DNA of 64,000 bases from Burkholderiales bacterium (GTDB lineage: Bacteria > Pseudomonadota > Gammaproteobacteria > Burkholderiales > Burkholderiaceae_C): the NCBI GenBank assembly GCA_947474755.1, contig CANJJE010000004.1, positions 62,001-126,000 on the forward strand, written 5' to 3'. Of the stretch, positions 1-64,000 are shown in pieces; position 1 is the first letter of the stretch, and the number at the start of each line of letters is the position of its first letter. The position numbers and the translations under genes were made by a program. Below the pieces are notes generated by a model that was not told the origin of the DNA, made no database searches, and saw only the letters and a program-made list of their open reading frames with translations.

Positions 1-82
1 CAGCAGCCTTGCACATCGCCAATCAGGTAGACCATCGAATGATTCTGCTACGCTGGATGTATCCCCCTCACTCGCGCCCCGC

Positions 83-1381
83 ATGGACGTTGCCTTACTG
101 ACTTTCTTGATCGTGTTGAACGCGCTGTTCGCGATGTCGGAGATGGCGCTCACGGCCAGCCGCAAGGCACGGCTTCAGGTGATGGTGGAAACAGGCGATG
201 CGGGCGCGCAGGCTGCCATGGAACTTCACGACGACCCGACCAAGTTCCTGTCCACCGTGCAGATCGGCATCACTTCGATCGGCGTGCTCAACGGCATCGT
301 CGGTGATGCCGCGTTCTCGGCGCCGTTTGCGCTGTGGCTGGAGAGCGCCTTCGCCATGCACGACAAGGCGGCCGAGATCACTGCTACCGCGATGGTGGTG
401 GTGGTCATCACCTTCCTGACCATCATCTTCGGCGAGCTGGTGCCCAAGCGCCTGGGCCAGATGTATCCCGAATCGGTCGCGCGGCTGGTGGCGCAGCCGA
501 TGAACTGGCTGTCGATGGCGACGCGGCCGTTCGTGATGCTGCTGTCGTTCTGCACCGAGGGGACCTTGAAGTTGATGGGCATCCGCGGCGGCCCGAACCG
601 CAGCGTGACCGAGGAGGAAATCGCCGCCAGCCTGGAAGAGGGGCTGGACGCCGGCGTGATCGAGGCGCAGGAGCACCAGATGGTGCGCAATGTGTTTCGC
701 CTCGACGACCGCCAGGTCGGCTCGATGATGATTCCGCGCGGCGAAATCGTCTGGCTCGAGGCCACCGCACCGGCCGATGCGGTGCTGAAGGTGATCGCGG
801 CCGACGAGCATTCGCGCTACCCGGTGTGCCGCGGCGGGCTCGACGACGTGGTGGGCGTGGTGTCGGCGCAAAGCCTGCTGCAGCAGGCCATCGGCGGCGC
901 GAGGCTGGACATCACCGAGCGCCTGCAGCCGGCGGTGTTCGTGCCGGAAACGCTGTCGGGCATGGAACTGCTGGACCAGTTCCGCGCGTCGAGCGCGCAG
1001 CTGGTGTTCGTGGTCGACGAGTACGGCGAGGTACAGGGCATGATCACCGTGCGCGATGTGCTCGAAGCCATCACCGGCGAATTCACCACGCCGAGCGACG
1101 ACGCCTGGGCGGTGCGCCGCGACGACGGCAGCTGGCTCTTCGATGGCCTGATCCCGGTGCCTGAACTGAAAGACCGTCTCGATCTGAAAGACCTGCCCGA
1201 AGAAGGTCGCGGTCGCTACAACACGCTGGCCGGCATGATCATGCTGCTGCTCGGCCGGCTGCCGCACACGACCGACAGCGTCGAATGGGAAGGCTGGCGC
1301 TTCGAGGTGGTCGACCTCGACGGCAAGCGCATCGACAAGGTGCTGGCCTCGCTATCGCCGACCGGCGACCACGACCGCTGA
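83..1381 (+). CDS. CNNM/CorC-HlyC family membrane protein (DUF21-CBS-CorC_HlyC)
   Basis: A 432-residue inner-membrane protein of the family often labelled hemolysin, whose members are linked to Mg2+/Co2+ transport or resistance. The N-terminal ~190 residues form a DUF21 block with hydrophobic segments at the extreme N-terminus and around 95-120, followed by the GELVPKR motif seen in this family. A CBS pair follows (~205-335, with RYPVCRG and VFVVDEYGEVQG), then a C-terminal CorC_HlyC domain with typical GRLP and VEWEGWRFEVVDLDG stretches. The ATG at 83 places the first hydrophobic segment at residue 4; no strong Shine-Dalgarno is visible. An MFS gene begins 3 bp downstream, so the two are probably co-transcribed. 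The family is clear; the transported ion cannot be read from sequence. Confidence 0.9.
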   Translation: MDVALLTFLIVLNALFAMSEMALTASRKARLQVMVETGDAGAQAAMELHDDPTKFLSTVQIGITSIGVLNGIVGDAAFSAPFALWLESAFAMHDKAAEITATAMVVVVITFLTIIFGELVPKRLGQMYPESVARLVAQPMNWLSMATRPFVMLLSFCTEGTLKLMGIRGGPNRSVTEEEIAASLEEGLDAGVIEAQEHQMVRNVFRLDDRQVGSMMIPRGEIVWLEATAPADAVLKVIAADEHSRYPVCRGGLDDVVGVVSAQSLLQQAIGGARLDITERLQPAVFVPETLSGMELLDQFRASSAQLVFVVDEYGEVQGMITVRDVLEAITGEFTTPSDDAWAVRRDDGSWLFDGLIPVPELKDRLDLKDLPEEGRGRYNTLAGMIMLLLGRLPHTTDSVEWEGWRFEVVDLDGKRIDKVLASLSPTGDHDR

Positions 1382-1384
1382 TCG

Positions 1385-2701
1385 GTGGACCTCTTCTCGC
1401 AGCGCCTGCTCAACGATGGCGTGCGCAAGCGCGAGGTGTTCGGCTGGGCGATGTACGACTTCGCCAACTCGGGTTACACCACCGTCGTGCTGACGGCGGT
1501 GTTTAACGCCTACTTCGTCAGCGTCGTCGCACAAGGCGCGGCCTGGGGCACGCTGGCCTGGACGCTGGCGATTGCGGCATCCAGCCTGATCGTGATGCTC
1601 ACGTTGCCCGCTGTCGGTGCCCACGCCGACCTGCGCGCCAGCAAGAAGCGCTTGCTGGTCGGCTGCACCGTGGCCTGCGTGCTCGGAACGCTCGCGCTGG
1701 TCGGGGCCGGGCCGGGCGACCTGTGGCTGGCGGTGCTGGCCATCGTGGTGTCGAACGTCGCGTTCTCGTACGGTGAATCACTGACCGCTGCCTTCCTGCC
1801 CGAACTGGCGCGGCCCGAGGCGCTGGGCCGGGTGTCGGGCTGGGGCTGGAGCTTCGGCTACCTGGGCGGCATGCTGACGCTGGGCCTGAGCCTGGTCTAT
1901 GTGCTGGCCGCACAGCAGCGCGGCGAACCGGCGACGTCGTTCGTGCCGGTCACGATGGCCATCACGGCCACGGTCTACGCGTTGGCCTCATTGGCCACCT
2001 TCACGCTGCTGCGCGAGCGGGCTGTTCCGCAGACCGAGGCCGCGCGGGCCTTGACGGGCACCGGCATCGGCGCTTCGCTGGCGCGGCTGGCCGAAACGTG
2101 GCGCGCTGCACGTCGCTACCGCGATTTCTGCTGGTTGCTGGCCTGCGGCGCGTGCTACCAGGCCGGCATCGCGGTGGTGATCACGCTGGCCGCTGTGTAT
2201 GCCGAGCAGGCCCTGGGATTCAAGCAGTCCGACACCATGCTGCTCATCTTCGTCGTCAACATCGCCGCGGCCGCTGGTGCCTTTGCCTTCGGCTACTGGC
2301 AGGACCGCATTGGCCATCGGCTGGCGTTGGCGCTCACGCTGCTGGGCTGGATCCTGATGACGGTGCTGGCCGTGCTGGCGAGGGGGCCTGGCCTGTTCTG
2401 GGTCGCCGCGCTGATCGCCGGGCTGTGCATGGGGTCCAGCCAGTCGGCCGGGCGGGCGATGGCCGGCCTGTTCACGCCGGCCGATCGCCGCGGCGAGTTC
2501 TTCGGTCTGTGGACGTTTGCCACCCGGGCGTCAGCGGTCGTCGGACCGCTGACCTTCGGCCTGATCACTTGGCTGACCGGCGGCAACCAGCGCCTGGCAA
2601 TGGGGTGCACCGCAGCCTTCTTCGTCGGTGGCCTGCTGCTGCTGGCAAGGGTCGACATGTCACGCGGCGAGCGCGCGGCGTTGCCCGAGGGCGCCGCCTG
2701 A
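1385..2701 (+). CDS. MFS transporter, UMF1/Atg22-like family
   Basis: A 438-residue polytopic inner-membrane transporter with about twelve hydrophobic segments. The N-terminal MYDFANSGYTTVVLTAVFNAYF stretch resembles the signature of the UMF1 (Atg22-like) branch of the major facilitator superfamily. A loop near residue 75-80 contains DLRASKKR, the usual cytoplasmic MFS loop between segments 2 and 3, and the second half repeats the topology. The start is a GTG at 1385, 3 bp after the stop of the CNNM gene, giving MDLFSQRLL before the first conserved motif. Tight spacing suggests one operon. In yeast Atg22 releases vacuolar amino acids; bacterial substrates are mostly unknown and no substrate is proposed. 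Confidence 0.85.
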   Translation: MDLFSQRLLNDGVRKREVFGWAMYDFANSGYTTVVLTAVFNAYFVSVVAQGAAWGTLAWTLAIAASSLIVMLTLPAVGAHADLRASKKRLLVGCTVACVLGTLALVGAGPGDLWLAVLAIVVSNVAFSYGESLTAAFLPELARPEALGRVSGWGWSFGYLGGMLTLGLSLVYVLAAQQRGEPATSFVPVTMAITATVYALASLATFTLLRERAVPQTEAARALTGTGIGASLARLAETWRAARRYRDFCWLLACGACYQAGIAVVITLAAVYAEQALGFKQSDTMLLIFVVNIAAAAGAFAFGYWQDRIGHRLALALTLLGWILMTVLAVLARGPGLFWVAALIAGLCMGSSQSAGRAMAGLFTPADRRGEFFGLWTFATRASAVVGPLTFGLITWLTGGNQRLAMGCTAAFFVGGLLLLARVDMSRGERAALPEGAA

Positions 2702-2719
2702 GCCACATCGGCTGGCCGC

Positions 2720-3187
2720 TCAGGCGACGCTCAGCTGGCGCAACTGACCAGAGTCGAGCTGCTCCAGCAGCAGGCGGAGCACGACTGCGTTCCTGGGGTC
2801 TTCGGCGTGGCCCAGCGCGTCTTCCAGCACATCGCGAATGTCGTCGGGGGTGACCCGCTCCATGTCCCAGTCGGGGAACAGGCGCTCACGCACTTCCTCG
2901 CTTTCGCTCAGGGACACCATGCTCTCGTGTCGCGGATCGGTCTTCAGCTTCGACATCAGCTGCACCACATGCTCACGCGGACCTTCCAGCCACTGGAAGA
3001 AGATGCCGCCGCCGAATACCAGCAAACCGGTGATGCCGAACACCGGGTTACAGCGTCGCGCCGATTCGATGATCCGGTTCACGTCGGCATCATCGACGCC
3101 CTCAGCAGCTCGGCTGCAGTAGACCAGGTTGTACAGAAGCGGCAGCCTGTGGCCCGATACGGGCTCGTCGATGTCGGTGGGGCTCAT
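2720..3187 (-). CDS. Stand-alone BLUF-domain blue-light sensor
   Basis: A 155-residue protein that is essentially one BLUF domain (about residues 18-115) plus a short C-terminal helical extension. The flavin-site residues are present: Tyr23 (VYCSRA), Asn47 (RCNPVFGITGLL) and Gln65 (FFQWLEG), equivalent to AppA Tyr21, Asn45 and Gln63. Trp107 and Met109 (PDWDM) match the Trp/Met position whose movement signals photoactivation. BLUF proteins bind FAD and switch hydrogen bonding under blue light; short ones act through protein partners. No output domain is attached. It converges with the MFS gene and lies next to tRNA-Thr. In this organism, which carries an LH2 operon about 30 kb away, a role in light-dependent regulation is plausible but unproven. 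Confidence 0.93.
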   Translation of the reverse strand: MSPTDIDEPVSGHRLPLLYNLVYCSRAAEGVDDADVNRIIESARRCNPVFGITGLLVFGGGIFFQWLEGPREHVVQLMSKLKTDPRHESMVSLSESEEVRERLFPDWDMERVTPDDIRDVLEDALGHAEDPRNAVVLRLLLEQLDSGQLRQLSVA

Positions 3188-3264
3188 GGGACGGGTGACT
3201 CCAGAAATGCCACGCAGCCAAAACTTCGTGCCGCAACGCTGCGAGGATAGTGCACGCCAGAAAC

Positions 3265-3291
3265 AAAAAGCCCCGTCTCGTGAACGGGGCT
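3265..3291 (-). terminator. Intrinsic terminator of tRNA-Thr
   Basis: On the minus strand an 8-bp perfect stem (AGCCCCGT / ACGGGGCT) with a 7-nt loop is followed directly by a run of five T. It sits 17 bp past the tRNA-Thr 3' end, so it is the likely rho-independent terminator of that tRNA. Confidence 0.85.
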
Positions 3292-3307
3292 ATGCGCGTG
3301 ATTTGTG

Positions 3308-3383
3308 TGGTGCCGGAGAAAGGAATCGAACCCTCGACCTTCTCATTACGAATGAGCTGCTCTACCAACTGAGCTACACCGGC
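3308..3383 (-). tRNA. thrW: tRNA-Thr (anticodon CGU)
   Basis: The 76-nt minus-strand sequence folds as a cloverleaf: acceptor GCCGGTG / CTCCGGC (one T-T mismatch), D arm GCTC/GAGC, anticodon loop TTCGTAA giving anticodon CGU (reads ACG), and T arm with loop TTCGATT. The discriminator is A and CCA is encoded. It closely resembles E. coli tRNA-Thr(CGU). It has its own terminator and stands alone between the BLUF gene and fbp. Confidence 0.96.
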
Positions 3384-3424
3384 GCAGCCCGCGAGTATAG
3401 CGGGGCGCTTTCAGTCGAGGCCGT

Positions 3425-4435
3425 TCAAATGGCCTCCTGGTGGTAGCGCGTCACCCGCTCGACTTCGTTCTTCGAGCCCAGCATCACGCTGACGCGCTGG
3501 TGCAAGGTGTCGGGGGCGATATCGAGGATGCGCTGGTGGCCGTTGGTGGCTGCACCACCAGCCTGTTCGACCAGGAAGCCCATCGGATTGGCCTCGTACA
3601 TCAGCCGCAGCTTGCCGGCCTTGCCAGGTTCGCGCCGGTCCCAGGGGTAGATGAACACGCCGCCACGGGTCAGGATGCGGTGCACATCGGCCACCATGCT
3701 GGCGATCCAGCGCATGTTGAAATTCTTGCCCCGCACGCCGTCGGTACCCGCCAGGCACTCGTCGATGTAGCGGCGCATCGGCGGCGCCCAGTGGCGCATA
3801 TTGCTCATGTTGATCGCGAATTCCTGGGTGTCTTCGGGGATCTGCACGCCGTCCTGCGTCAGCACCCAGGAGCCCTGCTCGCGGTCGAGCGTGAACATGG
3901 CGACGCCATCACCGACGGTGAGTACCAGGGTGGTCTGCGGCCCATAGACGCAGTAGCCGGCAGCGGCTTGCTGGCGACCGGGCTGCAGGAAGTCCGATTC
4001 CGTGACCGGCCGGCCGGAGTCGTCGCGCTTGAGCACCGAGAAAATGGTGCCGATGCTGACGTTCACATCGATGTTGCTGGAGCCGTCGAGCGGATCGAAC
4101 AGCAACAGGTACTCGCCCTGGGGAAAGCGGTTCGGTACGACATAGACGTCTTCCATTTCCTCGCTGGCCATCGCCGCCAGGTGGCCGCCCCATTCATTGG
4201 CCTCGATCAGCACCTCGTTGGCGATGATGTCGAGCTTCTTCTGCACCTCGCCCTGCACGTTCTCGGTCTCGGCGCTGCCCAGCACGCCACCCAATGCGCC
4301 CTTGTTGACGCTGATGCTGATGCGCTTGCAGGCACGCGCCACCACTTCGAGCAGCAGCCGCAGTTGTGCGGGGATGTTGCCGTGCTGGCGTTGCTGCTCG
4401 ACCAGGTATTGAGTCAAGCTGATTCGTCTGCTCAT
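3425..4435 (-). CDS. fbp: Fructose-1,6-bisphosphatase class 1
   Basis: A 336-residue cytoplasmic enzyme that hydrolyses fructose 1,6-bisphosphate to fructose 6-phosphate in gluconeogenesis and, in autotrophs, in the Calvin cycle. The metal-binding core [13 protein letters not shown] is present around residue 112, followed by IGTIFSV and, later, [33 protein letters not shown] with the substrate-binding Lys/Arg residues. Length matches the class I family. The ATG start leads into [10 protein letters not shown], typical of beta-proteobacterial Fbp. It is downstream of pepN on the same strand with a 34-bp gap, so it may be co-transcribed with prfB-pepN. No AMP-site changes were assessed. Confidence 0.96.
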
Positions 4436-4469
4436 CGTCGGGCACTCAAGTTAGGCAGGGCGGCGGGCT

Positions 4470-7139
4470 TCAGGCCGCCAGGGCACGCGAGACGATTTCA
4501 CGCACGTCGCTCGACAGGTCAGGTTTGGCCGCGACACGGCTGATGGCCTGGTGTGCCGCGCTGCGGTAGGGCTCGGCCAGGCGACTCCATCGGTCCATGA
4601 TACGGGCCATGCGCGCCGCCAACTGCGGGTTCGCGGCATCGAGCTCCAGCACCCGATCTGCCCAGAACACGTAGCCTGCAGCGTCTGCACGGTGGAAGGC
4701 CGCCGGGTTCATCATGCAAAGTGAAGCGATCAGGCTGCGGGCGCGGTTGGGGTTGCGAATGGAAAAGTCTGGATGCTTCAGCAACTCCAGAGCGCGCGCG
4801 AAGACTTTGCCATCGACTTCAGGCGCGGTGGCCTGCAAGGCGAACCATTTGTCGATGACCAGCGCCTCGCCCTTGAACATCGCGTGAAAGCGCTCCAGCG
4901 CAGGTGTGGCCCGCTCCGCGTGCGAGTTCACGAGCGCCGCCAGCGCACCAAGGCGATCGGTCATGTGGGCTGCATCCTTGAAACGCTGGAATGCGCGGCC
5001 GGGCCAGACCGCATCGCCTCGTGCCACCGCATCCAGGCAAAGCATCGACAGCGCCAGATTCGCCAGCGAGCGCTTGCCCGACGATACCGGGTCGGGTGTG
5101 TAGGCGCCCGGGATCTGGTGCTGTTCGTGGGCCCAGGCCCAGTCGTCACGCAGCGCAGCGGCCAGTTGCATGCGCATGGCTTCGCGCGCGGTGTGAATGT
5201 GCTGTGGATCGACGACCGTGAGCTTCTCGGCCACATAGGCTTCACTCGGTGGCGTCAGCACCATGTCCTTGAAGGCGGCGTCGAGTGCCGGGTGGCGCAG
5301 GATGTCTCGCATCGCGGCGATGAAAGCGTCATCGAGCGTGAGTGCGCCGCCGGCTTGTGTGGCTGCGAGCAGGCGATTGAGCGCGAGCCGCTGGCCGGCT
5401 TCCCAGCGGCTGAAGGGGTCGCTGTCGTGCTGGAGCAGGACCAGCAGGTCGGCGTCGCTCAGGTCGTCTGACAGGATCACCGGCGCCGAGAAACCGCGCA
5501 ACAGCGACGGCACCGGGGCGCTGTCGATGTCGGTGAAGGTGAACCGGCTGTAGGCCGCGTTCAGCACCAGCACGCGGTGCTTGCCTGAGCATTCGGCCTC
5601 GCCTTCCAGGCGCAAGGGCAGGGGGGCTCCATCGCGTGAGACCAGGCCCATTGCCAGCGGCACGACAAAGGGCTCCTGACCCGGGGCCAGCACCTGCTCG
5701 ACGGTCAGCGTGTAGCTGCGTGCTTGTGCGTCATAGTGACCTCTGGCGGTGAGGCGCGGCGTACCGGACTGTGCATACCAGTGCTTGAAGGCCGCCAGGT
5801 GTTCGGCCAAGGCGCTGCCAGGGTTGGCATCTGCGATCGCCTGGGCGAAATCGTCGCAGGTCACGGCCTGGCCATCGTGGCGCCCGAAGTACAGCGTCAT
5901 GCCTCGCGCGAAGCCGTCGCGGCCGACCAGCGTCTGCATCATGCGCACGACCTCTGCGCCTTTTTCGTAGACGGTGGCGGTGTAAAAATTGTTGATCTGC
6001 TGGTAGCTGTCGGGGCGCACGGGGTGCGCCATCGGGCCCGCGTCTTCGGGGAACTGCAACTGTCTGAGCTGCCGCACATCCTCGATGCGCTTGACGGCGC
6101 GGGCGCTCTCGCTGCCTGCCATGTCGATGCTGAATTCCTGGTCGCGGAAGACGGTCAGGCCTTCCTTGAGGCTGAGCTGGAACCAGTCGCGGCAGGTGAT
6201 GCGGTTGCCGGTCCAGTTGTGGAAATACTCGTGGCCGACGACGCTCTCGATGCCGGCGTAGTCGACGTCGGTGGCCGTGGCCGGCGTGGCCAGCACGAAC
6301 TTGGTGTTGAAGATGTTCAACCCCTTGTTCTCCATCGCGCCCATGTTGAAGTCGCCGACCGCGACGATCATGAAGCGGTCCAGGTCAAGTGGCAGCTTGA
6401 AGCGCGCCTCGTCCCACACCACGCTCGCGATCAGCGAGTTCATCGCGTGCTCGGTCTTGTCGAGATCGCCTCGGCGCACGTACACCTGCAACAGGTGATC
6501 ACGCCCGGCACGGGTGCGGATGTGCTGCTCGCGGGCGACCAGATCGGCGGCCACCAGCGCGAACAGGTAGCTGGGCTTGGGGAACGGGTCGTGCCAGACG
6601 GCCTGATGCCTGCCACCGTCGAGGTCGGTTTGCGAGAGCAGGTTGCCGTTCGACAGCAGCACCGGGTACGCAGCCTTGCCGGCCCGCAAGGTCACGGTGT
6701 AGATCGCCATCACGTCCGGGCGGTCGAGGAAGTAGGTGATGCGCCGGAACCCCTCGGCCTCGCACTGGGTGAACAGGCCGCCGTTCGAGGTGTACAGGCC
6801 GGACAGCTGCGTGTTGCGCTCGGGCGTGCAGGTGTTGCGGATCTCCAGCGAGAACGGGCCTTCGGGCACGTTCTGCAGGCTGTCGAGTACCAGCAGGCCG
6901 TCCTCATGGCGGAACGACACGCTCTCGCCGTTGACCAGCACCCGCAGCACCGACAGCTCGTCGCCATGCAACTTGAGCGGCTGTGCGGGCACGCCCGGGT
7001 TGCGCTCAAGCTGCATCCGGCTCGTCACCAGCGTGCGCACCGGGTCGAGGTCGAAGGTCAGATCGACAGTCTTGATCCAGAACGCTGGCGCGCTGTAGTC
7101 CTCGCGACGGATCAGGGGGGCAGTACCTTCACGCATCAC
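4470..7139 (-). CDS. pepN: Aminopeptidase N (M1 zinc metallopeptidase)
   Basis: An 889-residue cytoplasmic zinc aminopeptidase that removes N-terminal amino acids from peptides. The M1 signatures are intact: the exopeptidase motif GAMEN and, about 35 residues later, the zinc site [11 protein letters not shown] followed by [15 protein letters not shown] with the third zinc ligand Glu. Domain order (N-terminal beta domain, catalytic domain around 200-440, then beta and C-terminal alpha-helical domains) and length match proteobacterial PepN. Two starts are possible: GTG at 7139 or ATG at 7136. Both overlap the prfB stop (TGATG), so translation is probably coupled to prfB. fbp follows 34 bp downstream. 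Confidence 0.96.
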
Positions 7140-8240
7140 ACACCTTGCTTCAAACTGGCTTCGATGAATGGGTCGAGGTCGCCATCGAGCACCTTCTGCG
7201 TGGCTGATACCTCGTAGCCGGTGCGCAGGTCCTTGATGCGGCTCTGGTCGAGCACATAGCTGCGGATCTGGTGGCCCCAGCCCACATCGGTCTTGGTGTC
7301 TTCGAGTTTCTGCTGCTCTTCCATCCGCTTGCGCATCTCGAAGTCAAACAGACGTGAGCGCAGGCGCTTCCAGGCGACATCGCGGTTGCTGTGCTGGCTG
7401 CGGCCGTCCTGGCACTGGACGACGATGCCTGTCGGGATGTGCGTCAGGCGCACCGCTGAATCGGTCTTGTTGATGTGCTGGCCTCCGGCGCCCGAGGCGC
7501 GGAAGGTGTCGGTCCGAACGTCGGACGGGTTGATCTCGATCTCCACCGTGTCGTCGACTTCGGGGTAGACGAAAAGGCTCGCGAACGAGGTGTGGCGACC
7601 ACCCGCCGAATCGAACGGGCTCTTGCGCACCAATCGGTGCACGCCGGTCTCGGTGCGAAGCAGACCGAAGGCGTATTCCCCCTCGACCTTGATCGTGGCG
7701 CTTTTGATGCCGGCGATGTCGCCGGGCGTTTCGTCTTCCAGCGTGGCCTTGAAGCCCTTGCGTTCGCAATACTTCAGGTACTGGCGCAGCAGCATGCCTG
7801 CCCAATCGCAGGCCTCGGTGCCACCGGCACCGGCCTGAATGTCGATGAAGCAGTTGCTCGGGTCGGCCGGGTTGTTGAACATCCGGCGGAATTCGAGCTG
7901 GGCCACGATTTCCTCGAGCTTCGCTGCCTCGACTTCGATCGAGAGCAGCCCGTCGAAGTCGCCCTCGGCCTTCGACATGTCGTACAGCTCGGTGTTGTCG
8001 GCCAGGTTGCCGTTCAGGTGATCGATGGTCTGTACCACCGCCTCCAGCGTGCGCTTCTCGCGACCCAGTTCCTGCGCCCGCTTGGGCTCGTTCCAGACGC
8101 TGGGGTTCTCGAGCGCCGCGTTGACTTCGTTCAGCCGCAGTGCTTTGCGATCGTAGTCAAAGATACCCCCGGAGGTCGACCGTGCGGCGGCTCAGGTCGG
8201 CCAAACGATTGCCTATCGCATTGATGTGTTCGACGTCCAT
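7136..8240 (-). CDS. prfB: Peptide chain release factor 2, programmed +1 frameshift
   Basis: RF2 recognises UGA and UAA and triggers peptide release. The gene is in two frames. The first begins at ATG 8240-8238 ([11 protein letters not shown]) and reaches an in-frame TGA at 8159-8157 after 27 codons. The second continues in the +1 frame ([12 protein letters not shown]) to 7136, giving about 367 residues, close to the E. coli length. The site reads GGGGGTATCTTTGAC, with a Shine-Dalgarno-like G run upstream of CTT-TGA-C, the classic autoregulatory element. The second part carries the SPF codon-recognition motif ([10 protein letters not shown]) and the catalytic GGQ ([13 protein letters not shown]). 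pepN is coupled downstream; lysS, the common neighbour, is not here. Confidence 0.96.
8155..8172 (-). other. RF2 programmed +1 frameshift site
   Basis: Minus-strand GGGGGTATC-TTTGAC. The G run can pair with the 16S anti-Shine-Dalgarno a few bases before CTT-TGA-C, so slow termination at TGA (low RF2) favours slippage into the +1 frame. The bases match the conserved prfB element very closely. Confidence 0.94.
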
Positions 8241-8301
8241 GAAGTGACAACCCTGTTCGAATGACAGCGTCCATTCTCTCATGCGCCCCCCGCCGTGATG
8301 A

Positions 8302-8585
8302 GCCTTCGGCACAGCCGAACCGCCAGAAACCGATACGAGGCCGCAGACCGAAAGACACCAGGCGCAGCGGCGCAAGAACCTCAACATTGCCGCTATCCTG
8401 CTGGCGAGCTGGTTCGTCATGACCTCCCATGCCTGCGAGCTGAATTTCAGCCTCCTCGGGGGGCCATCGGCTTCTGGTCCTGTGCGTTCCTGGTCTGCGT
8501 CATCATCGACGTCCACCACGCCTGCCAGAAGGAACGACTCGACCACCAGAACGGCCTGGCCGAAGATGACCACGATCCCGAATGA
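8302..8585 (+). pseudogene. Probable remnant of a DUF4212-like small symporter subunit
   Basis: No intact gene is seen between the prfB start and the GNAT gene. Two plus-strand frames join to resemble one small two-helix membrane protein: frame 1 gives RRKNLNIAAILLASWFVMT and, after a one-base shift at a run of six G near 8458-8463, frame 3 gives LGGAIGFWSCAFLVCVIIDV then a charged tail KERLDHQNGLAEDD ending in TGA at 8583-8585. The order (NL..ILLA.WFV, then LGG..GFW, a hydrophobic stretch, then (N/K)RLD) recalls DUF4212, the small subunit beside ActP-like sodium:solute symporters. Usual start codons are lacking and the middle appears shortened. No symporter gene is adjacent. The family match is from memory and is tentative. 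Confidence 0.4.
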
Positions 8586-9076
8586 GAACAGACGCTTGTG
8601 CATCCTTTTCCATCCGCGCCGCCGAGCTGCGCGACGTCACCGCCATCGTGCAACTGATCCGTGAACTGGCCGAGTTCGAACACCTGACGCACCTGCTGCA
8701 GGTCACGCCAGAGAAGCTGCGCCCGCATCTGTTTGGCGAACGTGCCGTTGTCGAGGCGCTGGTGGCCGAGAGCGCCGGCGATGTGGTGGGATTTGCCCTT
8801 TTCTTCACCAATTTCTCGACCTTTCTCGCGCAGCCCGGGCTGTATCTTGAAGACCTGTACGTGCAACCCAGCCAGCGGGGCCGCGGTGTCGGCGAGGCGC
8901 TGCTCAGCCGCGTCGGTCGGTTGGCAGTGGAGCGCGATTACGGTCGATTCGAATGGAGCGTGCTCGACTGGAACGCCAGCGCGATCCGCTTCTACGAAAA
9001 GATGGGCGCGACCGTGATGCCCGATTGGCGCATCTGCCGAGTCACTGGGGACGCGCTGCAGCGTTTCGCAGCCTGA
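8582..9076 (+). CDS. GNAT-family N-acetyltransferase
   Basis: A 164-residue cytoplasmic acyltransferase using acetyl-CoA. The GNAT core is clear: motif C/D in the N-terminal half (IRAAELRDVTAIVQLIRELAEFE), then beta-4 and the acetyl-CoA pyrophosphate loop LEDLYVQPSQRGRGVGEALL (~95-115), followed by WSVLDWNASAIRFYEKMGA. The AELRDV..LIRELAEFE start and FYEKMGA end resemble diamine/spermidine N1-acetyltransferase-like and YhdJ-like members, but the substrate is not predictable. The ATG at 8582 overlaps the TGA that closes the upstream remnant (ATGA). YbaK follows 92 bp downstream. Confidence 0.88.
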   Translation: MRTDACASFSIRAAELRDVTAIVQLIRELAEFEHLTHLLQVTPEKLRPHLFGERAVVEALVAESAGDVVGFALFFTNFSTFLAQPGLYLEDLYVQPSQRGRGVGEALLSRVGRLAVERDYGRFEWSVLDWNASAIRFYEKMGATVMPDWRICRVTGDALQRFAA

Positions 9077-9168
9077 TGGGCGATATGCGTGATGTGTGCC
9101 CGTTCAAACAAGCCAAGCGCCGGTTGAAAAGCCCCCTCGACTTGCGTCGAAAAACCTGAAGAGATTCG

Positions 9169-9696
9169 ATGACCCGCAAAGAACACGCCTCCGAAACCCC
9201 GGCAACCCAGCTGCTCAAGCGCAGGGCGGTGGTCTACACAGAGCACCTGTATGACTACGTGGAAGATGGTGGTACGGCCGAGTCATCGCGTCAGCTCGAT
9301 GTCGACGAGCACCATGTGGTGAAGACGCTGGTCATGGAGGATGAGCGCGCACAGCCGCTGGTGGTGCTGATGCACGGCGACCTGCAGGTCAGCACCAAGA
9401 ACCTGGCGCGTCAGATCGGCGTGAAGAAGGTGCAGAACTGCAAGCCCGAGGTGGCGCAGCGACACAGCGGCTATCTGGTCGGTGGCACCTCGCCGTTCGG
9501 GACGAAGAAGACGATGCCGATTTATGTCGAGGCCACGGTACTCGAACTGCCGCGCGTCTACATCAACGGTGGCCAGCGCGGCTACCTGGTCGGTATCGAC
9601 CCGAAGGTGCTGGTCACCTTGCTCGGTGCGCGGCCGGTGCAGTGCGCGACCGGGGGGGGGGTGGTGGCGCAAGGGCCGCTGAAATCGCAGCGCTGA
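9169..9696 (+). CDS. ybaK: YbaK/EbsC-family Cys-tRNA(Pro) deacylase
   Basis: A 175-residue cytoplasmic editing protein. YbaK hydrolyses Cys-tRNA(Pro) made by mistake by ProRS, acting in trans. Visible family features are the HHVVKTLVM segment, the lysine-rich NLARQIGVKKV stretch, and the SGYLVGGTSPFGTKK loop that surrounds the substrate pocket, then PRVYINGGQRGYLVGIDP. The conserved domain ends near residue 158; the last ~17 residues follow a run of ten G (9652-9661) that encodes the Gly-Gly-Gly, so slippage or a read error there would alter only the tail. It is co-directional with GNAT and plsY. Confidence 0.92.
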   Translation: MTRKEHASETPATQLLKRRAVVYTEHLYDYVEDGGTAESSRQLDVDEHHVVKTLVMEDERAQPLVVLMHGDLQVSTKNLARQIGVKKVQNCKPEVAQRHSGYLVGGTSPFGTKKTMPIYVEATVLELPRVYINGGQRGYLVGIDPKVLVTLLGARPVQCATGGGVVAQGPLKSQR

Positions 9697-9765
9697 AGCG
9701 GGCTGGGAGAGACCAGGGCGCAAAATCGGATCCACGCCGACTGACAATTCCGCATCACAAACCGC

Positions 9766-10422
9766 ATGGAGTCCTTCATTCCCCTCATCGCCGCGCTGGC
9801 GGCCTACCTGATCGGCTCCCTGTCCTTCGCTGTGCTCGTCAGCCGCGCGATGGGGTTGGGCGACCCGCGCAGCTACGGCTCGGGCAACCCGGGCGCGACC
9901 AATGTGCTGCGCACGGGCAACAAGGGTGCCGCTATGTTGACGCTGGTGCTCGACGCCTTGAAGGGCTTCATGCCGGTGTGGGCTGTGGCCGCGTTCGGCG
10001 GCCCCTGGGGCCTCGGCGAGGGCACGGCAGCCGTCGTTGGCGTGGCAGCGTTCCTCGGGCACCTGTGGCCAGTGTTCTTCAGCTTCAAGGGCGGCAAGGG
10101 CGTGGCCACGGCTGCGGGCGTGTTGATCGGCCTGAACCCATGGCTGGGTATCGGCACGCTGGTGACGTGGCTCATGATCGCGTACTTCTTCCGCTACTCG
10201 TCGCTGGCGGCCGTCGTTTCGGCGGTGTTCGCGCCGTTTTATCAATTGCTGATCTGGGGCCCCGGGCCGACGGCGATCGCCGCGAGCGTGATGGGTCTGC
10301 TGCTGATCTGGCGGCACGCGGCCAACATCCAGAAGCTGCTCAGCGGCACGGAGAGCAAGCTGGGGCAGAAGCCGAGTTCGGTGACCGCCGCCCCACCGCC
10401 TCGCCAAGGCACGAAGCGCTGA
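9766..10422 (+). CDS. plsY: Glycerol-3-phosphate acyltransferase PlsY
   Basis: A 218-residue inner-membrane enzyme that transfers the acyl group from acyl-phosphate to glycerol 3-phosphate, the first step of phospholipid synthesis. The three PlsY motifs are intact: [15 protein letters not shown]-type sequence near residue 35-48 ([14 protein letters not shown]), the [13 protein letters not shown] phosphate loop near residue 104-116, and the C-terminal [14 protein letters not shown]. Five or so hydrophobic segments give the usual topology. The C-terminal tail after position ~195 is longer and basic. It is followed by ridA after 29 bp on the same strand. Confidence 0.96.
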
Positions 10423-10451
10423 CGCAATCCTTCGACGAGGAATCCAAAGCC

Positions 10452-10817
10452 ATGTCTCAAAGTCTGAAACGTTTTCATGTCGGAGATCGATTCTCCGAGA
10501 TGGCCATCTTCCAGAACGTGGTCTACCTCGCGGGCCAGGTGCCCAGCGACCCCACGCACGACATCGCCGGCCAGACGCGACAGGTGCTGGCGATGGTCGA
10601 TCGCCTGCTGGCCGAGGCTCGCACCGACAACGCGCACATCCTGATGGCCCACATCTACCTTGCCGATCTGGCCGACTTCGACGCGATGAACGCTGTCTGG
10701 GACGACTGGGTGCCGCCGGGCGACGCTCCGCCGCGCGCCACCGTGCAGGCGCGGCTGGCGAAGCCTGAATGGAAGATCGAGATCGTCATCACCGCGGCCA
10801 TCTCGGCGGGTGCCTGA
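10452..10817 (+). CDS. RidA family protein (YjgF/YER057c/UK114)
   Basis: A 121-residue small protein. RidA enzymes deaminate reactive enamine/imine intermediates from PLP enzymes such as threonine dehydratase. The fold markers are present: VVYLAGQVPSD, ILMAHIYLADLADFDAMNAVWDDWV and the C-terminal PPRATVQARLAKPEWKIEIVITAA, which carries the Arg that binds the carboxylate in active RidA (PPRATVQ). The start is the ATG at 10452, where MSQSLKRFHVGDRFSEMAIF leads into the domain. The next gene begins 7 bp past the stop, or overlaps it if a GTG is used. It belongs to a subgroup distinct from the archetypal YjgF; deaminase activity is likely but not certain. Confidence 0.88.
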   Translation: MSQSLKRFHVGDRFSEMAIFQNVVYLAGQVPSDPTHDIAGQTRQVLAMVDRLLAEARTDNAHILMAHIYLADLADFDAMNAVWDDWVPPGDAPPRATVQARLAKPEWKIEIVITAAISAGA

Positions 10818-10824
10818 GGCCGGG

Positions 10825-11220
10825 ATGTCGAACGACCCGAACCCCACCCCCGCACTGGCAACGCCCTGGCGCAGCCGCTCCTGGATACGCCCTCTCCTGA
10901 TCGCCTTGGCGGCCTGGGTGGTGTTGCAGAGCTGGCAGTCGTACAGCGATCGGAAATCCGGCGTGGCGCTGGCTGCGCTCGCCAAGCCTGGCGACATCGT
11001 GATGATCTCGTCCGAGACCTGCGCCTACTGCAAGACCGCGAGCCGCTTCATGACCCAGCACCAGATTCCCTTCAGCGAATGCTTCATCGAAACCGATGCT
11101 GCCTGCGCCGAAAGCTATCGCGCGCAACAGGCGTCAGGCACGCCGACGCTGCTGGTGCGTGGGCAGCGACTGGTCGGTTTCGACCCCGCGCGCATTGCGA
11201 AGGCGCTGGGTGGCGCCTGA
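10825..11220 (+). CDS. Membrane-anchored glutaredoxin-like protein
   Basis: A 131-residue protein with one hydrophobic anchor (LLIALAAWVVLQSW) near residue 25-40 and a thioredoxin-fold domain behind it. The redox motif is CAYC (SSETCAYCKTASRFM), followed by a cis-Pro segment SGTPTLLVRGQRLVGFDPARI. A second Cys pair (CFIETDAAC) lies between. The layout implies an N-in, probably periplasm-facing thiol oxidoreductase, though direction of the domain is inferred. The ATG at 10825 is chosen; a GTG at 10810 would overlap ridA by 8 bp and add five residues. The partner protein is unknown. Confidence 0.8.
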   Translation: MSNDPNPTPALATPWRSRSWIRPLLIALAAWVVLQSWQSYSDRKSGVALAALAKPGDIVMISSETCAYCKTASRFMTQHQIPFSECFIETDAACAESYRAQQASGTPTLLVRGQRLVGFDPARIAKALGGA

Positions 11221-11252
11221 GGCATGGCCTCATCTCCTGACGCGGCGCTGAG

Positions 11253-11891
11253 TCAATCGGGATCGGTCTGCAAGCCCAGCAGTGCCGGATCGCCTCGGCC
11301 CAGACGCAGCAGCACCGGGGTGTCTCCGGTCAGATCGACCACCGTGGTGGGCTGTGCCGCGCAGGCCCCCGCATCAACCACCGCCTGCACCCGCTTGTCG
11401 TAGCGCTCACGGATATCGTCCGGATCGTTCAGGGCTTCGGTCTCATCGGGCGGGATCAGCGTGGTCGCGACCAGTGCCTCGCCGTACACCGCGAGCAGAT
11501 CCTGCAGCATCTTGTGATCCGGCACGCGCAGGCCGATGGTGCGTCGAGATGGGTGCGAGATGCGGCGCGGTACCTCTTTCGACGCCTCGAGGATGAAAGT
11601 GAACGGCCCCGGCGTGCCCAGCTTCAGCAGTCGGTATTGCCGGTTGTCGACGCGCGCGTAGCTGGCCAGTTCGCTCAGGTCTCGGCACAGCAGCGTCAGG
11701 TGGTGCTTGTCGTCGACACCGCGGATGCGCCGCAGGTTCTCGACCGCCGCCTTGTCGTCGAGCCGGCACACAAGCGCATAGCTCGAATCCGTCGGTACCG
11801 CCGCCACGCCGCCGTCGTGCAGGATCTGCGCGGCCTGCTTCAGCAGACGCGACTGCGGGTTGTCGGGGTGGAACTCGAAGTGTTTGGACAT
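11253..11891 (-). CDS. YciO-type Sua5/YrdC protein (threonylcarbamoyl-AMP synthase family)
   Basis: A 212-residue cytoplasmic protein of the YrdC/Sua5 family. The core is intact: the GGVAAVPTDSSYALVC nucleotide-binding N-terminus, KHHLTLLCRDLSELASYA, GPFTFILEA, and RRTIGLRVPDH. YrdC/TsaC makes L-threonylcarbamoyl-AMP for tRNA t6A37; the YciO branch, which this resembles (neighbour TrpH, SYALVC, R.IR..D.KHHLTLL), has a less certain role and weak activity. Lies 96 bp downstream of the PHP-domain gene on the same strand, the same pairing as yciO with trpH/yciV in E. coli. Confidence 0.88.
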   Translation of the reverse strand: MSKHFEFHPDNPQSRLLKQAAQILHDGGVAAVPTDSSYALVCRLDDKAAVENLRRIRGVDDKHHLTLLCRDLSELASYARVDNRQYRLLKLGTPGPFTFILEASKEVPRRISHPSRRTIGLRVPDHKMLQDLLAVYGEALVATTLIPPDETEALNDPDDIRERYDKRVQAVVDAGACAAQPTTVVDLTGDTPVLLRLGRGDPALLGLQTDPD

Positions 11892-11987
11892 CGCCGGATT
11901 GTCGGCGCGCTCTCATCGCAGTCGCCACCACGCCGCTGATCCGCTCCGGGGCCCGACTGATGTGAGTCCGACGGCGACGGCTGGCTG

Positions 11988-12860
11988 TCAGGCCGCCCGC
12001 TGCACCCGATCCATCAGTGCTTCCCACACCGGCTTGAGCCGCGCCGGCAGCACCGGCAGGGTGCCCAGGTCGGTGCGGCTCTCCTCGGGGCTGTGGAAGT
12101 CGCTGCCGCGCGAGGCAAGCAGGTCGAACTCGATGGCCATGTCGGCGTACTTGGCGAAGTCGGCGCTGGTGTGGCTACCGGTGACCACTTCGACACCGCG
12201 ACCGCCATGGGCCTTGAATTCCGTGAACAGCGCGTATTCCTCGTTGACGGTGAATTTGTAGCGGCCCGGGTGTGCGATGACCGCGATGCCACCGGACTGC
12301 GTGATCCAGTTCACTGCGTCGCCCAATCGCGCCCAGCGGTGCTCCACGTAGCCCGGCTTGCCTTCAACCAGGTATTTGCGAAACACCTCGTGGGTGCTGG
12401 CGCAATAACCGGTCTCGACCAGGTAACGGGCGAAGTGGGTACGGGCGATCAGTTCGGGGTTGCCCGCGTAGTTCAGCGCACCCTCGAACGCGTCGGGGAT
12501 GCCGACCTTGGCCAGCCCGTCGGCCATTTCCTGCGCACGCAGGATGCGGCCGTCGCGGGTGTCTGCCAGGCCTTGAATCAGTGCGGGGCTTTCGGGGTCG
12601 ATGCCGAGTCCGATGATGTGCACCGTCACGCCGGCGAAAGTCACCGAAATCTCGGCGCCGCTCAGATAGGGCAGCCCCAGCGCATGGGCGGCCTCGCGTG
12701 CACGCCGCTGCCCGCTGACCTCGTCATGGTCAGTGAGCGCCCACAATTCGACTCCGTTCGCTTTCGCCCTGGCAGCCAGGACTTCAGGTTCCAGCGTGCC
12801 GTCTGACACGCAGGAGTGGCAGTGCAGGTCGGCGTTGGTCCAGGCGGTGGGATTCACCAA
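11988..12860 (-). CDS. rnm: PHP-domain 3',5'-nucleotide bisphosphate phosphatase / RNase AM
   Basis: A 290-residue PHP-superfamily phosphoesterase of the TrpH/YciV type. The metal ligands appear in order: DLHCHSCVSDGTL (motif I, residues 10-22), LTDHDEVSG (motif II, about 43), LSGAEIS (motif III, about 65), the H-I-I-G-L segment, then VIAHPGRYKF and GSDFHSPEE near the C-terminus. E. coli family members hydrolyse 3',5'-bisphosphonucleotides (pAp) and act as a 5'-3' exonuclease that matures rRNA and tRNA 5' ends (RNase AM). The start codon ATG gives MVNPTAWTNADLHCH. It is paired with yciO, as in enterics. Confidence 0.9.
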   Translation of the reverse strand: MVNPTAWTNADLHCHSCVSDGTLEPEVLAARAKANGVELWALTDHDEVSGQRRAREAAHALGLPYLSGAEISVTFAGVTVHIIGLGIDPESPALIQGLADTRDGRILRAQEMADGLAKVGIPDAFEGALNYAGNPELIARTHFARYLVETGYCASTHEVFRKYLVEGKPGYVEHRWARLGDAVNWITQSGGIAVIAHPGRYKFTVNEEYALFTEFKAHGGRGVEVVTGSHTSADFAKYADMAIEFDLLASRGSDFHSPEESRTDLGTLPVLPARLKPVWEALMDRVQRAA

Positions 12861-12957
12861 ACGATTGTAGGCAAGGGGTCAGGGCGACAGCCCGGGCGCC
12901 CGACGCGCCGCAGGGGCATCGGCGCACTGGTTCACGAACCGCCGCGCCTGGCGGCGC

Positions 12958-14223
12958 TCAGCGCTCGATGCGGATCAGCTTGCCGCTGTCGGTCAGCAGG
13001 TACAGCCAGCCGTCAGGCCCCTGCCGAACGCAGCGTATGCGCTCGCCAAGGCTGGCGAACAGCTGCTCGCGCGACACCTCCGTCGCGCCGCTGAGCACCA
13101 CCCGCCACAAGGCTTGGCCGGCCAGTGCGCCGAGGAAGGCGTTGCCCTGCCATTCCGGGAAGCCCGCACCGGTGTAGAAAACCAGGCCGGCGGGCGCGAT
13201 CGAGGTAGGGACCCAGTATGAAACCGGTTCGATGTAGGTCGGCGCGTGCGTGCCGCCACCGATCCGGCAAGCGGTGCCGACCGGGGCGCCGTAACTGCAG
13301 CCATAGCTCTTGACCGGCCAGCCGTAGTTGCCGCCTGGCGTCACGCGGTTCAACTCGTCACCGCCCTGCGGGCCGTGCTCGACCAGCCACAGCTCGCCGG
13401 TGGTGGGATGCAGCGCGGCGCCTTGCGGATTGCGATGACCCAGGCTCCACAGTTCGGGCCGCGCGGTCCCGCCGAGGTCGGGGTTGCCGGTGGGCACGCT
13501 GCCATCGCGCTCGATGCGAATCACCTTGCCGAGGTGCGTGGTCAGGTCTTGCGCCGGACGCTCTTCTGCGCGCTCGTCCAGGGTCACGTACAAGGTCTTG
13601 TCGCTGCGAAACACCAGCCGCGAGCCGAAGTGACCCTCGCCCGACACCTTGGGGAGCTGCCGAAAGATCACCTGCACGTCCACCAGCGCCGTGCCTGACA
13701 AGCGCCCACGCGCCACTGCCGTCCCGCTGCCACCGCTGCCGGACTCGGCGTAGGTCCAGTACACCCACGGATCGATCTCGAAATCGGGGTCGATCGCCAC
13801 ATCGAGCAGACCGCCCTCTCCGGCCGAGTCCACCGCCGGCACGCCGCTCAGGGGCGCCGATTTCGTGGTGCCGTCGGCGCTGACGATGACCATGGTGCCT
13901 CTCCTTTGCGTCACCACGATCCGGCCATCGGGCAGGAAGGCGAAGCCCCACGGGGACGACAGCGCACTCGTCAGCACCACGGCGCGTGGGGCGCCTGCCG
14001 GAGGAGGCGCCGGCGGGGCGCTGTCCGAGCCGCCCCCCAGGCCTCCATACGCAGACACGACTGCCAGGGCACCAGTGCTGCAAGCAGCCAGAGCGGCCAG
14101 CTTCCACGCAGCGTTGATCAGTTGGCGACGATGGTTGTTGGCGGGCGCGGGGACTGGGGGATCGGGTATCGCAGCGCGCGATTCAGGTTCCTGCCATGGG
14201 GTGTGCTGGTGACGTCGGTTCAT
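12958..14223 (-). CDS. PQQ-type aldose sugar dehydrogenase (YliI-like)
   Basis: A 421-residue exported or membrane-tethered protein of the glucose/sorbosone dehydrogenase beta-propeller family. After a cytoplasmic tail of ~30 residues a hydrophobic segment (AAWKLAALAACSTGALAVVSAYGG) is followed by a Gly/Pro linker. The propeller begins about residue 80 and contains WGFAFLPDGRIVVTQR, GEGGLLDVAIDPDF, YVTLDERAE, SLGHRNPQGAALHP, VEHGPQGGDELNRVTPGGNYGWPV and RIRCVRQGPDGWLYLLTDS. These are typical of soluble-type PQQ aldose dehydrogenases that oxidise sugars in the periplasm. The 4-nt overlap with recJ (14220-14223) suggests coupled translation, although the functions are unrelated. Whether the organism makes PQQ is not visible here. 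Confidence 0.88.
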   Translation of the reverse strand: MNRRHQHTPWQEPESRAAIPDPPVPAPANNHRRQLINAAWKLAALAACSTGALAVVSAYGGLGGGSDSAPPAPPPAGAPRAVVLTSALSSPWGFAFLPDGRIVVTQRRGTMVIVSADGTTKSAPLSGVPAVDSAGEGGLLDVAIDPDFEIDPWVYWTYAESGSGGSGTAVARGRLSGTALVDVQVIFRQLPKVSGEGHFGSRLVFRSDKTLYVTLDERAEERPAQDLTTHLGKVIRIERDGSVPTGNPDLGGTARPELWSLGHRNPQGAALHPTTGELWLVEHGPQGGDELNRVTPGGNYGWPVKSYGCSYGAPVGTACRIGGGTHAPTYIEPVSYWVPTSIAPAGLVFYTGAGFPEWQGNAFLGALAGQALWRVVLSGATEVSREQLFASLGERIRCVRQGPDGWLYLLTDSGKLIRIER

Positions 14224-15989
14224 GCACCTACTGCCTGCGCGGACTCGACGATCATCTGCAGCCGCTGGCGGCCGTTGTACTCATCGACGCTCAGCCGGTA
14301 GGCGAGTGTCACGTGTGGCGGCAGCGGATCGACTCGGCCGAACCAGATCGCGTCGCGCAGTGTGCCCCCGTGCTTGATGCTCAGCTTCAGGTGCTTCTCG
14401 CCAACCAGCCGCTGGTTGACCACTTCGACCTCATCGCTGAACAGCGGCGGCTCGAAGGACGGCCCCCACACCTGGGCGTTCAGCGACTGCACGGTGTCGA
14501 TGGTGAAGTGCTCGATGCCCAAGGGTCCGTCGCTGAGCAAACGCCGCTCCAGCGTCGAGGCATCCAGCCCTTCGCGTGCAACCTGCTGGAACGCCGTCTG
14601 GAAGGTGGCGAAATCAGCCTCATCGAGCGTGCAGCCGGCGGCCATCGCGTGGCCCCCGAATTTCTTCAGCACGCCCGGGTGACGCTTGCTGACGAGGTCC
14701 AGCGCATCGCGCAGGTGGAACCCCTCGATGGAGCGCCCCGAGCCCTTCAACAGCCCGTCCTGCCCGCGTGCAAAAACGAAAGTCGGGCGGTGTACCTGGT
14801 CTTTCAGGCGTGACGCGACGATGCCGACCACACCTTCGTGGAAATCGCGCCCGTAGATCGCGAAGGCGGGCGGTGTGGTCTGCGCATCATTGAACTGCTG
14901 CAGCAGCGCGTTCAACAGCGTTTCGGCCTGCTCACGCATTCCCGCTTCGACATTGCGTCTCTCGCGGTTGATGGCATCGAGCTGCTGCGCCAGCTGCGCA
15001 GCGCGCGCCGGGTCGTCGGTCAGCAGGCACTCGATACCGAGCGTCATGTCCGACAGGCGCCCGGCCGCGTTGATGCGGGGGCCGAGCGCGAAGCCGAAGT
15101 CGAAACCCGCGGCACGTGATGCATCACGCCCGGCCGCCGCGAACAGCGCGGCGACTCCCGGCTGCATGCGGCCGGCACGGATGCGCTTCAGGCCTTGCGC
15201 GACCAGACGACGGTTGTTGGCGTCGAGCCGCACCACATCGGCAACGGTGCCGAGCGCCACCAGGTCGAGCAGGGCGTCGAGCTTCGGCTGTGCTGGCGCG
15301 TCATGGTTTCCATGCAAAGTGTCGGCATAGACACCACGCGCGCGCAGCTCCATGCGCAAGGCCAGCAGCACGTAGAAGATCACGCCAACACCTGCCAGGT
15401 TCTTGCTCGCGAAGCGGCAGCCCGGCTGGTTCGGGTTGACGATCACATGGGCGTCGGGCAGCACGATCTCGCCATCGATCTGGGCCGGCAGGTGATGGTC
15501 GGTCACGATGACCGTGAGGCCGTGCGCTCGCGCGTGGGCCACACCCGCGAGGCTGGCGACGCCGTTGTCCACGGTCAGCAGAACCTGCGCGCCCTGCGCC
15601 AGCGCGAGGTCGACGATGGTGGGCGTGAGTCCGTAGCCGTGCACCGCGCGGTCGGGAACCACATAGCCGAGCTGTTCGGGCGAAGCACCGAGCAGTGCCA
15701 GGCCGCGCAGCGCGACTGCGCAGGCGGTGGCGCCATCGCAGTCATAGTCGGCGACGACACACACCCTTAGCTGGTCGCGCAGGGCATCGGCCAGCAGCGT
15801 GGCGGCCTTGGCGGCGCCGAGCAGTTCGGACGGCGGCAGCAGTCGTACCAGAGCGTCGTCGAGTTCGTCGATCCCGCGCACACCGCGCGACGCGAACAGC
15901 TGCGCCAGCAGCGGTGTCACGCCCGCCTGTTCGAGCGCCCATGCGCTGCGCGGCGCCTGGGGTCTTAATGTCAAGGTCGGTGTACTCAT
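14220..15989 (-). CDS. recJ: Single-strand DNA 5'-3' exonuclease RecJ
   Basis: A 589-residue cytoplasmic exonuclease used in RecF-pathway recombination and mismatch repair. The DHH-family motifs are present: DYDCDGATA (motif I), PDRAVHGYGL, LTVDNGVAS, VTDHHLP (the DHH motif), then GPRINAAGRL and later the DHHA1 domain ending KKFGGHAMAAG. The C-terminal OB-fold follows (LKLSIKHGGTLRDAIWFG). The ATG at 15989 is chosen because MSTPTLTLRPQ precedes the RecJ N-terminal domain and overlaps the stop of the RpfE-like gene (TGATG); a longer reading frame upstream lies inside that gene. Together they form a coupled pair. Confidence 0.95.
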   Translation of the reverse strand: MSTPTLTLRPQAPRSAWALEQAGVTPLLAQLFASRGVRGIDELDDALVRLLPPSELLGAAKAATLLADALRDQLRVCVVADYDCDGATACAVALRGLALLGASPEQLGYVVPDRAVHGYGLTPTIVDLALAQGAQVLLTVDNGVASLAGVAHARAHGLTVIVTDHHLPAQIDGEIVLPDAHVIVNPNQPGCRFASKNLAGVGVIFYVLLALRMELRARGVYADTLHGNHDAPAQPKLDALLDLVALGTVADVVRLDANNRRLVAQGLKRIRAGRMQPGVAALFAAAGRDASRAAGFDFGFALGPRINAAGRLSDMTLGIECLLTDDPARAAQLAQQLDAINRERRNVEAGMREQAETLLNALLQQFNDAQTTPPAFAIYGRDFHEGVVGIVASRLKDQVHRPTFVFARGQDGLLKGSGRSIEGFHLRDALDLVSKRHPGVLKKFGGHAMAAGCTLDEADFATFQTAFQQVAREGLDASTLERRLLSDGPLGIEHFTIDTVQSLNAQVWGPSFEPPLFSDEVEVVNQRLVGEKHLKLSIKHGGTLRDAIWFGRVDPLPPHVTLAYRLSVDEYNGRQRLQMIVESAQAVGA

Positions 15990-16939
15990 CACAAGGCGCT
16001 CAGCACCACGTGCGGTTCGACCCTCTTGAATCGATCGCCCAGACGCTGCCACAGCGAACGCGGTGCCGCATCGTGGCGCTGCCAACCGCGTTCGCCGCAC
16101 AGCGTGATCGAGAGCGGCTCGCCCCGATCGACGCGCAACACGAGCGGCTGCAGGACCTCGGCATCGAGCGAACTCCACGCATCGGCCCAGCCGGCCCAGT
16201 CTTCAGCGAGCAATGGCGCGCGCAAGCGGTCATCCACCGTGACGACGGCCGTGGCTGGCTGCGCCCGACCACAGCCGCTCAGCCAGAACGAATTGACCGG
16301 CAATGCGCCGCGCGCCTCGCGGGCTTCGTTGACCGGGTGCTGGTGCAGCAGCATCTGCACCTCGTTCTGCAATCGCCGCACCCAGCGCGTGTGCGCCAGC
16401 TGGTCCGCCGAGGCCTGCGGGTCGCCACGCAGCCACAGATCGACGTTGCGACCGATCACCCGATCGATCGACGCGCACGGCAGGTGGGCCAGGTGCTCAT
16501 GCGTCAGGTACCAGCGCAGCGGCGCGCCCCAGGTCAGCGTGCCCTGATCGTCGTCGAACAGGGGCTTCACTGCATCGAACAGCGCGCGCGACTCATCGGC
16601 CGACAAGTCCAGCGCGGCCGGATCGGCCAGCGTGATGTGTTCGCGCCCGACATGCCAGTGCACTGGCGTCAGCAGGCCGCAGGGGCGACTACCCATATCG
16701 ATGCCATCAGCCGCAGCCTGCAGCGCCGCCCAAGGCCAGCGACCGTCTCCGCCCTGCCAGCCGTGGGCATGGGCGAGCGCACGTTCGTGCGGTGGCGACA
16801 GCGTGTACTCGTCGTCGATGTCCGGCGCGCCCGCTTTCAATACCGTCATCAGGCGCCCCAGATTCGGCAGGCTCAGGTCGCGCAGGGTGTGGGCGCTGGC
16901 TTCCGACAAGGCACTGGCGTGGGGGATGAGGAGGTGCAT
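15989..16939 (-). CDS. RpfE-like / COG4255-type conserved protein (phosphoglycerate mutase-related annotation)
   Basis: A 316-residue cytoplasmic protein starting MHLLIPHASAL. I recognise it as the conserved gene immediately upstream of recJ in many Burkholderiales and Xanthomonadales, sometimes called RpfE or phosphoglycerate-mutase-like. Visible conserved-looking stretches are GLLTPVHWHVGREHITLADP, WYLTHEHLAHLPCASIDRVIGRNVDLWL, LQNEVQMLLHQHPVNEARE, and PVNSFWLSGCGR. No catalytic motif of known phosphoglycerate mutases is obvious to me. The start at 16939 is chosen because the more upstream frame runs into the adjacent repeat element. The stop overlaps the recJ start. Biochemical role is unknown. 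Confidence 0.72.
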   Translation of the reverse strand: MHLLIPHASALSEASAHTLRDLSLPNLGRLMTVLKAGAPDIDDEYTLSPPHERALAHAHGWQGGDGRWPWAALQAAADGIDMGSRPCGLLTPVHWHVGREHITLADPAALDLSADESRALFDAVKPLFDDDQGTLTWGAPLRWYLTHEHLAHLPCASIDRVIGRNVDLWLRGDPQASADQLAHTRWVRRLQNEVQMLLHQHPVNEAREARGALPVNSFWLSGCGRAQPATAVVTVDDRLRAPLLAEDWAGWADAWSSLDAEVLQPLVLRVDRGEPLSITLCGERGWQRHDAAPRSLWQRLGDRFKRVEPHVVLSAL

Positions 16940-17017
16940 GGGCTTGCATTGTCCCGTGACCGGCAGGTGGGGTTTGCCTTTGCGGTGGACCGCGCCGGGT
17001 TTCGCCCCGGCGGGCGA

Positions 17018-17333
17018 GTCACTTTTTCTGCGGGGCCAGAAAAAGTAACCCAAAAGAGGCCCTTGAACACCAGCCCATTTGGTGACCACGCTTCGGCGAG
17101 AGGCGAACGGCAGAAGCTCTGGCACAAGAACTCCTACCGATGACCCGAAGGGTCGAGGCGTAGCGATAGCGAATGTTTGAACCTGAGCGAGGAAACCGAG
17201 GACGGAGTTCGGTGTGTGTTCTCGTGCCAGAGCCGTTGAAGTAGGCCGCTGGCCGAAGCGAGTCGGCCAAATGGGCTGGTGTTCAGGCCCTTTGCTTTGG
17301 TGACTTTCATTTGGGCCCGCAAATGAAAGTTAC
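17018..17333. repeat. ~316 bp composite palindromic repeat with terminal hairpins
   Basis: Fills most of the 457 bp between the efflux operon end and the RpfE-like gene. Each end is a hairpin of the same design: 17018-17049 (GTCACTTTTTCTG / CAGAAAAAGTAAC) and 17300-17333 (GTGACTTTCATTT / AAATGAAAGTTAC). Inside, the left arm (GAACACCAGCCCATTTGG at about 17063) recurs inverted at about 17266-17286, and CTCTGGCACAAGAAC at about 17117 recurs inverted as GTTCTCGTGCCAGAG at about 17218. So nearly the whole unit is one imperfect inverted repeat. Similar AAAGTNAC-ended intergenic repeats occur in Burkholderiales genomes. It may also end efflux-operon transcripts. Frames across it look like non-genes. 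Confidence 0.7.
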
Positions 17334-17396
17334 TCGGCAGCCGGGCCGAGACCCGGCGCGCTGCAACGCAAGTGCAAAAGCCCTTCGCAGAGGAAC

Positions 17397-18881
17397 TCAG
17401 CGCGCTGCGTCAGCAGCCACGCTCGTCGGCGCCTGCACCGCCCACCCGCCGCCGAGGGCGCGATAGACCGCCACCAGCGAAGTCGCGTTCGCGGTATCAG
17501 CCTGGGCCAGCGCATCGCGCGCCGACAGCACTTCGCGGTCAGCGTCGAGCACCGCCAGGAAGTCGGTGACACCAGCCTCGTAACGCAGCCGCGCCAGTCG
17601 TGAGGCTTCGGCCGCGCTGCGCTCGGCTCGCGCCAGACTCTCGCGCCGTTGCGCATTGCGGCTGAACTGGGCGAACGAGCCTTCTGTTTCCTCCAGCGCG
17701 GTTGCCAGCGTCTGCTCGTAGCTTGCGAGCGCCTGAAGCGCACGCGCCTCGCTGGCCTTGATGCGAGCGCGAACGCGACCGAAGTCCAGCAGCGTCCACG
17801 AGATGCCGGCCCCGGCCGAGTAGCGCCGCGACTGGGCGTCGGTCAGGTTGACGAATTTGGTCGATGCCAGACCGAGCAGGCCGCTGACGGTGATGCTCGG
17901 GTACAGGTCGCCCTCCGTCACACCGATCTCGGCGGTGGCCGAGGCCAGTTGTCGCTCGGCCGCGGCGACATCTGGGCGGCGTGCCATCCACTGCTGAGGC
18001 GTGCCGATCGGCAGTGCCGCGAGGTCGGTCACTGGCAGGCCGGGCAACGGGGCGGGGGCCGCGAGCCGTGCGCGCAACTCGGCCGGGGGCCGGGCGGCGA
18101 GCGTCGCGAGGCGGTAGATGCCCAGGTCGATCCCGGCTTGCAGGGCGGGCAGTGCCGCTTCGGTGCTGGCCGTCAGGCTCAGCGCGCGTTCCAGGTCGAG
18201 CTGCGTACCGCGGCCGGCATCGAGGCGGGCTTGTGCGATGGTCAGCGATTCACGCTGGTTCGCGAGCGAGGCTTGCGTGACGGCGTAGCGCAGTTGCAGT
18301 CCGCGCACCTCGAGGTAGTTGCGCGCGACTTCGGCCGCGACGCTGGTCTGCGCCGCGCCCAGGCTTGCGATGCTGAAGCCGACCAGCGCGTTGGCCGATT
18401 CCTTGGCACGTTGCTCCACGCCGAAGAAATCCAGTTCCCAGTTCGCGACGAAGCCGGCGTCGAAGTTCGCACCTGTGCGCTGGCCTCGTGTCGACCGGAA
18501 GATCGACGATGGCGGCGAGACCGAGCGCTTGGCGTTCGCCTCGATGCTGACACTGGGCAGGGTCTGGGTGTCGATTTCGCTGCGGTTGGCGCGCGACTCC
18601 TGCAGCCGCGCCTGCGCGACGCGCACATCGCCATTGGCCTGCAAGGCACGCTCGACCAGCGCGGTCAGCTCGGCATCGTTGAAGCCACGCCAGAAGGACG
18701 CGATGGCATCTGCAGCCGGTTCGCTGTTGACCTTGGCCGCACCGGCGCCGATGAAGCCGGCGTCCAGCTGCGCCGGCGGAGCCTGGTAGTCGCGCCCGAC
18801 CCAGGCGCAACCGGAAGCCAGCATCGCCAGCGCGGCGCATGCTCCTGCGCAGCGAATCAGCCTGGACGGGGCTTCACGCAT
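17397..18881 (-). CDS. RND efflux outer-membrane factor, NodT family lipoprotein
   Basis: A 494-residue TolC/OprM-like outer-membrane channel. The signal peptide ends in a lipobox (MLASGC, Cys25), so it is lipid-anchored. Two OEP repeats follow, with typical helices AELTALVERALQANGDVRVAQARLQESRA and, in the second half, SLARLRYEAGVTDFLAVLDADREVLSARDALAQ. The family's GL(L/G)... WTLLDFGRVRA segment is present. The ATG at 18881 overlaps the stop of the RND pump gene by 8 bp, so the two are translationally coupled. The three genes (22136-23353, 18874-22110, this) form a full tripartite pump. Confidence 0.94.
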   Translation of the reverse strand: MREAPSRLIRCAGACAALAMLASGCAWVGRDYQAPPAQLDAGFIGAGAAKVNSEPAADAIASFWRGFNDAELTALVERALQANGDVRVAQARLQESRANRSEIDTQTLPSVSIEANAKRSVSPPSSIFRSTRGQRTGANFDAGFVANWELDFFGVEQRAKESANALVGFSIASLGAAQTSVAAEVARNYLEVRGLQLRYAVTQASLANQRESLTIAQARLDAGRGTQLDLERALSLTASTEAALPALQAGIDLGIYRLATLAARPPAELRARLAAPAPLPGLPVTDLAALPIGTPQQWMARRPDVAAAERQLASATAEIGVTEGDLYPSITVSGLLGLASTKFVNLTDAQSRRYSAGAGISWTLLDFGRVRARIKASEARALQALASYEQTLATALEETEGSFAQFSRNAQRRESLARAERSAAEASRLARLRYEAGVTDFLAVLDADREVLSARDALAQADTANATSLVAVYRALGGGWAVQAPTSVAADAAR

Positions 18882-21800
18882 GACTGTCTCCCGTGGCGCC
18901 TGCAGGCAGGGCTGGTGGCGGCGGTGTCGGCGTTCGGCCGGCGTGGTGCAACTTGCCCGGGGACAGCTTGCGCAGGATCACGTAGAAAACGGGCGTCAGC
19001 ACCAGACCGAAGACCGTGACGCCCAGCATTCCGCTCATCACCGCGATGCCCATCGCCTGTCGCATCTCGGCGCCGGCGCCACTGGAGAGCACCAGTGGCA
19101 CGACGCCGGCGATGAAGGCGATCGAGGTCATCAGGATCGGGCGAAGCCGCAGTCGGCAGGACTCGACCACCGCCTGCACCGGCGTGCGACCCTGCAGTTC
19201 GAGCTCGCGCGCGAACTCGACGATCAGGATCGCGTTCTTGCACGCCAGCCCCACCAGCACCACGAAGGCGATCTGGGTGAAGATGTTGTTGTCGGCCGGG
19301 TGCCCGAGAAAGCCGCTGAGCCACACGCCCGTCACCGCGCTCAGGATGCACATCGGAACGATCAGGATGATGGCGAGCGGCAGCGTCCAGCTTTCGTAGG
19401 TCGCCGCCAGCACCAGGAACACCAGCAGCACGCACAGCGGGAAGATGATCACCATCGTGTTGCCGGCGATCTTTTCCTGGTAGACGAGTTCGGTCCATTC
19501 GTAGGACATGCCGCGCGGCAGCGTTTCCTTCAGGATCTTCTCCATCTCGGCCTGAGCCTCGCCCGAGCTGAAGCCCGGCTTGGGCGCGCCGTTGAAGTCG
19601 GCGGCATACAGGCTGTTGTAGCGTCCGACCGCGGCCGGGCCGAAGGTCGGCTCGACCTTCATCACGGCACTGAGCGGCACCATCTGGCCGGCGCCGTTGC
19701 GGATCTTCAGGTTGCCGATGTCCTCGGCGCGCGAGCGGTACTGCGCATCGGCCTGAACGATCACCTGGTAGGTCTTGCCGAAGCGGTTGAAGTCGTTGAC
19801 GTAGAGCGACCCGAGGTAGGTCTGCATCGTGTCGTAGATGTCGTTGAGCTGGATGCCCATCTCCTTCGCCTTGGTGCGGTCGACGTTCGCGAAGAGCTGT
19901 GGCACGTTGATCTGGTAGCTGCTGAAGGCCTGTGTGATCGAGCTGTCGGGGTTGCCGTAGATGCGACCCATCAGCTGGTTGACCACGCCGTTGAGCCCCG
20001 CCTCCCCGGCGTTGCCGTTGCGGTCCTGGATCTGCAGCTTGAAGCCACCCGCATTGCCCAGACCGCTGACCGGTGGCGGGTTGAGAACGAACAGGTATGC
20101 ATCCTGGATCGCCCCGAGCCTCTGGTTGACCTGGCCGACGATGCCGTTGGCGCTGCGCTCGGGGGTGAGACGGTTCTCGAAATCGTCGAGGCCGAAGAAC
20201 ACGATGCCGGCGTTCGACGCGGCGGTGAAGCCGTTGATGCTCAGGCCAGGGAAGGCGACCGAGTCGCGCACGCCGGGCACGCCGAGTGCGATATCGCTCA
20301 TCTGCCGGATGACCTTGGTTGTGCGCTCGAGGCTCGCGCCATCGGGCAGCTGCGCGATGCCGATCAGGTACTGCTTGTCCTGCTGCGGCACGAAGCCCGG
20401 CGGCACCTTGGTGAACATGAACACCGTCGCGCCGAGCAGCACCGCGTAGATCAGCACCGAGATCGTCTTGCGCTTGACGACGGTGGCGGTGACCGCGCCG
20501 CTGTAGCGGTCGGCGTTGCGGTTGAAGAAGCGGTTGAACCAGCGGAAAAAGCCGCCGAGCACTGCATCGATGGCGCGGGTGAGCCGATCCTTGGGCGCGT
20601 TGTGCGGCTTGAGCAGGATGGCGCTCAGCGCGGGCGACAGGGTCAGCGAGTTGAACGCCGAGATCACTGTGGAAATCGCGATGGTCACTGCGAACTGCTT
20701 GTAGAACTGGCCCGACAGCCCGCTCACGAAGGCCAGCGGAACGAACACCGCGCACAGCACCAGGCCGATGGCGATGATCGGGCCCGAGACCTCCTGCATC
20801 GCCTTGACGCTGGCGTCGTGCGGACTCAGGCCCGCCTCGATGTTGCGCTCGACGTTCTCGACCACCACGATTGCGTCGTCGACGACGATACCGATGGCCA
20901 GCACCAGCCCGAAGAGCGTCAGCGTGTTGATGGAGAAACCGAGCAGCAGGAGCACCGCGAAGGTGCCGACGATCGACACCGGCACTGCGAGCAGCGGGAT
21001 CAGCGACGCACGCCAGGTCTGCAGGAAGATCACCACGACGATGACCACCAGCGCGATCGCCTCGGCCAGCGTCGAGATGACCTTCTCGATCGAGGTCTGC
21101 ACGAAGCGCGTCGGATCGTAGACGATGTCGTAGTCGACGCCGGGCGGGAAGTCGGGCTTGAGCCGCTCCATCGTGGCGCGCACATCCGCGGACAACTGCA
21201 GCGCGTTCGAGTTGGGCGCCTGGAAGATCGCGAGCGCTGCGGCTTCCTTGTTGTTGAGCAGCGAGCCGAGCGCATAGGTGTTGGGGCCGAGCTCGACGCG
21301 ACCCAGATCCTTGATCCGGATGATCGAGCGGTCGAGGGGATCGCTCTTGACGATCACATCGGCAAACTGTTCCTCGGTCGACAGCCGTCCCTGGGTGTTC
21401 ACCGAGAGCTGGAACTCCGTGCCCTGTGGCGCTGGCATCGAGCCGACGACGCCGGCGGCGACCTGCGCGTTCTGCTCGCGCAAGGCCGCGACCACGTCGT
21501 TCGAGGTGAGGTTGCGCGCGGCGAGCTTCTGCGGGTCGAGCCAGATGCGCATCGCGTAGTCGCCCGAGCCGAAGGTCTGCACCGAACCCATGCCCTTGAT
21601 GCGCAGCAACTGGTCGCGAACGTTCAGCGTCCCGTAGTTGCGCAGGTAGAGCGCGTCGTAGCGGTTGTCTGGCGAGACCATGTGAACGACCATGGTCAGG
21701 TTCGGCGAACTCTTCTCGGTGGTCACGCCAACCTGACGAACGATCTCTGGCAGTCGCGGCAACGCGCGCTGCACACGGTTCTGCACTGCGGTTTCTGCGG

Positions 21801-22110
21801 CCTCGGCGTTGGTGCCGATCTTGAAGCTGACGGTGAGCGTCATCGTGCCATCCGGCGTTGCGAGGCTGCTCATGTAGAGCATGCCTTCGATGCCGTTGAG
21901 CTGCTCTTCGAGCGGTGTGGCCACCGTCTCGGCGATCACCCGCGCGTTGGCGCCCGGAAACTGCGCTCGCACCACCACCTGTGGCGGCGAGACTTCCGGG
22001 TACTCGGAAATCGGCAGCGTGAACATCGCGATCGCGCCGACCAGCGTGATGACAACCGACAGCACCGCCGCGAAGATCGGCCGGTCGATGAAGAAGCGGG
22101 AGATGTTCAT
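18874..22110 (-). CDS. RND multidrug efflux pump inner-membrane subunit (HAE-1 family)
   Basis: A 1078-residue proton-driven transporter of the AcrB/MexB/MexF type, length typical. It starts MNISRFFIDRPIFAAVLSV, the usual HAE-1 N-terminus, with the upstream frame being antisense-free but non-conserved. TM4 carries the proton-relay Asp pair (GIVVDDAIVVVENVER) and TM10 the relay Lys (GLACKNAILIVEFA). The two large periplasmic porter domains and the PPGFVPQQDKQYL block after TM7 are present. The start ATG is 25 bp after the adaptor gene stop. Overlap with the OMF start implies one operon. Sequence style is nearest the MexF/BpeF branch, but the substrates are unknown. Confidence 0.96.
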   Translation of the reverse strand: MNISRFFIDRPIFAAVLSVVITLVGAIAMFTLPISEYPEVSPPQVVVRAQFPGANARVIAETVATPLEEQLNGIEGMLYMSSLATPDGTMTLTVSFKIGTNAEAAETAVQNRVQRALPRLPEIVRQVGVTTEKSSPNLTMVVHMVSPDNRYDALYLRNYGTLNVRDQLLRIKGMGSVQTFGSGDYAMRIWLDPQKLAARNLTSNDVVAALREQNAQVAAGVVGSMPAPQGTEFQLSVNTQGRLSTEEQFADVIVKSDPLDRSIIRIKDLGRVELGPNTYALGSLLNNKEAAALAIFQAPNSNALQLSADVRATMERLKPDFPPGVDYDIVYDPTRFVQTSIEKVISTLAEAIALVVIVVVIFLQTWRASLIPLLAVPVSIVGTFAVLLLLGFSINTLTLFGLVLAIGIVVDDAIVVVENVERNIEAGLSPHDASVKAMQEVSGPIIAIGLVLCAVFVPLAFVSGLSGQFYKQFAVTIAISTVISAFNSLTLSPALSAILLKPHNAPKDRLTRAIDAVLGGFFRWFNRFFNRNADRYSGAVTATVVKRKTISVLIYAVLLGATVFMFTKVPPGFVPQQDKQYLIGIAQLPDGASLERTTKVIRQMSDIALGVPGVRDSVAFPGLSINGFTAASNAGIVFFGLDDFENRLTPERSANGIVGQVNQRLGAIQDAYLFVLNPPPVSGLGNAGGFKLQIQDRNGNAGEAGLNGVVNQLMGRIYGNPDSSITQAFSSYQINVPQLFANVDRTKAKEMGIQLNDIYDTMQTYLGSLYVNDFNRFGKTYQVIVQADAQYRSRAEDIGNLKIRNGAGQMVPLSAVMKVEPTFGPAAVGRYNSLYAADFNGAPKPGFSSGEAQAEMEKILKETLPRGMSYEWTELVYQEKIAGNTMVIIFPLCVLLVFLVLAATYESWTLPLAIILIVPMCILSAVTGVWLSGFLGHPADNNIFTQIAFVVLVGLACKNAILIVEFARELELQGRTPVQAVVESCRLRLRPILMTSIAFIAGVVPLVLSSGAGAEMRQAMGIAVMSGMLGVTVFGLVLTPVFYVILRKLSPGKLHHAGRTPTPPPPALPAGATGDSHA

Positions 22111-22135
22111 TCGTGGATCTCGTTCACCAGGCGGC

Positions 22136-23353
22136 TCAAGGCTTGACCGCTGAGGCTGGCGCCTGGGCAGTCGAGGCCGCAGGGGCTGCGCCAGGAGGGC
22201 CGCCAGCCGTTGGCGTCGCGATCGGCATGCCGCGCGCGTCGGTCTCGACCTTGATCGGTTGCACCGGTGTGCCCGGGCGGACCCGCTGCAGCCCATCGAC
22301 GACGACCAACTCACCTTCCTTCAGACCCGAGGCGACCACGCGCATGCCATCGATCAGCTTGCCCAGATGCACTTCGCGCGATTGCGCCACATTGCCTTCG
22401 CCGATGACGAACACCAGCTTCTTGCTCTGGTCGGTACTGATCGCACGCTCGGGCGTCAGCACCGCCGGGTAGGCGGCGCCGCCGGCCAGCTGGATGCGGG
22501 CGAACAGGCCCGGCGTGAACTCGCCCTTCGGGTTGTCGAACACCGCACGCATGCGGATCGACCCGGTCTGCGGGTTCAGCTGGTTGTCGATGAAATCGAC
22601 CTTGCCTTCATGCGGAAAGCCAGTCTCGTCGGCGAGGCCCATGTGCACCAGACGTTGACCGGGATCGCCCTTGCGCAGGCGCAGGAAAGTCTGCTCGCTG
22701 CCGTCGAAGTAGGCGTACACAGTCTGGGTGGCCACCAGCGTGGTCAGCACACTCTGGTCATTGACCAGATTGCCTTCGGTGATGATGGCGCGCGAAAGCT
22801 GGCCGGCCATCGGCGCGCGCACGCTGGTGTAGCCCAGGTTCAGCTGTGCCATGCGCACCGCCGCTTCAGCTGCTGCGATGTCGGCGCTGCTGGTGGCCGC
22901 ACCGGAGGTGAGCTGGTCGAACTCCTGCGCCGATACCGCTTTCGAATCGAGCAGCTTCCTGGCGCGTGCCAGATCGGAGGTGGCCAGCGCGGCACGTGAA
23001 CGAGCGGAGGCCAGCTGCGATTGCGCACGCGACAGCTCGGCCTGGAATGGCTTGGGGTCGATGGTGAACAGCATCGCGCCCTGCGCCACTCGCTGCCCAT
23101 CGCGGAAATGCACCTTGTCGATCGTGCCGCCGATGCGCGGCCGCACCTCGACCAGGCGTGGCGCTTCGAGCCGGCCAGTGAATTCCTCGATGTCGGTGAC
23201 GGTGCGCTGCACCGCCGCTGCCACCGACACCGGTGGCGCGCCGGGCGGGCCGCTGGCGGGGCCGGGCTTCGTGCAGCCACCGGCAAGTGTCAGCATCAGC
23301 AGCCCGGCAAAGCCGGCGAGGGCAAGGGTAGAGCGGGAAGAGTCGGTCTTCAT
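22136..23353 (-). CDS. RND efflux periplasmic adaptor (membrane fusion protein)
   Basis: A 405-residue HlyD/AcrA-type lipoprotein linking the pump to the outer-membrane factor. The signal sequence ends in LTLAGGC with Cys27 as the lipidation site. The lipoyl halves appear as VEVRPRIGGTIDKVHFRDGQRVAQGAMLFTIDP and NLGYTSVRAPMAGQLSRAIITEGNLV, flanking an alpha-hairpin (~100-170), then the beta-barrel and membrane-proximal domains (QNPQTG-like NPQTGSIRMRAVFDNP). The C-terminal Ala/Pro-rich tail is longer than in AcrA. First gene of the efflux operon; no TetR or LysR regulator is adjacent, so control is not evident. Confidence 0.94.
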   Translation of the reverse strand: MKTDSSRSTLALAGFAGLLMLTLAGGCTKPGPASGPPGAPPVSVAAAVQRTVTDIEEFTGRLEAPRLVEVRPRIGGTIDKVHFRDGQRVAQGAMLFTIDPKPFQAELSRAQSQLASARSRAALATSDLARARKLLDSKAVSAQEFDQLTSGAATSSADIAAAEAAVRMAQLNLGYTSVRAPMAGQLSRAIITEGNLVNDQSVLTTLVATQTVYAYFDGSEQTFLRLRKGDPGQRLVHMGLADETGFPHEGKVDFIDNQLNPQTGSIRMRAVFDNPKGEFTPGLFARIQLAGGAAYPAVLTPERAISTDQSKKLVFVIGEGNVAQSREVHLGKLIDGMRVVASGLKEGELVVVDGLQRVRPGTPVQPIKVETDARGMPIATPTAGGPPGAAPAASTAQAPASAVKP

Positions 23354-23571
23354 GGGCGCGTGCAGATGATGACCGGCTCCGACAGAGGCCTGATCCGATC
23401 AAGGTTGTGGGGACGTTGTCCGTGGGCGTCTGACGGCGTTGCGGCACAGGAGCAGGGATTCCTGAAGAGTACCCGGCCACTGCCACGGGCCGGAACTCAG
23501 TGACAACCGAATGACGATAACGAAAGTCATGCGATCGTGCTTGGCCGGTGCCGACGTCGGGACCGGCGCTG

Positions 23572-24315
23572 TCACGCCCGGCGGAAAACCAGGTCCCAGA
23601 CGCCGTGGCCAAGTCTCAGTCCGCGGTTCTCGAACTTGGTCAGCGGTCTGTAGCCGGGTCTGGGGACGTAGCCATCGGTGGCATGGATGGCCGTGTTGTG
23701 CAAGGCTGGCTCAGCCGTCAGCACCTCCAGCATCTGGATGGCGTACGGTTGCCAATCGGTTGCGCAGTGCAGATAGCCGCCCGGCGCCAGCCGCGACGCC
23801 AGCAGTGCGACAAAAGCGGGCTGGATCAGGCGTCGCTTGTGGTGCTTCAGTTTGTGCCACGGGTCGGGAAAGAACACGTGCACGCCGGCCAGCGAGGCGG
23901 GCGAGATCATTTGCTCCAGCACGTCGACCGCGTCGTGTCTGATGATGCGCACATTGGCGAGGCCACGCTCGCCAATCAGCTTGAGCAGCGCGCCGACACC
24001 GGGGCCGTGCACTTCAAGGCCGAGGAAATCGGACTCGGGCAGCGCGGCTGCAATGGCTGCCGTGGCATCCCCCATGCCGAAGCCGATCTCGACGATCAGC
24101 GGCGCATTGCGACCGAAAGTTCTTGCGGCGTCCAGCGGCTGTGGTGCATAGGGCACGAGGAACTGAGGGCCCAATTCGTTCATGGCCCGTGTCTGGCCCG
24201 GGCCCATGCGCCCGGCTCGCAGCACGAAAGATTTGATCGGGCGGTGGACCGCGCCCCCACCCGCCGGATTGGCGAAGTCGGTCTCGTGGGGAGGCAAGGA
24301 CACCTTGGAACTCAT
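23572..24315 (-). CDS. trmB: tRNA (guanine-N7-)-methyltransferase TrmB
   Basis: A 247-residue cytoplasmic SAM-dependent enzyme that makes m7G46 in tRNA. Family motifs are intact: the SAM-binding [30 protein letters not shown], and the catalytic [22 protein letters not shown], then TDWQPYA and [20 protein letters not shown]. The ATG at 24315 ([11 protein letters not shown]) is preferred; a TTG at 24336 would add seven residues but lies in the tRNA-Gly terminator's T tract. It is downstream of tRNA-Gly. Confidence 0.95.
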
Positions 24316-24335
24316 GGACACAGGGACGGGGGGCA

Positions 24336-24362
24336 AACAAAAACGGCCCTGAGGGGGCCGTT
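24336..24362 (-). terminator. Intrinsic terminator after tRNA-Gly
   Basis: Minus-strand stem AACGGCCC / GGGCCGTT with a 5-nt loop, followed by TTTTTG TTTG. It lies 16 bp past the tRNA-Gly 3' end and just before trmB, so tRNA-Gly transcription probably ends here. Confidence 0.85.
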
Positions 24363-24378
24363 GTCAGACATCAACTCA

Positions 24379-24452
24379 TGGAGCGGGTGAAGGGAATCGA
24401 ACCCTCGTATGAAGCTTGGGAAGCTGCCGTTCTACCATTGAACTACACCCGC
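24379..24452 (-). tRNA. tRNA-Gly (anticodon CCC)
   Basis: A 74-nt minus-strand cloverleaf with encoded CCA and discriminator U. The acceptor stem is GCGGGTG/CACCCGC, the D arm GTTC/GAAC, the anticodon loop TTCCCAA (anticodon CCC, reads GGG) and the T loop TTCGATT. It is close to E. coli tRNA-Gly(CCC). Confidence 0.96.
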
Positions 24453-24466
24453 AAACGCAGCGCATT

Positions 24467-24931
24467 CTAGCGTTCGACCGCATCGGGGAACTGCTTCCAG
24501 AGGTCAAATGCAGCAGCCTGACCGTGGCACAGCCCGCTCTCGTCGATCAGGTTCCAGACCACTGCCTGTTCGATGCGGAAGCGCTGACCGGTCGCTGAAA
24601 CCCGGACCCCGGCGTAATCGGTGATGCAGCCGTCGCGGGCCACGCGCTCCAGCAGGCGCGCACGTTCGTCGCGCAAAAGGGGTTCGGCTGACAGCCTCGA
24701 TGGCAGCCGGACGAACGAGGCCCAGTCCATCTCGAACAGAGCCAGCGCTCGCCGGTTGCCGTAGAAGAAAACGGGGTCGGGCTCGGTGCCATGCGCCACG
24801 ATCACCGTGTCGGCTTCCCAAAGGGCGCGAGGCAGATCGCCGCCAATGGCAACCAAGGGCCTGCCGACGAGCCGATGGTGGCTTGCGGCCAGCAGCGACA
24901 GTCGCGGGTCGGCGGGTTCAAGGGTGTGCAT
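24467..24931 (-). CDS. MEKHLA domain-containing (PAS-like) protein
   Basis: A 154-residue soluble protein that is almost entirely a MEKHLA domain, a PAS-related ligand-binding fold. Recognisable features are LLAASHHRLVGRPL, VIVAHGTEPDPVFFYGNRRALALFEMDW, FVRLPSRLSAEP, ITDYAGVRVSATGQRFRIEQAVVWNL, and a C-terminal GQAAAFDLW. In bacteria such proteins are usually encoded alone and their ligand is unknown. ATG 24931 (MHTLEPADPR) is chosen; ATG 24964 would add 11 residues. It is divergent from the degenerate GGDEF gene, with which it shares a ~110 bp promoter region. Confidence 0.88.
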   Translation of the reverse strand: MHTLEPADPRLSLLAASHHRLVGRPLVAIGGDLPRALWEADTVIVAHGTEPDPVFFYGNRRALALFEMDWASFVRLPSRLSAEPLLRDERARLLERVARDGCITDYAGVRVSATGQRFRIEQAVVWNLIDESGLCHGQAAAFDLWKQFPDAVER

Positions 24932-25043
24932 CGGGCCACATGGGTAACGCAGGACAAGAGGCATTTTCAGGCTTTGTATCGGGCACTCTGCTGCCCTTGT
25001 CGACGCCACAATCCAGCGGGAGATAGTGGCGAGGACGAACCCG

Positions 25044-25964
25044 ATGACCGACGAGAGCGTGCATGTGCTGCAGATTGGCCCGGCAGAGGCTGTGGCGGCA
25101 TGGGCGCGCAGCGAATTCCCGCCTGGCGGCGACGCGTTCGGCCCCTTCGACATCGCATCCTGCACCGCCGATGAAGCCTGGGCTCGGCTGGCTGCTACCG
25201 CAGTGGACGTGCTGCTGGTCCAAGGCAGCTGGGACGGATGGACGCGCTGCGCGTCGGACGTGGCGGTGATCATCGTGGCCGATGCGCCGGCGGCGGCCGA
25301 TTGCCTGCGCTGGCTGCGCGATGGGGCGCAGGACATCGTCAGCACCGACGAGCTGACCCAGCCCGGCTGGCCGCGCAGGCTGCGTGCGGCGGTCGAGCGG
25401 CAACGGGTACGGGCGGTGACACGACAGGCCTTCGCGACGGATGTGCACACCGGCCTGCCACATGCCGGCCAGCTGATCGAACACATGAGCCATCTGCTCG
25501 CACTGCGCGAGCGAGAGCCGGCGCCGATGGCGCTGCTGGTGCTGCGCATCGAGGGTCTGGCGACGACGATGGCCCGCCTGGGGCCAGAGGCTGCCGGCAG
25601 CCTGCGTCGCAAGGTGGCTGTGAGGTTGCGCGCTGGCGTGCGCGCCAGCGATGTGGTCGCCTCGGTTGGCGATGACGCGTTCGCCGTGCTGCTGTCCCTG
25701 ATCGACACGCCGGCCGATGCCGACCGTGTCGGTCGCAAGTTGCTGGGCTCGCTGGGAGAAACTTTCAAGGTTGGCGGCGCCGATCTCGCGGTGGCGACCG
25801 CCCTCGGCATCGCGTCGTATCCGGCTGATGGCAGCCAGCCCGACATGCTGATGCGCCGCGCGGCCGGACTCGCGGCCTCTGCACAGGCGACCGGCCGGGC
25901 GGGCTACGCGAGCCGGCTCGAGCGGGGCGCAGCAACGGCGGCGAACGATGAGGACTCCCGCTGA
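25044..25964 (+). CDS. Degenerate GGDEF-domain protein (probable c-di-GMP receptor, not a cyclase)
   Basis: A 306-residue cytoplasmic protein. The first ~125 residues resemble a response-regulator-like fold (VDVLLVQGSWDG, VAVIIVAD, DGAQDIVSTDEL) without a clear phospho-acceptor Asp. Residues ~130-295 are a GGDEF domain: the ATDVHTGLPHAGQL start, LLVLRIEGLATTMARLG, then SVGDDAFAVLL where the catalytic GGDEF is GDDAF (209-213), losing the second Gly and the Glu. The inhibitory I-site RxxD is kept (R200-A-S-D203, five residues upstream). This favours c-di-GMP binding over synthesis. The start is ATG 25044; GTG 25026 is an alternative. Divergent from MEKHLA. Confidence 0.78.
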   Translation: MTDESVHVLQIGPAEAVAAWARSEFPPGGDAFGPFDIASCTADEAWARLAATAVDVLLVQGSWDGWTRCASDVAVIIVADAPAAADCLRWLRDGAQDIVSTDELTQPGWPRRLRAAVERQRVRAVTRQAFATDVHTGLPHAGQLIEHMSHLLALREREPAPMALLVLRIEGLATTMARLGPEAAGSLRRKVAVRLRAGVRASDVVASVGDDAFAVLLSLIDTPADADRVGRKLLGSLGETFKVGGADLAVATALGIASYPADGSQPDMLMRRAAGLAASAQATGRAGYASRLERGAATAANDEDSR

Positions 25965-26009
25965 AACAGTCCTGCGGCGCGGCTCACCACTCGAACGCGC
26001 AGCGCACCT

Positions 26010-26915
26010 TCACCAGAAGATCGCCCACACCAGTGCGAGGATCGCGATCCACTTCAGCACGTAGTAGGCGCGGTAGTTGCCACGCTTGAATTCCTTGGCG
26101 ATGGCGCGCAGCTTGTAGGCGTGGGCAAACACCTTGTTGAGGCCGCCAATCGGCTCCCCGTTGACATTCTGTGTCGAGGCAGCCGCCATGAAGTGCTTCG
26201 CGAAGAATCGGTTGAAGGCGCGCAGCGGGCCGCCCCACAGCGGCCGCTCGATGTCGCAGAACAGGATCACGCGCTGCTGGTCCGTGGTGTTGGCCGCGGT
26301 GTGGATGTAGGTCTCGTCGAACATCACTGCCTCGCCATCGCGCCAGTGGTAGCGCTCGCCATCCACCTCGATGTAGCAGCCCGGGTCATTGGGCGTCTGC
26401 AGGCCGAGGTGAAAGCGCAGCGAGCCGGCGTAGGGGTCGCGGTGCCTGACCAGCCGTGCGCCGGGCGGCAATGAGGCGAACATGGCTGCCTTGATCGAGC
26501 CTATGTTCTTCAGAAGCGCCACCGTCTGCGGGCACAGCGCCTGCGCCGAGGGCAGATCCTTGCCGTACCAGGTCAGATAGAAGCGTTTCCAGCCGGTGCG
26601 AAAGAAGGAGTTGAAGCCGATGTCCGTGTAGCCCGCGGCCGCACGGATGTAACCCTCGTTGTTCAGCCGCAGCGCCTCATCGCGGATCGTCGGCCAGTGC
26701 TTCTGCAACTCGACCAGCTCCGGGAACTGCGCGACATCGATGTAGGCACCGCGGGGTGTGCGTGAGAACGCGTACATCAGCAGGTTGACGGGCGCCAGCA
26801 GCACGGTGAAGTCGGTCAGCGCGCGCGACAGCTTGAAGCGCACCCGGCCACGCAGATGCACGTACAGCGCCGAGCCGACAAATATCAGCAACACCCAGTG
26901 GCGGATTTCGAGCAT
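26010..26915 (-). CDS. LpxO-like aspartyl/asparaginyl beta-hydroxylase family dioxygenase
   Basis: A 301-residue membrane-associated Fe(II)/2-oxoglutarate dioxygenase. Hydrophobic segments sit at both ends (LLIFVGSALYVHL, LALVWAIFW), with the catalytic domain between. The metal/2OG features are visible as RLVRHRDPYAGSLRFHLGL, WRDGEAVMFDETYIHTAANTTDQQRVILFCDIERP. This arrangement matches LpxO, which 2-hydroxylates the secondary acyl chain of lipid A. A separate role as a peptide hydroxylase cannot be excluded. gabD ends 30 bp upstream on the same strand. Confidence 0.85.
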   Translation of the reverse strand: MLEIRHWVLLIFVGSALYVHLRGRVRFKLSRALTDFTVLLAPVNLLMYAFSRTPRGAYIDVAQFPELVELQKHWPTIRDEALRLNNEGYIRAAAGYTDIGFNSFFRTGWKRFYLTWYGKDLPSAQALCPQTVALLKNIGSIKAAMFASLPPGARLVRHRDPYAGSLRFHLGLQTPNDPGCYIEVDGERYHWRDGEAVMFDETYIHTAANTTDQQRVILFCDIERPLWGGPLRAFNRFFAKHFMAAASTQNVNGEPIGGLNKVFAHAYKLRAIAKEFKRGNYRAYYVLKWIAILALVWAIFW

Positions 26916-26945
26916 GTGCGGTGCAGCGAGTCGTGTGGAGGAAGC

Positions 26946-28424
26946 TCAGCGCTGGATGTCGCCCAGGCACAGGTACTTGATCTCGACGTAGTCGTCGATG
27001 CCGTGGTGCGATCCCTCGCGGCCCAGCCCCGATTGCTTGACGCCACCGAACGGCACCTCGGCGGTCGAGATCAGACCGGTGTTGACGCCGACCATGCCGT
27101 ATTCCAGCGCTTCGCCGACGCGGAAGATGCGGCCAATGTCGCGGCTGTAGAAGTAGCTGGCGAGGCCGAACTCGGTGTTGTTGGCCGCGGCGATCACTTC
27201 GGCCTCGGTGTGGAAGCGGAACACCGGAGCCACCGGGCCGAAGGTTTCCTCTCGGGCGCACAGCATGTCGGCGGTGGTGTCGGCGATCACCGTTGGCTCA
27301 TAGAACTGGCTGCCGATCCTGTGGCCACCGACCAGTAGCCGCGCACCCCTTGCGAGTGCATCCGACACGTGGCTTTCGATCTTCGCGATCGCGTTGGCGT
27401 CGATCATCGGACCTTGCGTCACGCCGGCCTCGAAGCCGTTGCCAACCTTGATGCCGCGCACCTTCGCGGCGAGCTTGTCGACGAAGGCGTCGTACACACT
27501 GTCCTGCACATACAACCGATTGGCGCAGACGCAGGTCTGGCCGGCGTTGCGGTATTTGCTGACCAGCGCGCCCTCGACCGCACTGTCGATGTCGGCATCG
27601 TCGAACACGATGAACGGCGCATTGCCGCCGAGTTCGAGCGACAGCTTCTTGACTGTCGGCGCGCATTGCTTCATCAGGATGCGGCCCACCTCGGTCGAGC
27701 CGGTGAACGACAGGTGGCGAATGGTGTCGCTGGCGCACAGCACCTTGCCGATGGCGATCGACTGCTCGCTGTCGGCGGTGACGATGTTCAGCACGCCAGG
27801 CGGTATCCCCGCACGCTGGGCCAACTCGGCCACGGCGAGGGCCGACAGCGGTGTCTGTTCGGCCGGCTTGATGATCACCGTGCAGCCCGCGGCCAGCGCG
27901 GGCGCTACCTTGCGGGTGATCATCGCGATCGGGAAATTCCACGGCGTGATGGCCGCGCACACGCCCACCGCCTGCTTGATGACCAGGTAGCGCTTGTTGG
28001 CGTCGGTGGTCGGCACCGTTTCGCCGTAGACGCGCTTGGCTTCCTCGGCGAACCATTCAATGAAGCTGGCGCCGTAGGCGACTTCACCCTTGGCCTCGGC
28101 CAGCGGTTTGCCCTGCTCGGCGGTCATGATGCGCGCCAGATCGTCAGCATGCTGGTGCAGCAGGCGGAACCAGGCCATCAGGATCGCGGCGCGTTCTTTT
28201 GCGGTCTTGCTGCGCCAGGCCGGCCAGGCACGGTTGGCGGCGGCGATGGCCGATTCAGCTCCGGCGGCGCCGAGGTTGGCGACCTGCGCCAGCGTGGCGC
28301 CTGTGGCCGGATCGTCGACGGCGAAACGCTGCGTAGCGCCGATCCACACGCCGTCGATCAGGGCATCAGTCTTCAGCAAAGACGGGTCGGTGAGCGCCGC
28401 CAGCGGGGATGTGTGCATGTCCAT
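26946..28424 (-). CDS. gabD: NAD(P)-dependent succinate-semialdehyde dehydrogenase
   Basis: A 492-residue cytoplasmic aldehyde dehydrogenase oxidising succinate semialdehyde to succinate in the GABA shunt. The ALDH signatures are present: ITPWNFPIAMITRKVAPALAAG, the catalytic Glu in LELGGNAPFIVFDDADID, and the catalytic Cys in NAGQTCVCANR, plus the C-terminal PFGGVKQSGLGREGSHHGIDDYVEIKY. Succinate-semialdehyde members keep the GQTCVCANR loop as here. Divergent from alaS with a 220-bp spacer. Confidence 0.92.
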   Translation of the reverse strand: MDMHTSPLAALTDPSLLKTDALIDGVWIGATQRFAVDDPATGATLAQVANLGAAGAESAIAAANRAWPAWRSKTAKERAAILMAWFRLLHQHADDLARIMTAEQGKPLAEAKGEVAYGASFIEWFAEEAKRVYGETVPTTDANKRYLVIKQAVGVCAAITPWNFPIAMITRKVAPALAAGCTVIIKPAEQTPLSALAVAELAQRAGIPPGVLNIVTADSEQSIAIGKVLCASDTIRHLSFTGSTEVGRILMKQCAPTVKKLSLELGGNAPFIVFDDADIDSAVEGALVSKYRNAGQTCVCANRLYVQDSVYDAFVDKLAAKVRGIKVGNGFEAGVTQGPMIDANAIAKIESHVSDALARGARLLVGGHRIGSQFYEPTVIADTTADMLCAREETFGPVAPVFRFHTEAEVIAAANNTEFGLASYFYSRDIGRIFRVGEALEYGMVGVNTGLISTAEVPFGGVKQSGLGREGSHHGIDDYVEIKYLCLGDIQR

Positions 28425-28646
28425 GCGTACTCGATTGGTGAGGGATCAAGTGTCTGATGCTGAGACAGCACAGCCTGGAACCTCGGGACTCTCACTCTAC
28501 CCCTTCCCGTCTGACCGAGAGGCCGGCGGATAAACTTGAAGGCTCCCACCAGCCTCCCATTCGAGGATGCCCCGGTTCCATGCGTACTGGCGACCTTCGC
28601 CCGCAGCGTTGCTGGATCGGCAGATCCCATCCTCGACCAGCGCCCC

Positions 28647-31307
<2,661 letters not shown>

Positions 31308-31312
31308 AGCAA

Positions 31313-31335
31313 ACAGGCGCGAAGATCGCGCCTGT
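31313..31335 (+). terminator. Hairpin after alaS
   Basis: A perfect 10-bp stem (ACAGGCGCGA / TCGCGCCTGT) with a 3-nt loop starts 6 bp past the alaS stop. It lacks a long T tract, so it is a weak or bidirectional terminator. The convergent small puc-linked gene ends 36 bp beyond it. Confidence 0.6.
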
Positions 31336-31370
31336 CGGGCTCTGCACCGGGATTCAGCGCGTGGCTGATC

Positions 31371-31502
31371 TCAGCTTGGCGTGTTGTTCTTCAGCGCCTT
31401 TTTTTCCTTCTCGGCGCGCACTTGCTGCGCTGTGAACTGATTCACCAACCAGATGCCGACAAAGATGAACCACAGCAGGATAAGAATGCTTTCAGTTTTC
31501 AT
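31371..31502 (-). CDS. 43-residue single-span membrane protein linked to pucC
   Basis: A 43-residue protein (MKTESILILLWFIFVGIWL..., about residues 5-22 hydrophobic) with a basic tail rich in Lys/Glu. A good Shine-Dalgarno (GAGG, 10 nt before ATG) supports the 31502 start; a longer frame from 31562 adds non-conserved residues. It lies 117 bp after pucC, same strand. It has no His that would ligate bacteriochlorophyll, so it is not an LH alpha or beta subunit. I do not recognise the family. Position suggests an LH2-related accessory, perhaps like the gamma-type single-span peptides known in some LH complexes, but this is only inference. Confidence 0.6.
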   Translation of the reverse strand: MKTESILILLWFIFVGIWLVNQFTAQQVRAEKEKKALKNNTPS

Positions 31503-31619
31503 TCTGGATACCTCGGTTGATGAGTGATAGGGAAAGGACTTGAAAATTATCGCCAAAAACACTAACGGTCCTGAGTTTTTTAACGCGCAACGTGACGGAC
31601 ACCATGGCGTTGCCGGGCG

Positions 31620-32996
31620 TCAAACAGGGTTCGGCTCCCGCTTGCGGCCAATCAGGGGTGCCATCACGATCATCGCGGCCACCATCAGGCCAATCTCTAG
31701 GGCATATACCGAGACATAACCAGCGGTTGGGTTCGTGTAGGCCGCGACCACATCGCGAATGACGCCGCCGAGGGCGATGGCCACGCCCGCGCCCGTGGCC
31801 TGCACCGCGCCCCATGCGCCGAGCGCCAGGCCGCTCATGTTCTTCGGGGCGAGGTTCATCGTTGCAGTCAGCGTGCCATGGCTGAACAGGCCACCGCCGA
31901 AGCCGATCATCAGCACGCCAAGCATGAACAGCTGCTGCGAGTTGAAGGCGGCCGAAGCGATCACCGCGAGAAAGGCCGGCACGCCGACCATGGCGCCGAT
32001 GCTGGCCATGCGGAACGGGTCGAAGCCTCGGCTCAACACATTCGACGCGAGTGTGAATCCGGTCAACCCACCGACCGCCAGAGTTGCTGTGAGCATGGTG
32101 GTGGTGGACACGCTGAGCTTGAGGATTTCCCCTCCGAAAGGCTCCAGCAGCACGTCCTGCATGCTGAACGCCATGGTCCCCAACCCGATGGCCACCAGCC
32201 GGCGGATCGCGCCCTCGCCCTTGCTGAACAGTTCCCATGATTCGCGAAAACCACCCTGCGTGGCGGGCTTGCGGTTGCGCGTGCGGGGTTCCTGTTTCCA
32301 CAGCGCGATCACGTTGAGCACCATTGTCATCAGGGCCGCGCCCTGGATCACCTGGATCAGGCGCGCCGGGCTGAAATCCTTGAGCAAGGCGCCGAAGACG
32401 AGTGCGCTGACGATCATGCCGACCAGCAGCATCACGTACATCAGGCCAACGACCTTCGGTTGAGATTCCACGGGTGCGAGGTCGGTGGCGAGCGCCAGGC
32501 CCACCGTTTGCGTTGTATGCATGCCGGCGCCGACCAGCAGGAATGCGATCGCGGCGCCAAGTTGGCCGATCCATGCCGGCGCATTGCTCGATTGGCCGCC
32601 GCCTGACAACACCAGCAGCGCGAACGGCATGATCGCCAGGCCGCCGAATTGCACGAGGGTGCCCATCCAGATGTAGGGAACCCGGCGCCAGCCGAGCTCG
32701 GAGCGGTGGGTGTCGGATCGGAATCCGATCAACGCCCGGAACGGTGCGAATACCAGCGGAAGCGCCAGCATGATCGACACCAGCGATGCCGGGACCCTGA
32801 GTTCGACGATCATGACGCGGTTCAGCGTGCCGATCAGCAACACCAGCGCCATACCCACCGAGACCTGAAACAGAGACAGGCGCAGCAACCTCGACAGCGG
32901 CAAATCTGGCGTTGCCGCGTCGGAGAACGGCAGAAAGCGCGGGCCCAGCTCGGCCCACGCGGAAATCATCTTCTGGCGGAACTGCTTTACTTGCAC
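31620..32996 (-). CDS. pucC: PucC/LhaA-type LH-complex assembly protein (BCH transporter family)
   Basis: A 458-residue twelve-span membrane protein of the PucC/LhaA (BCH, major facilitator) family, needed for assembly of light-harvesting complexes, probably by handling bacteriochlorophyll or LH polypeptides. Features include RLLRLSLFQVSVGMALVLLIGTLNRVMIVEL, IGFRSDTHRSELGWRRVPYIWMGTL, PVESQPKVVGLMYVMLLVGM, MQDVLLEPFGGEIL and GGLFSHGTLTATMN. It is downstream of pucA, separated by a terminator-like hairpin. The start is GTG 32996 (MQVKQFRQK), ahead of the conserved region; ATG 32969 is an alternative. Neither has a strong Shine-Dalgarno. Confidence 0.93.
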   Translation of the reverse strand: MQVKQFRQKMISAWAELGPRFLPFSDAATPDLPLSRLLRLSLFQVSVGMALVLLIGTLNRVMIVELRVPASLVSIMLALPLVFAPFRALIGFRSDTHRSELGWRRVPYIWMGTLVQFGGLAIMPFALLVLSGGGQSSNAPAWIGQLGAAIAFLLVGAGMHTTQTVGLALATDLAPVESQPKVVGLMYVMLLVGMIVSALVFGALLKDFSPARLIQVIQGAALMTMVLNVIALWKQEPRTRNRKPATQGGFRESWELFSKGEGAIRRLVAIGLGTMAFSMQDVLLEPFGGEILKLSVSTTTMLTATLAVGGLTGFTLASNVLSRGFDPFRMASIGAMVGVPAFLAVIASAAFNSQQLFMLGVLMIGFGGGLFSHGTLTATMNLAPKNMSGLALGAWGAVQATGAGVAIALGGVIRDVVAAYTNPTAGYVSVYALEIGLMVAAMIVMAPLIGRKREPNPV

Positions 32997-33081
32997 GACG
33001 AAACGACAGCAGATCTTGTCGCGATGGGCCTGATTGTGAAAGCCCGCTCTTGAGCGGCCAACGCCGTCAAGTCAAGACACG

Positions 33082-33115
33082 AAAAAAGGTCCGGAATCGG
33101 ACGGTTCCGGACCTT
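33082..33115 (-). terminator. Intrinsic terminator/attenuator between pucA and pucC
   Basis: On the minus strand an 11-bp perfect stem (AAGGTCCGGAA / TTCCGGACCTT) with an 8-nt loop is followed by six T in all. It lies 18 bp past the pucA stop and about 90 bp before pucC. Such a hairpin would end most transcripts after pucBA, giving more antenna polypeptide than PucC, a known puf/puc strategy. Confidence 0.85.
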
Positions 33116-33132
33116 GAGGAAGCAGGCGGTGC

Positions 33133-33345
33133 TTACTTCGGTGCTTCAGCAGGCGCTGCTACAGGCGCTGCGATCGCGGGCGCGGGGGCTGCCCGGTCAT
33201 ACGACCCATTGAAGAAGGCCTTGATCCAAGGTGTGTTCGTCGTCAAGGCGAGGTGAACAGAGAACGACCCGACGGCAACGGCCACGAGGAAGATAGGAAT
33301 TCCCACCTTGGGGCTGACCACTGTCCACATTTTTCCGTAGATCAT
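33133..33345 (-). CDS. pucA: Light-harvesting complex 2 alpha subunit
   Basis: A 70-residue single-span polypeptide of the LH alpha family. The N-terminus (MIYGKMWTVVSPKVGIPIFLV) aligns without gaps with Rhodoblastus acidophilus LH2 alpha, and His31 is the B850 bacteriochlorophyll ligand. Past the helix, the aromatic pair usually Tyr44-Trp45 or Tyr44-Tyr45 is Phe44-Phe45 here, so hydrogen bonds to the C3-acetyl groups are lost. The C-terminus is extended by an Ala/Pro-rich tail of ~22 residues, as in Rubrivivax PucA. It has a Shine-Dalgarno AAGGAG 7 nt before ATG. It lies 18 bp after pucB. Confidence 0.93.
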   Translation of the reverse strand: MIYGKMWTVVSPKVGIPIFLVAVAVGSFSVHLALTTNTPWIKAFFNGSYDRAAPAPAIAAPVAAPAEAPK

Positions 33346-33363
33346 GTTTGTCTCCTTGTGTGA

Positions 33364-33513
33364 TCAGTGCAGCCAGGGTGAATAGATGTACGCCAGCAAA
33401 TGTGCCAGCGCCGCGATGATCCCGAAGATCTGCGTGCCCTGAATCAGATTGCGGTGAATTTCCTCTGATTCGGCCACCGTCAATCCGGTGATCCCAACTT
33501 TGTCGTCTGCCAT
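33364..33513 (-). CDS. pucB: Light-harvesting complex 2 beta subunit
   Basis: A 49-residue single-span LH beta polypeptide starting MADDKVGITGLTVAESEE. His38 (LAHLLAYIYSPWLH) is the B850 ligand and His20 (EEIHRN) the conserved N-terminal His. The segment GTRVF that in acidophilus supplies Arg20 to the B800 pigment is GTQIF here (Gln28), while the rest aligns end to end. The start ATG at 33513 is preceded by a strong Shine-Dalgarno (AAGGAG, 8 nt). First gene of the operon, ~100 nt downstream of two PpsR-like boxes. Confidence 0.93.
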   Translation of the reverse strand: MADDKVGITGLTVAESEEIHRNLIQGTQIFGIIAALAHLLAYIYSPWLH

Positions 33514-33609
33514 AACGTCTTCTCCTTGCAAGAAGTTCTTGTCGTGCTGAACCCGCACGAGGGTTATTGATGGCCTGCCGGCCAGGAATTTCATTCCTCC
33601 ACGTGTGAG

Positions 33610-33627
33610 TGTAAATATGAATTAACA
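33610..33627 (-). promoter_or_regulatory. PpsR/CrtJ-like box, promoter-proximal
   Basis: The minus-strand sequence TGTTAATTCATATTTACA fits TGT-N12-ACA. It lies about 96 nt upstream of the pucB start, 8 bp from the second box. Confidence 0.7.
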
Positions 33628-33635
33628 CTACCACG

Positions 33636-33653
33636 TGTCAGGGCATGTTGACA
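33636..33653 (-). promoter_or_regulatory. PpsR/CrtJ-like box, distal
   Basis: The minus-strand sequence TGTCAACATGCCCTGACA matches the full consensus TGTC-N10-GACA of PpsR/CrtJ, the aerobic/light repressor of photosynthesis genes. Two boxes 8 bp apart is the arrangement bound cooperatively by CrtJ at bchC. Confidence 0.75.
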
Positions 33654-33854
33654 CAACGGGGGAACTTGTCAATCAAAAGTTGCCCGGTTCAACGCTGCGA
33701 AATGCCAACACCCCGGGGGCTGGACCCAGCGACAGAGGGGATCGGCGAACAGGCATGCGTGGTTCGAGACGGCGGCACGAACGCGGAGCCGTCGATAGGA
33801 CAAGATCAATCGCGGCACGCTGAGCGTGCCAGCCCGGCAGCAGTTCAGCTCAGC

Positions 33855-34862
33855 TCAGCGCTGTACCTTCAAGGCTTCGGGGTTGACCAGATTGGTCGGC
33901 GCGCCTTCGATGAAATGCAGCACGTTGTCGAAGGCGGCGCTGAAGTACTCTTCGTAGCTGTTCTGCTCGACGTAGCCGATGTGCGGCGTGCACACGGCGT
34001 TCTCCAGGCGCAGCAAGGGATGTCCCTGCAGGATGGGCTCGCTCTCGAACACATCGACGGCCGCCATGCCGGGCCGGCCACGGTTCAGCGCTGATACCAG
34101 TGCGCCGTCTTCGATCAGCTCCGCGCGCGAGGTGTTGACCAGCAGCGAGCTTGGCTTCATCCGCGACAAGTGCTCGATCTTCACGATGCCGCGTGTCGTC
34201 TTCCCGAGCCGCAGGTGCAGAGACAGCACGTCGCACTCGTCGAAGAGGCTCTCGCAAGTTGCCGCCGACGCGTAGCCATCGAATTCGGCCCGCTCACGCG
34301 CGGCTTCACTGCCCCACACGATCACCCGCATGCCGAATGCGCGTGCATAGCCCGCTACCAGCCGGCCGATGCGGCCATAGCCCCACACGCCCAGCGTCTT
34401 GTCGTGCAGCACCATGCCGATGCCGAAATTGGCGGGCATCGACGAGGCCTTCAAGCCCGACTGTTGCCAGGCCCCGTGCTTCAGATTGCCGATGTACTGC
34501 GGCACGCGGCGCATCGACGCCATGATCAGCGCCCAGGTCAGCTCGGCCGGCGCCACCGGCGAGCCAACGCCTTCGGCCACTGCAATGCCCAGCCGTGTGC
34601 AGGCCTCCACATCAATGTGCGCGCCGACCTCGCCGGTCTGCGAAATCAGCCGCAGCTTCGGCAGCTTCTCCAGCAGCTGGCGAGGGAAATGTGTGCGATC
34701 ACGAATCAGCACCAGGACTTCGGCGTCGCGCAGCCGCACCGACAACTGCGCGATTCCCTTGACGGTGTTGGTGAAGACCTTGCCATGCAGGGCCTCCATC
34801 TTTTCAGCGCATTTCAGCTTGCGCACCGCGTCCTGATAGTCGTCGAGGATGATGATGTTCAC
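33855..34862 (-). CDS. D-isomer-specific 2-hydroxyacid dehydrogenase family protein
   Basis: A 335-residue cytoplasmic NAD(P)-dependent dehydrogenase. The N-terminal part of the substrate domain (LVLIRDRTHFPRQLLEKLPKLRLISQTGEVGAHID) is followed by the Rossmann domain with GVWGYGRIGRLVAGYARAFGMRVIVWG, then the catalytic Arg (VNTSRAELIEDGALVSAL), Glu (FESEP) and His (CTPHIGYVE). The family includes glyoxylate/hydroxypyruvate and phosphoglycerate dehydrogenases; the substrate is not evident. The start GTG 34862 (MNIIILDDYQD) is chosen because the upstream residues are not conserved-looking. Confidence 0.87.
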   Translation of the reverse strand: MNIIILDDYQDAVRKLKCAEKMEALHGKVFTNTVKGIAQLSVRLRDAEVLVLIRDRTHFPRQLLEKLPKLRLISQTGEVGAHIDVEACTRLGIAVAEGVGSPVAPAELTWALIMASMRRVPQYIGNLKHGAWQQSGLKASSMPANFGIGMVLHDKTLGVWGYGRIGRLVAGYARAFGMRVIVWGSEAARERAEFDGYASAATCESLFDECDVLSLHLRLGKTTRGIVKIEHLSRMKPSSLLVNTSRAELIEDGALVSALNRGRPGMAAVDVFESEPILQGHPLLRLENAVCTPHIGYVEQNSYEEYFSAAFDNVLHFIEGAPTNLVNPEALKVQR

Positions 34863-35623
34863 GGCGTGAAGGGCTGCAAAGACCCTGTCATTGTGACTGC
34901 CGACATCGAACATGCGTTCGAAACGGCATGGGTCGCGAGTGCTTGAATCCGGTCCACCTTTCGGCAGCTCGTCATTGACGTTCCCCGGGAAGACGTGCCT
35001 TAAACACTGGGTATCGACGAACTTCTATTTCCACCTCACCACAGCCTGCGGGATGCTGCGCCACAAACGGGGTGCCTTCGGACCAGATCGATGACCTCGG
35101 GCGCGACTGTCGAGTGCGGGTCAGTCAGGCCGTTCGCTCCGCGGTCCATCCTGAGGGTGCCGACTCGCAGCCATGGCCAGCCGATCCGCAGGCATGCCAT
35201 GCCCCGGTGCGGTCCACCCCCTGGTTTCACCGTCGTCGCGCTGCAGCGCGACGCCAGGCGCCTCGTGAAGCGCAAGCCACAGTTCGGGTTCGGGGTGCTG
35301 TACGCGGGGCTGCAGTTGCATCTCAGCGGCTCCACCGTCCGGCGCACCGTGCGCGCAGCAGTAAACAAGGGTTCAGCGTGGCCATGCACCACAGCGGCTG
35401 CTGAACCTGCTGCGGCTCCGGCTGACAGCGCACACGCGCTTGCCAGATGGACCGCACCATTTGTATCCAGTCGATCGGCATGAGCAGCGGCGTCCGGGTC
35501 GGGAGTGATGTTCGACCGGATTGTTGTTGCCGAGCCCCGCGGCCATCCGCTGAAAAGACCGGTGTTCGCCGGGCAACTGCCTGGCGCATGACTCGAGACC
35601 GAGTCGAGCGGTGTGCAGGCCCG
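34863..35623. other. Gene-poor gap, nothing recognised
   Basis: About 760 bp between the dehydrogenase start and the lexA stop. Both strands have frames up to ~130 codons, but their translations are Arg/Pro/Ala-rich, lack recognisable domains and overlap one another, as expected by chance at this GC. I see no tRNA, hairpin terminator or insertion-sequence end. It may hold decayed genes or the 5' regulatory region of the dehydrogenase gene. Confidence 0.5.
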
Positions 35624-36301
35624 CTAGAGCATCATGTTGTTGCGAATCAGCCCGACGGCCAAGCCTTCGAGCTCAAAGTCGACATCGCCGAACGGGACCA
35701 CGATGGTCTGGAAGTCAGGGTTTTCAGGGTGCAGTTCGATGGTCGTGCGGGTGCGCTTGAAGCGCTTGACAGTGACTTCGTCACCGAGCCGCGCGACGAC
35801 GATCTGGCCGTTCTTCGCATCCTTTGCCTTCTGCACCGCGAGCAGGTCGCCGTCCATGATGCCGGCATCGCGCATGCTCATGCCGCGCACCTTCAGCAGG
35901 TAGTCGGGCCGGCGCGGGAACATGCTGGACTCCATCAGGTAGGTCTGGTCGATGTGTTCCTGCGCCAGGATCGGGCTGCCGGCTGCCACCCGTCCGACCA
36001 GCGGCAAGGTGAGCTGGGCCAGGCTGGGCAAGGGCAGGCTGAACTGCTTGCCGCGCATCAGGTTCAGCGCGCGCAATGTGTCAGACTTCAAACGGATGCC
36101 CCGCGAGGTGCCGCCCACCAGTTCGATCACGCCCTTGCGCGCCAGCGCCTGCAGATGCTCTTCGGCGGCGTTGGCGGACTTGAAACCGAGCTCGGTGGCG
36201 ATTTCAGCGCGGGTTGGTGGGGCGCCGGTGCGCTCAATCGCGCTTTGCACCAGGTCGAGAACCTGCTGTTGCCGGTCGGTCAGCTTCGGGGCGTCTTGCA
36301 T
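35624..36301 (-). CDS. lexA: LexA repressor, SOS regulator
   Basis: A 225-residue cytoplasmic repressor/protease. The N-terminal winged helix ([47 protein letters not shown]) binds SOS boxes, and the C-terminal S24 domain carries the cleavage site Ala107-Gly108 (GRVAAGSP), catalytic Ser142 (RGMSMRDAG) and Lys179 (VTVKRFKR). It autocleaves when stimulated by RecA filaments. A Shine-Dalgarno (AAAGGA) precedes ATG 36301. Two CTG-N10-CAG boxes upstream suggest autoregulation. Divergent from the asparaginase gene. Confidence 0.97.
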
Positions 36302-36350
36302 GGCGGTCCTTTGAGGAATGTGTTCGCGACGACAGGATTCCGTGAATTCA

Positions 36351-36366
36351 CTGGTCGCCTATCCAG
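36351..36366. promoter_or_regulatory. LexA box 1 (CTG-N10-CAG)
   Basis: CTGGTCGCCTATCCAG fits the minimal CTG-N10-CAG SOS box, though its centre is GC-richer than the ideal. It lies 50 bp upstream of lexA. Confidence 0.5.
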
Positions 36367-36369
36367 TAA

Positions 36370-36385
36370 CTGTATTTTCATCCAG
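36370..36385. promoter_or_regulatory. LexA box 2 (CTG-N10-CAG, close to consensus)
   Basis: CTGTATTTTCATCCAG matches the AT-rich SOS consensus (CTGT-N8-ACAG) at one arm and CCAG at the other. It is 19 bp from box 1, like the paired sites of E. coli lexA, and only 11 bp before the ATG of the asparaginase gene. Confidence 0.7.
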
Positions 36386-36396
36386 CTTCCTCCGAA

Positions 36397-37368
36397 ATGC
36401 AAAACAGTGCGTCCCTCATCGTCGTCCTTGGCACTGGCGGAACGATTGCCGGCACGGCGCCGTCGTCTGCCGATGACAGCGCTTACACCGCGGCGCAGTT
36501 GAGCATTGCCCAACTGCTGGCTGCGGTACCCGGGTTGACCGCAGCGCCAGTCGAGAGCGAGCAGGTGGCGCAGGTCGACAGCAAGGACATGAGCCATGCG
36601 ATCTGGCAGGCTCTGGCGCTGCGCGTCGCATACCACCTGGCGCGTGCGGAGGTGGCCGGCATCGTCATCACCCATGGCACCGACACGCTGGAAGAAACCG
36701 CATATTTCCTGCAACGGGTGCTGGCACCGGCCAAGCCTGTGGTGCTGACCGGTGCGATGCGCCCGGCCACTTCGGCGCAGGCTGACGGCCCGGGAAACCT
36801 GCGCGATGCAGTGATGGTGGCGCGTGAATCAAGCCGCGTCGGTCGTGCAGGCGTCGTCGCGGTGATGGACGGCACGGTGCACGGTGCGCGGCAGGTGTGC
36901 AAGGCGCATCCGACGCGGCTGGATGCGTTCGGATCCGGCGAGGCCGGTCCGCTGGGTGTCGTGCAGGGCAGCAACGTCAGTTGGCTCGCAGACCCCGCCC
37001 ATCCAGTGGCAGCCAGTGCCGACGCACCGCTCGATGCAGCACTCACGCGCAGTGTGACGCAATGGCCTCGGGTCGAGATCGTCGTGAGCCATGCTGGAGC
37101 CAGTGGTGCGGTGGTACGCGCCTTGTGCGCCGACGGCGTGCAGGGGCTGGTCGTCGCGGCCACAGGCAACGGAACCCTGCACCATGAGCTTGAAGCCGCT
37201 TTGCTCACGGCCCAGGCCCAGGGTGTGGCTGTGCGGCGCAGCGCGCGCAGTGGCAACGGGCGCGTACTCCCACCCGCAGCCCAAGGCCTGCCCGGAGCCA
37301 GCGATCTCAGTCCGGTCAAGGCGCGCATCGAGTTGATGCTCGCGTTGATGCCGTCCGGGGCACCATGA
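36397..37368 (+). CDS. L-asparaginase (type I/II fold), cytoplasmic
   Basis: A 323-residue enzyme hydrolysing L-asparagine to aspartate and ammonia. The two catalytic threonine motifs are clear: VVLGTGGTIAGTA near the N-terminus and GIVITHGTDTLEETAYFL around residue 88-105, followed by PVVLTGAMRPATSAQADGPGNLRDA with the catalytic Lys region. No signal peptide is seen, so it is likely cytoplasmic although the sequence style is near secreted type II enzymes. Start ATG 36397 places the catalytic core at residue 11. No clear Shine-Dalgarno; the upstream DNA holds a LexA-like box instead. Confidence 0.92.
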   Translation: MQNSASLIVVLGTGGTIAGTAPSSADDSAYTAAQLSIAQLLAAVPGLTAAPVESEQVAQVDSKDMSHAIWQALALRVAYHLARAEVAGIVITHGTDTLEETAYFLQRVLAPAKPVVLTGAMRPATSAQADGPGNLRDAVMVARESSRVGRAGVVAVMDGTVHGARQVCKAHPTRLDAFGSGEAGPLGVVQGSNVSWLADPAHPVAASADAPLDAALTRSVTQWPRVEIVVSHAGASGAVVRALCADGVQGLVVAATGNGTLHHELEAALLTAQAQGVAVRRSARSGNGRVLPPAAQGLPGASDLSPVKARIELMLALMPSGAP

Positions 37369-37396
37369 ACAACGGCCCCGAAGGACCGTCGTTCAT
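37365..37396. terminator. Bidirectional hairpin between asparaginase and cytochrome c genes
   Basis: A 14-bp stem with two mismatches (ATGAACAACGGCCC / GGACCGTCGTTCAT) overlaps the asparaginase stop. It faces the convergent cytochrome c gene. No long T run, so a modest terminator. Confidence 0.4.
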
Positions 37397-37431
37397 CGCC
37401 TGCCGAAGCTCTGCGTAGGCACTACGCCGGT

Positions 37432-38160
37432 TTACTGGCCTTCGCGCAGGCTGCCGGCCATGTAGTGCGCAAGGTCGTCCAGGTCTTCTGCCTTCAGGCC
37501 CGACAGCGCCTCGTTCATCGCCGATGTGTAGCCGAGCCGCGTGCCACTTTGAAAGCCCTTCAGCACGATCTGCAGGTAATCCTCGCGCTGACCGCCCAGG
37601 CGCGGGACCTGGCCACCGCCCGCGAGATCGCCGCCGTGGCAGGAGCCGCAGCGGTGTGCGGCGGCAAGTTGTCGGCCCCGCTCGAAGCGGACCGCATCAC
37701 GCGGTGTCGACGTGGCCTGCTCCCCCGGCGAGGCTGCCAGCGCCGCCGCTGGCAGCCTTGCGACGGCTTCCGAGTAGCCGCGCAGGTCGGCGTCGCTCAT
37801 CCCCTTGGCCAGCGCGCTCATGGCCGCACTCGCCGGGTGGTCGTTGCGCCGGCCATCGCGGAACAAGAAGAGCTGCGTGATGACATAGAACGAGTGCTGA
37901 CCGGCCAGCGACGGCACCAGCGGCAGCTCGCTGCGGCCCTCGCTGCCGTGACAGGCCGCGCAGTTCGTGGCGTATCGCTCGCTGTAGTCGACCACCGGCT
38001 TCGACGCCGTGGCGGGTGACGGCGTTGCATTGCGGACTGCCACTGGCTTGGAAGCCTCGGGCTTGGGCGCTGGCTGCTGCGCCCACGTTCCAGAAGCCAT
38101 CGAAATGACGCTCAGCAGCGCTGTCCACCGCCACAGCCTTGCCTTGCAGCGGAGCTTCAT
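37432..38160 (-). CDS. Dihaem cytochrome c4-type protein
   Basis: A 242-residue exported protein with an N-terminal signal peptide (residues ~1-27, cut near TWAQ). It has two CxxCH haem-binding motifs, CAACH at 67-71 and CGSCH at 171-175, arranged as two homologous class I domains, like cytochrome c4. It probably passes electrons from a periplasmic dehydrogenase to a terminal oxidase or quinone. The start overlaps the stop of the upstream sugar dehydrogenase gene by 4 bp, implying coupled expression and a partner role. Confidence 0.9.
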   Translation of the reverse strand: MKLRCKARLWRWTALLSVISMASGTWAQQPAPKPEASKPVAVRNATPSPATASKPVVDYSERYATNCAACHGSEGRSELPLVPSLAGQHSFYVITQLFLFRDGRRNDHPASAAMSALAKGMSDADLRGYSEAVARLPAAALAASPGEQATSTPRDAVRFERGRQLAAAHRCGSCHGGDLAGGGQVPRLGGQREDYLQIVLKGFQSGTRLGYTSAMNEALSGLKAEDLDDLAHYMAGSLREGQ

Positions 38161-39368
38161 TTACCGGCGTAGGTGATGCGGTAGATCGCGCCGTTGTGGT
38201 CGTCACTCACCAGCAATGAGCCGTCCTTCATCACCAGCACGTCGGCCGGCCGGCCGAGGAACTGATTGTTTTCGACCAGGCCGGTGAGGAAGGGCTCGAC
38301 ACGCGACACACCGCCCTTGCCATCAGGGAAAGCCACCACCACATCCGCGGCATTCTTCAGCGTTCGATTCCACGGGCCGTGGCGGGCGATGAAGATCGCA
38401 CCCTGATACTTCGCCGGGAACATCTTGCCGCTGTAGAAGCGCATGCCCAGCGGTGCTGAGTGCGCACCCAGCTTGGCGGCGGGTTTCACGTAATCGCTGC
38501 AGTTCTTGCCCCAGCCCAGCTCGGGATCGGCAAAGTCACCGGAGTGGCAGTAGGGGTAGCCGAAGTGCTGTTTGCCAGGCTGCGTGACGACGTTCAGTTC
38601 GTCTTCCGGAAGGTCTTCGCTCAGCCAGTCGCGCTGGTTGTCGGTGAACCACAGGTGACCGGTCTTGGGCTGGAAATCGAAGCCCACCGTGTTGCGCATC
38701 CCGTGTGCCACCACCTCGACGCCTGAGCCATCGAGGTTCATGCGGAAGATCTTCGTGTAGCGGTCGTCGCTCTCGCAGATGTTGCACGGCGCGCCCACCG
38801 GCACGTACAGCTTGTTGTCGGGGCCGACCTTGATGAACTTCCAGCCGTGTGGCACGTCACCCGGCAGCTTGTCGTAGACCATCACCGGCGCCGGCAGCTT
38901 GTCGAGATGCGCCTCGATGTCGTCATAGCGCACGATGTCCTTCGGCGTCGCCAGGTACAGGCTGCCCTTGTGGTACTCGATGCCGCTCGGCAGGAATAGC
39001 TTCTCAGCGAGCGTCTTCACCTCGCGCTGGCCGCCCTTGTCGACCACCGCGTAGAGCTTGCCGGCGACGAACAGGCTGCTGACGAAGATCGTGCCCTTGT
39101 CGCCCTCGCGCATGCTGCGTGCATCGAGGATGTTGCTGACGAAGATCTCGGCCTTGAAGCCCGGCGGCAGCTTGATCTTGTCGATCGGCAACTGGTCGGC
39201 CGCGGTCGGGATCGGGAAGGCCGGCACGGGCGCCATCTTGTCGGCCACCTGGTTTTTCGGCCGCCCCTTGGCCCAGAAGGGTTCTTCGGCGGGCGCGGTC
39301 TGGGCAAAAACCGTGGTGGCAGTCAGCAAAGCTGCTGTCAGCGCAGCCACATGGAAGCGGTATTTCAT
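38157..39368 (-). CDS. Periplasmic PQQ-dependent sugar (sorbosone-type) dehydrogenase
   Basis: A 403-residue secreted beta-propeller enzyme. It has a signal peptide (MKYRFHVAALTAALLTATTVFAQ) cut near residue 23. The family blocks are present: LPSGIEYHKGSLYLATP, DVPHGWKFIKVGPDNKLYVPVGAPCNICESDD, GMRNTVGFDFQPKTGHLWFTDNQRDWL and LVSDDHNGAIYRITYAGK at the C-terminus. These resemble L-sorbosone dehydrogenase. It ends in a 4-nt overlap with the dihaem cytochrome c gene, likely its electron acceptor. ATG 39368 is preceded by a good Shine-Dalgarno (GAGGAG). Confidence 0.9.
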   Translation of the reverse strand: MKYRFHVAALTAALLTATTVFAQTAPAEEPFWAKGRPKNQVADKMAPVPAFPIPTAADQLPIDKIKLPPGFKAEIFVSNILDARSMREGDKGTIFVSSLFVAGKLYAVVDKGGQREVKTLAEKLFLPSGIEYHKGSLYLATPKDIVRYDDIEAHLDKLPAPVMVYDKLPGDVPHGWKFIKVGPDNKLYVPVGAPCNICESDDRYTKIFRMNLDGSGVEVVAHGMRNTVGFDFQPKTGHLWFTDNQRDWLSEDLPEDELNVVTQPGKQHFGYPYCHSGDFADPELGWGKNCSDYVKPAAKLGAHSAPLGMRFYSGKMFPAKYQGAIFIARHGPWNRTLKNAADVVVAFPDGKGGVSRVEPFLTGLVENNQFLGRPADVLVMKDGSLLVSDDHNGAIYRITYAGK

Positions 39369-39606
39369 GATGGTCTCCTCTACGGATGAGTCAGGGGCTC
39401 GACGGATTGGGCGCATCCCCCGCGCGGTCAAACTGCGTTTGTACCATCGGATGTGCGCATGGCCCAGGCGAGTGCGGCCGCCGGTCTCGGCCGCCCGCGC
39501 GGTCTTGCCGGGCCACTGGCGGAATCAAGCGACTTTCGGCGTCACGTCGATGTTGCAGCGTGTCGGGCCGCTTGGTCGCATCTCCGCTTCGCGCCATCGT
39601 GACGCT

Positions 39607-41625
<2,019 letters not shown>

Positions 41626-41629
41626 GGCC

Positions 41630-42535
41630 TCACGCCCTCCAGGTTTCGCTGCGCCTGGACCAGCGCATCAGCGCCTCGCGGGTGACCAGCAACACGGCGT
41701 CATCGCCGGCACTGGTCTCCAGCCAGGCCGCTTCCAGGCGCCGGAAGGCCGCCTCGAAATGTCGGCGCTCGTTGCCGACCTCGAGAACCAGCACGCCGAT
41801 GTCGCTGAGCTTGGCTGCGGCCTCGTCGATGATGCGGCGCACCAGGTCCATGCCGTCCTCGCCACCCGCCAGCGCCAGCGCGGGCTCGTGCCGGTATTCC
41901 TCGGGCAGCGCAGCCATGCTGCTGGCGTTGACGTAAGGCGGGTTGCACAGGATCAGGTCGTACGGGCCGTGCACGCTGTTCAACAGGTCCGACTTCATCA
42001 GCGAGATGCGCTTGCCCAGCTTGTGCTTGTCGACATTGATCTTCGCGACCTCGAGTGCGTCGTCGGACAGGTCGCAGGCATCGACCTCGATTTCGGGATA
42101 GGCAAGCGCCGCGATCACCGCCAGGCTGCCGTTGCCGGTGCACAGGTCAAGCACGCGCTGGGTGCGGTCGGACAGCCAGGCGTCAAGCGTGCCCTGCTCT
42201 TCGCCGTCGACCAGCAGTTCGGCGATGAACGAGCGCGGCACGATCGTGCGCTCGTCGACGTAGAACGGCACGTTCTGCAGCCACGCTTCGCGCGTCAGAT
42301 AGGCGGCTGGCTGGCGGGTCTCGATGCGGCGCGTCACCAGTGGCGCCGCCTTTGCCTCCTCGTCGGCCGACAGCTCGCGCTTCGCGTGCAATTCCAGCGC
42401 ATCAAGGTCCATGCCCAGGCTCCACAGCACCAGCCAGGCAGCCTCGTCGAAGGCGTTGGCCGTGCCGTGCCCAAACGAAACGCCCGCCTTTTTGAGGCGG
42501 GCGGCTTCGCGCGTGATCAGGTCGAGGAGGGTCAT
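41630..42535 (-). CDS. prmB: Ribosomal protein L3 glutamine methyltransferase
   Basis: A 301-residue cytoplasmic SAM-dependent enzyme that methylates the glutamine of ribosomal protein L3. It has the PrmB-type hallmark DERTIVPRSFIAELLVDG, a SAM site VLDLCTGNGSLAVIAAL, and the NPPY catalytic motif (LILCNPPYVNASSM). The N-terminal helical domain (~1-75) fits PrmB rather than PrmC. It lies 4 bp upstream of the ABC-F gene and 45 bp downstream of the PilU-like gene. Confidence 0.94.
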   Translation of the reverse strand: MTLLDLITREAARLKKAGVSFGHGTANAFDEAAWLVLWSLGMDLDALELHAKRELSADEEAKAAPLVTRRIETRQPAAYLTREAWLQNVPFYVDERTIVPRSFIAELLVDGEEQGTLDAWLSDRTQRVLDLCTGNGSLAVIAALAYPEIEVDACDLSDDALEVAKINVDKHKLGKRISLMKSDLLNSVHGPYDLILCNPPYVNASSMAALPEEYRHEPALALAGGEDGMDLVRRIIDEAAAKLSDIGVLVLEVGNERRHFEAAFRRLEAAWLETSAGDDAVLLVTREALMRWSRRSETWRA

Positions 42536-42580
42536 CGAGTCGTTGCGTCCAGTGTCATGTTGTCAGCGTTTGCCGAGGCG

Positions 42581-43768
42581 TCACAAGCCCTGCCGTGGTG
42601 GCGGGCGGATGGTCAGCTGCTCCGGGCGGACGTCGAGCGTGATTTCGGTGAAGCTGGCACCGTCTTCCGGTTCGGGTTTCTTGGCGGCGATGCGCGACAC
42701 CGGCGACATGTCGTTCTGCAGGCGCCACATCAGGTTGGTCGGAGAGTCGGCAAAGGCCAGGCCCTCTTCCCGTGAGATCGTGCCCTGCGTGATCAGGCGT
42801 GCGAGGTCCTGCTCGAAGGTTTGCGAGCCTTCGGCGAGGGATTTCTCCATCGCCTCGCGCACGCCGCCGAAATCGCCGGCATTGATCAGGTCGGAAACCA
42901 GCTTGGTGTTCAGCATCACCTCGACTGCGGGAATCCGCCCACCCACCGTGGCGCGCACCAGCCGCTGTGACACGATGGCACGCAGTCCCGATGACAGATC
43001 CGACAGCAGCGCGGGGCGTGACTCGGGTGTGTAGAAGGACAGGATGCGGCCCAGCGCCTGGTAACTGTTGTTCGCATGCAGAGTCGACAGCACCAGGTGA
43101 CCCGACAGCGCGTACGAGATCGCTGCCGTCATCGTTTCGCGATCACGGATTTCGCCGATCAGGATGCAGTCCGGCGCTTGCCTCAGGGCATTTCGCAGTC
43201 CGACCTGCAGCGACTGCGTGTCGCGCCCGACCTCGCGCTGGTTGACCACCGATTTCTTGTTGGTGAACAGGAATTCGATCGGGTCCTCGATCGTGAGGAT
43301 GTGGCCGGCCATCTGCTGGTTGCGTTGCTCCAGCATCGCGGCCAGCGTGGTGCTTTTGCCCGCGCCGGTCGAGCCGACCATCAGGATCAGGCCGCGCTTT
43401 TGCATGACCAGCGTATTCAGCACCGGCGGCACCTGCAGGCTTTCCAGCGTGGGGATGTGGAATGGAATGCAGCGGAATACCGCGGCGATCGAGCCGCGCT
43501 GCTTGAAGCCGCTCACCCGGAAGCTGCCGACGCCCGGCAAGCTGATACCGACGTTCAATTCGCCGGTGTCTTCGAGTTCCTCGAGTTGCAGGGGCGTCAG
43601 CACCTCGGCCAGCAACTGGCGGGGCTGCCCCAGGGTCAGCGGCTGGTCGCTCAGCTGGGTCATTTGACCGTTGATCTTGATGAGGATCGGCGTGTTGGCT
43701 GACAGGTAGATGTCGGAGGCTTTCTTCTCCGACATGAGCTTCAGCACACGCTCCATGTTTCCGCTCAT
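42581..43768 (-). CDS. PilT/PilU-family twitching-motility ATPase (PilU-like)
   Basis: A 395-residue cytoplasmic secretion ATPase that powers type IV pilus retraction. Order: N-terminal PAS-like domain, Walker A MVGSTGAGKSTTL, Asp box and Walker B region (ILTIEDPIEFLF, QAPDCILIGEIRDRETM, HLVLSTLHANNS), then a C-terminal domain with GRIPAVEVMLN. The tail of ~40 extra residues after DMSPV resembles PilU rather than PilT. The ATG at 43768 gives MSGNMERVLKLMSEKKASDIYL. A second retraction ATPase usually accompanies a separate pilT, not present here. Lies 29 bp after dapD. Confidence 0.88.
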   Translation of the reverse strand: MSGNMERVLKLMSEKKASDIYLSANTPILIKINGQMTQLSDQPLTLGQPRQLLAEVLTPLQLEELEDTGELNVGISLPGVGSFRVSGFKQRGSIAAVFRCIPFHIPTLESLQVPPVLNTLVMQKRGLILMVGSTGAGKSTTLAAMLEQRNQQMAGHILTIEDPIEFLFTNKKSVVNQREVGRDTQSLQVGLRNALRQAPDCILIGEIRDRETMTAAISYALSGHLVLSTLHANNSYQALGRILSFYTPESRPALLSDLSSGLRAIVSQRLVRATVGGRIPAVEVMLNTKLVSDLINAGDFGGVREAMEKSLAEGSQTFEQDLARLITQGTISREEGLAFADSPTNLMWRLQNDMSPVSRIAAKKPEPEDGASFTEITLDVRPEQLTIRPPPRQGL

Positions 43769-43797
43769 CGAGTGTCTCCTGGTCGACGCTGCGATGT

Positions 43798-44619
43798 TCA
43801 GGCGCGCAGCAGGTCGTTGAGGCTGGTCTTGGCGCGGGTCTGAGCGTCGACCTTCTTGACGATCACAGCGCAGTACAGGCTGTGGGTGCCATCGGCGCTG
43901 GGCAGGTTGCCGCTGACCACCACCGAGCCCGCCGGCACACGGCCGTAGCTGACCTCGCCCGTGGCGCGGTCGTAGATCTTGGTGCTCTGGCCGATGTACA
44001 CCCCCATGCTGATCACCGAGTTTTCCTCGACGATCACGCCTTCGACGATCTCCGAGCGCGCACCGATGAAGCAGTTGTCCTCGATGATGGTCGGGTTGGC
44101 CTGCAAGGGCTCCAGCACGCCGCCGATGCCGACGCCGCCGCTCAGGTGCACGTTCTTGCCGATCTGCGCGCAGGAGCCCACGGTGGCCCAGGCGTCGACC
44201 ATCGAGTTCTCGTCGACATAGGCGCCGATATTGACGAAGCTGGGCATGAGTACCACGTTCCTGGCGAGGAAGCTGCCATGCCGCGCGACCGCCGGCGGCA
44301 CGATGCGCACGCCCGATGCGCGCACCACGGCTTCGTCGCTGTGCGAGAACTTCGTCTTCACCTTGTCGAAGAAGGTGAGATCGCCCGCGTGCATCAGTTC
44401 GTTGTCGTTCAGGCGGAAAGACAGCAGCACCGCCTTCTTGACCCATTGGTTCACCGTCCACTGGCCGACGCCCTGACGGTCGGCGACGCGGATGCGGCCC
44501 TCGTTCAGGTCGCAGAGCACCGACTCGACGGCCTCGCTGACCTCCGGATGGCTGGTGGTGGTCAGGCTGGCGCGGTTCTCCCACGCGGCTTCGATGATGC
44601 TCTGGAGGTTGGCGGTCAT
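43798..44619 (-). CDS. dapD: Tetrahydrodipicolinate N-succinyltransferase
   Basis: A 273-residue cytoplasmic enzyme of lysine/diaminopimelate synthesis, transferring succinyl from succinyl-CoA to tetrahydrodipicolinate. The left-handed beta-helix hexapeptide repeats span about 100-220 ([51 protein letters not shown] and onward). The N-terminal helical part begins [17 protein letters not shown], so ATG 44619 is chosen over a start 7 codons upstream. Length equals E. coli DapD. It is 45 bp downstream of dapC. Confidence 0.97.
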
Positions 44620-44664
44620 GGGCGGTTCAAAAGGGTTCAAGTAGGGCGTCGCGAGACGGTGAGC

Positions 44665-45876
44665 TCAGCGGCTGCGCAGCGATCTGGCGCAGGCCACGAT
44701 GCGCTGGGCGGCTTCGTGGCAGTCGCTCGCTTCAGACACCAGCGCCAGGCGAATTCGCCCGGCACCCGGATTCACCCCATCGACCTCGCGGGCCAACAGG
44801 CTGCCTGGCAGCACCGCCACATTGTATTGAGCGAGCAACTCGAGTGCGAATGCCACGTCGTCACCGCCGGGCGCGAGTCGCGAGGCATCAGCCCACAGGT
44901 AGAAACCTGCGTCGGGCAGCGACACATCCATCACCGTGGACAGCAGCGGCGTGACCTGAGCGAACTTCTGCCTGTATTGTTCGCGGTTGGCGATCACATG
45001 CGCCTCGTCGTTCCAGGCCGCGATGCTGGCCGCCTGCACCGTTGGGCTCATCGCGCTGCCGTGGTAGGTGCGGTACAGCAGAAAGGCTTTCAGGATGTCG
45101 GCATCGCCAGCGACGAAGCCGCTGCGCATGCCGGGCACGTTCGAGCGCTTCGACAGGCTGGTGAACGCGACGAGCCTGCGGAAGTCGTTGCGGCCCAGAT
45201 GCACCGCCGCTTCCAGCGAGCCCAGCGGCGGCACGTCGCGGAAATAGATCTCCGAATAGCACTCGTCCGATGCGATCACGAAGCCGTGCTGGTCGCTCAG
45301 CTCGAACAGCTTCTGCCATTCGGCCAGCGGCATCACCGCGCCAGTCGGGTTGCCGGGCGAGCAGACGTACAGCAGTTGCGTGCGCGCCCAGGTGGACTCG
45401 GGCACTGAGGCCCAGTCCGCCGCAAACTGGCGGCTCGGGTCGCTGTTGACGAATGCCACTCGGGCTCCGGCCAGCAAGGCCGCGCCTTCATAGATTTGAT
45501 AGAACGGGTTCGGGCAGACGACGGTGGCACCCTCGCGTGTCGGGTCGATCACCGTCTGCGCCAGCGCAAACAGCGCCTCCCGCGATCCGTTCACTGGCAG
45601 CACCTGGCGTGTTTCATCGACCGTGACCCCATAGCGGCGGGTGACCCATTGCGCGATCGCGGTTCGCAGCGCGGGTTCACCGGCGGTGGCCGGGTAGCTG
45701 GCCAGGCCCTTCAGGTTGGCGATCATGGCGTCGGTGACCAGCGAGGGCGTCGGGTGCTTCGGTTCGCCGATCCCCAGGCTGATCGGCTTGAAGGCAGCGT
45801 TCGGGGTGATCTGTCGGGTGAGTGCTCGCAGGCGCTCAAAAGGGTAGGGCTGCAGCGAGCCGAGCAGGGGGTTCAT
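44665..45876 (-). CDS. dapC: Succinyldiaminopimelate transaminase
   Basis: A 403-residue PLP-dependent class I/II aminotransferase converting N-succinyl-2-amino-6-ketopimelate to N-succinyl-LL-diaminopimelate. Features: GIGEPKHPTPSLV, VNGSREALFALAQ, CSPGNPTGAVMPLAEW, ASDECYSEIY and the PLP lysine in SLSKRSNVPGMRSGF. This GSREA/EPKHPTP combination is DapC-specific and it adjoins dapD. The ATG at 45876 (MNPLLGSLQPYPFERLRAL) is chosen. Divergent from smc. Confidence 0.95.
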   Translation of the reverse strand: MNPLLGSLQPYPFERLRALTRQITPNAAFKPISLGIGEPKHPTPSLVTDAMIANLKGLASYPATAGEPALRTAIAQWVTRRYGVTVDETRQVLPVNGSREALFALAQTVIDPTREGATVVCPNPFYQIYEGAALLAGARVAFVNSDPSRQFAADWASVPESTWARTQLLYVCSPGNPTGAVMPLAEWQKLFELSDQHGFVIASDECYSEIYFRDVPPLGSLEAAVHLGRNDFRRLVAFTSLSKRSNVPGMRSGFVAGDADILKAFLLYRTYHGSAMSPTVQAASIAAWNDEAHVIANREQYRQKFAQVTPLLSTVMDVSLPDAGFYLWADASRLAPGGDDVAFALELLAQYNVAVLPGSLLAREVDGVNPGAGRIRLALVSEASDCHEAAQRIVACARSLRSR

Positions 45877-46068
45877 CGCCGAATTATCAGGGGGTGGCCG
45901 TGGCATTCGTGACGGCCGGTAACGCGCGGTCAGAGCGGGAATTTCTCACACCGTCGATGCTATGATCCTGCGCTGTTGCAAGCCCCGTGAACTCGGGTTT
46001 TCAGTAGAAAAATCAACGACTTACGTGCTCTATCGGCTGATGGGGCGCGCTGGAATCCGCTCTCGTCC

Positions 46069-49590
<3,522 letters not shown>

Positions 49591-49687
49591 GACCACCCGG
49601 CCGCCACGGTTCACGAAAGGAACCTCGTGGGTTCCGGGTCTCTGGCTCCCGCCTGGCGAGACCGCACGCAGTGCGAAAGGTGCCCCA

Positions 49688-50797
49688 ATGACAGACAACC
49701 TCACGCTGGCACTGGCCGTGCTCGCAGGCGCGGTGCTGATCGGTGTGGTCGTCCACGGCGCGTGGCAGGCGCGCAAGGCCGGGCCGAAGAAGGCTGACTT
49801 GACGACTGCGAGCGCCGAGCCCCGCGAGCCTGTGTTGGGTGCGGTTCCCCAAGACATGGTGCCTGGCGAGTACGCGCCGCACGACGAGCCGAACGGCCGC
49901 GTCGCGCCACATCTCGGCGATGCCTCGCAGTCGCTGGACAGCGCCGTGGCCGGCCGCTCGCTGCTGCGCCGCGCCGCGCCGCGGGTCGATGCGCTGATCG
50001 ATGTGATCGTGCCGATCACTCTGGAGGCACCCGTCACTGGCGATGCCGTGCTGTCGCACTTGCCCGGCAGCCGACGTGCGGGCAGCAAGCCGTTCTTGAT
50101 CGAGGGCCTGAATGCCGACAGCGGCGAGTGGGAGCCGCCATTGGCGGGACAGCGCTACGGCGAACTGCAGGCCGGCCTGCAACTGGCCAACCGCATCGGC
50201 GCCCTGAACGAGATCGAGTACTCGGAATTCGTGCAGAAGCTCGAAGTCTTTGCCGACGCGGTTGGCGCGATGGCAGACTTCCCCGACATGCGCGAGGTCG
50301 CAGCGCGCGCGCGCGAGCTCGACGCCTTTGCCGGTGATCACGATGCGCAGATGGCCGTGCGACTGCGCGCCCGCAGCGCTGCCTGGAGCATCGGCTACGT
50401 GGTGCAGCAGGCCTCGCGCCACGGCTTCGTGCCCGGTGTGTTGCCGGGCCGGCTGATCCTGCCGTCGGCTGAAGACGGTGCACCGCCAGTGCTGACCCTC
50501 GGTTTCGATTCGCAGGCCGCGCTGTCTGACGACCCGAACACCGCGGCCCTGCGCGAGCTGGCGCTGGGCTTCGATGTGGCGCAGACCGCTCCCTCGGCGG
50601 CGCCGTTTGCGGCCTGGCAGGTCAGCGCTTTGGGGCTGTCGCAGGACCTCGATGCCGACATCGTCGACGACCGTGGCCAGCCGTTGACGGCCGAGGGTTT
50701 CGCCTTCATCGACAGTGAACTGGTGCGCTTGTATGCCGCCTTGCAGGCGCGCGATCTGGCCGCAGGCTCTGCGGTGGCGCGGCGCCTGTTCAGCTGA
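49688..50797 (+). CDS. zipA: ZipA-like cell-division protein
   Basis: A 369-residue membrane-anchored protein. One N-terminal hydrophobic segment (LALAVLAGAVLIGVVVHGAW, residues ~6-25) anchors it, followed by a charged/Pro linker and a C-terminal domain of ~220 residues with the ZipA-C type sequence. ZipA binds FtsZ and tethers the Z ring in E. coli. Gene order smc-zipA-ligA agrees with the zipA-ligA pairing elsewhere. Sequence is divergent from enteric ZipA, so confidence rests partly on context. Confidence 0.8.
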   Translation: MTDNLTLALAVLAGAVLIGVVVHGAWQARKAGPKKADLTTASAEPREPVLGAVPQDMVPGEYAPHDEPNGRVAPHLGDASQSLDSAVAGRSLLRRAAPRVDALIDVIVPITLEAPVTGDAVLSHLPGSRRAGSKPFLIEGLNADSGEWEPPLAGQRYGELQAGLQLANRIGALNEIEYSEFVQKLEVFADAVGAMADFPDMREVAARARELDAFAGDHDAQMAVRLRARSAAWSIGYVVQQASRHGFVPGVLPGRLILPSAEDGAPPVLTLGFDSQAALSDDPNTAALRELALGFDVAQTAPSAAPFAAWQVSALGLSQDLDADIVDDRGQPLTAEGFAFIDSELVRLYAALQARDLAAGSAVARRLFS

Positions 50798-52939
<2,142 letters not shown>

Positions 52940-52986
52940 TTCACGCTGCCGCTGATCGGCTGGCTGCGCAAACGAGCAACGCCAAG

Positions 52987-53015
52987 AAAAAGGCCCGCAT
53001 CAAGCGGGCCTTTTT
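52987..53015. terminator. Bidirectional intrinsic terminator between ligA and acnB
   Basis: A 12-bp stem AAAAAGGCCCGC / GCGGGCCTTTTT with a 5-nt loop and A/T flanks works on both strands, ending ligA (plus) and acnB (minus). Confidence 0.9.
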
Positions 53016-53031
53016 GTTGATCAACAGCCGA

Positions 53032-55635
53032 TCAAACCGACGCTGGCACCTTCTCCGCCGCGTCGGTGAACTCCTCGATCTTGTCGAAGTTCAGGTACTG
53101 GTAGACCTTGTCGCTGGCCGCGGTCAGCACGCCCATGTCCTTCAGGTACTCCTCGCGGGTCGGGATGCGGCCGAGCTTCGAGCAGATGGCGGCCAGCTCG
53201 GCGGAACCGAGGTAGACGTTGCTGTTCTTGCCCAGGCGGTTCGGGAAGTTGCGGGTGCTGGTGGAAAACACCGTCGCGCCTTCCTTCACCTGGGCCTGGT
53301 TGCCCATGCACAGGCTGCAGCCCGGCATTTCCATGCGTGCGCCAGCGCTGCCCAGCACACCGTAGTGGCCTTCGTCGCTGAGCTTCTTCGCGTCCATCTT
53401 GGTCGGTGGTGCGACCCACAGCTTGACCGGGATGTCGCGCTTGTTCTCCAGCAGCTTGCTGGCTGCGCGGAAGTGGCCGATGTTGGTCATGCAGCTGCCG
53501 ATGAACACCTCGTCGATCACCGCGCCGGCCACGTCGGACAGCGTCTTCACGTCGTCCGGGTCGTTCGGGCAGGCGACGATGGGCTCGTGGATGTCGGCCA
53601 GGTCGATCTCGATCACTGCGGCGTAGTCGGCATCAGCGTCGCCCTTGAGCAGCTGCGGGTCGGCCAGCCAGGCTTCCTGTGCGGCGATGCGGCGGGCCAA
53701 GGTGCGAGGGTCTGCATAGCCCTCGGTGATCATCCACTTCATCAGCGTGATGTTGCTGTGGATGTATTCGATGATCGGCTCCTTGTTCAGGTGCACGGTG
53801 CAGCCCGCCGCGCTGCGCTCGGCCGAGGCGTCGCTCAGCTCGAAGGCCTGTTCCACCTTCAGATCAGGCAGGCCTTCGATCTCGAGAATGCGGCCACTGA
53901 AGATGTTTTTCTTGCCTTTCTTCTCGACGGTCAAAAGGCCGGCCTTGATCGCGTACAACGGGATGGCGTTGACCAGATCGCGCAGCGTGACGCCGGGTTG
54001 CATCTGGCCCTTGAATCGCACCAGCACGCTCTCGGGCATGTCCAGCGGCATCACGCCGGTGGCGGCCGCGAAAGCCACCAGACCGGAGCCGGCCGGGAAG
54101 CTGATGCCGATCGGGAAACGGGTGTGGCTGTCGCCGCCAGTGCCGACGGTGTCGGGCAGCAGGAAGCGGTTGAGCCAGCTGTGGATCACGCCATCGCCCG
54201 GGCGGAGCGCGATGCCGCCACGGTGGCTGATGAAGTCCGGCAGTTCGTGGTGCATCTTCACGTCGACCGGCTTCGGATAGGCCGCGGTGTGGCAGAACGA
54301 CTGCATCACCAGATCGGCGCTGAAGCCCAGGCAGGCCAGGTCCTTCAGTTCGTCGCGGGTCATCGGGCCGGTGGTGTCTTGCGAGCCGACCGAGGTCATG
54401 CGTGGTTCGCAGTAGGTACCGGGGCGCACACCGACCTGCTGGCCGTTGACGACAGGCAGACCGCAGGCCTTGCCAACCATCTTCTGGCCGAGGCTGAAAC
54501 CCTTCCTGGTGTCGGCCGGGTTCTGCGGCAGTCGAAACAGCGTGCTGACCGGCAGTCCGAGTGCTTCACGCGCCTTGGCGGTCAGGCCGCGGCCGATGAT
54601 CAGCGGGATGCGGCCTCCGGCGCGCACCTCGTCGAACAGCACCTCGCTCTTGACCTTGAACTCGGCGATCACCTGGCCATCTTTCAGGGCCCTGCCTTCG
54701 TAGGGACGCAGCTCGACCACGTCACCCATGTTCATCTGGTTCACGTCGAGCTCGATCGGCAGTGCGCCGGCGTCTTCCATCGTGTTGTAGAAGATCGGCG
54801 CGATCTTGGCGCCCAGGCATACACCGCCGAAGCGCTTGTTCGGCACGAACGGGATGTCTTCGCCTGTGAACCACAGCACCGAGTTGGTGGCCGACTTGCG
54901 GCTCGAGCCGGTGCCGACCACATCGCCCACGTAGGCCACGAGGTTTCCCTTGGCACGCAGTTCCTCGATGAACTGCACCGGGCCGCGCTTGCCGTCTTCT
55001 TCCGGCGTGATGCCGGGCCGTGCGTTCTTCAGCATCGCCAGGGCGTGCAGCGGGATGTCCGGGCGGCTCCAGGCATCGGGCGCTGGCGACAGGTCGTCGG
55101 TGTTGGTCTCGCCGGTGACCTTGAAGATCGCCACGGTGATCGATTGCGGCACTTCGGGGCGCGAGGTGAACCACTCGGCATCGGCCCAGCTCTGCAGCAC
55201 AGCTTTGGCGTGCGCGTTGCCCTGGTCGGCCTTGTCCTTCACGTCATGGAACTGGTCGAACATCAGCAGCGTGTTCTTCAGGCCCGCCGCGGCGACTGCG
55301 CCGACTGTCGGACTGTCGAGCAGGTCGATCAGCGGACTGATGTTGTAGCCACCAAGCATCGTGCCCAGCAGCTGGGTTGCGGTTTCGGCGCTGATCAGCG
55401 CGCACTTTTCGGTGCCATGTGCCACGGCCGCCAGGTAGCTGGCCTTGACACGGGCGGCATCGTCGACGCCAGCGGGCACGCGGTGGGTGATCAGATCGAC
55501 CAGCACCTTTTCCTCGCCGGCAGGCGGTGCCTTCAGCAGTTCGATCAGCTGGCTGGTCTGCGCCGCCGACAGTGGCAGCGGCGGGATGCCGAGCGCGGCG
55601 CGCTCGGCGACGTGGAGGCGATAGGCTTCAAGCAT
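53032..55635 (-). CDS. acnB: Bifunctional aconitate hydratase B / 2-methylisocitrate dehydratase
   Basis: An 867-residue 4Fe-4S enzyme interconverting citrate and isocitrate. Length matches E. coli AcnB. The N-terminal HEAT-like domain starts [21 protein letters not shown], so ATG 55635 is chosen over the longer upstream frame. Cluster-binding segments [10 protein letters not shown] and [14 protein letters not shown] and active-site [14 protein letters not shown] and [10 protein letters not shown] are present. It is separated from the MliC-like gene by 101 bp. Confidence 0.97.
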
Positions 55636-55736
55636 GGTGGGGCTCCTTCGGAAAGTCGATGGGGGGATGCAAGTGGTGTGCCTCTGCGCCGCCGATGAAC
55701 GGCGCAAACGCACCACGGTCGGGCAATTCAGTCGCT

Positions 55737-56270
55737 TCAGGGGCGGGGCGCCGTCAGCAGGGTGTTCTCTGTCGCTGGGGCTGCCTTGCTCGAGTCCATG
55801 GCGACACGCTGGCTGGGGCTGACGCAGGCGTCCACCAGGCGGGTGCCGGTTCTCACATTCATCAGCATCGACTTGCTGGCGATCTGGATCATCAGCGTCT
55901 GGCCCTTCACATCCTCGAGCCGTACGGCGCCCGTGGTCGACAGGACTGGCTTCATCAGGTAGGTGTTCTTCGCGAAGCGCAATTCGACATACGAGGGGTG
56001 GCGTTCGCTGGCCGTGATCTGGATGACCTGCTTGAAGTCGCAGTCGTAATCGCCGTAGTAGACGCGCTCCGAGGCGCTGACCTGTTCTGGCGTCGCGGGT
56101 TCTGCCACCCATTCGGCAGGCGGGGCGGCTGCTTTGGGCTTTGTCGCGACCTTGGCTGGCTTGCGGGCAGGCTGCGGCGCGGTCTGGGCCGCCTCGGCCG
56201 CGAAGGCAGCGGACGCGACCAGCAGGGCGGCCACGTTCAGGCCGATGAGCAAGGAAGAAAAAGGTGCCAT
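55737..56270 (-). CDS. Exported conserved hypothetical protein (MliC-like?)
   Basis: A 177-residue exported protein. A signal peptide ([21 protein letters not shown]) ends near residue 25, then a Pro/Lys-rich linker (~30-60) and a compact domain ([36 protein letters not shown]... VDAC). Two Cys (in YDC and VDAC) may form a disulfide. The Y-x-C start and beta-rich character loosely recall MliC/PliC lysozyme inhibitors, but I could not confirm it. It lies between acnB and mdh on the same strand. Start ATG 56270 is chosen. Function unknown. Confidence 0.7.
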
Positions 56271-56388
56271 CGGATACGTGCCCGAGCTCATGGGAGTAGA
56301 CGGAAGGGCGCGCCGCATGAAAAAAGCCGACCTCCGCACGGGTGGCCGGCTTTCTGCGCGTGGCGCATGTCGCAACGAGGAGCCGGGG

Positions 56389-57375
56389 TCAAAGCAGGTG
56401 CTTGACGCCATCCTGCTCTTCGGTCAGTTCCTTCAGCGTGATGTTGACGCGCTCCTGGCTGAAGGCATCGATCTCCAGCCCTTCGACAATCTTGTATTCG
56501 CCACCAGCGGTGGTGACCGGGTAGCCGAACACCACACCCTTCGGAATGCCATATTCGCCGTTCGACGGAACGCCCATCGTGACCCACTTGCCGCCGGTGC
56601 CCAGCGCCCAGTCGCGCATGTGGTCGATGGCGGCGTTGGCCGCCGAGGCGGCCGACGACACCCCACGCGCAGCGATGATCGCCGCACCGCGCTTGCCCAC
56701 GGTGGGCAGGAAGGTGTCCTTGTTCCACACGTCGTCGTTGATCATCGCCTTGACCGACTGCCCGGCTATGGTGGCGAAGCGGTAGTCGGCATACATCGTT
56801 GGCGAGTGATTGCCCCAGACGACCAGTTTCTCGATGCTCGACACCGGCTTGCCAGTCTTCGCGGCGATCTGCGACGCGGCGCGGTTGTGATCCAGACGAA
56901 GCATGGCGGTGAAATTCTTCGCCGGCAGATCGGGCGCACTCTTCATCGCGATGTAGGCGTTGGTGTTGGCCGGGTTGCCGACCACCAGCACCTTGACGTT
57001 GCGTGAGGCTGACGCATTCAGCGCCTTGCCCTGAGCGGTGAAGATCTGCGCGTTGGCCGCCAGAAGGTCGGAGCGCTCCATGCCCGGGCCGCGCGGCCGT
57101 GCACCGACAAGCAGGGCGTAGTCGGTGTTCTTGAATGCGGCGACCGGGTCGCTGTGCGCCTCGATACCGGCCAGCAGCGGGAACGCGCAGTCGTCGAGTT
57201 CCATGATCACGCCCTTCAGCGCGTTCTGCGCCTTCTCATCGGGGATTTCGAGCAGCTGGAGGATCACCGGCTGGTCCTTCCCGAGCATTTCTCCGGAGGC
57301 GATGCGAAACAGCAGGGCGTAGCCGATCTGGCCTGCAGCGCCGGTGACGGCAACGCGAACGGGGGACTTGGTCAT
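56389..57375 (-). CDS. mdh: Malate dehydrogenase
   Basis: A 328-residue cytoplasmic NAD-dependent enzyme oxidising malate to oxaloacetate. Features: N-terminal [25 protein letters not shown], substrate loop [57 protein letters not shown] and a C-terminal [18 protein letters not shown]. This is the eukaryotic-cytosolic-like type common in Burkholderiales. ATG 57375 is preceded by a promoter (57483-57511) and lies opposite gntR. The MliC-like gene is 118 bp downstream. Confidence 0.97.
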
Positions 57376-57482
57376 GTCGGAATCTCCGGGAGATGGAAGG
57401 GCGTAGAGGGGCTTGGAGGGACGCTGGGCCTGGGGCGACAACTCGGCGGCGGGCGCGGAAATTGTATTCACCCGGGCTGCCG

Positions 57483-57511
57483 AGTGTAGGGTTTAACCCG
57501 TCGCAGGTCAA
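57483..57511 (-). promoter_or_regulatory. Predicted sigma-70 promoter of mdh
   Basis: Minus strand: -35 TTGACC (57511-57506), a 17-bp spacer, and -10 TACACT (57488-57483), both near consensus. It lies ~108 bp upstream of the mdh start codon. Confidence 0.65.
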
Positions 57512-57521
57512 AAGTCCTGTG

Positions 57522-57533
57522 TCTTACATAAGA
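57522..57533. promoter_or_regulatory. Palindromic operator candidate for the HutC-type GntR
   Basis: TCTTACATAAGA is a palindrome (5-bp arms) lying 11 bp upstream of the mdh -35 box and 64 bp from the gntR start. GntR/HutC regulators bind such short palindromes near their own genes. The link is inferred from position only. Confidence 0.5.
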
Positions 57534-57596
57534 TGTCTGTCGATAATCAACGTTATTGGCTGGACGATCGCTCTGGTCCTGTGCTGCAATCGAGTC

Positions 57597-58382
57597 ATGC
57601 CCAGCGCCGCCATTCCCGCCACCGAGCCGCCCTCCGCTGCTGCGGCCCGGCCGGGCGAGGGCGCTTCGCCAGCCTTCAGTCCGCTTTACCAGCAGATCAA
57701 GACGCTGATGACACGTAGCCTGCGCATGGGTGAATGGCGCCCCGGCGAAGCGATTCCAAGCGAAATGGATCTGGCGGCGCGTTTCAAGGTCAGCCAGGGC
57801 ACGGTGCGCAAGGCCATCGAAGAACTATCGGCGGAGAATCTGCTGGTACGTCGCCAGGGCAAGGGCACCTTCGTTGCCACGCACGCCGAACAGAAGAGTC
57901 AGTACCGGTTCTTGCGCCTGAGGCCCGACGGCGAGGACGCTGTCAGGGTGCAGCGCCGCTTCATCGACTGCCGCAGGGTGCGTTCGCCAGCCGACGTGGC
58001 CCGGTCGCTGGCATTGAAGCCGGGCGACACGGCGGTCAATGTGCGGCGAGTGCTCACCTTCAACGGAACGCCGGTGGTGTTCGACGACATCTGGCTGCCG
58101 GGGCAATTGTTCAAGGGGCTGACCGCCGAGCGTCTCAGCGAGTACAAGGGGCCGATGTACGGGCTCTTCGAAAGCGAGTTTGGCGTGCACATGATCCGCG
58201 CCGACGAAAAGATCCGCGCCGTCGCGGCCGATGCGGTGTCGGCACTTCCGCTGGGCGTCGAGATCGGCCATCCGCTGCTCAGCGTCGAGCGCCTGTCCTT
58301 CACCTACGACGACAAGCCGGTCGAATTTCGCCACGGCCTGTACAACACTGCGGGTTATCACTATCGCAATGCACTCAGTTGA
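57597..58382 (+). CDS. GntR-family (HutC subfamily) transcriptional regulator of TCA genes
   Basis: A 261-residue regulator. The winged helix (QIKTLMTRSLRMGEWRPGEAIPSEMDLAARFKVSQGTVRKAIEELSAENLLVRRQGKGTFVA) is typical GntR, and the C-terminal UTRA domain (FLRLRPDGED to FRHGLYNTAGYHYRNALS) senses a small ligand. ATG 57597 is chosen because the frame upstream is not conserved. It lies between divergent mdh and the co-directional sdhC, as in other Burkholderiales, suggesting control of the TCA genes. The effector is unknown. Confidence 0.85.
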   Translation: MPSAAIPATEPPSAAAARPGEGASPAFSPLYQQIKTLMTRSLRMGEWRPGEAIPSEMDLAARFKVSQGTVRKAIEELSAENLLVRRQGKGTFVATHAEQKSQYRFLRLRPDGEDAVRVQRRFIDCRRVRSPADVARSLALKPGDTAVNVRRVLTFNGTPVVFDDIWLPGQLFKGLTAERLSEYKGPMYGLFESEFGVHMIRADEKIRAVAADAVSALPLGVEIGHPLLSVERLSFTYDDKPVEFRHGLYNTAGYHYRNALS

Positions 58383-58505
58383 TACCTGCTGAGCAGGCGC
58401 TCTGCCACGCCCCGCCGGATGGCTCGCGAAAGCCGCGGGAATTCCTGCTTGTTGCGTTGCAATAAACTCACCGGTCCCGTTCGAGCGCACACGAGAAGGT
58501 TGTAG

Positions 58506-58928
58506 ATGTCAGACACACTGAAGCCGCGGCCCACCCACCGCAATATCCATGTCAGTCAGATCGTCAAGTACCGCCTGCCGCCGGCCGGGATCGTGTCCAT
58601 CCTGCATCGCGTCAGTGGCGTTGGCATGTTCCTGCTGATGCCGTTCATCATCTGGATGTTCGATGCCAGTGTCACTTCCGAGATCAGTTACGCATCTTTC
58701 ACGTCGGTGTTCGCCTACGGCGTGGGGTACTTCCCCGGTATGTTTTTCAAGCTGATCGCGCTCGGACTGATCTGGGCATTCCTGCATCACTTCATCGCGG
58801 GCCTGCGCCATTTGTGGATGGACATGACGCACGCAGTGACCAAGGAATTCGGTCACGGATCTGCGCTGGTAACCCTCAGCTTGAGCGTCGTGCTGACGGT
58901 GCTGCTCGGCGCCAAGCTCTTTCTCTGA
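58506..58928 (+). CDS. sdhC: Succinate dehydrogenase cytochrome b556 subunit
   Basis: A 140-residue three-span membrane anchor of succinate:quinone oxidoreductase. It has the family segment ILHRVSGVGMFLLMPFIIW and the haem-ligand region FLHHFIAGLRHLWMDMTHA. It opens the sdhCDAB cluster and follows gntR by 123 bp. A good Shine-Dalgarno is AGAAGG, about 10 nt before ATG. Confidence 0.94.
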   Translation: MSDTLKPRPTHRNIHVSQIVKYRLPPAGIVSILHRVSGVGMFLLMPFIIWMFDASVTSEISYASFTSVFAYGVGYFPGMFFKLIALGLIWAFLHHFIAGLRHLWMDMTHAVTKEFGHGSALVTLSLSVVLTVLLGAKLFL

Positions 58929-58940
58929 GATCCCCGACTC

Positions 58941-59303
58941 ATGGCACAGAATTTCGGATCCAAGCGCATCGTGGTCGGTGCGCATTACGGCTTGCGCGAC
59001 TGGCTGTCGCAGCGGGTCACCGCCGGCTTGATGGCTCTTTTCACCATCGTCGTCATCGTGCAGGTGTTGTTGCCTGGCGAGATGGGCTACGACAAGTGGG
59101 CCGGCATCTTCGCTGCCCAATGGATGAAGGTGCTGACCTTTGTCGTCATCGTCTCGCTGCTGTACCACGTCTGGGTGGGCATGCGCGATGTCTGGATGGA
59201 CTATGTCAAGCCGGTCGCTGTGCGACTCGCCTTGCAGGTATTCACCATCGCCTGGTTGGTCGGGTGTGCGGGTTGGGCAATCCAAGTGCTGTGGAGGCTG
59301 TAA
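58941..59303 (+). CDS. sdhD: Succinate dehydrogenase hydrophobic anchor subunit
   Basis: A 120-residue three-span anchor that pairs with SdhC to bind quinone and haem. The YHVWVGMRDVWMDYVKPVAVRL segment is the SdhD signature. Its TAA overlaps the sdhA ATG (TAATG), implying coupled translation. It lies 12 bp after sdhC. Confidence 0.94.
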   Translation: MAQNFGSKRIVVGAHYGLRDWLSQRVTAGLMALFTIVVIVQVLLPGEMGYDKWAGIFAAQWMKVLTFVVIVSLLYHVWVGMRDVWMDYVKPVAVRLALQVFTIAWLVGCAGWAIQVLWRL

Positions 59304-61123
59304 TGCAAGTGGGCTCGTCTGCAATGAGTACGTTGAGTTCGTCGATTCCGAAGCGCAAGTTCGATGTGGTGATCATCGGAGCTGGCGGGTCCGGCATGCG
59401 GGCGTCGCTGCAATTGGCGCGTGCCGGCTTGAACGTCGCGGTGTTGTCGAAGGTGTTCCCGACTCGCTCGCATACCGTGGCCGCGCAAGGCGGCATCGGC
59501 GCGAGCCTGGGCAATATGTCCGAGGACAACTGGCACTATCACTTCTACGACACGGTCAAGGGCAGTGATTGGCTGGGCGACCAGGACGCCATCGAGTTCA
59601 TGTGCCGCGAGGCGCCGAAGGTCGTCTACGAGCTCGAACATTTCGGCATGCCGTTCGACCGCAACCCGGATGGCACGATCTACCAGCGACCGTTTGGCGG
59701 CCACACCGCCAACTACGGTGAAAAGCCAGTGCAGCGCGCCTGCGCCGCGGCGGACCGCACCGGCCACGCGATGCTCCACACGCTGTATCAGCAGAATGTC
59801 AAGGCGCGCACCAATTTCTTCGTCGAGTGGATGGCGCTGGACCTGATCCGTGATGCCGATGGCGACGTGGTCGGCGTCACGGCGTTGGAGATGGAAACCG
59901 GCGATGTGCACATCCTCGAAGCCAAGATCACCTTGATGGCCACGGGCGGAGCCGGGCGCATCTTCGCTGCGTCCACCAATGCCTTCATCAACACCGGTGA
60001 CGGCCTGGGCATGGCGGCGCGCGCCGGCATCCCGCTCGAAGACATGGAGTTCTGGCAGTTCCATCCGACCGGTGTGGCCGGTGCCGGTGTGCTGCTGACC
60101 GAAGGCTGTCGCGGCGAAGGCGCGATCCTGCGCAACTGCAACGGCGAGCGTTTCATGGAGCGTTATGCCCCGACGCTGAAAGATCTGGCTCCTCGCGATT
60201 TCGTCTCTCGCTGCATGGACCAGGAGATCAAGGAAGGGCGCGGCTGCGGTCCGAACAAGGATTACGTGGTGCTTGACATGACCCATCTGGGTGCCGAGAC
60301 CATCATGAAGCGTCTGCCCTCGGTCTACGAGATCGGGCACAACTTCGCCAACGTCGACATCACCAAGGAGCCGATTCCCGTGGTACCGACCATCCATTAC
60401 CAGATGGGCGGCATCCCCACGAACATCCATGGGCAAGTCGTCGCGCCGAAGAATGGGCAGCCCAACGACATCGTCAATGGCCTTTATGCGGTCGGTGAAT
60501 GCGCATGCGTCAGCGTGCACGGTGCCAATCGCCTCGGCACCAATTCCTTGCTCGACCTGCTGGTGTTCGGCCGGGCAGCAGGCAACCACATCGTTGACAG
60601 CGCGCTGAAGACGCGGACCCACAAGCCGCTGCCGACCGACGCCGCTGACTTCACGCTGGGCCGCCTGAACAAGTACGAGGCCAGCACCGGCGGCGAGTAC
60701 GCCCAAGACGTGGCCAATGACATCCGCGCTTCGATGCAGCGCCACGCCGGTGTATTCCGCACGCAGGCGACGATGGACGAGGGCGTGGTCGAAATCAAGA
60801 AACTGGCTGAACGCGTCCAGAACATCCACCTGGCCGACAAGTCGAAGGTATTCAACACCGCGCGCATCGAGGCGCTGGAAGTCGAAAACCTGATCGAGGC
60901 CGCCTTGGCGACGATGGTGTCCGCCGCAGCGCGCCACGAAAGTCGCGGCGCCCACACCGTCGATGACTACGCCGACTCGACCGAATTCCCGAACGGCCGC
61001 AATGACAAGGTGTGGCTCAAGCACACGCTGTGGTACCGCGAAGGCAATCGTCTCGACTACAAGCCGGTCAATCTCAAGCCGCTGACGGCGGAGTCGATCC
61101 CTCCTGTGGTGCGCACGTTCTGA
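59303..61123 (+). CDS. sdhA: Succinate dehydrogenase flavoprotein subunit
   Basis: A 606-residue FAD subunit. Features: the FAD fold VVIIGAGGSGMRASLQL, covalent-flavin His in RSHTVAAQGGIGASLGN, then NWHYHFYDTVKGSDWLGDQDAIEFM, the substrate site QFHPTG and HGANRLGTNSLLDLLVFG. It converts succinate to fumarate. The ATG at 59303 ([13 protein letters not shown]) overlaps the sdhD stop; ATG 59324 is an alternative, as conservation begins about PKRKFDVV. sdhB starts 51 bp after. Confidence 0.96.
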   Translation: MQVGSSAMSTLSSSIPKRKFDVVIIGAGGSGMRASLQLARAGLNVAVLSKVFPTRSHTVAAQGGIGASLGNMSEDNWHYHFYDTVKGSDWLGDQDAIEFMCREAPKVVYELEHFGMPFDRNPDGTIYQRPFGGHTANYGEKPVQRACAAADRTGHAMLHTLYQQNVKARTNFFVEWMALDLIRDADGDVVGVTALEMETGDVHILEAKITLMATGGAGRIFAASTNAFINTGDGLGMAARAGIPLEDMEFWQFHPTGVAGAGVLLTEGCRGEGAILRNCNGERFMERYAPTLKDLAPRDFVSRCMDQEIKEGRGCGPNKDYVVLDMTHLGAETIMKRLPSVYEIGHNFANVDITKEPIPVVPTIHYQMGGIPTNIHGQVVAPKNGQPNDIVNGLYAVGECACVSVHGANRLGTNSLLDLLVFGRAAGNHIVDSALKTRTHKPLPTDAADFTLGRLNKYEASTGGEYAQDVANDIRASMQRHAGVFRTQATMDEGVVEIKKLAERVQNIHLADKSKVFNTARIEALEVENLIEAALATMVSAAARHESRGAHTVDDYADSTEFPNGRNDKVWLKHTLWYREGNRLDYKPVNLKPLTAESIPPVVRTF

Positions 61124-61174
61124 TCGCCGTGCACCCATGAACCACCACCTCAACCACCGCGACGGAGAGCAGTC

Positions 61175-61879
61175 ATGACCAAGCGCGTGTTCCAGATCTA
61201 CCGCTACGACCCCGATACCGACACCAAGCCTCGGATGCAGACGCTGGAAGTAGAACTCGACGGCACCGAACGCATGTTGCTCGATGCACTGAACAAGCTG
61301 AAGGCGCTCGATCCCACCCTGTCGTTTCGCCGCTCGTGCCGCGAAGGCGTCTGCGGTTCCGACGCCATGAACATCAACGGCAAGAACGGCCTGGCCTGCT
61401 TGACCAATATGCGCACACTGCCCGGCGTGGTGGTGTTGAAGCCGCTGCCTGGCCTGCCGGTGATCCGCGACCTGATCGTGGACATGACTCAGTTCTTCAA
61501 GCAGTACAACTCGATCAAGCCTTATCTGGTCAATGACGAGTTTCCGCCGGAGAAGGAGCGCCTGCAAAGCCCTGAGGAGCGCGAAGAGCTCAACGGCCTG
61601 TACGAATGCATCCTGTGCGCCAGTTGCTCGACCAGTTGCCCGAGTTTCTGGTGGAACCCGGACAAGTTCGTCGGCCCGGCAGGACTCTTGCAAGCGTACC
61701 GATTCATCGCCGACAGCCGCGACCAGGACACCGAAGCTCGCCTCGACAATCTTGAAGATCCTTACCGTTTATTCCGGTGTCACACCATCATGAACTGCGT
61801 TGATGTCTGTCCCAAGAGCCTGAATCCGACCAAGGCCATAGGCAAGATCAAGGAAATGATGATCCGCCGCGCGGTCTGA
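61175..61879 (+). CDS. sdhB: Succinate dehydrogenase iron-sulfur subunit
   Basis: A 234-residue subunit carrying three Fe-S clusters. The 2Fe-2S ligands are in [22 protein letters not shown]; 4Fe-4S and 3Fe-4S ligands are in [17 protein letters not shown] and [21 protein letters not shown]. It passes electrons from FAD to quinone. sdhE follows 24 bp downstream. Confidence 0.96.
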
Positions 61880-61903
61880 CACCCCTGCCATCGATCCCAC
61901 GCC

Positions 61904-62170
61904 ATGAATGCTCCGATCGACGAACGTGCCTTGAGCAAGCTGCGCTGGCGTTGCCGACGGGGGTTGCTGGAGAACGATCTGTTCATCGAACGCTTCTTCT
62001 CGCGCCATGAATCCAGCCTGACGCAGGGTCAGGCCGACGGCCTGCTGGCACTGATGGACCTGTCGGACAACGATCTTCTGGACCTGCTGCTCGCGCGCCG
62101 GGAGCCGGAAGAAGGCCTGCTGGACGACGGCACCATCGAAGTGCTGCGCCTGATGCGTGAACCTCGATGA
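61904..62170 (+). CDS. sdhE: SdhE FAD assembly factor
   Basis: An 88-residue cytoplasmic protein needed to attach FAD covalently to SdhA. The RWRCRRGLLENDLFIERFF segment contains the conserved RGxxE motif of SdhE. It sits directly between sdhB and gltA on the same strand, 51 bp before gltA, a typical arrangement. Confidence 0.93.
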   Translation: MNAPIDERALSKLRWRCRRGLLENDLFIERFFSRHESSLTQGQADGLLALMDLSDNDLLDLLLARREPEEGLLDDGTIEVLRLMREPR

Positions 62171-62221
62171 GTCGCATGCTGTAACGCCCCCAATCCCACG
62201 ACCTAGCCCCAAGGACCGACC

Positions 62222-63532
62222 ATGACCCCATCCGACGTCAAAGCCACCCTTTCGTTCTCTGACGGCAGCCCGAGCATGGACCTGCCCATCTTCAAGGGGT
62301 CGGTCGGACCGGACGTGATCGATATCCGAAAGCTGTACGGGCAAACCGGCAAGTTCACCTACGACCCCGGTTTCCTGTCCACCGCGTCGTGCCAGTCGAA
62401 GATCACCTACATCGATGGTGACAAGGGCGAACTGCTCTACCGCGGCTACGCCATCGAGCAGCTCGCCACGAAATGCGATTTCATGGAAACCTGCCACCTG
62501 CTGCTGCGTGGTGAGCTGCCTAACGCGACCGAGAAGGAGGACTTCACCAAGCTCGTGACCCGTCACACCATGGTCAACGAGCAGATGCAGTTCTTTCTGC
62601 GTGGTTTCCGCCGCGATGCGCACCCGATGGCCATCATGACCGGGCTGGTGGGCGGTCTGTCGGCGTTCTACCACGACAGCACCGACATCAATAACCCGGA
62701 ACACCGCGAGATCTCGGCGATCCGCCTGATCGCGAAGATGCCCACGCTCGTCGCCATGGCATACAAGTATTCGATCGGACAGCCCTACATCTACCCGAAG
62801 AACGACCTCAGCTACGCAGGCAACTTCATGCGCATGATGTTCGCCACGCCGTGCGAGGAATATGTGCCGGATGATGTGCTGGTGCGCGCCATGGATCGCA
62901 TCTTCATCCTCCATGCCGACCACGAGCAGAACGCCAGCACCTCCACCGTGCGCCTGTGCGGCTCGTCGGGCACCAACCCGTTTGCAGCGATTGCCGCCGG
63001 TGTGGCCTGCCTCTGGGGCCCGGCTCACGGAGGTGCCAACGAGGCCGCTCTGAACATGCTCGAAGAGGTCCAGAAGATGGGCGGTGTCGAGAAGATCGGC
63101 GACTTCATCAAGCAGGTCAAGGACAAGAACTCGAACGTCAAGCTGATGGGCTTTGGACATCGGGTCTACAAAAACTACGACCCGCGCGCCAAGCTGATGC
63201 GCGAAACCTGTCATGAAGTGCTGACCGCGATGGGCAAGAACAACGACCCGATCCTGAAGCTGGCGATGGCGCTGGAGAAGATCGCGCTGGAAGACGATTA
63301 CTTTGTCTCGCGCAAGCTGTACCCGAACGTCGACTTCTATTCGGGCATCGTGCAGAGAGCGATCGGCATCCCGGTGTCGCTGTTCACCGCGATCTTCGCG
63401 CTGGCCCGCACGGTAGGCTGGATCGCTCAGCTCAACGAGATGATCAGCGATCCGGAGTACAAGATCGGACGCCCGCGACAGTTGTTCAACGGCTCGCAAA
63501 CCCGGGACGTGAAGCCGGTTTCCGAACGCTGA
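62222..63532 (+). CDS. gltA: Citrate synthase
   Basis: A 436-residue type II citrate synthase joining acetyl-CoA and oxaloacetate. Active-site segments: [15 protein letters not shown] (His) and [17 protein letters not shown] (His), plus the catalytic Asp in FYSGIVQRA near D-F-Y. Length matches the gram-negative hexameric form that is NADH-sensitive; allosteric residues were not assessed. It ends the sdh block; a hairpin follows. Confidence 0.97.
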
Positions 63533-63553
63533 GCAGGCCGGTTTGTCGGTCGA

Positions 63554-63576
63554 AAACCCGGCCTGGCGCCGGGTTT
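63554..63576 (+). terminator. Hairpin after gltA
   Basis: A 9-bp stem AAACCCGGC / GCCGGGTTT with a 5-nt loop, followed by CTTGTTTG, starts 21 bp past the gltA stop. A short T-rich tail makes it a plausible terminator. Confidence 0.75.
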
Positions 63577-63584
63577 CTTGTTTG

Positions 63585-63633
63585 GGCGTGCCGCGTTTGG
63601 CAGCGTTTGCTGCTGCGCACCAAACGGCACGCC
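63585..63633. repeat. Long imperfect hairpin upstream of leuC
   Basis: GGCGTGCC-GCG-TTTGG pairs with CCAAACGGCACGCC around an inner loop, giving a ~13-bp stem with a 2-nt bulge. A TAAAAT hexamer follows at 63634, 37 bp before the leuC start. It may be a second terminator or a regulatory structure. Confidence 0.5.
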
Positions 63634-63670
63634 TAAAATCGAGAGTTCTGTTTTCAAGAGATCGCCACCC

Positions 63671-64000
63671 ATGGGCCGCACGCTCTACGACAAACTCTGG
63701 GACGAGCATGTCGTTCACACCGAAGACGATGGCACGACGGTCCTGTACGTCGATCGCCACCTGGTCCACGAAGTGACCAGCCCCCAGGCCTTCGAGGGGC
63801 TTGACCTGGCCCGTCGCAAGGTATGGCGCCTGTCGGCCAACCTGGCTGTCAGCGATCACAACGTGCCAACCACTGACCGCAGCCACGGTATCGCCGATCC
63901 GGTGTCGAAGTTGCAGGTCGACACGCTCGACGCCAACTGCGACCGCGTCGGCATCACCCAGTTCAAGATGAACGACAGTCGTCAGGGCATCGTGCATGTG
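63671..64000 (+). CDS. leuC: 3-isopropylmalate dehydratase large subunit (partial, cut by window end)
   Basis: The first 110 residues of LeuC, a 4Fe-4S isomerase of leucine synthesis that converts 2- to 3-isopropylmalate with LeuD. The N-terminus [14 protein letters not shown], the block [18 protein letters not shown] and DHNVPTTDR are hallmarks. The reading frame stays open at the window edge, so the C-terminal two-thirds with the cluster Cys residues are not visible. ATG 63671 has a weak Shine-Dalgarno. Confidence 0.95.

Follow-up and report, generated by a model that had tools for sequence, protein, structure and literature searches.

A puc locus predicted to encode an LH3-like sole peripheral antenna in a Burkholderiales bacterium, with candidate allelic variation of antenna colour in its genus

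The stretch of DNA analysed here, hereafter the window (64,000 nucleotides of a contig of the Burkholderiales bacterium assembly GCA_947474755.1), very probably encodes the sole peripheral antenna of a phototroph of the beta-proteobacterial type, an LH3-like complex that is made to the exclusion of LH2. The organism belongs to a mainly freshwater group of purple bacteria. By analogy with characterised complexes, the long-wave band of this antenna is expected, with high confidence, at about 803-826 nm and most likely near 819 nm.

The gene of the alpha subunit, pucA, lies on the minus strand (33133..33345) and is a complete frame, from the ATG at 33345 to the stop codon at 33133. Its translation, its profile match, and its alignments to solved chains identify the 70-aa product as an antenna alpha subunit of the LH2/LH3 type. 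It scores 35.2 bits against the Pfam profile LHC (PF00556, cut-off 23) and has the bacteriochlorophyll-ligating His31, which places it in the alpha family. The other key residues are Ser27 and the stretch W40-I41-K42-A43-F44-F45-N46-G47, and the C-terminal tail is rich in Ala and Pro. In phmmer searches, residues 3-53 pair with residues 3-53 of 1kzu (LH2) and 1ijd (LH3), both from R. acidophilus, where the absence of gaps rests on the equal aligned lengths. The alignments with 8z81, 7ze3, 9dwz, and 7pbw have no gap, and that with 7zdi has a single one, in the tail past residue 50. Translation and alignments (over residues 3-53) thus bear out the preliminary description of this DNA, which had placed the protein in the LH2-alpha frame through W40 with Phe44-Phe45. 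These two residues are not there by chance, since four species of the genus keep them even though position 43 can be Ala or Gly.

In the order of transcription, the operon starts with two TGT-N12-ACA boxes found by pattern match upstream of pucB (33636..33653 and 33610..33627, given without strand), which fit the PpsR/CrtJ consensus. They are followed by pucB (33364..33513, minus strand), which has a PF00556 match, encodes the 49-aa beta subunit, and lies just upstream of pucA. Downstream of pucA comes pucC (31620..32996, minus strand), the gene of a 458-aa LH2 assembly factor of the major facilitator type (PUCC, E 3.8e-155), and directly after it a frame for a conserved 43-aa single-helix protein (31371..31502, minus strand). 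At least one box occurs in 86 of 122 upstream regions, compared with a mean of 5.0 for the spacings N11 and N13. Within the 64-kb window the pattern was found 16 times against 7.8 expected, so that a single match elsewhere means little.

The genome of the window (95.6% complete) has four PF00556 matches, which correspond to one puf pair and one puc pair. The 15 genomes of the genus have exactly four matches (10 genomes), two (3), or zero (2), and none has more than four. Exactly four were also found in all 13 other genomes of the family that were tested, and in G408, a genome discussed below. Since the alpha of the sole puc pair has no donors at positions 44 and 45, no ordinary LH2 is encoded, barring gaps in incomplete assemblies. 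The role of LH3 as a low-light alternative beside LH2, a trait of R. acidophilus and not of R. antarcticus, does not apply to this genome with its one puc pair. The puf and reaction-centre genes are apart from puc, on another contig (C13), whose Pfam matches include reaction-centre proteins of the L and M types, a subunit of magnesium chelatase, and a subunit of a nitrogenase-like reductase of the chlorophyll pathway.

The colour of the antenna can be predicted from the residues that bond the C3-acetyl groups of the bacteriochlorophylls. PucA and PucB would form an LH2-type ring in which alpha positions 41, 44, and 45 are all unable to make these hydrogen bonds. Judging from the solved relatives, the C3-acetyl groups of the tightly packed bacteriochlorophylls would no longer be held in the ring plane, the site energies would rise, and the long-wave band would move to about 803-826 nm. 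Energy would then pass to LH1 with less back-transfer, as reported for blue-shifted antennas (PMC8775250). Across nine solved complexes, two C3-acetyl bonds go with bands at ~850 nm, one with ~825 nm, and none with ~803 nm (PMC9618040). The window lacks the Tyr/Trp donors at positions 44 and 45, as expected of an LH3, and in its sequence this supports the earlier proposal of a band well under 850 nm. The LH3 of R. acidophilus 7050 (1ijd, Tyr41-Phe44-Leu45) shares with it an LH2-type alpha, Phe44, and the absence of Tyr/Trp at 45, but differs in having Leu45, in being made beside LH2, and in a residual bond from Tyr41, retained at ~820 nm (PMC9618040). The window has Ile41 instead, although Tyr41 is not shown to define every LH3. 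The range of 820-840 nm put forward in the preliminary description is therefore too red, as Ile41 removes the third donor, and we correct it to about 803-826 nm. In Rba. sphaeroides, the mutant Y44F alone absorbs at 838-839 nm with Tyr45 still bonding, and the double mutant Y44F/Y45L at 826 nm (PMC8775250); the former value does not apply to the window, because it was obtained with Tyr45 left in place. Ser27, which is kept in 121 of 128 alphas, the window included, bonds a different carbonyl in Rba. sphaeroides and is present in the double mutant at 826 nm (PMC9618040). The exact band remains loosely defined because complexes without donors range from 803 to 826 nm.

The lower end of this range is set by R. 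palustris PucD-LH2 (7ze3, Val41-Phe44-Met45), which is described as making no C3-acetyl bond and absorbs at 803 nm (PMC9618040). The window is equally without donors at 41, 44, and 45, and its ring band might, as in an LH4-like complex, fall to about 803 nm and merge with B800 into a single peak. We consider this unlikely: Y44F/Y45L of Rba. sphaeroides stays at 826 nm, the Phe-Phe alpha of R. antarcticus absorbs at 819 nm (PMC5374385), and Limnohabitans planktonicus has its 813 nm band separate from a 799 nm peak (PMC12654162). PucD-LH2 also differs from the window in Met45, in an extra ribbon-like gamma chain, and in being one among several puc pairs of its genome. It is still less probable that the bonds come from elsewhere, for instance from the Trp in the PWL motif of the beta chain, and keep the band near 830-850 nm: P. 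molischianum and Marichromatium purpuratum do bond the acetyl via a beta Trp (PMC9618040) and the window's PucB retains Trp at the matching PWL, but the PucD beta of R. palustris has the same ending (SPWLH) and makes no such bond (PMC9618040), and the window's alpha is nearest to the R. palustris/acidophilus/sphaeroides class (E 7e-12, against 0.2 for molischianum).

The LH3-like reading, with a band most likely near 819 nm, has its closest precedent in Rhodoferax antarcticus, which the preliminary description had named as blue-shifted; the precedent is real and closer than was thought. Strain ANT.BR absorbs at 819 nm and is described as having, like the window, Phe44-Phe45, a single puc operon, and no LH2 genes (Baker et al. 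2017, PMC5374385). The trait of the window is thus not new in kind. Strain Fryx1 of the same species absorbs at 836 nm (PMC5374385). The two systems differ in the place of the operon: puc is among crt genes, inside the photosynthesis gene cluster, in R. antarcticus (3.8 Mb and a 0.2 Mb plasmid, chromosome of 59.1% G+C; PMC5374385), whereas the window has it beside alaS and on a contig other than that of puf. In our set, genome G408 (genus g121, 4.0 Mb) has Ile41-Phe44-Phe45, one puc pair and one puf pair, and its puc genes lie near pufL, flanked by a gene for a CrtD desaturase, which passes the NCBIfam cut-off, and one for a phytoene synthase. It fits the published description of R. antarcticus and, if it is that species, would tie Ile41-Phe44-Phe45 to 819 nm; R. 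antarcticus would then be of a different genus from the window. Against this identity, the 19.5-kb puc stretch of G408 has 52.4% G+C, compared with 59.1% in the published chromosome.

Other systems resemble the window in part. Chain a of 8z81 is a solved alpha with A43-F44-F45, like the window, but with Tyr41. Limnohabitans planktonicus (799/813 nm) and Pseudohaliea rubra (804/821 nm) are LH3-like according to a review (PMC12654162), a likeness of bands in which spectra and not PucA residues are compared. A contig titled Limnohabitans (L053) has Val41-Phe44-Leu45 and a second one (L093) has, unlike it, Ile41-Tyr44-Leu45, so that the calibration at 813 nm is not tied to a sequence. As a separate observation on the beta subunit, PucB has Gln (in GTQ) where the aligned betas of R. 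palustris have Arg, the residue seen to bond B800 in the solved structures. This Gln recurs in 61 of the 62 betas read, out of 88, and the 800-nm band could therefore move as well.

Alphas without donors are frequent among the relatives that we retrieved. We denote the residues at alpha positions 44/45 by two letters (FF, YY, FL, FV, YW, YL, YF). Tyr and Trp are absent from both positions in 111 of 128 distinct related loci, the remaining 17 having one or two, and this is a share of the retrieved set rather than a population frequency, since the contig scan was limited to the 80 best of 385 relatives found with a query centred on the window. More generally, similarity searches that started from the window's alpha, or from its relatives, supplied the locus sets, which are biased accordingly. 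Ile41 accompanies all five FF rows among the 128 loci. In the family, 24 of 399 genomes are PucA-positive, and the 23 alphas read (all but L028) divide into 10 without Tyr/Trp at 44/45 (FF 2, FL 7, FV 1) and 13 with at least one donor (YY 10, YW 2, YL 1). Genus g88 has a PucA match in 37 of 90 genomes, and among the 30 alphas read 29 are Val41/FL and one is YL. In genus g121, with a match in 11 of 89 genomes, eight alphas were read (YY 4, YF 1, FV 1, FL 1, FF 1) and the three weakest matches yielded none. On a tree of PucC, the presence or absence of donors changes at least 9 times, with 7 of these changes required by branches of good support, and 3 changes are needed for FF; all are counted relative to pucC and not to the species, because PucC itself recombines. 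The LH3-only condition, proposed in 2017 as unique if true in R. antarcticus (PMC5374385), thus looks common in the relatives retrieved. Several public records with puc loci of the Burkholderiales kind bear the name of Rickettsia typhi (L047) or, in three cases, of Bordetella parapertussis (L054, L074, L076), and these look like mislabelled environmental bins.

Within the window's genus, 12 of 15 species have a PucA match, evenly divided between FF (the window, G202, G406, G407), YY (G103, G397, G276, G401), and FL (G339, G404, G405, G400). All eight loci of the FF and YY species show the same synteny, with puc flanked by alaS and by a gene for a hydroxyacid dehydrogenase (hadh), although contig ends cut off some outer neighbours; in the stretches taken, the FL loci are not at this place. 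Among the eight syntenic loci, five encode one and the same PucB, and the remaining three depart from it at one, one, and two residues. The FF and YY alphas differ beyond positions 44/45: identity between the window's alpha and those of the four YY species is 70-77%. Trees of alaS and of hadh did not give a resolved branching order for the FF and YY species. At synonymous sites, pS in the genus is 0.11 for pucB, 0.47 for pucA, and 0.48 for pucC (28 non-independent pairs), and the corresponding values in 661 other pairs, equally non-independent, are 0.23, 0.40, and 0.50. Synonymous change in pucB is thus exceptionally low next to the freely varying pucA and pucC, above all in the window's genus, and part of this conservation is a general constraint on pucB, given its low pS in the other pairs too.

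One genome of the genus, G202 (locus L115), is a mosaic of an FF pucA and a YY-type pucC. Its flanks are near G406 (hadh 95.8%, alaS 94.1%, small frame 97.0%), and its pucA is FF, with 90.8% identity to the window and 86.0% to G406. Its pucC is of the YY type, 89.0% identical to that of G401 compared with 75.5% to the window and 74.4% to G406. The informative sites that join G202 to G406 versus G401 number 108 to 4 in alaS, 37 to 5 in hadh, and 10 to 156 in pucC. The strongest block begins within pucA, ends shortly after pucC, and scores above every one of 100 shuffles. A second quartet, which includes G407, gives a concordant result, its block continuing into alaS, and in two comparison quartets no block was significant (21 and 9 of 100 shuffles reached the observed value). 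On the PucC tree, G202 groups with G103 and G401 (support 99/95). From the site counts, the shuffled-block test, and the placement in the tree, recombination of pucC in G202 is clear at the sequence level. The informative sites in pucA are too few to indicate its origin (G406 1, window 3, G401 4), although, when the quartet includes two YY genomes, 21 pucA sites unite G202 with the window, versus 1 and 0 for the alternatives.

The small frame behind pucC is a second feature of these loci. Defined as a frame of 25-45 residues that contains a single hydrophobic stretch, has a basic tail, and starts no more than 260 bases behind pucC, it was called in 80 of 98 loci, or 79 once a false call is removed (L101, an inner piece of a longer frame). 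The other strand gave 0 calls, and 20 letter shuffles gave a mean of 0.6 and at most 2. The 80 calls represent 70 distinct genes and 66 proteins, of 26-43 residues, and 63 of the 70 genes have a ribosome-site-like stretch upstream, a count without a control. The ratio pN/pS is 0.21 in frame, compared with 0.88 and 2.35 in the shifted frames (77 non-independent pairs), a pattern that points to purifying selection on the protein. In the window's genome, a profile of this microprotein matches solely at 31502-31371. Across the 399 family genomes, apparently one and the same draw as in the PucA scan, it matches 18: 17 of the 24 PucA-positive genomes, the other seven giving no match, and, among the remaining 375, one weak stray inside a 586-residue frame. 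In all 17 the main match shares the strand of pucA and lies 1.5-1.7 kb downstream of it, with a second weak match elsewhere in G385. The matches at puc loci are partly by construction, since the profile was built from such loci, which does not hold for the near absence from the other 375 genomes. G408 also has the small frame. Searches of PDB, Pfam, and NCBIfam gave weak matches under every cut-off (best PDB E 0.096), and literature searches brought up nothing pertinent among the entries listed. We rejected an identity with the gamma chain of R. palustris type, an extended ribbon without helix that the cited text reports only in Rhodopseudomonas (PMC9618040). From its place, the protein may act together with PucC or with the ring, and we regard this so far undescribed microprotein as a new candidate part of a well-studied machine.

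These observations suggest, tentatively and at somewhat less than even confidence, that antenna colour in the window's genus may be an exchangeable allele at one chromosomal locus. According to this proposal, pucA (YY or FF) and pucC would be recombined between species while pucB stays nearly fixed down to its synonymous sites, switches between ~850 and ~815 nm would occur without gene gain or loss, and the downstream microprotein would serve the antenna or a PucC assembly step. A 2025 review (PMC12654162) that gives Limnohabitans and Pseudohaliea spectra had already dented the uniqueness of LH3 without LH2, and the 2017 proposal for one Antarctic species would yield to an LH3-only condition that is common in the window's group. 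FF and YY species at one locus, with nearly identical PucB, offer a counterpart in nature to the classic Tyr-to-Phe mutants, and such a pair would make the ecological use of LH3 testable. Alpha positions 41, 44, and 45 are readable in lake metagenomes and should predict the colour of the antenna.
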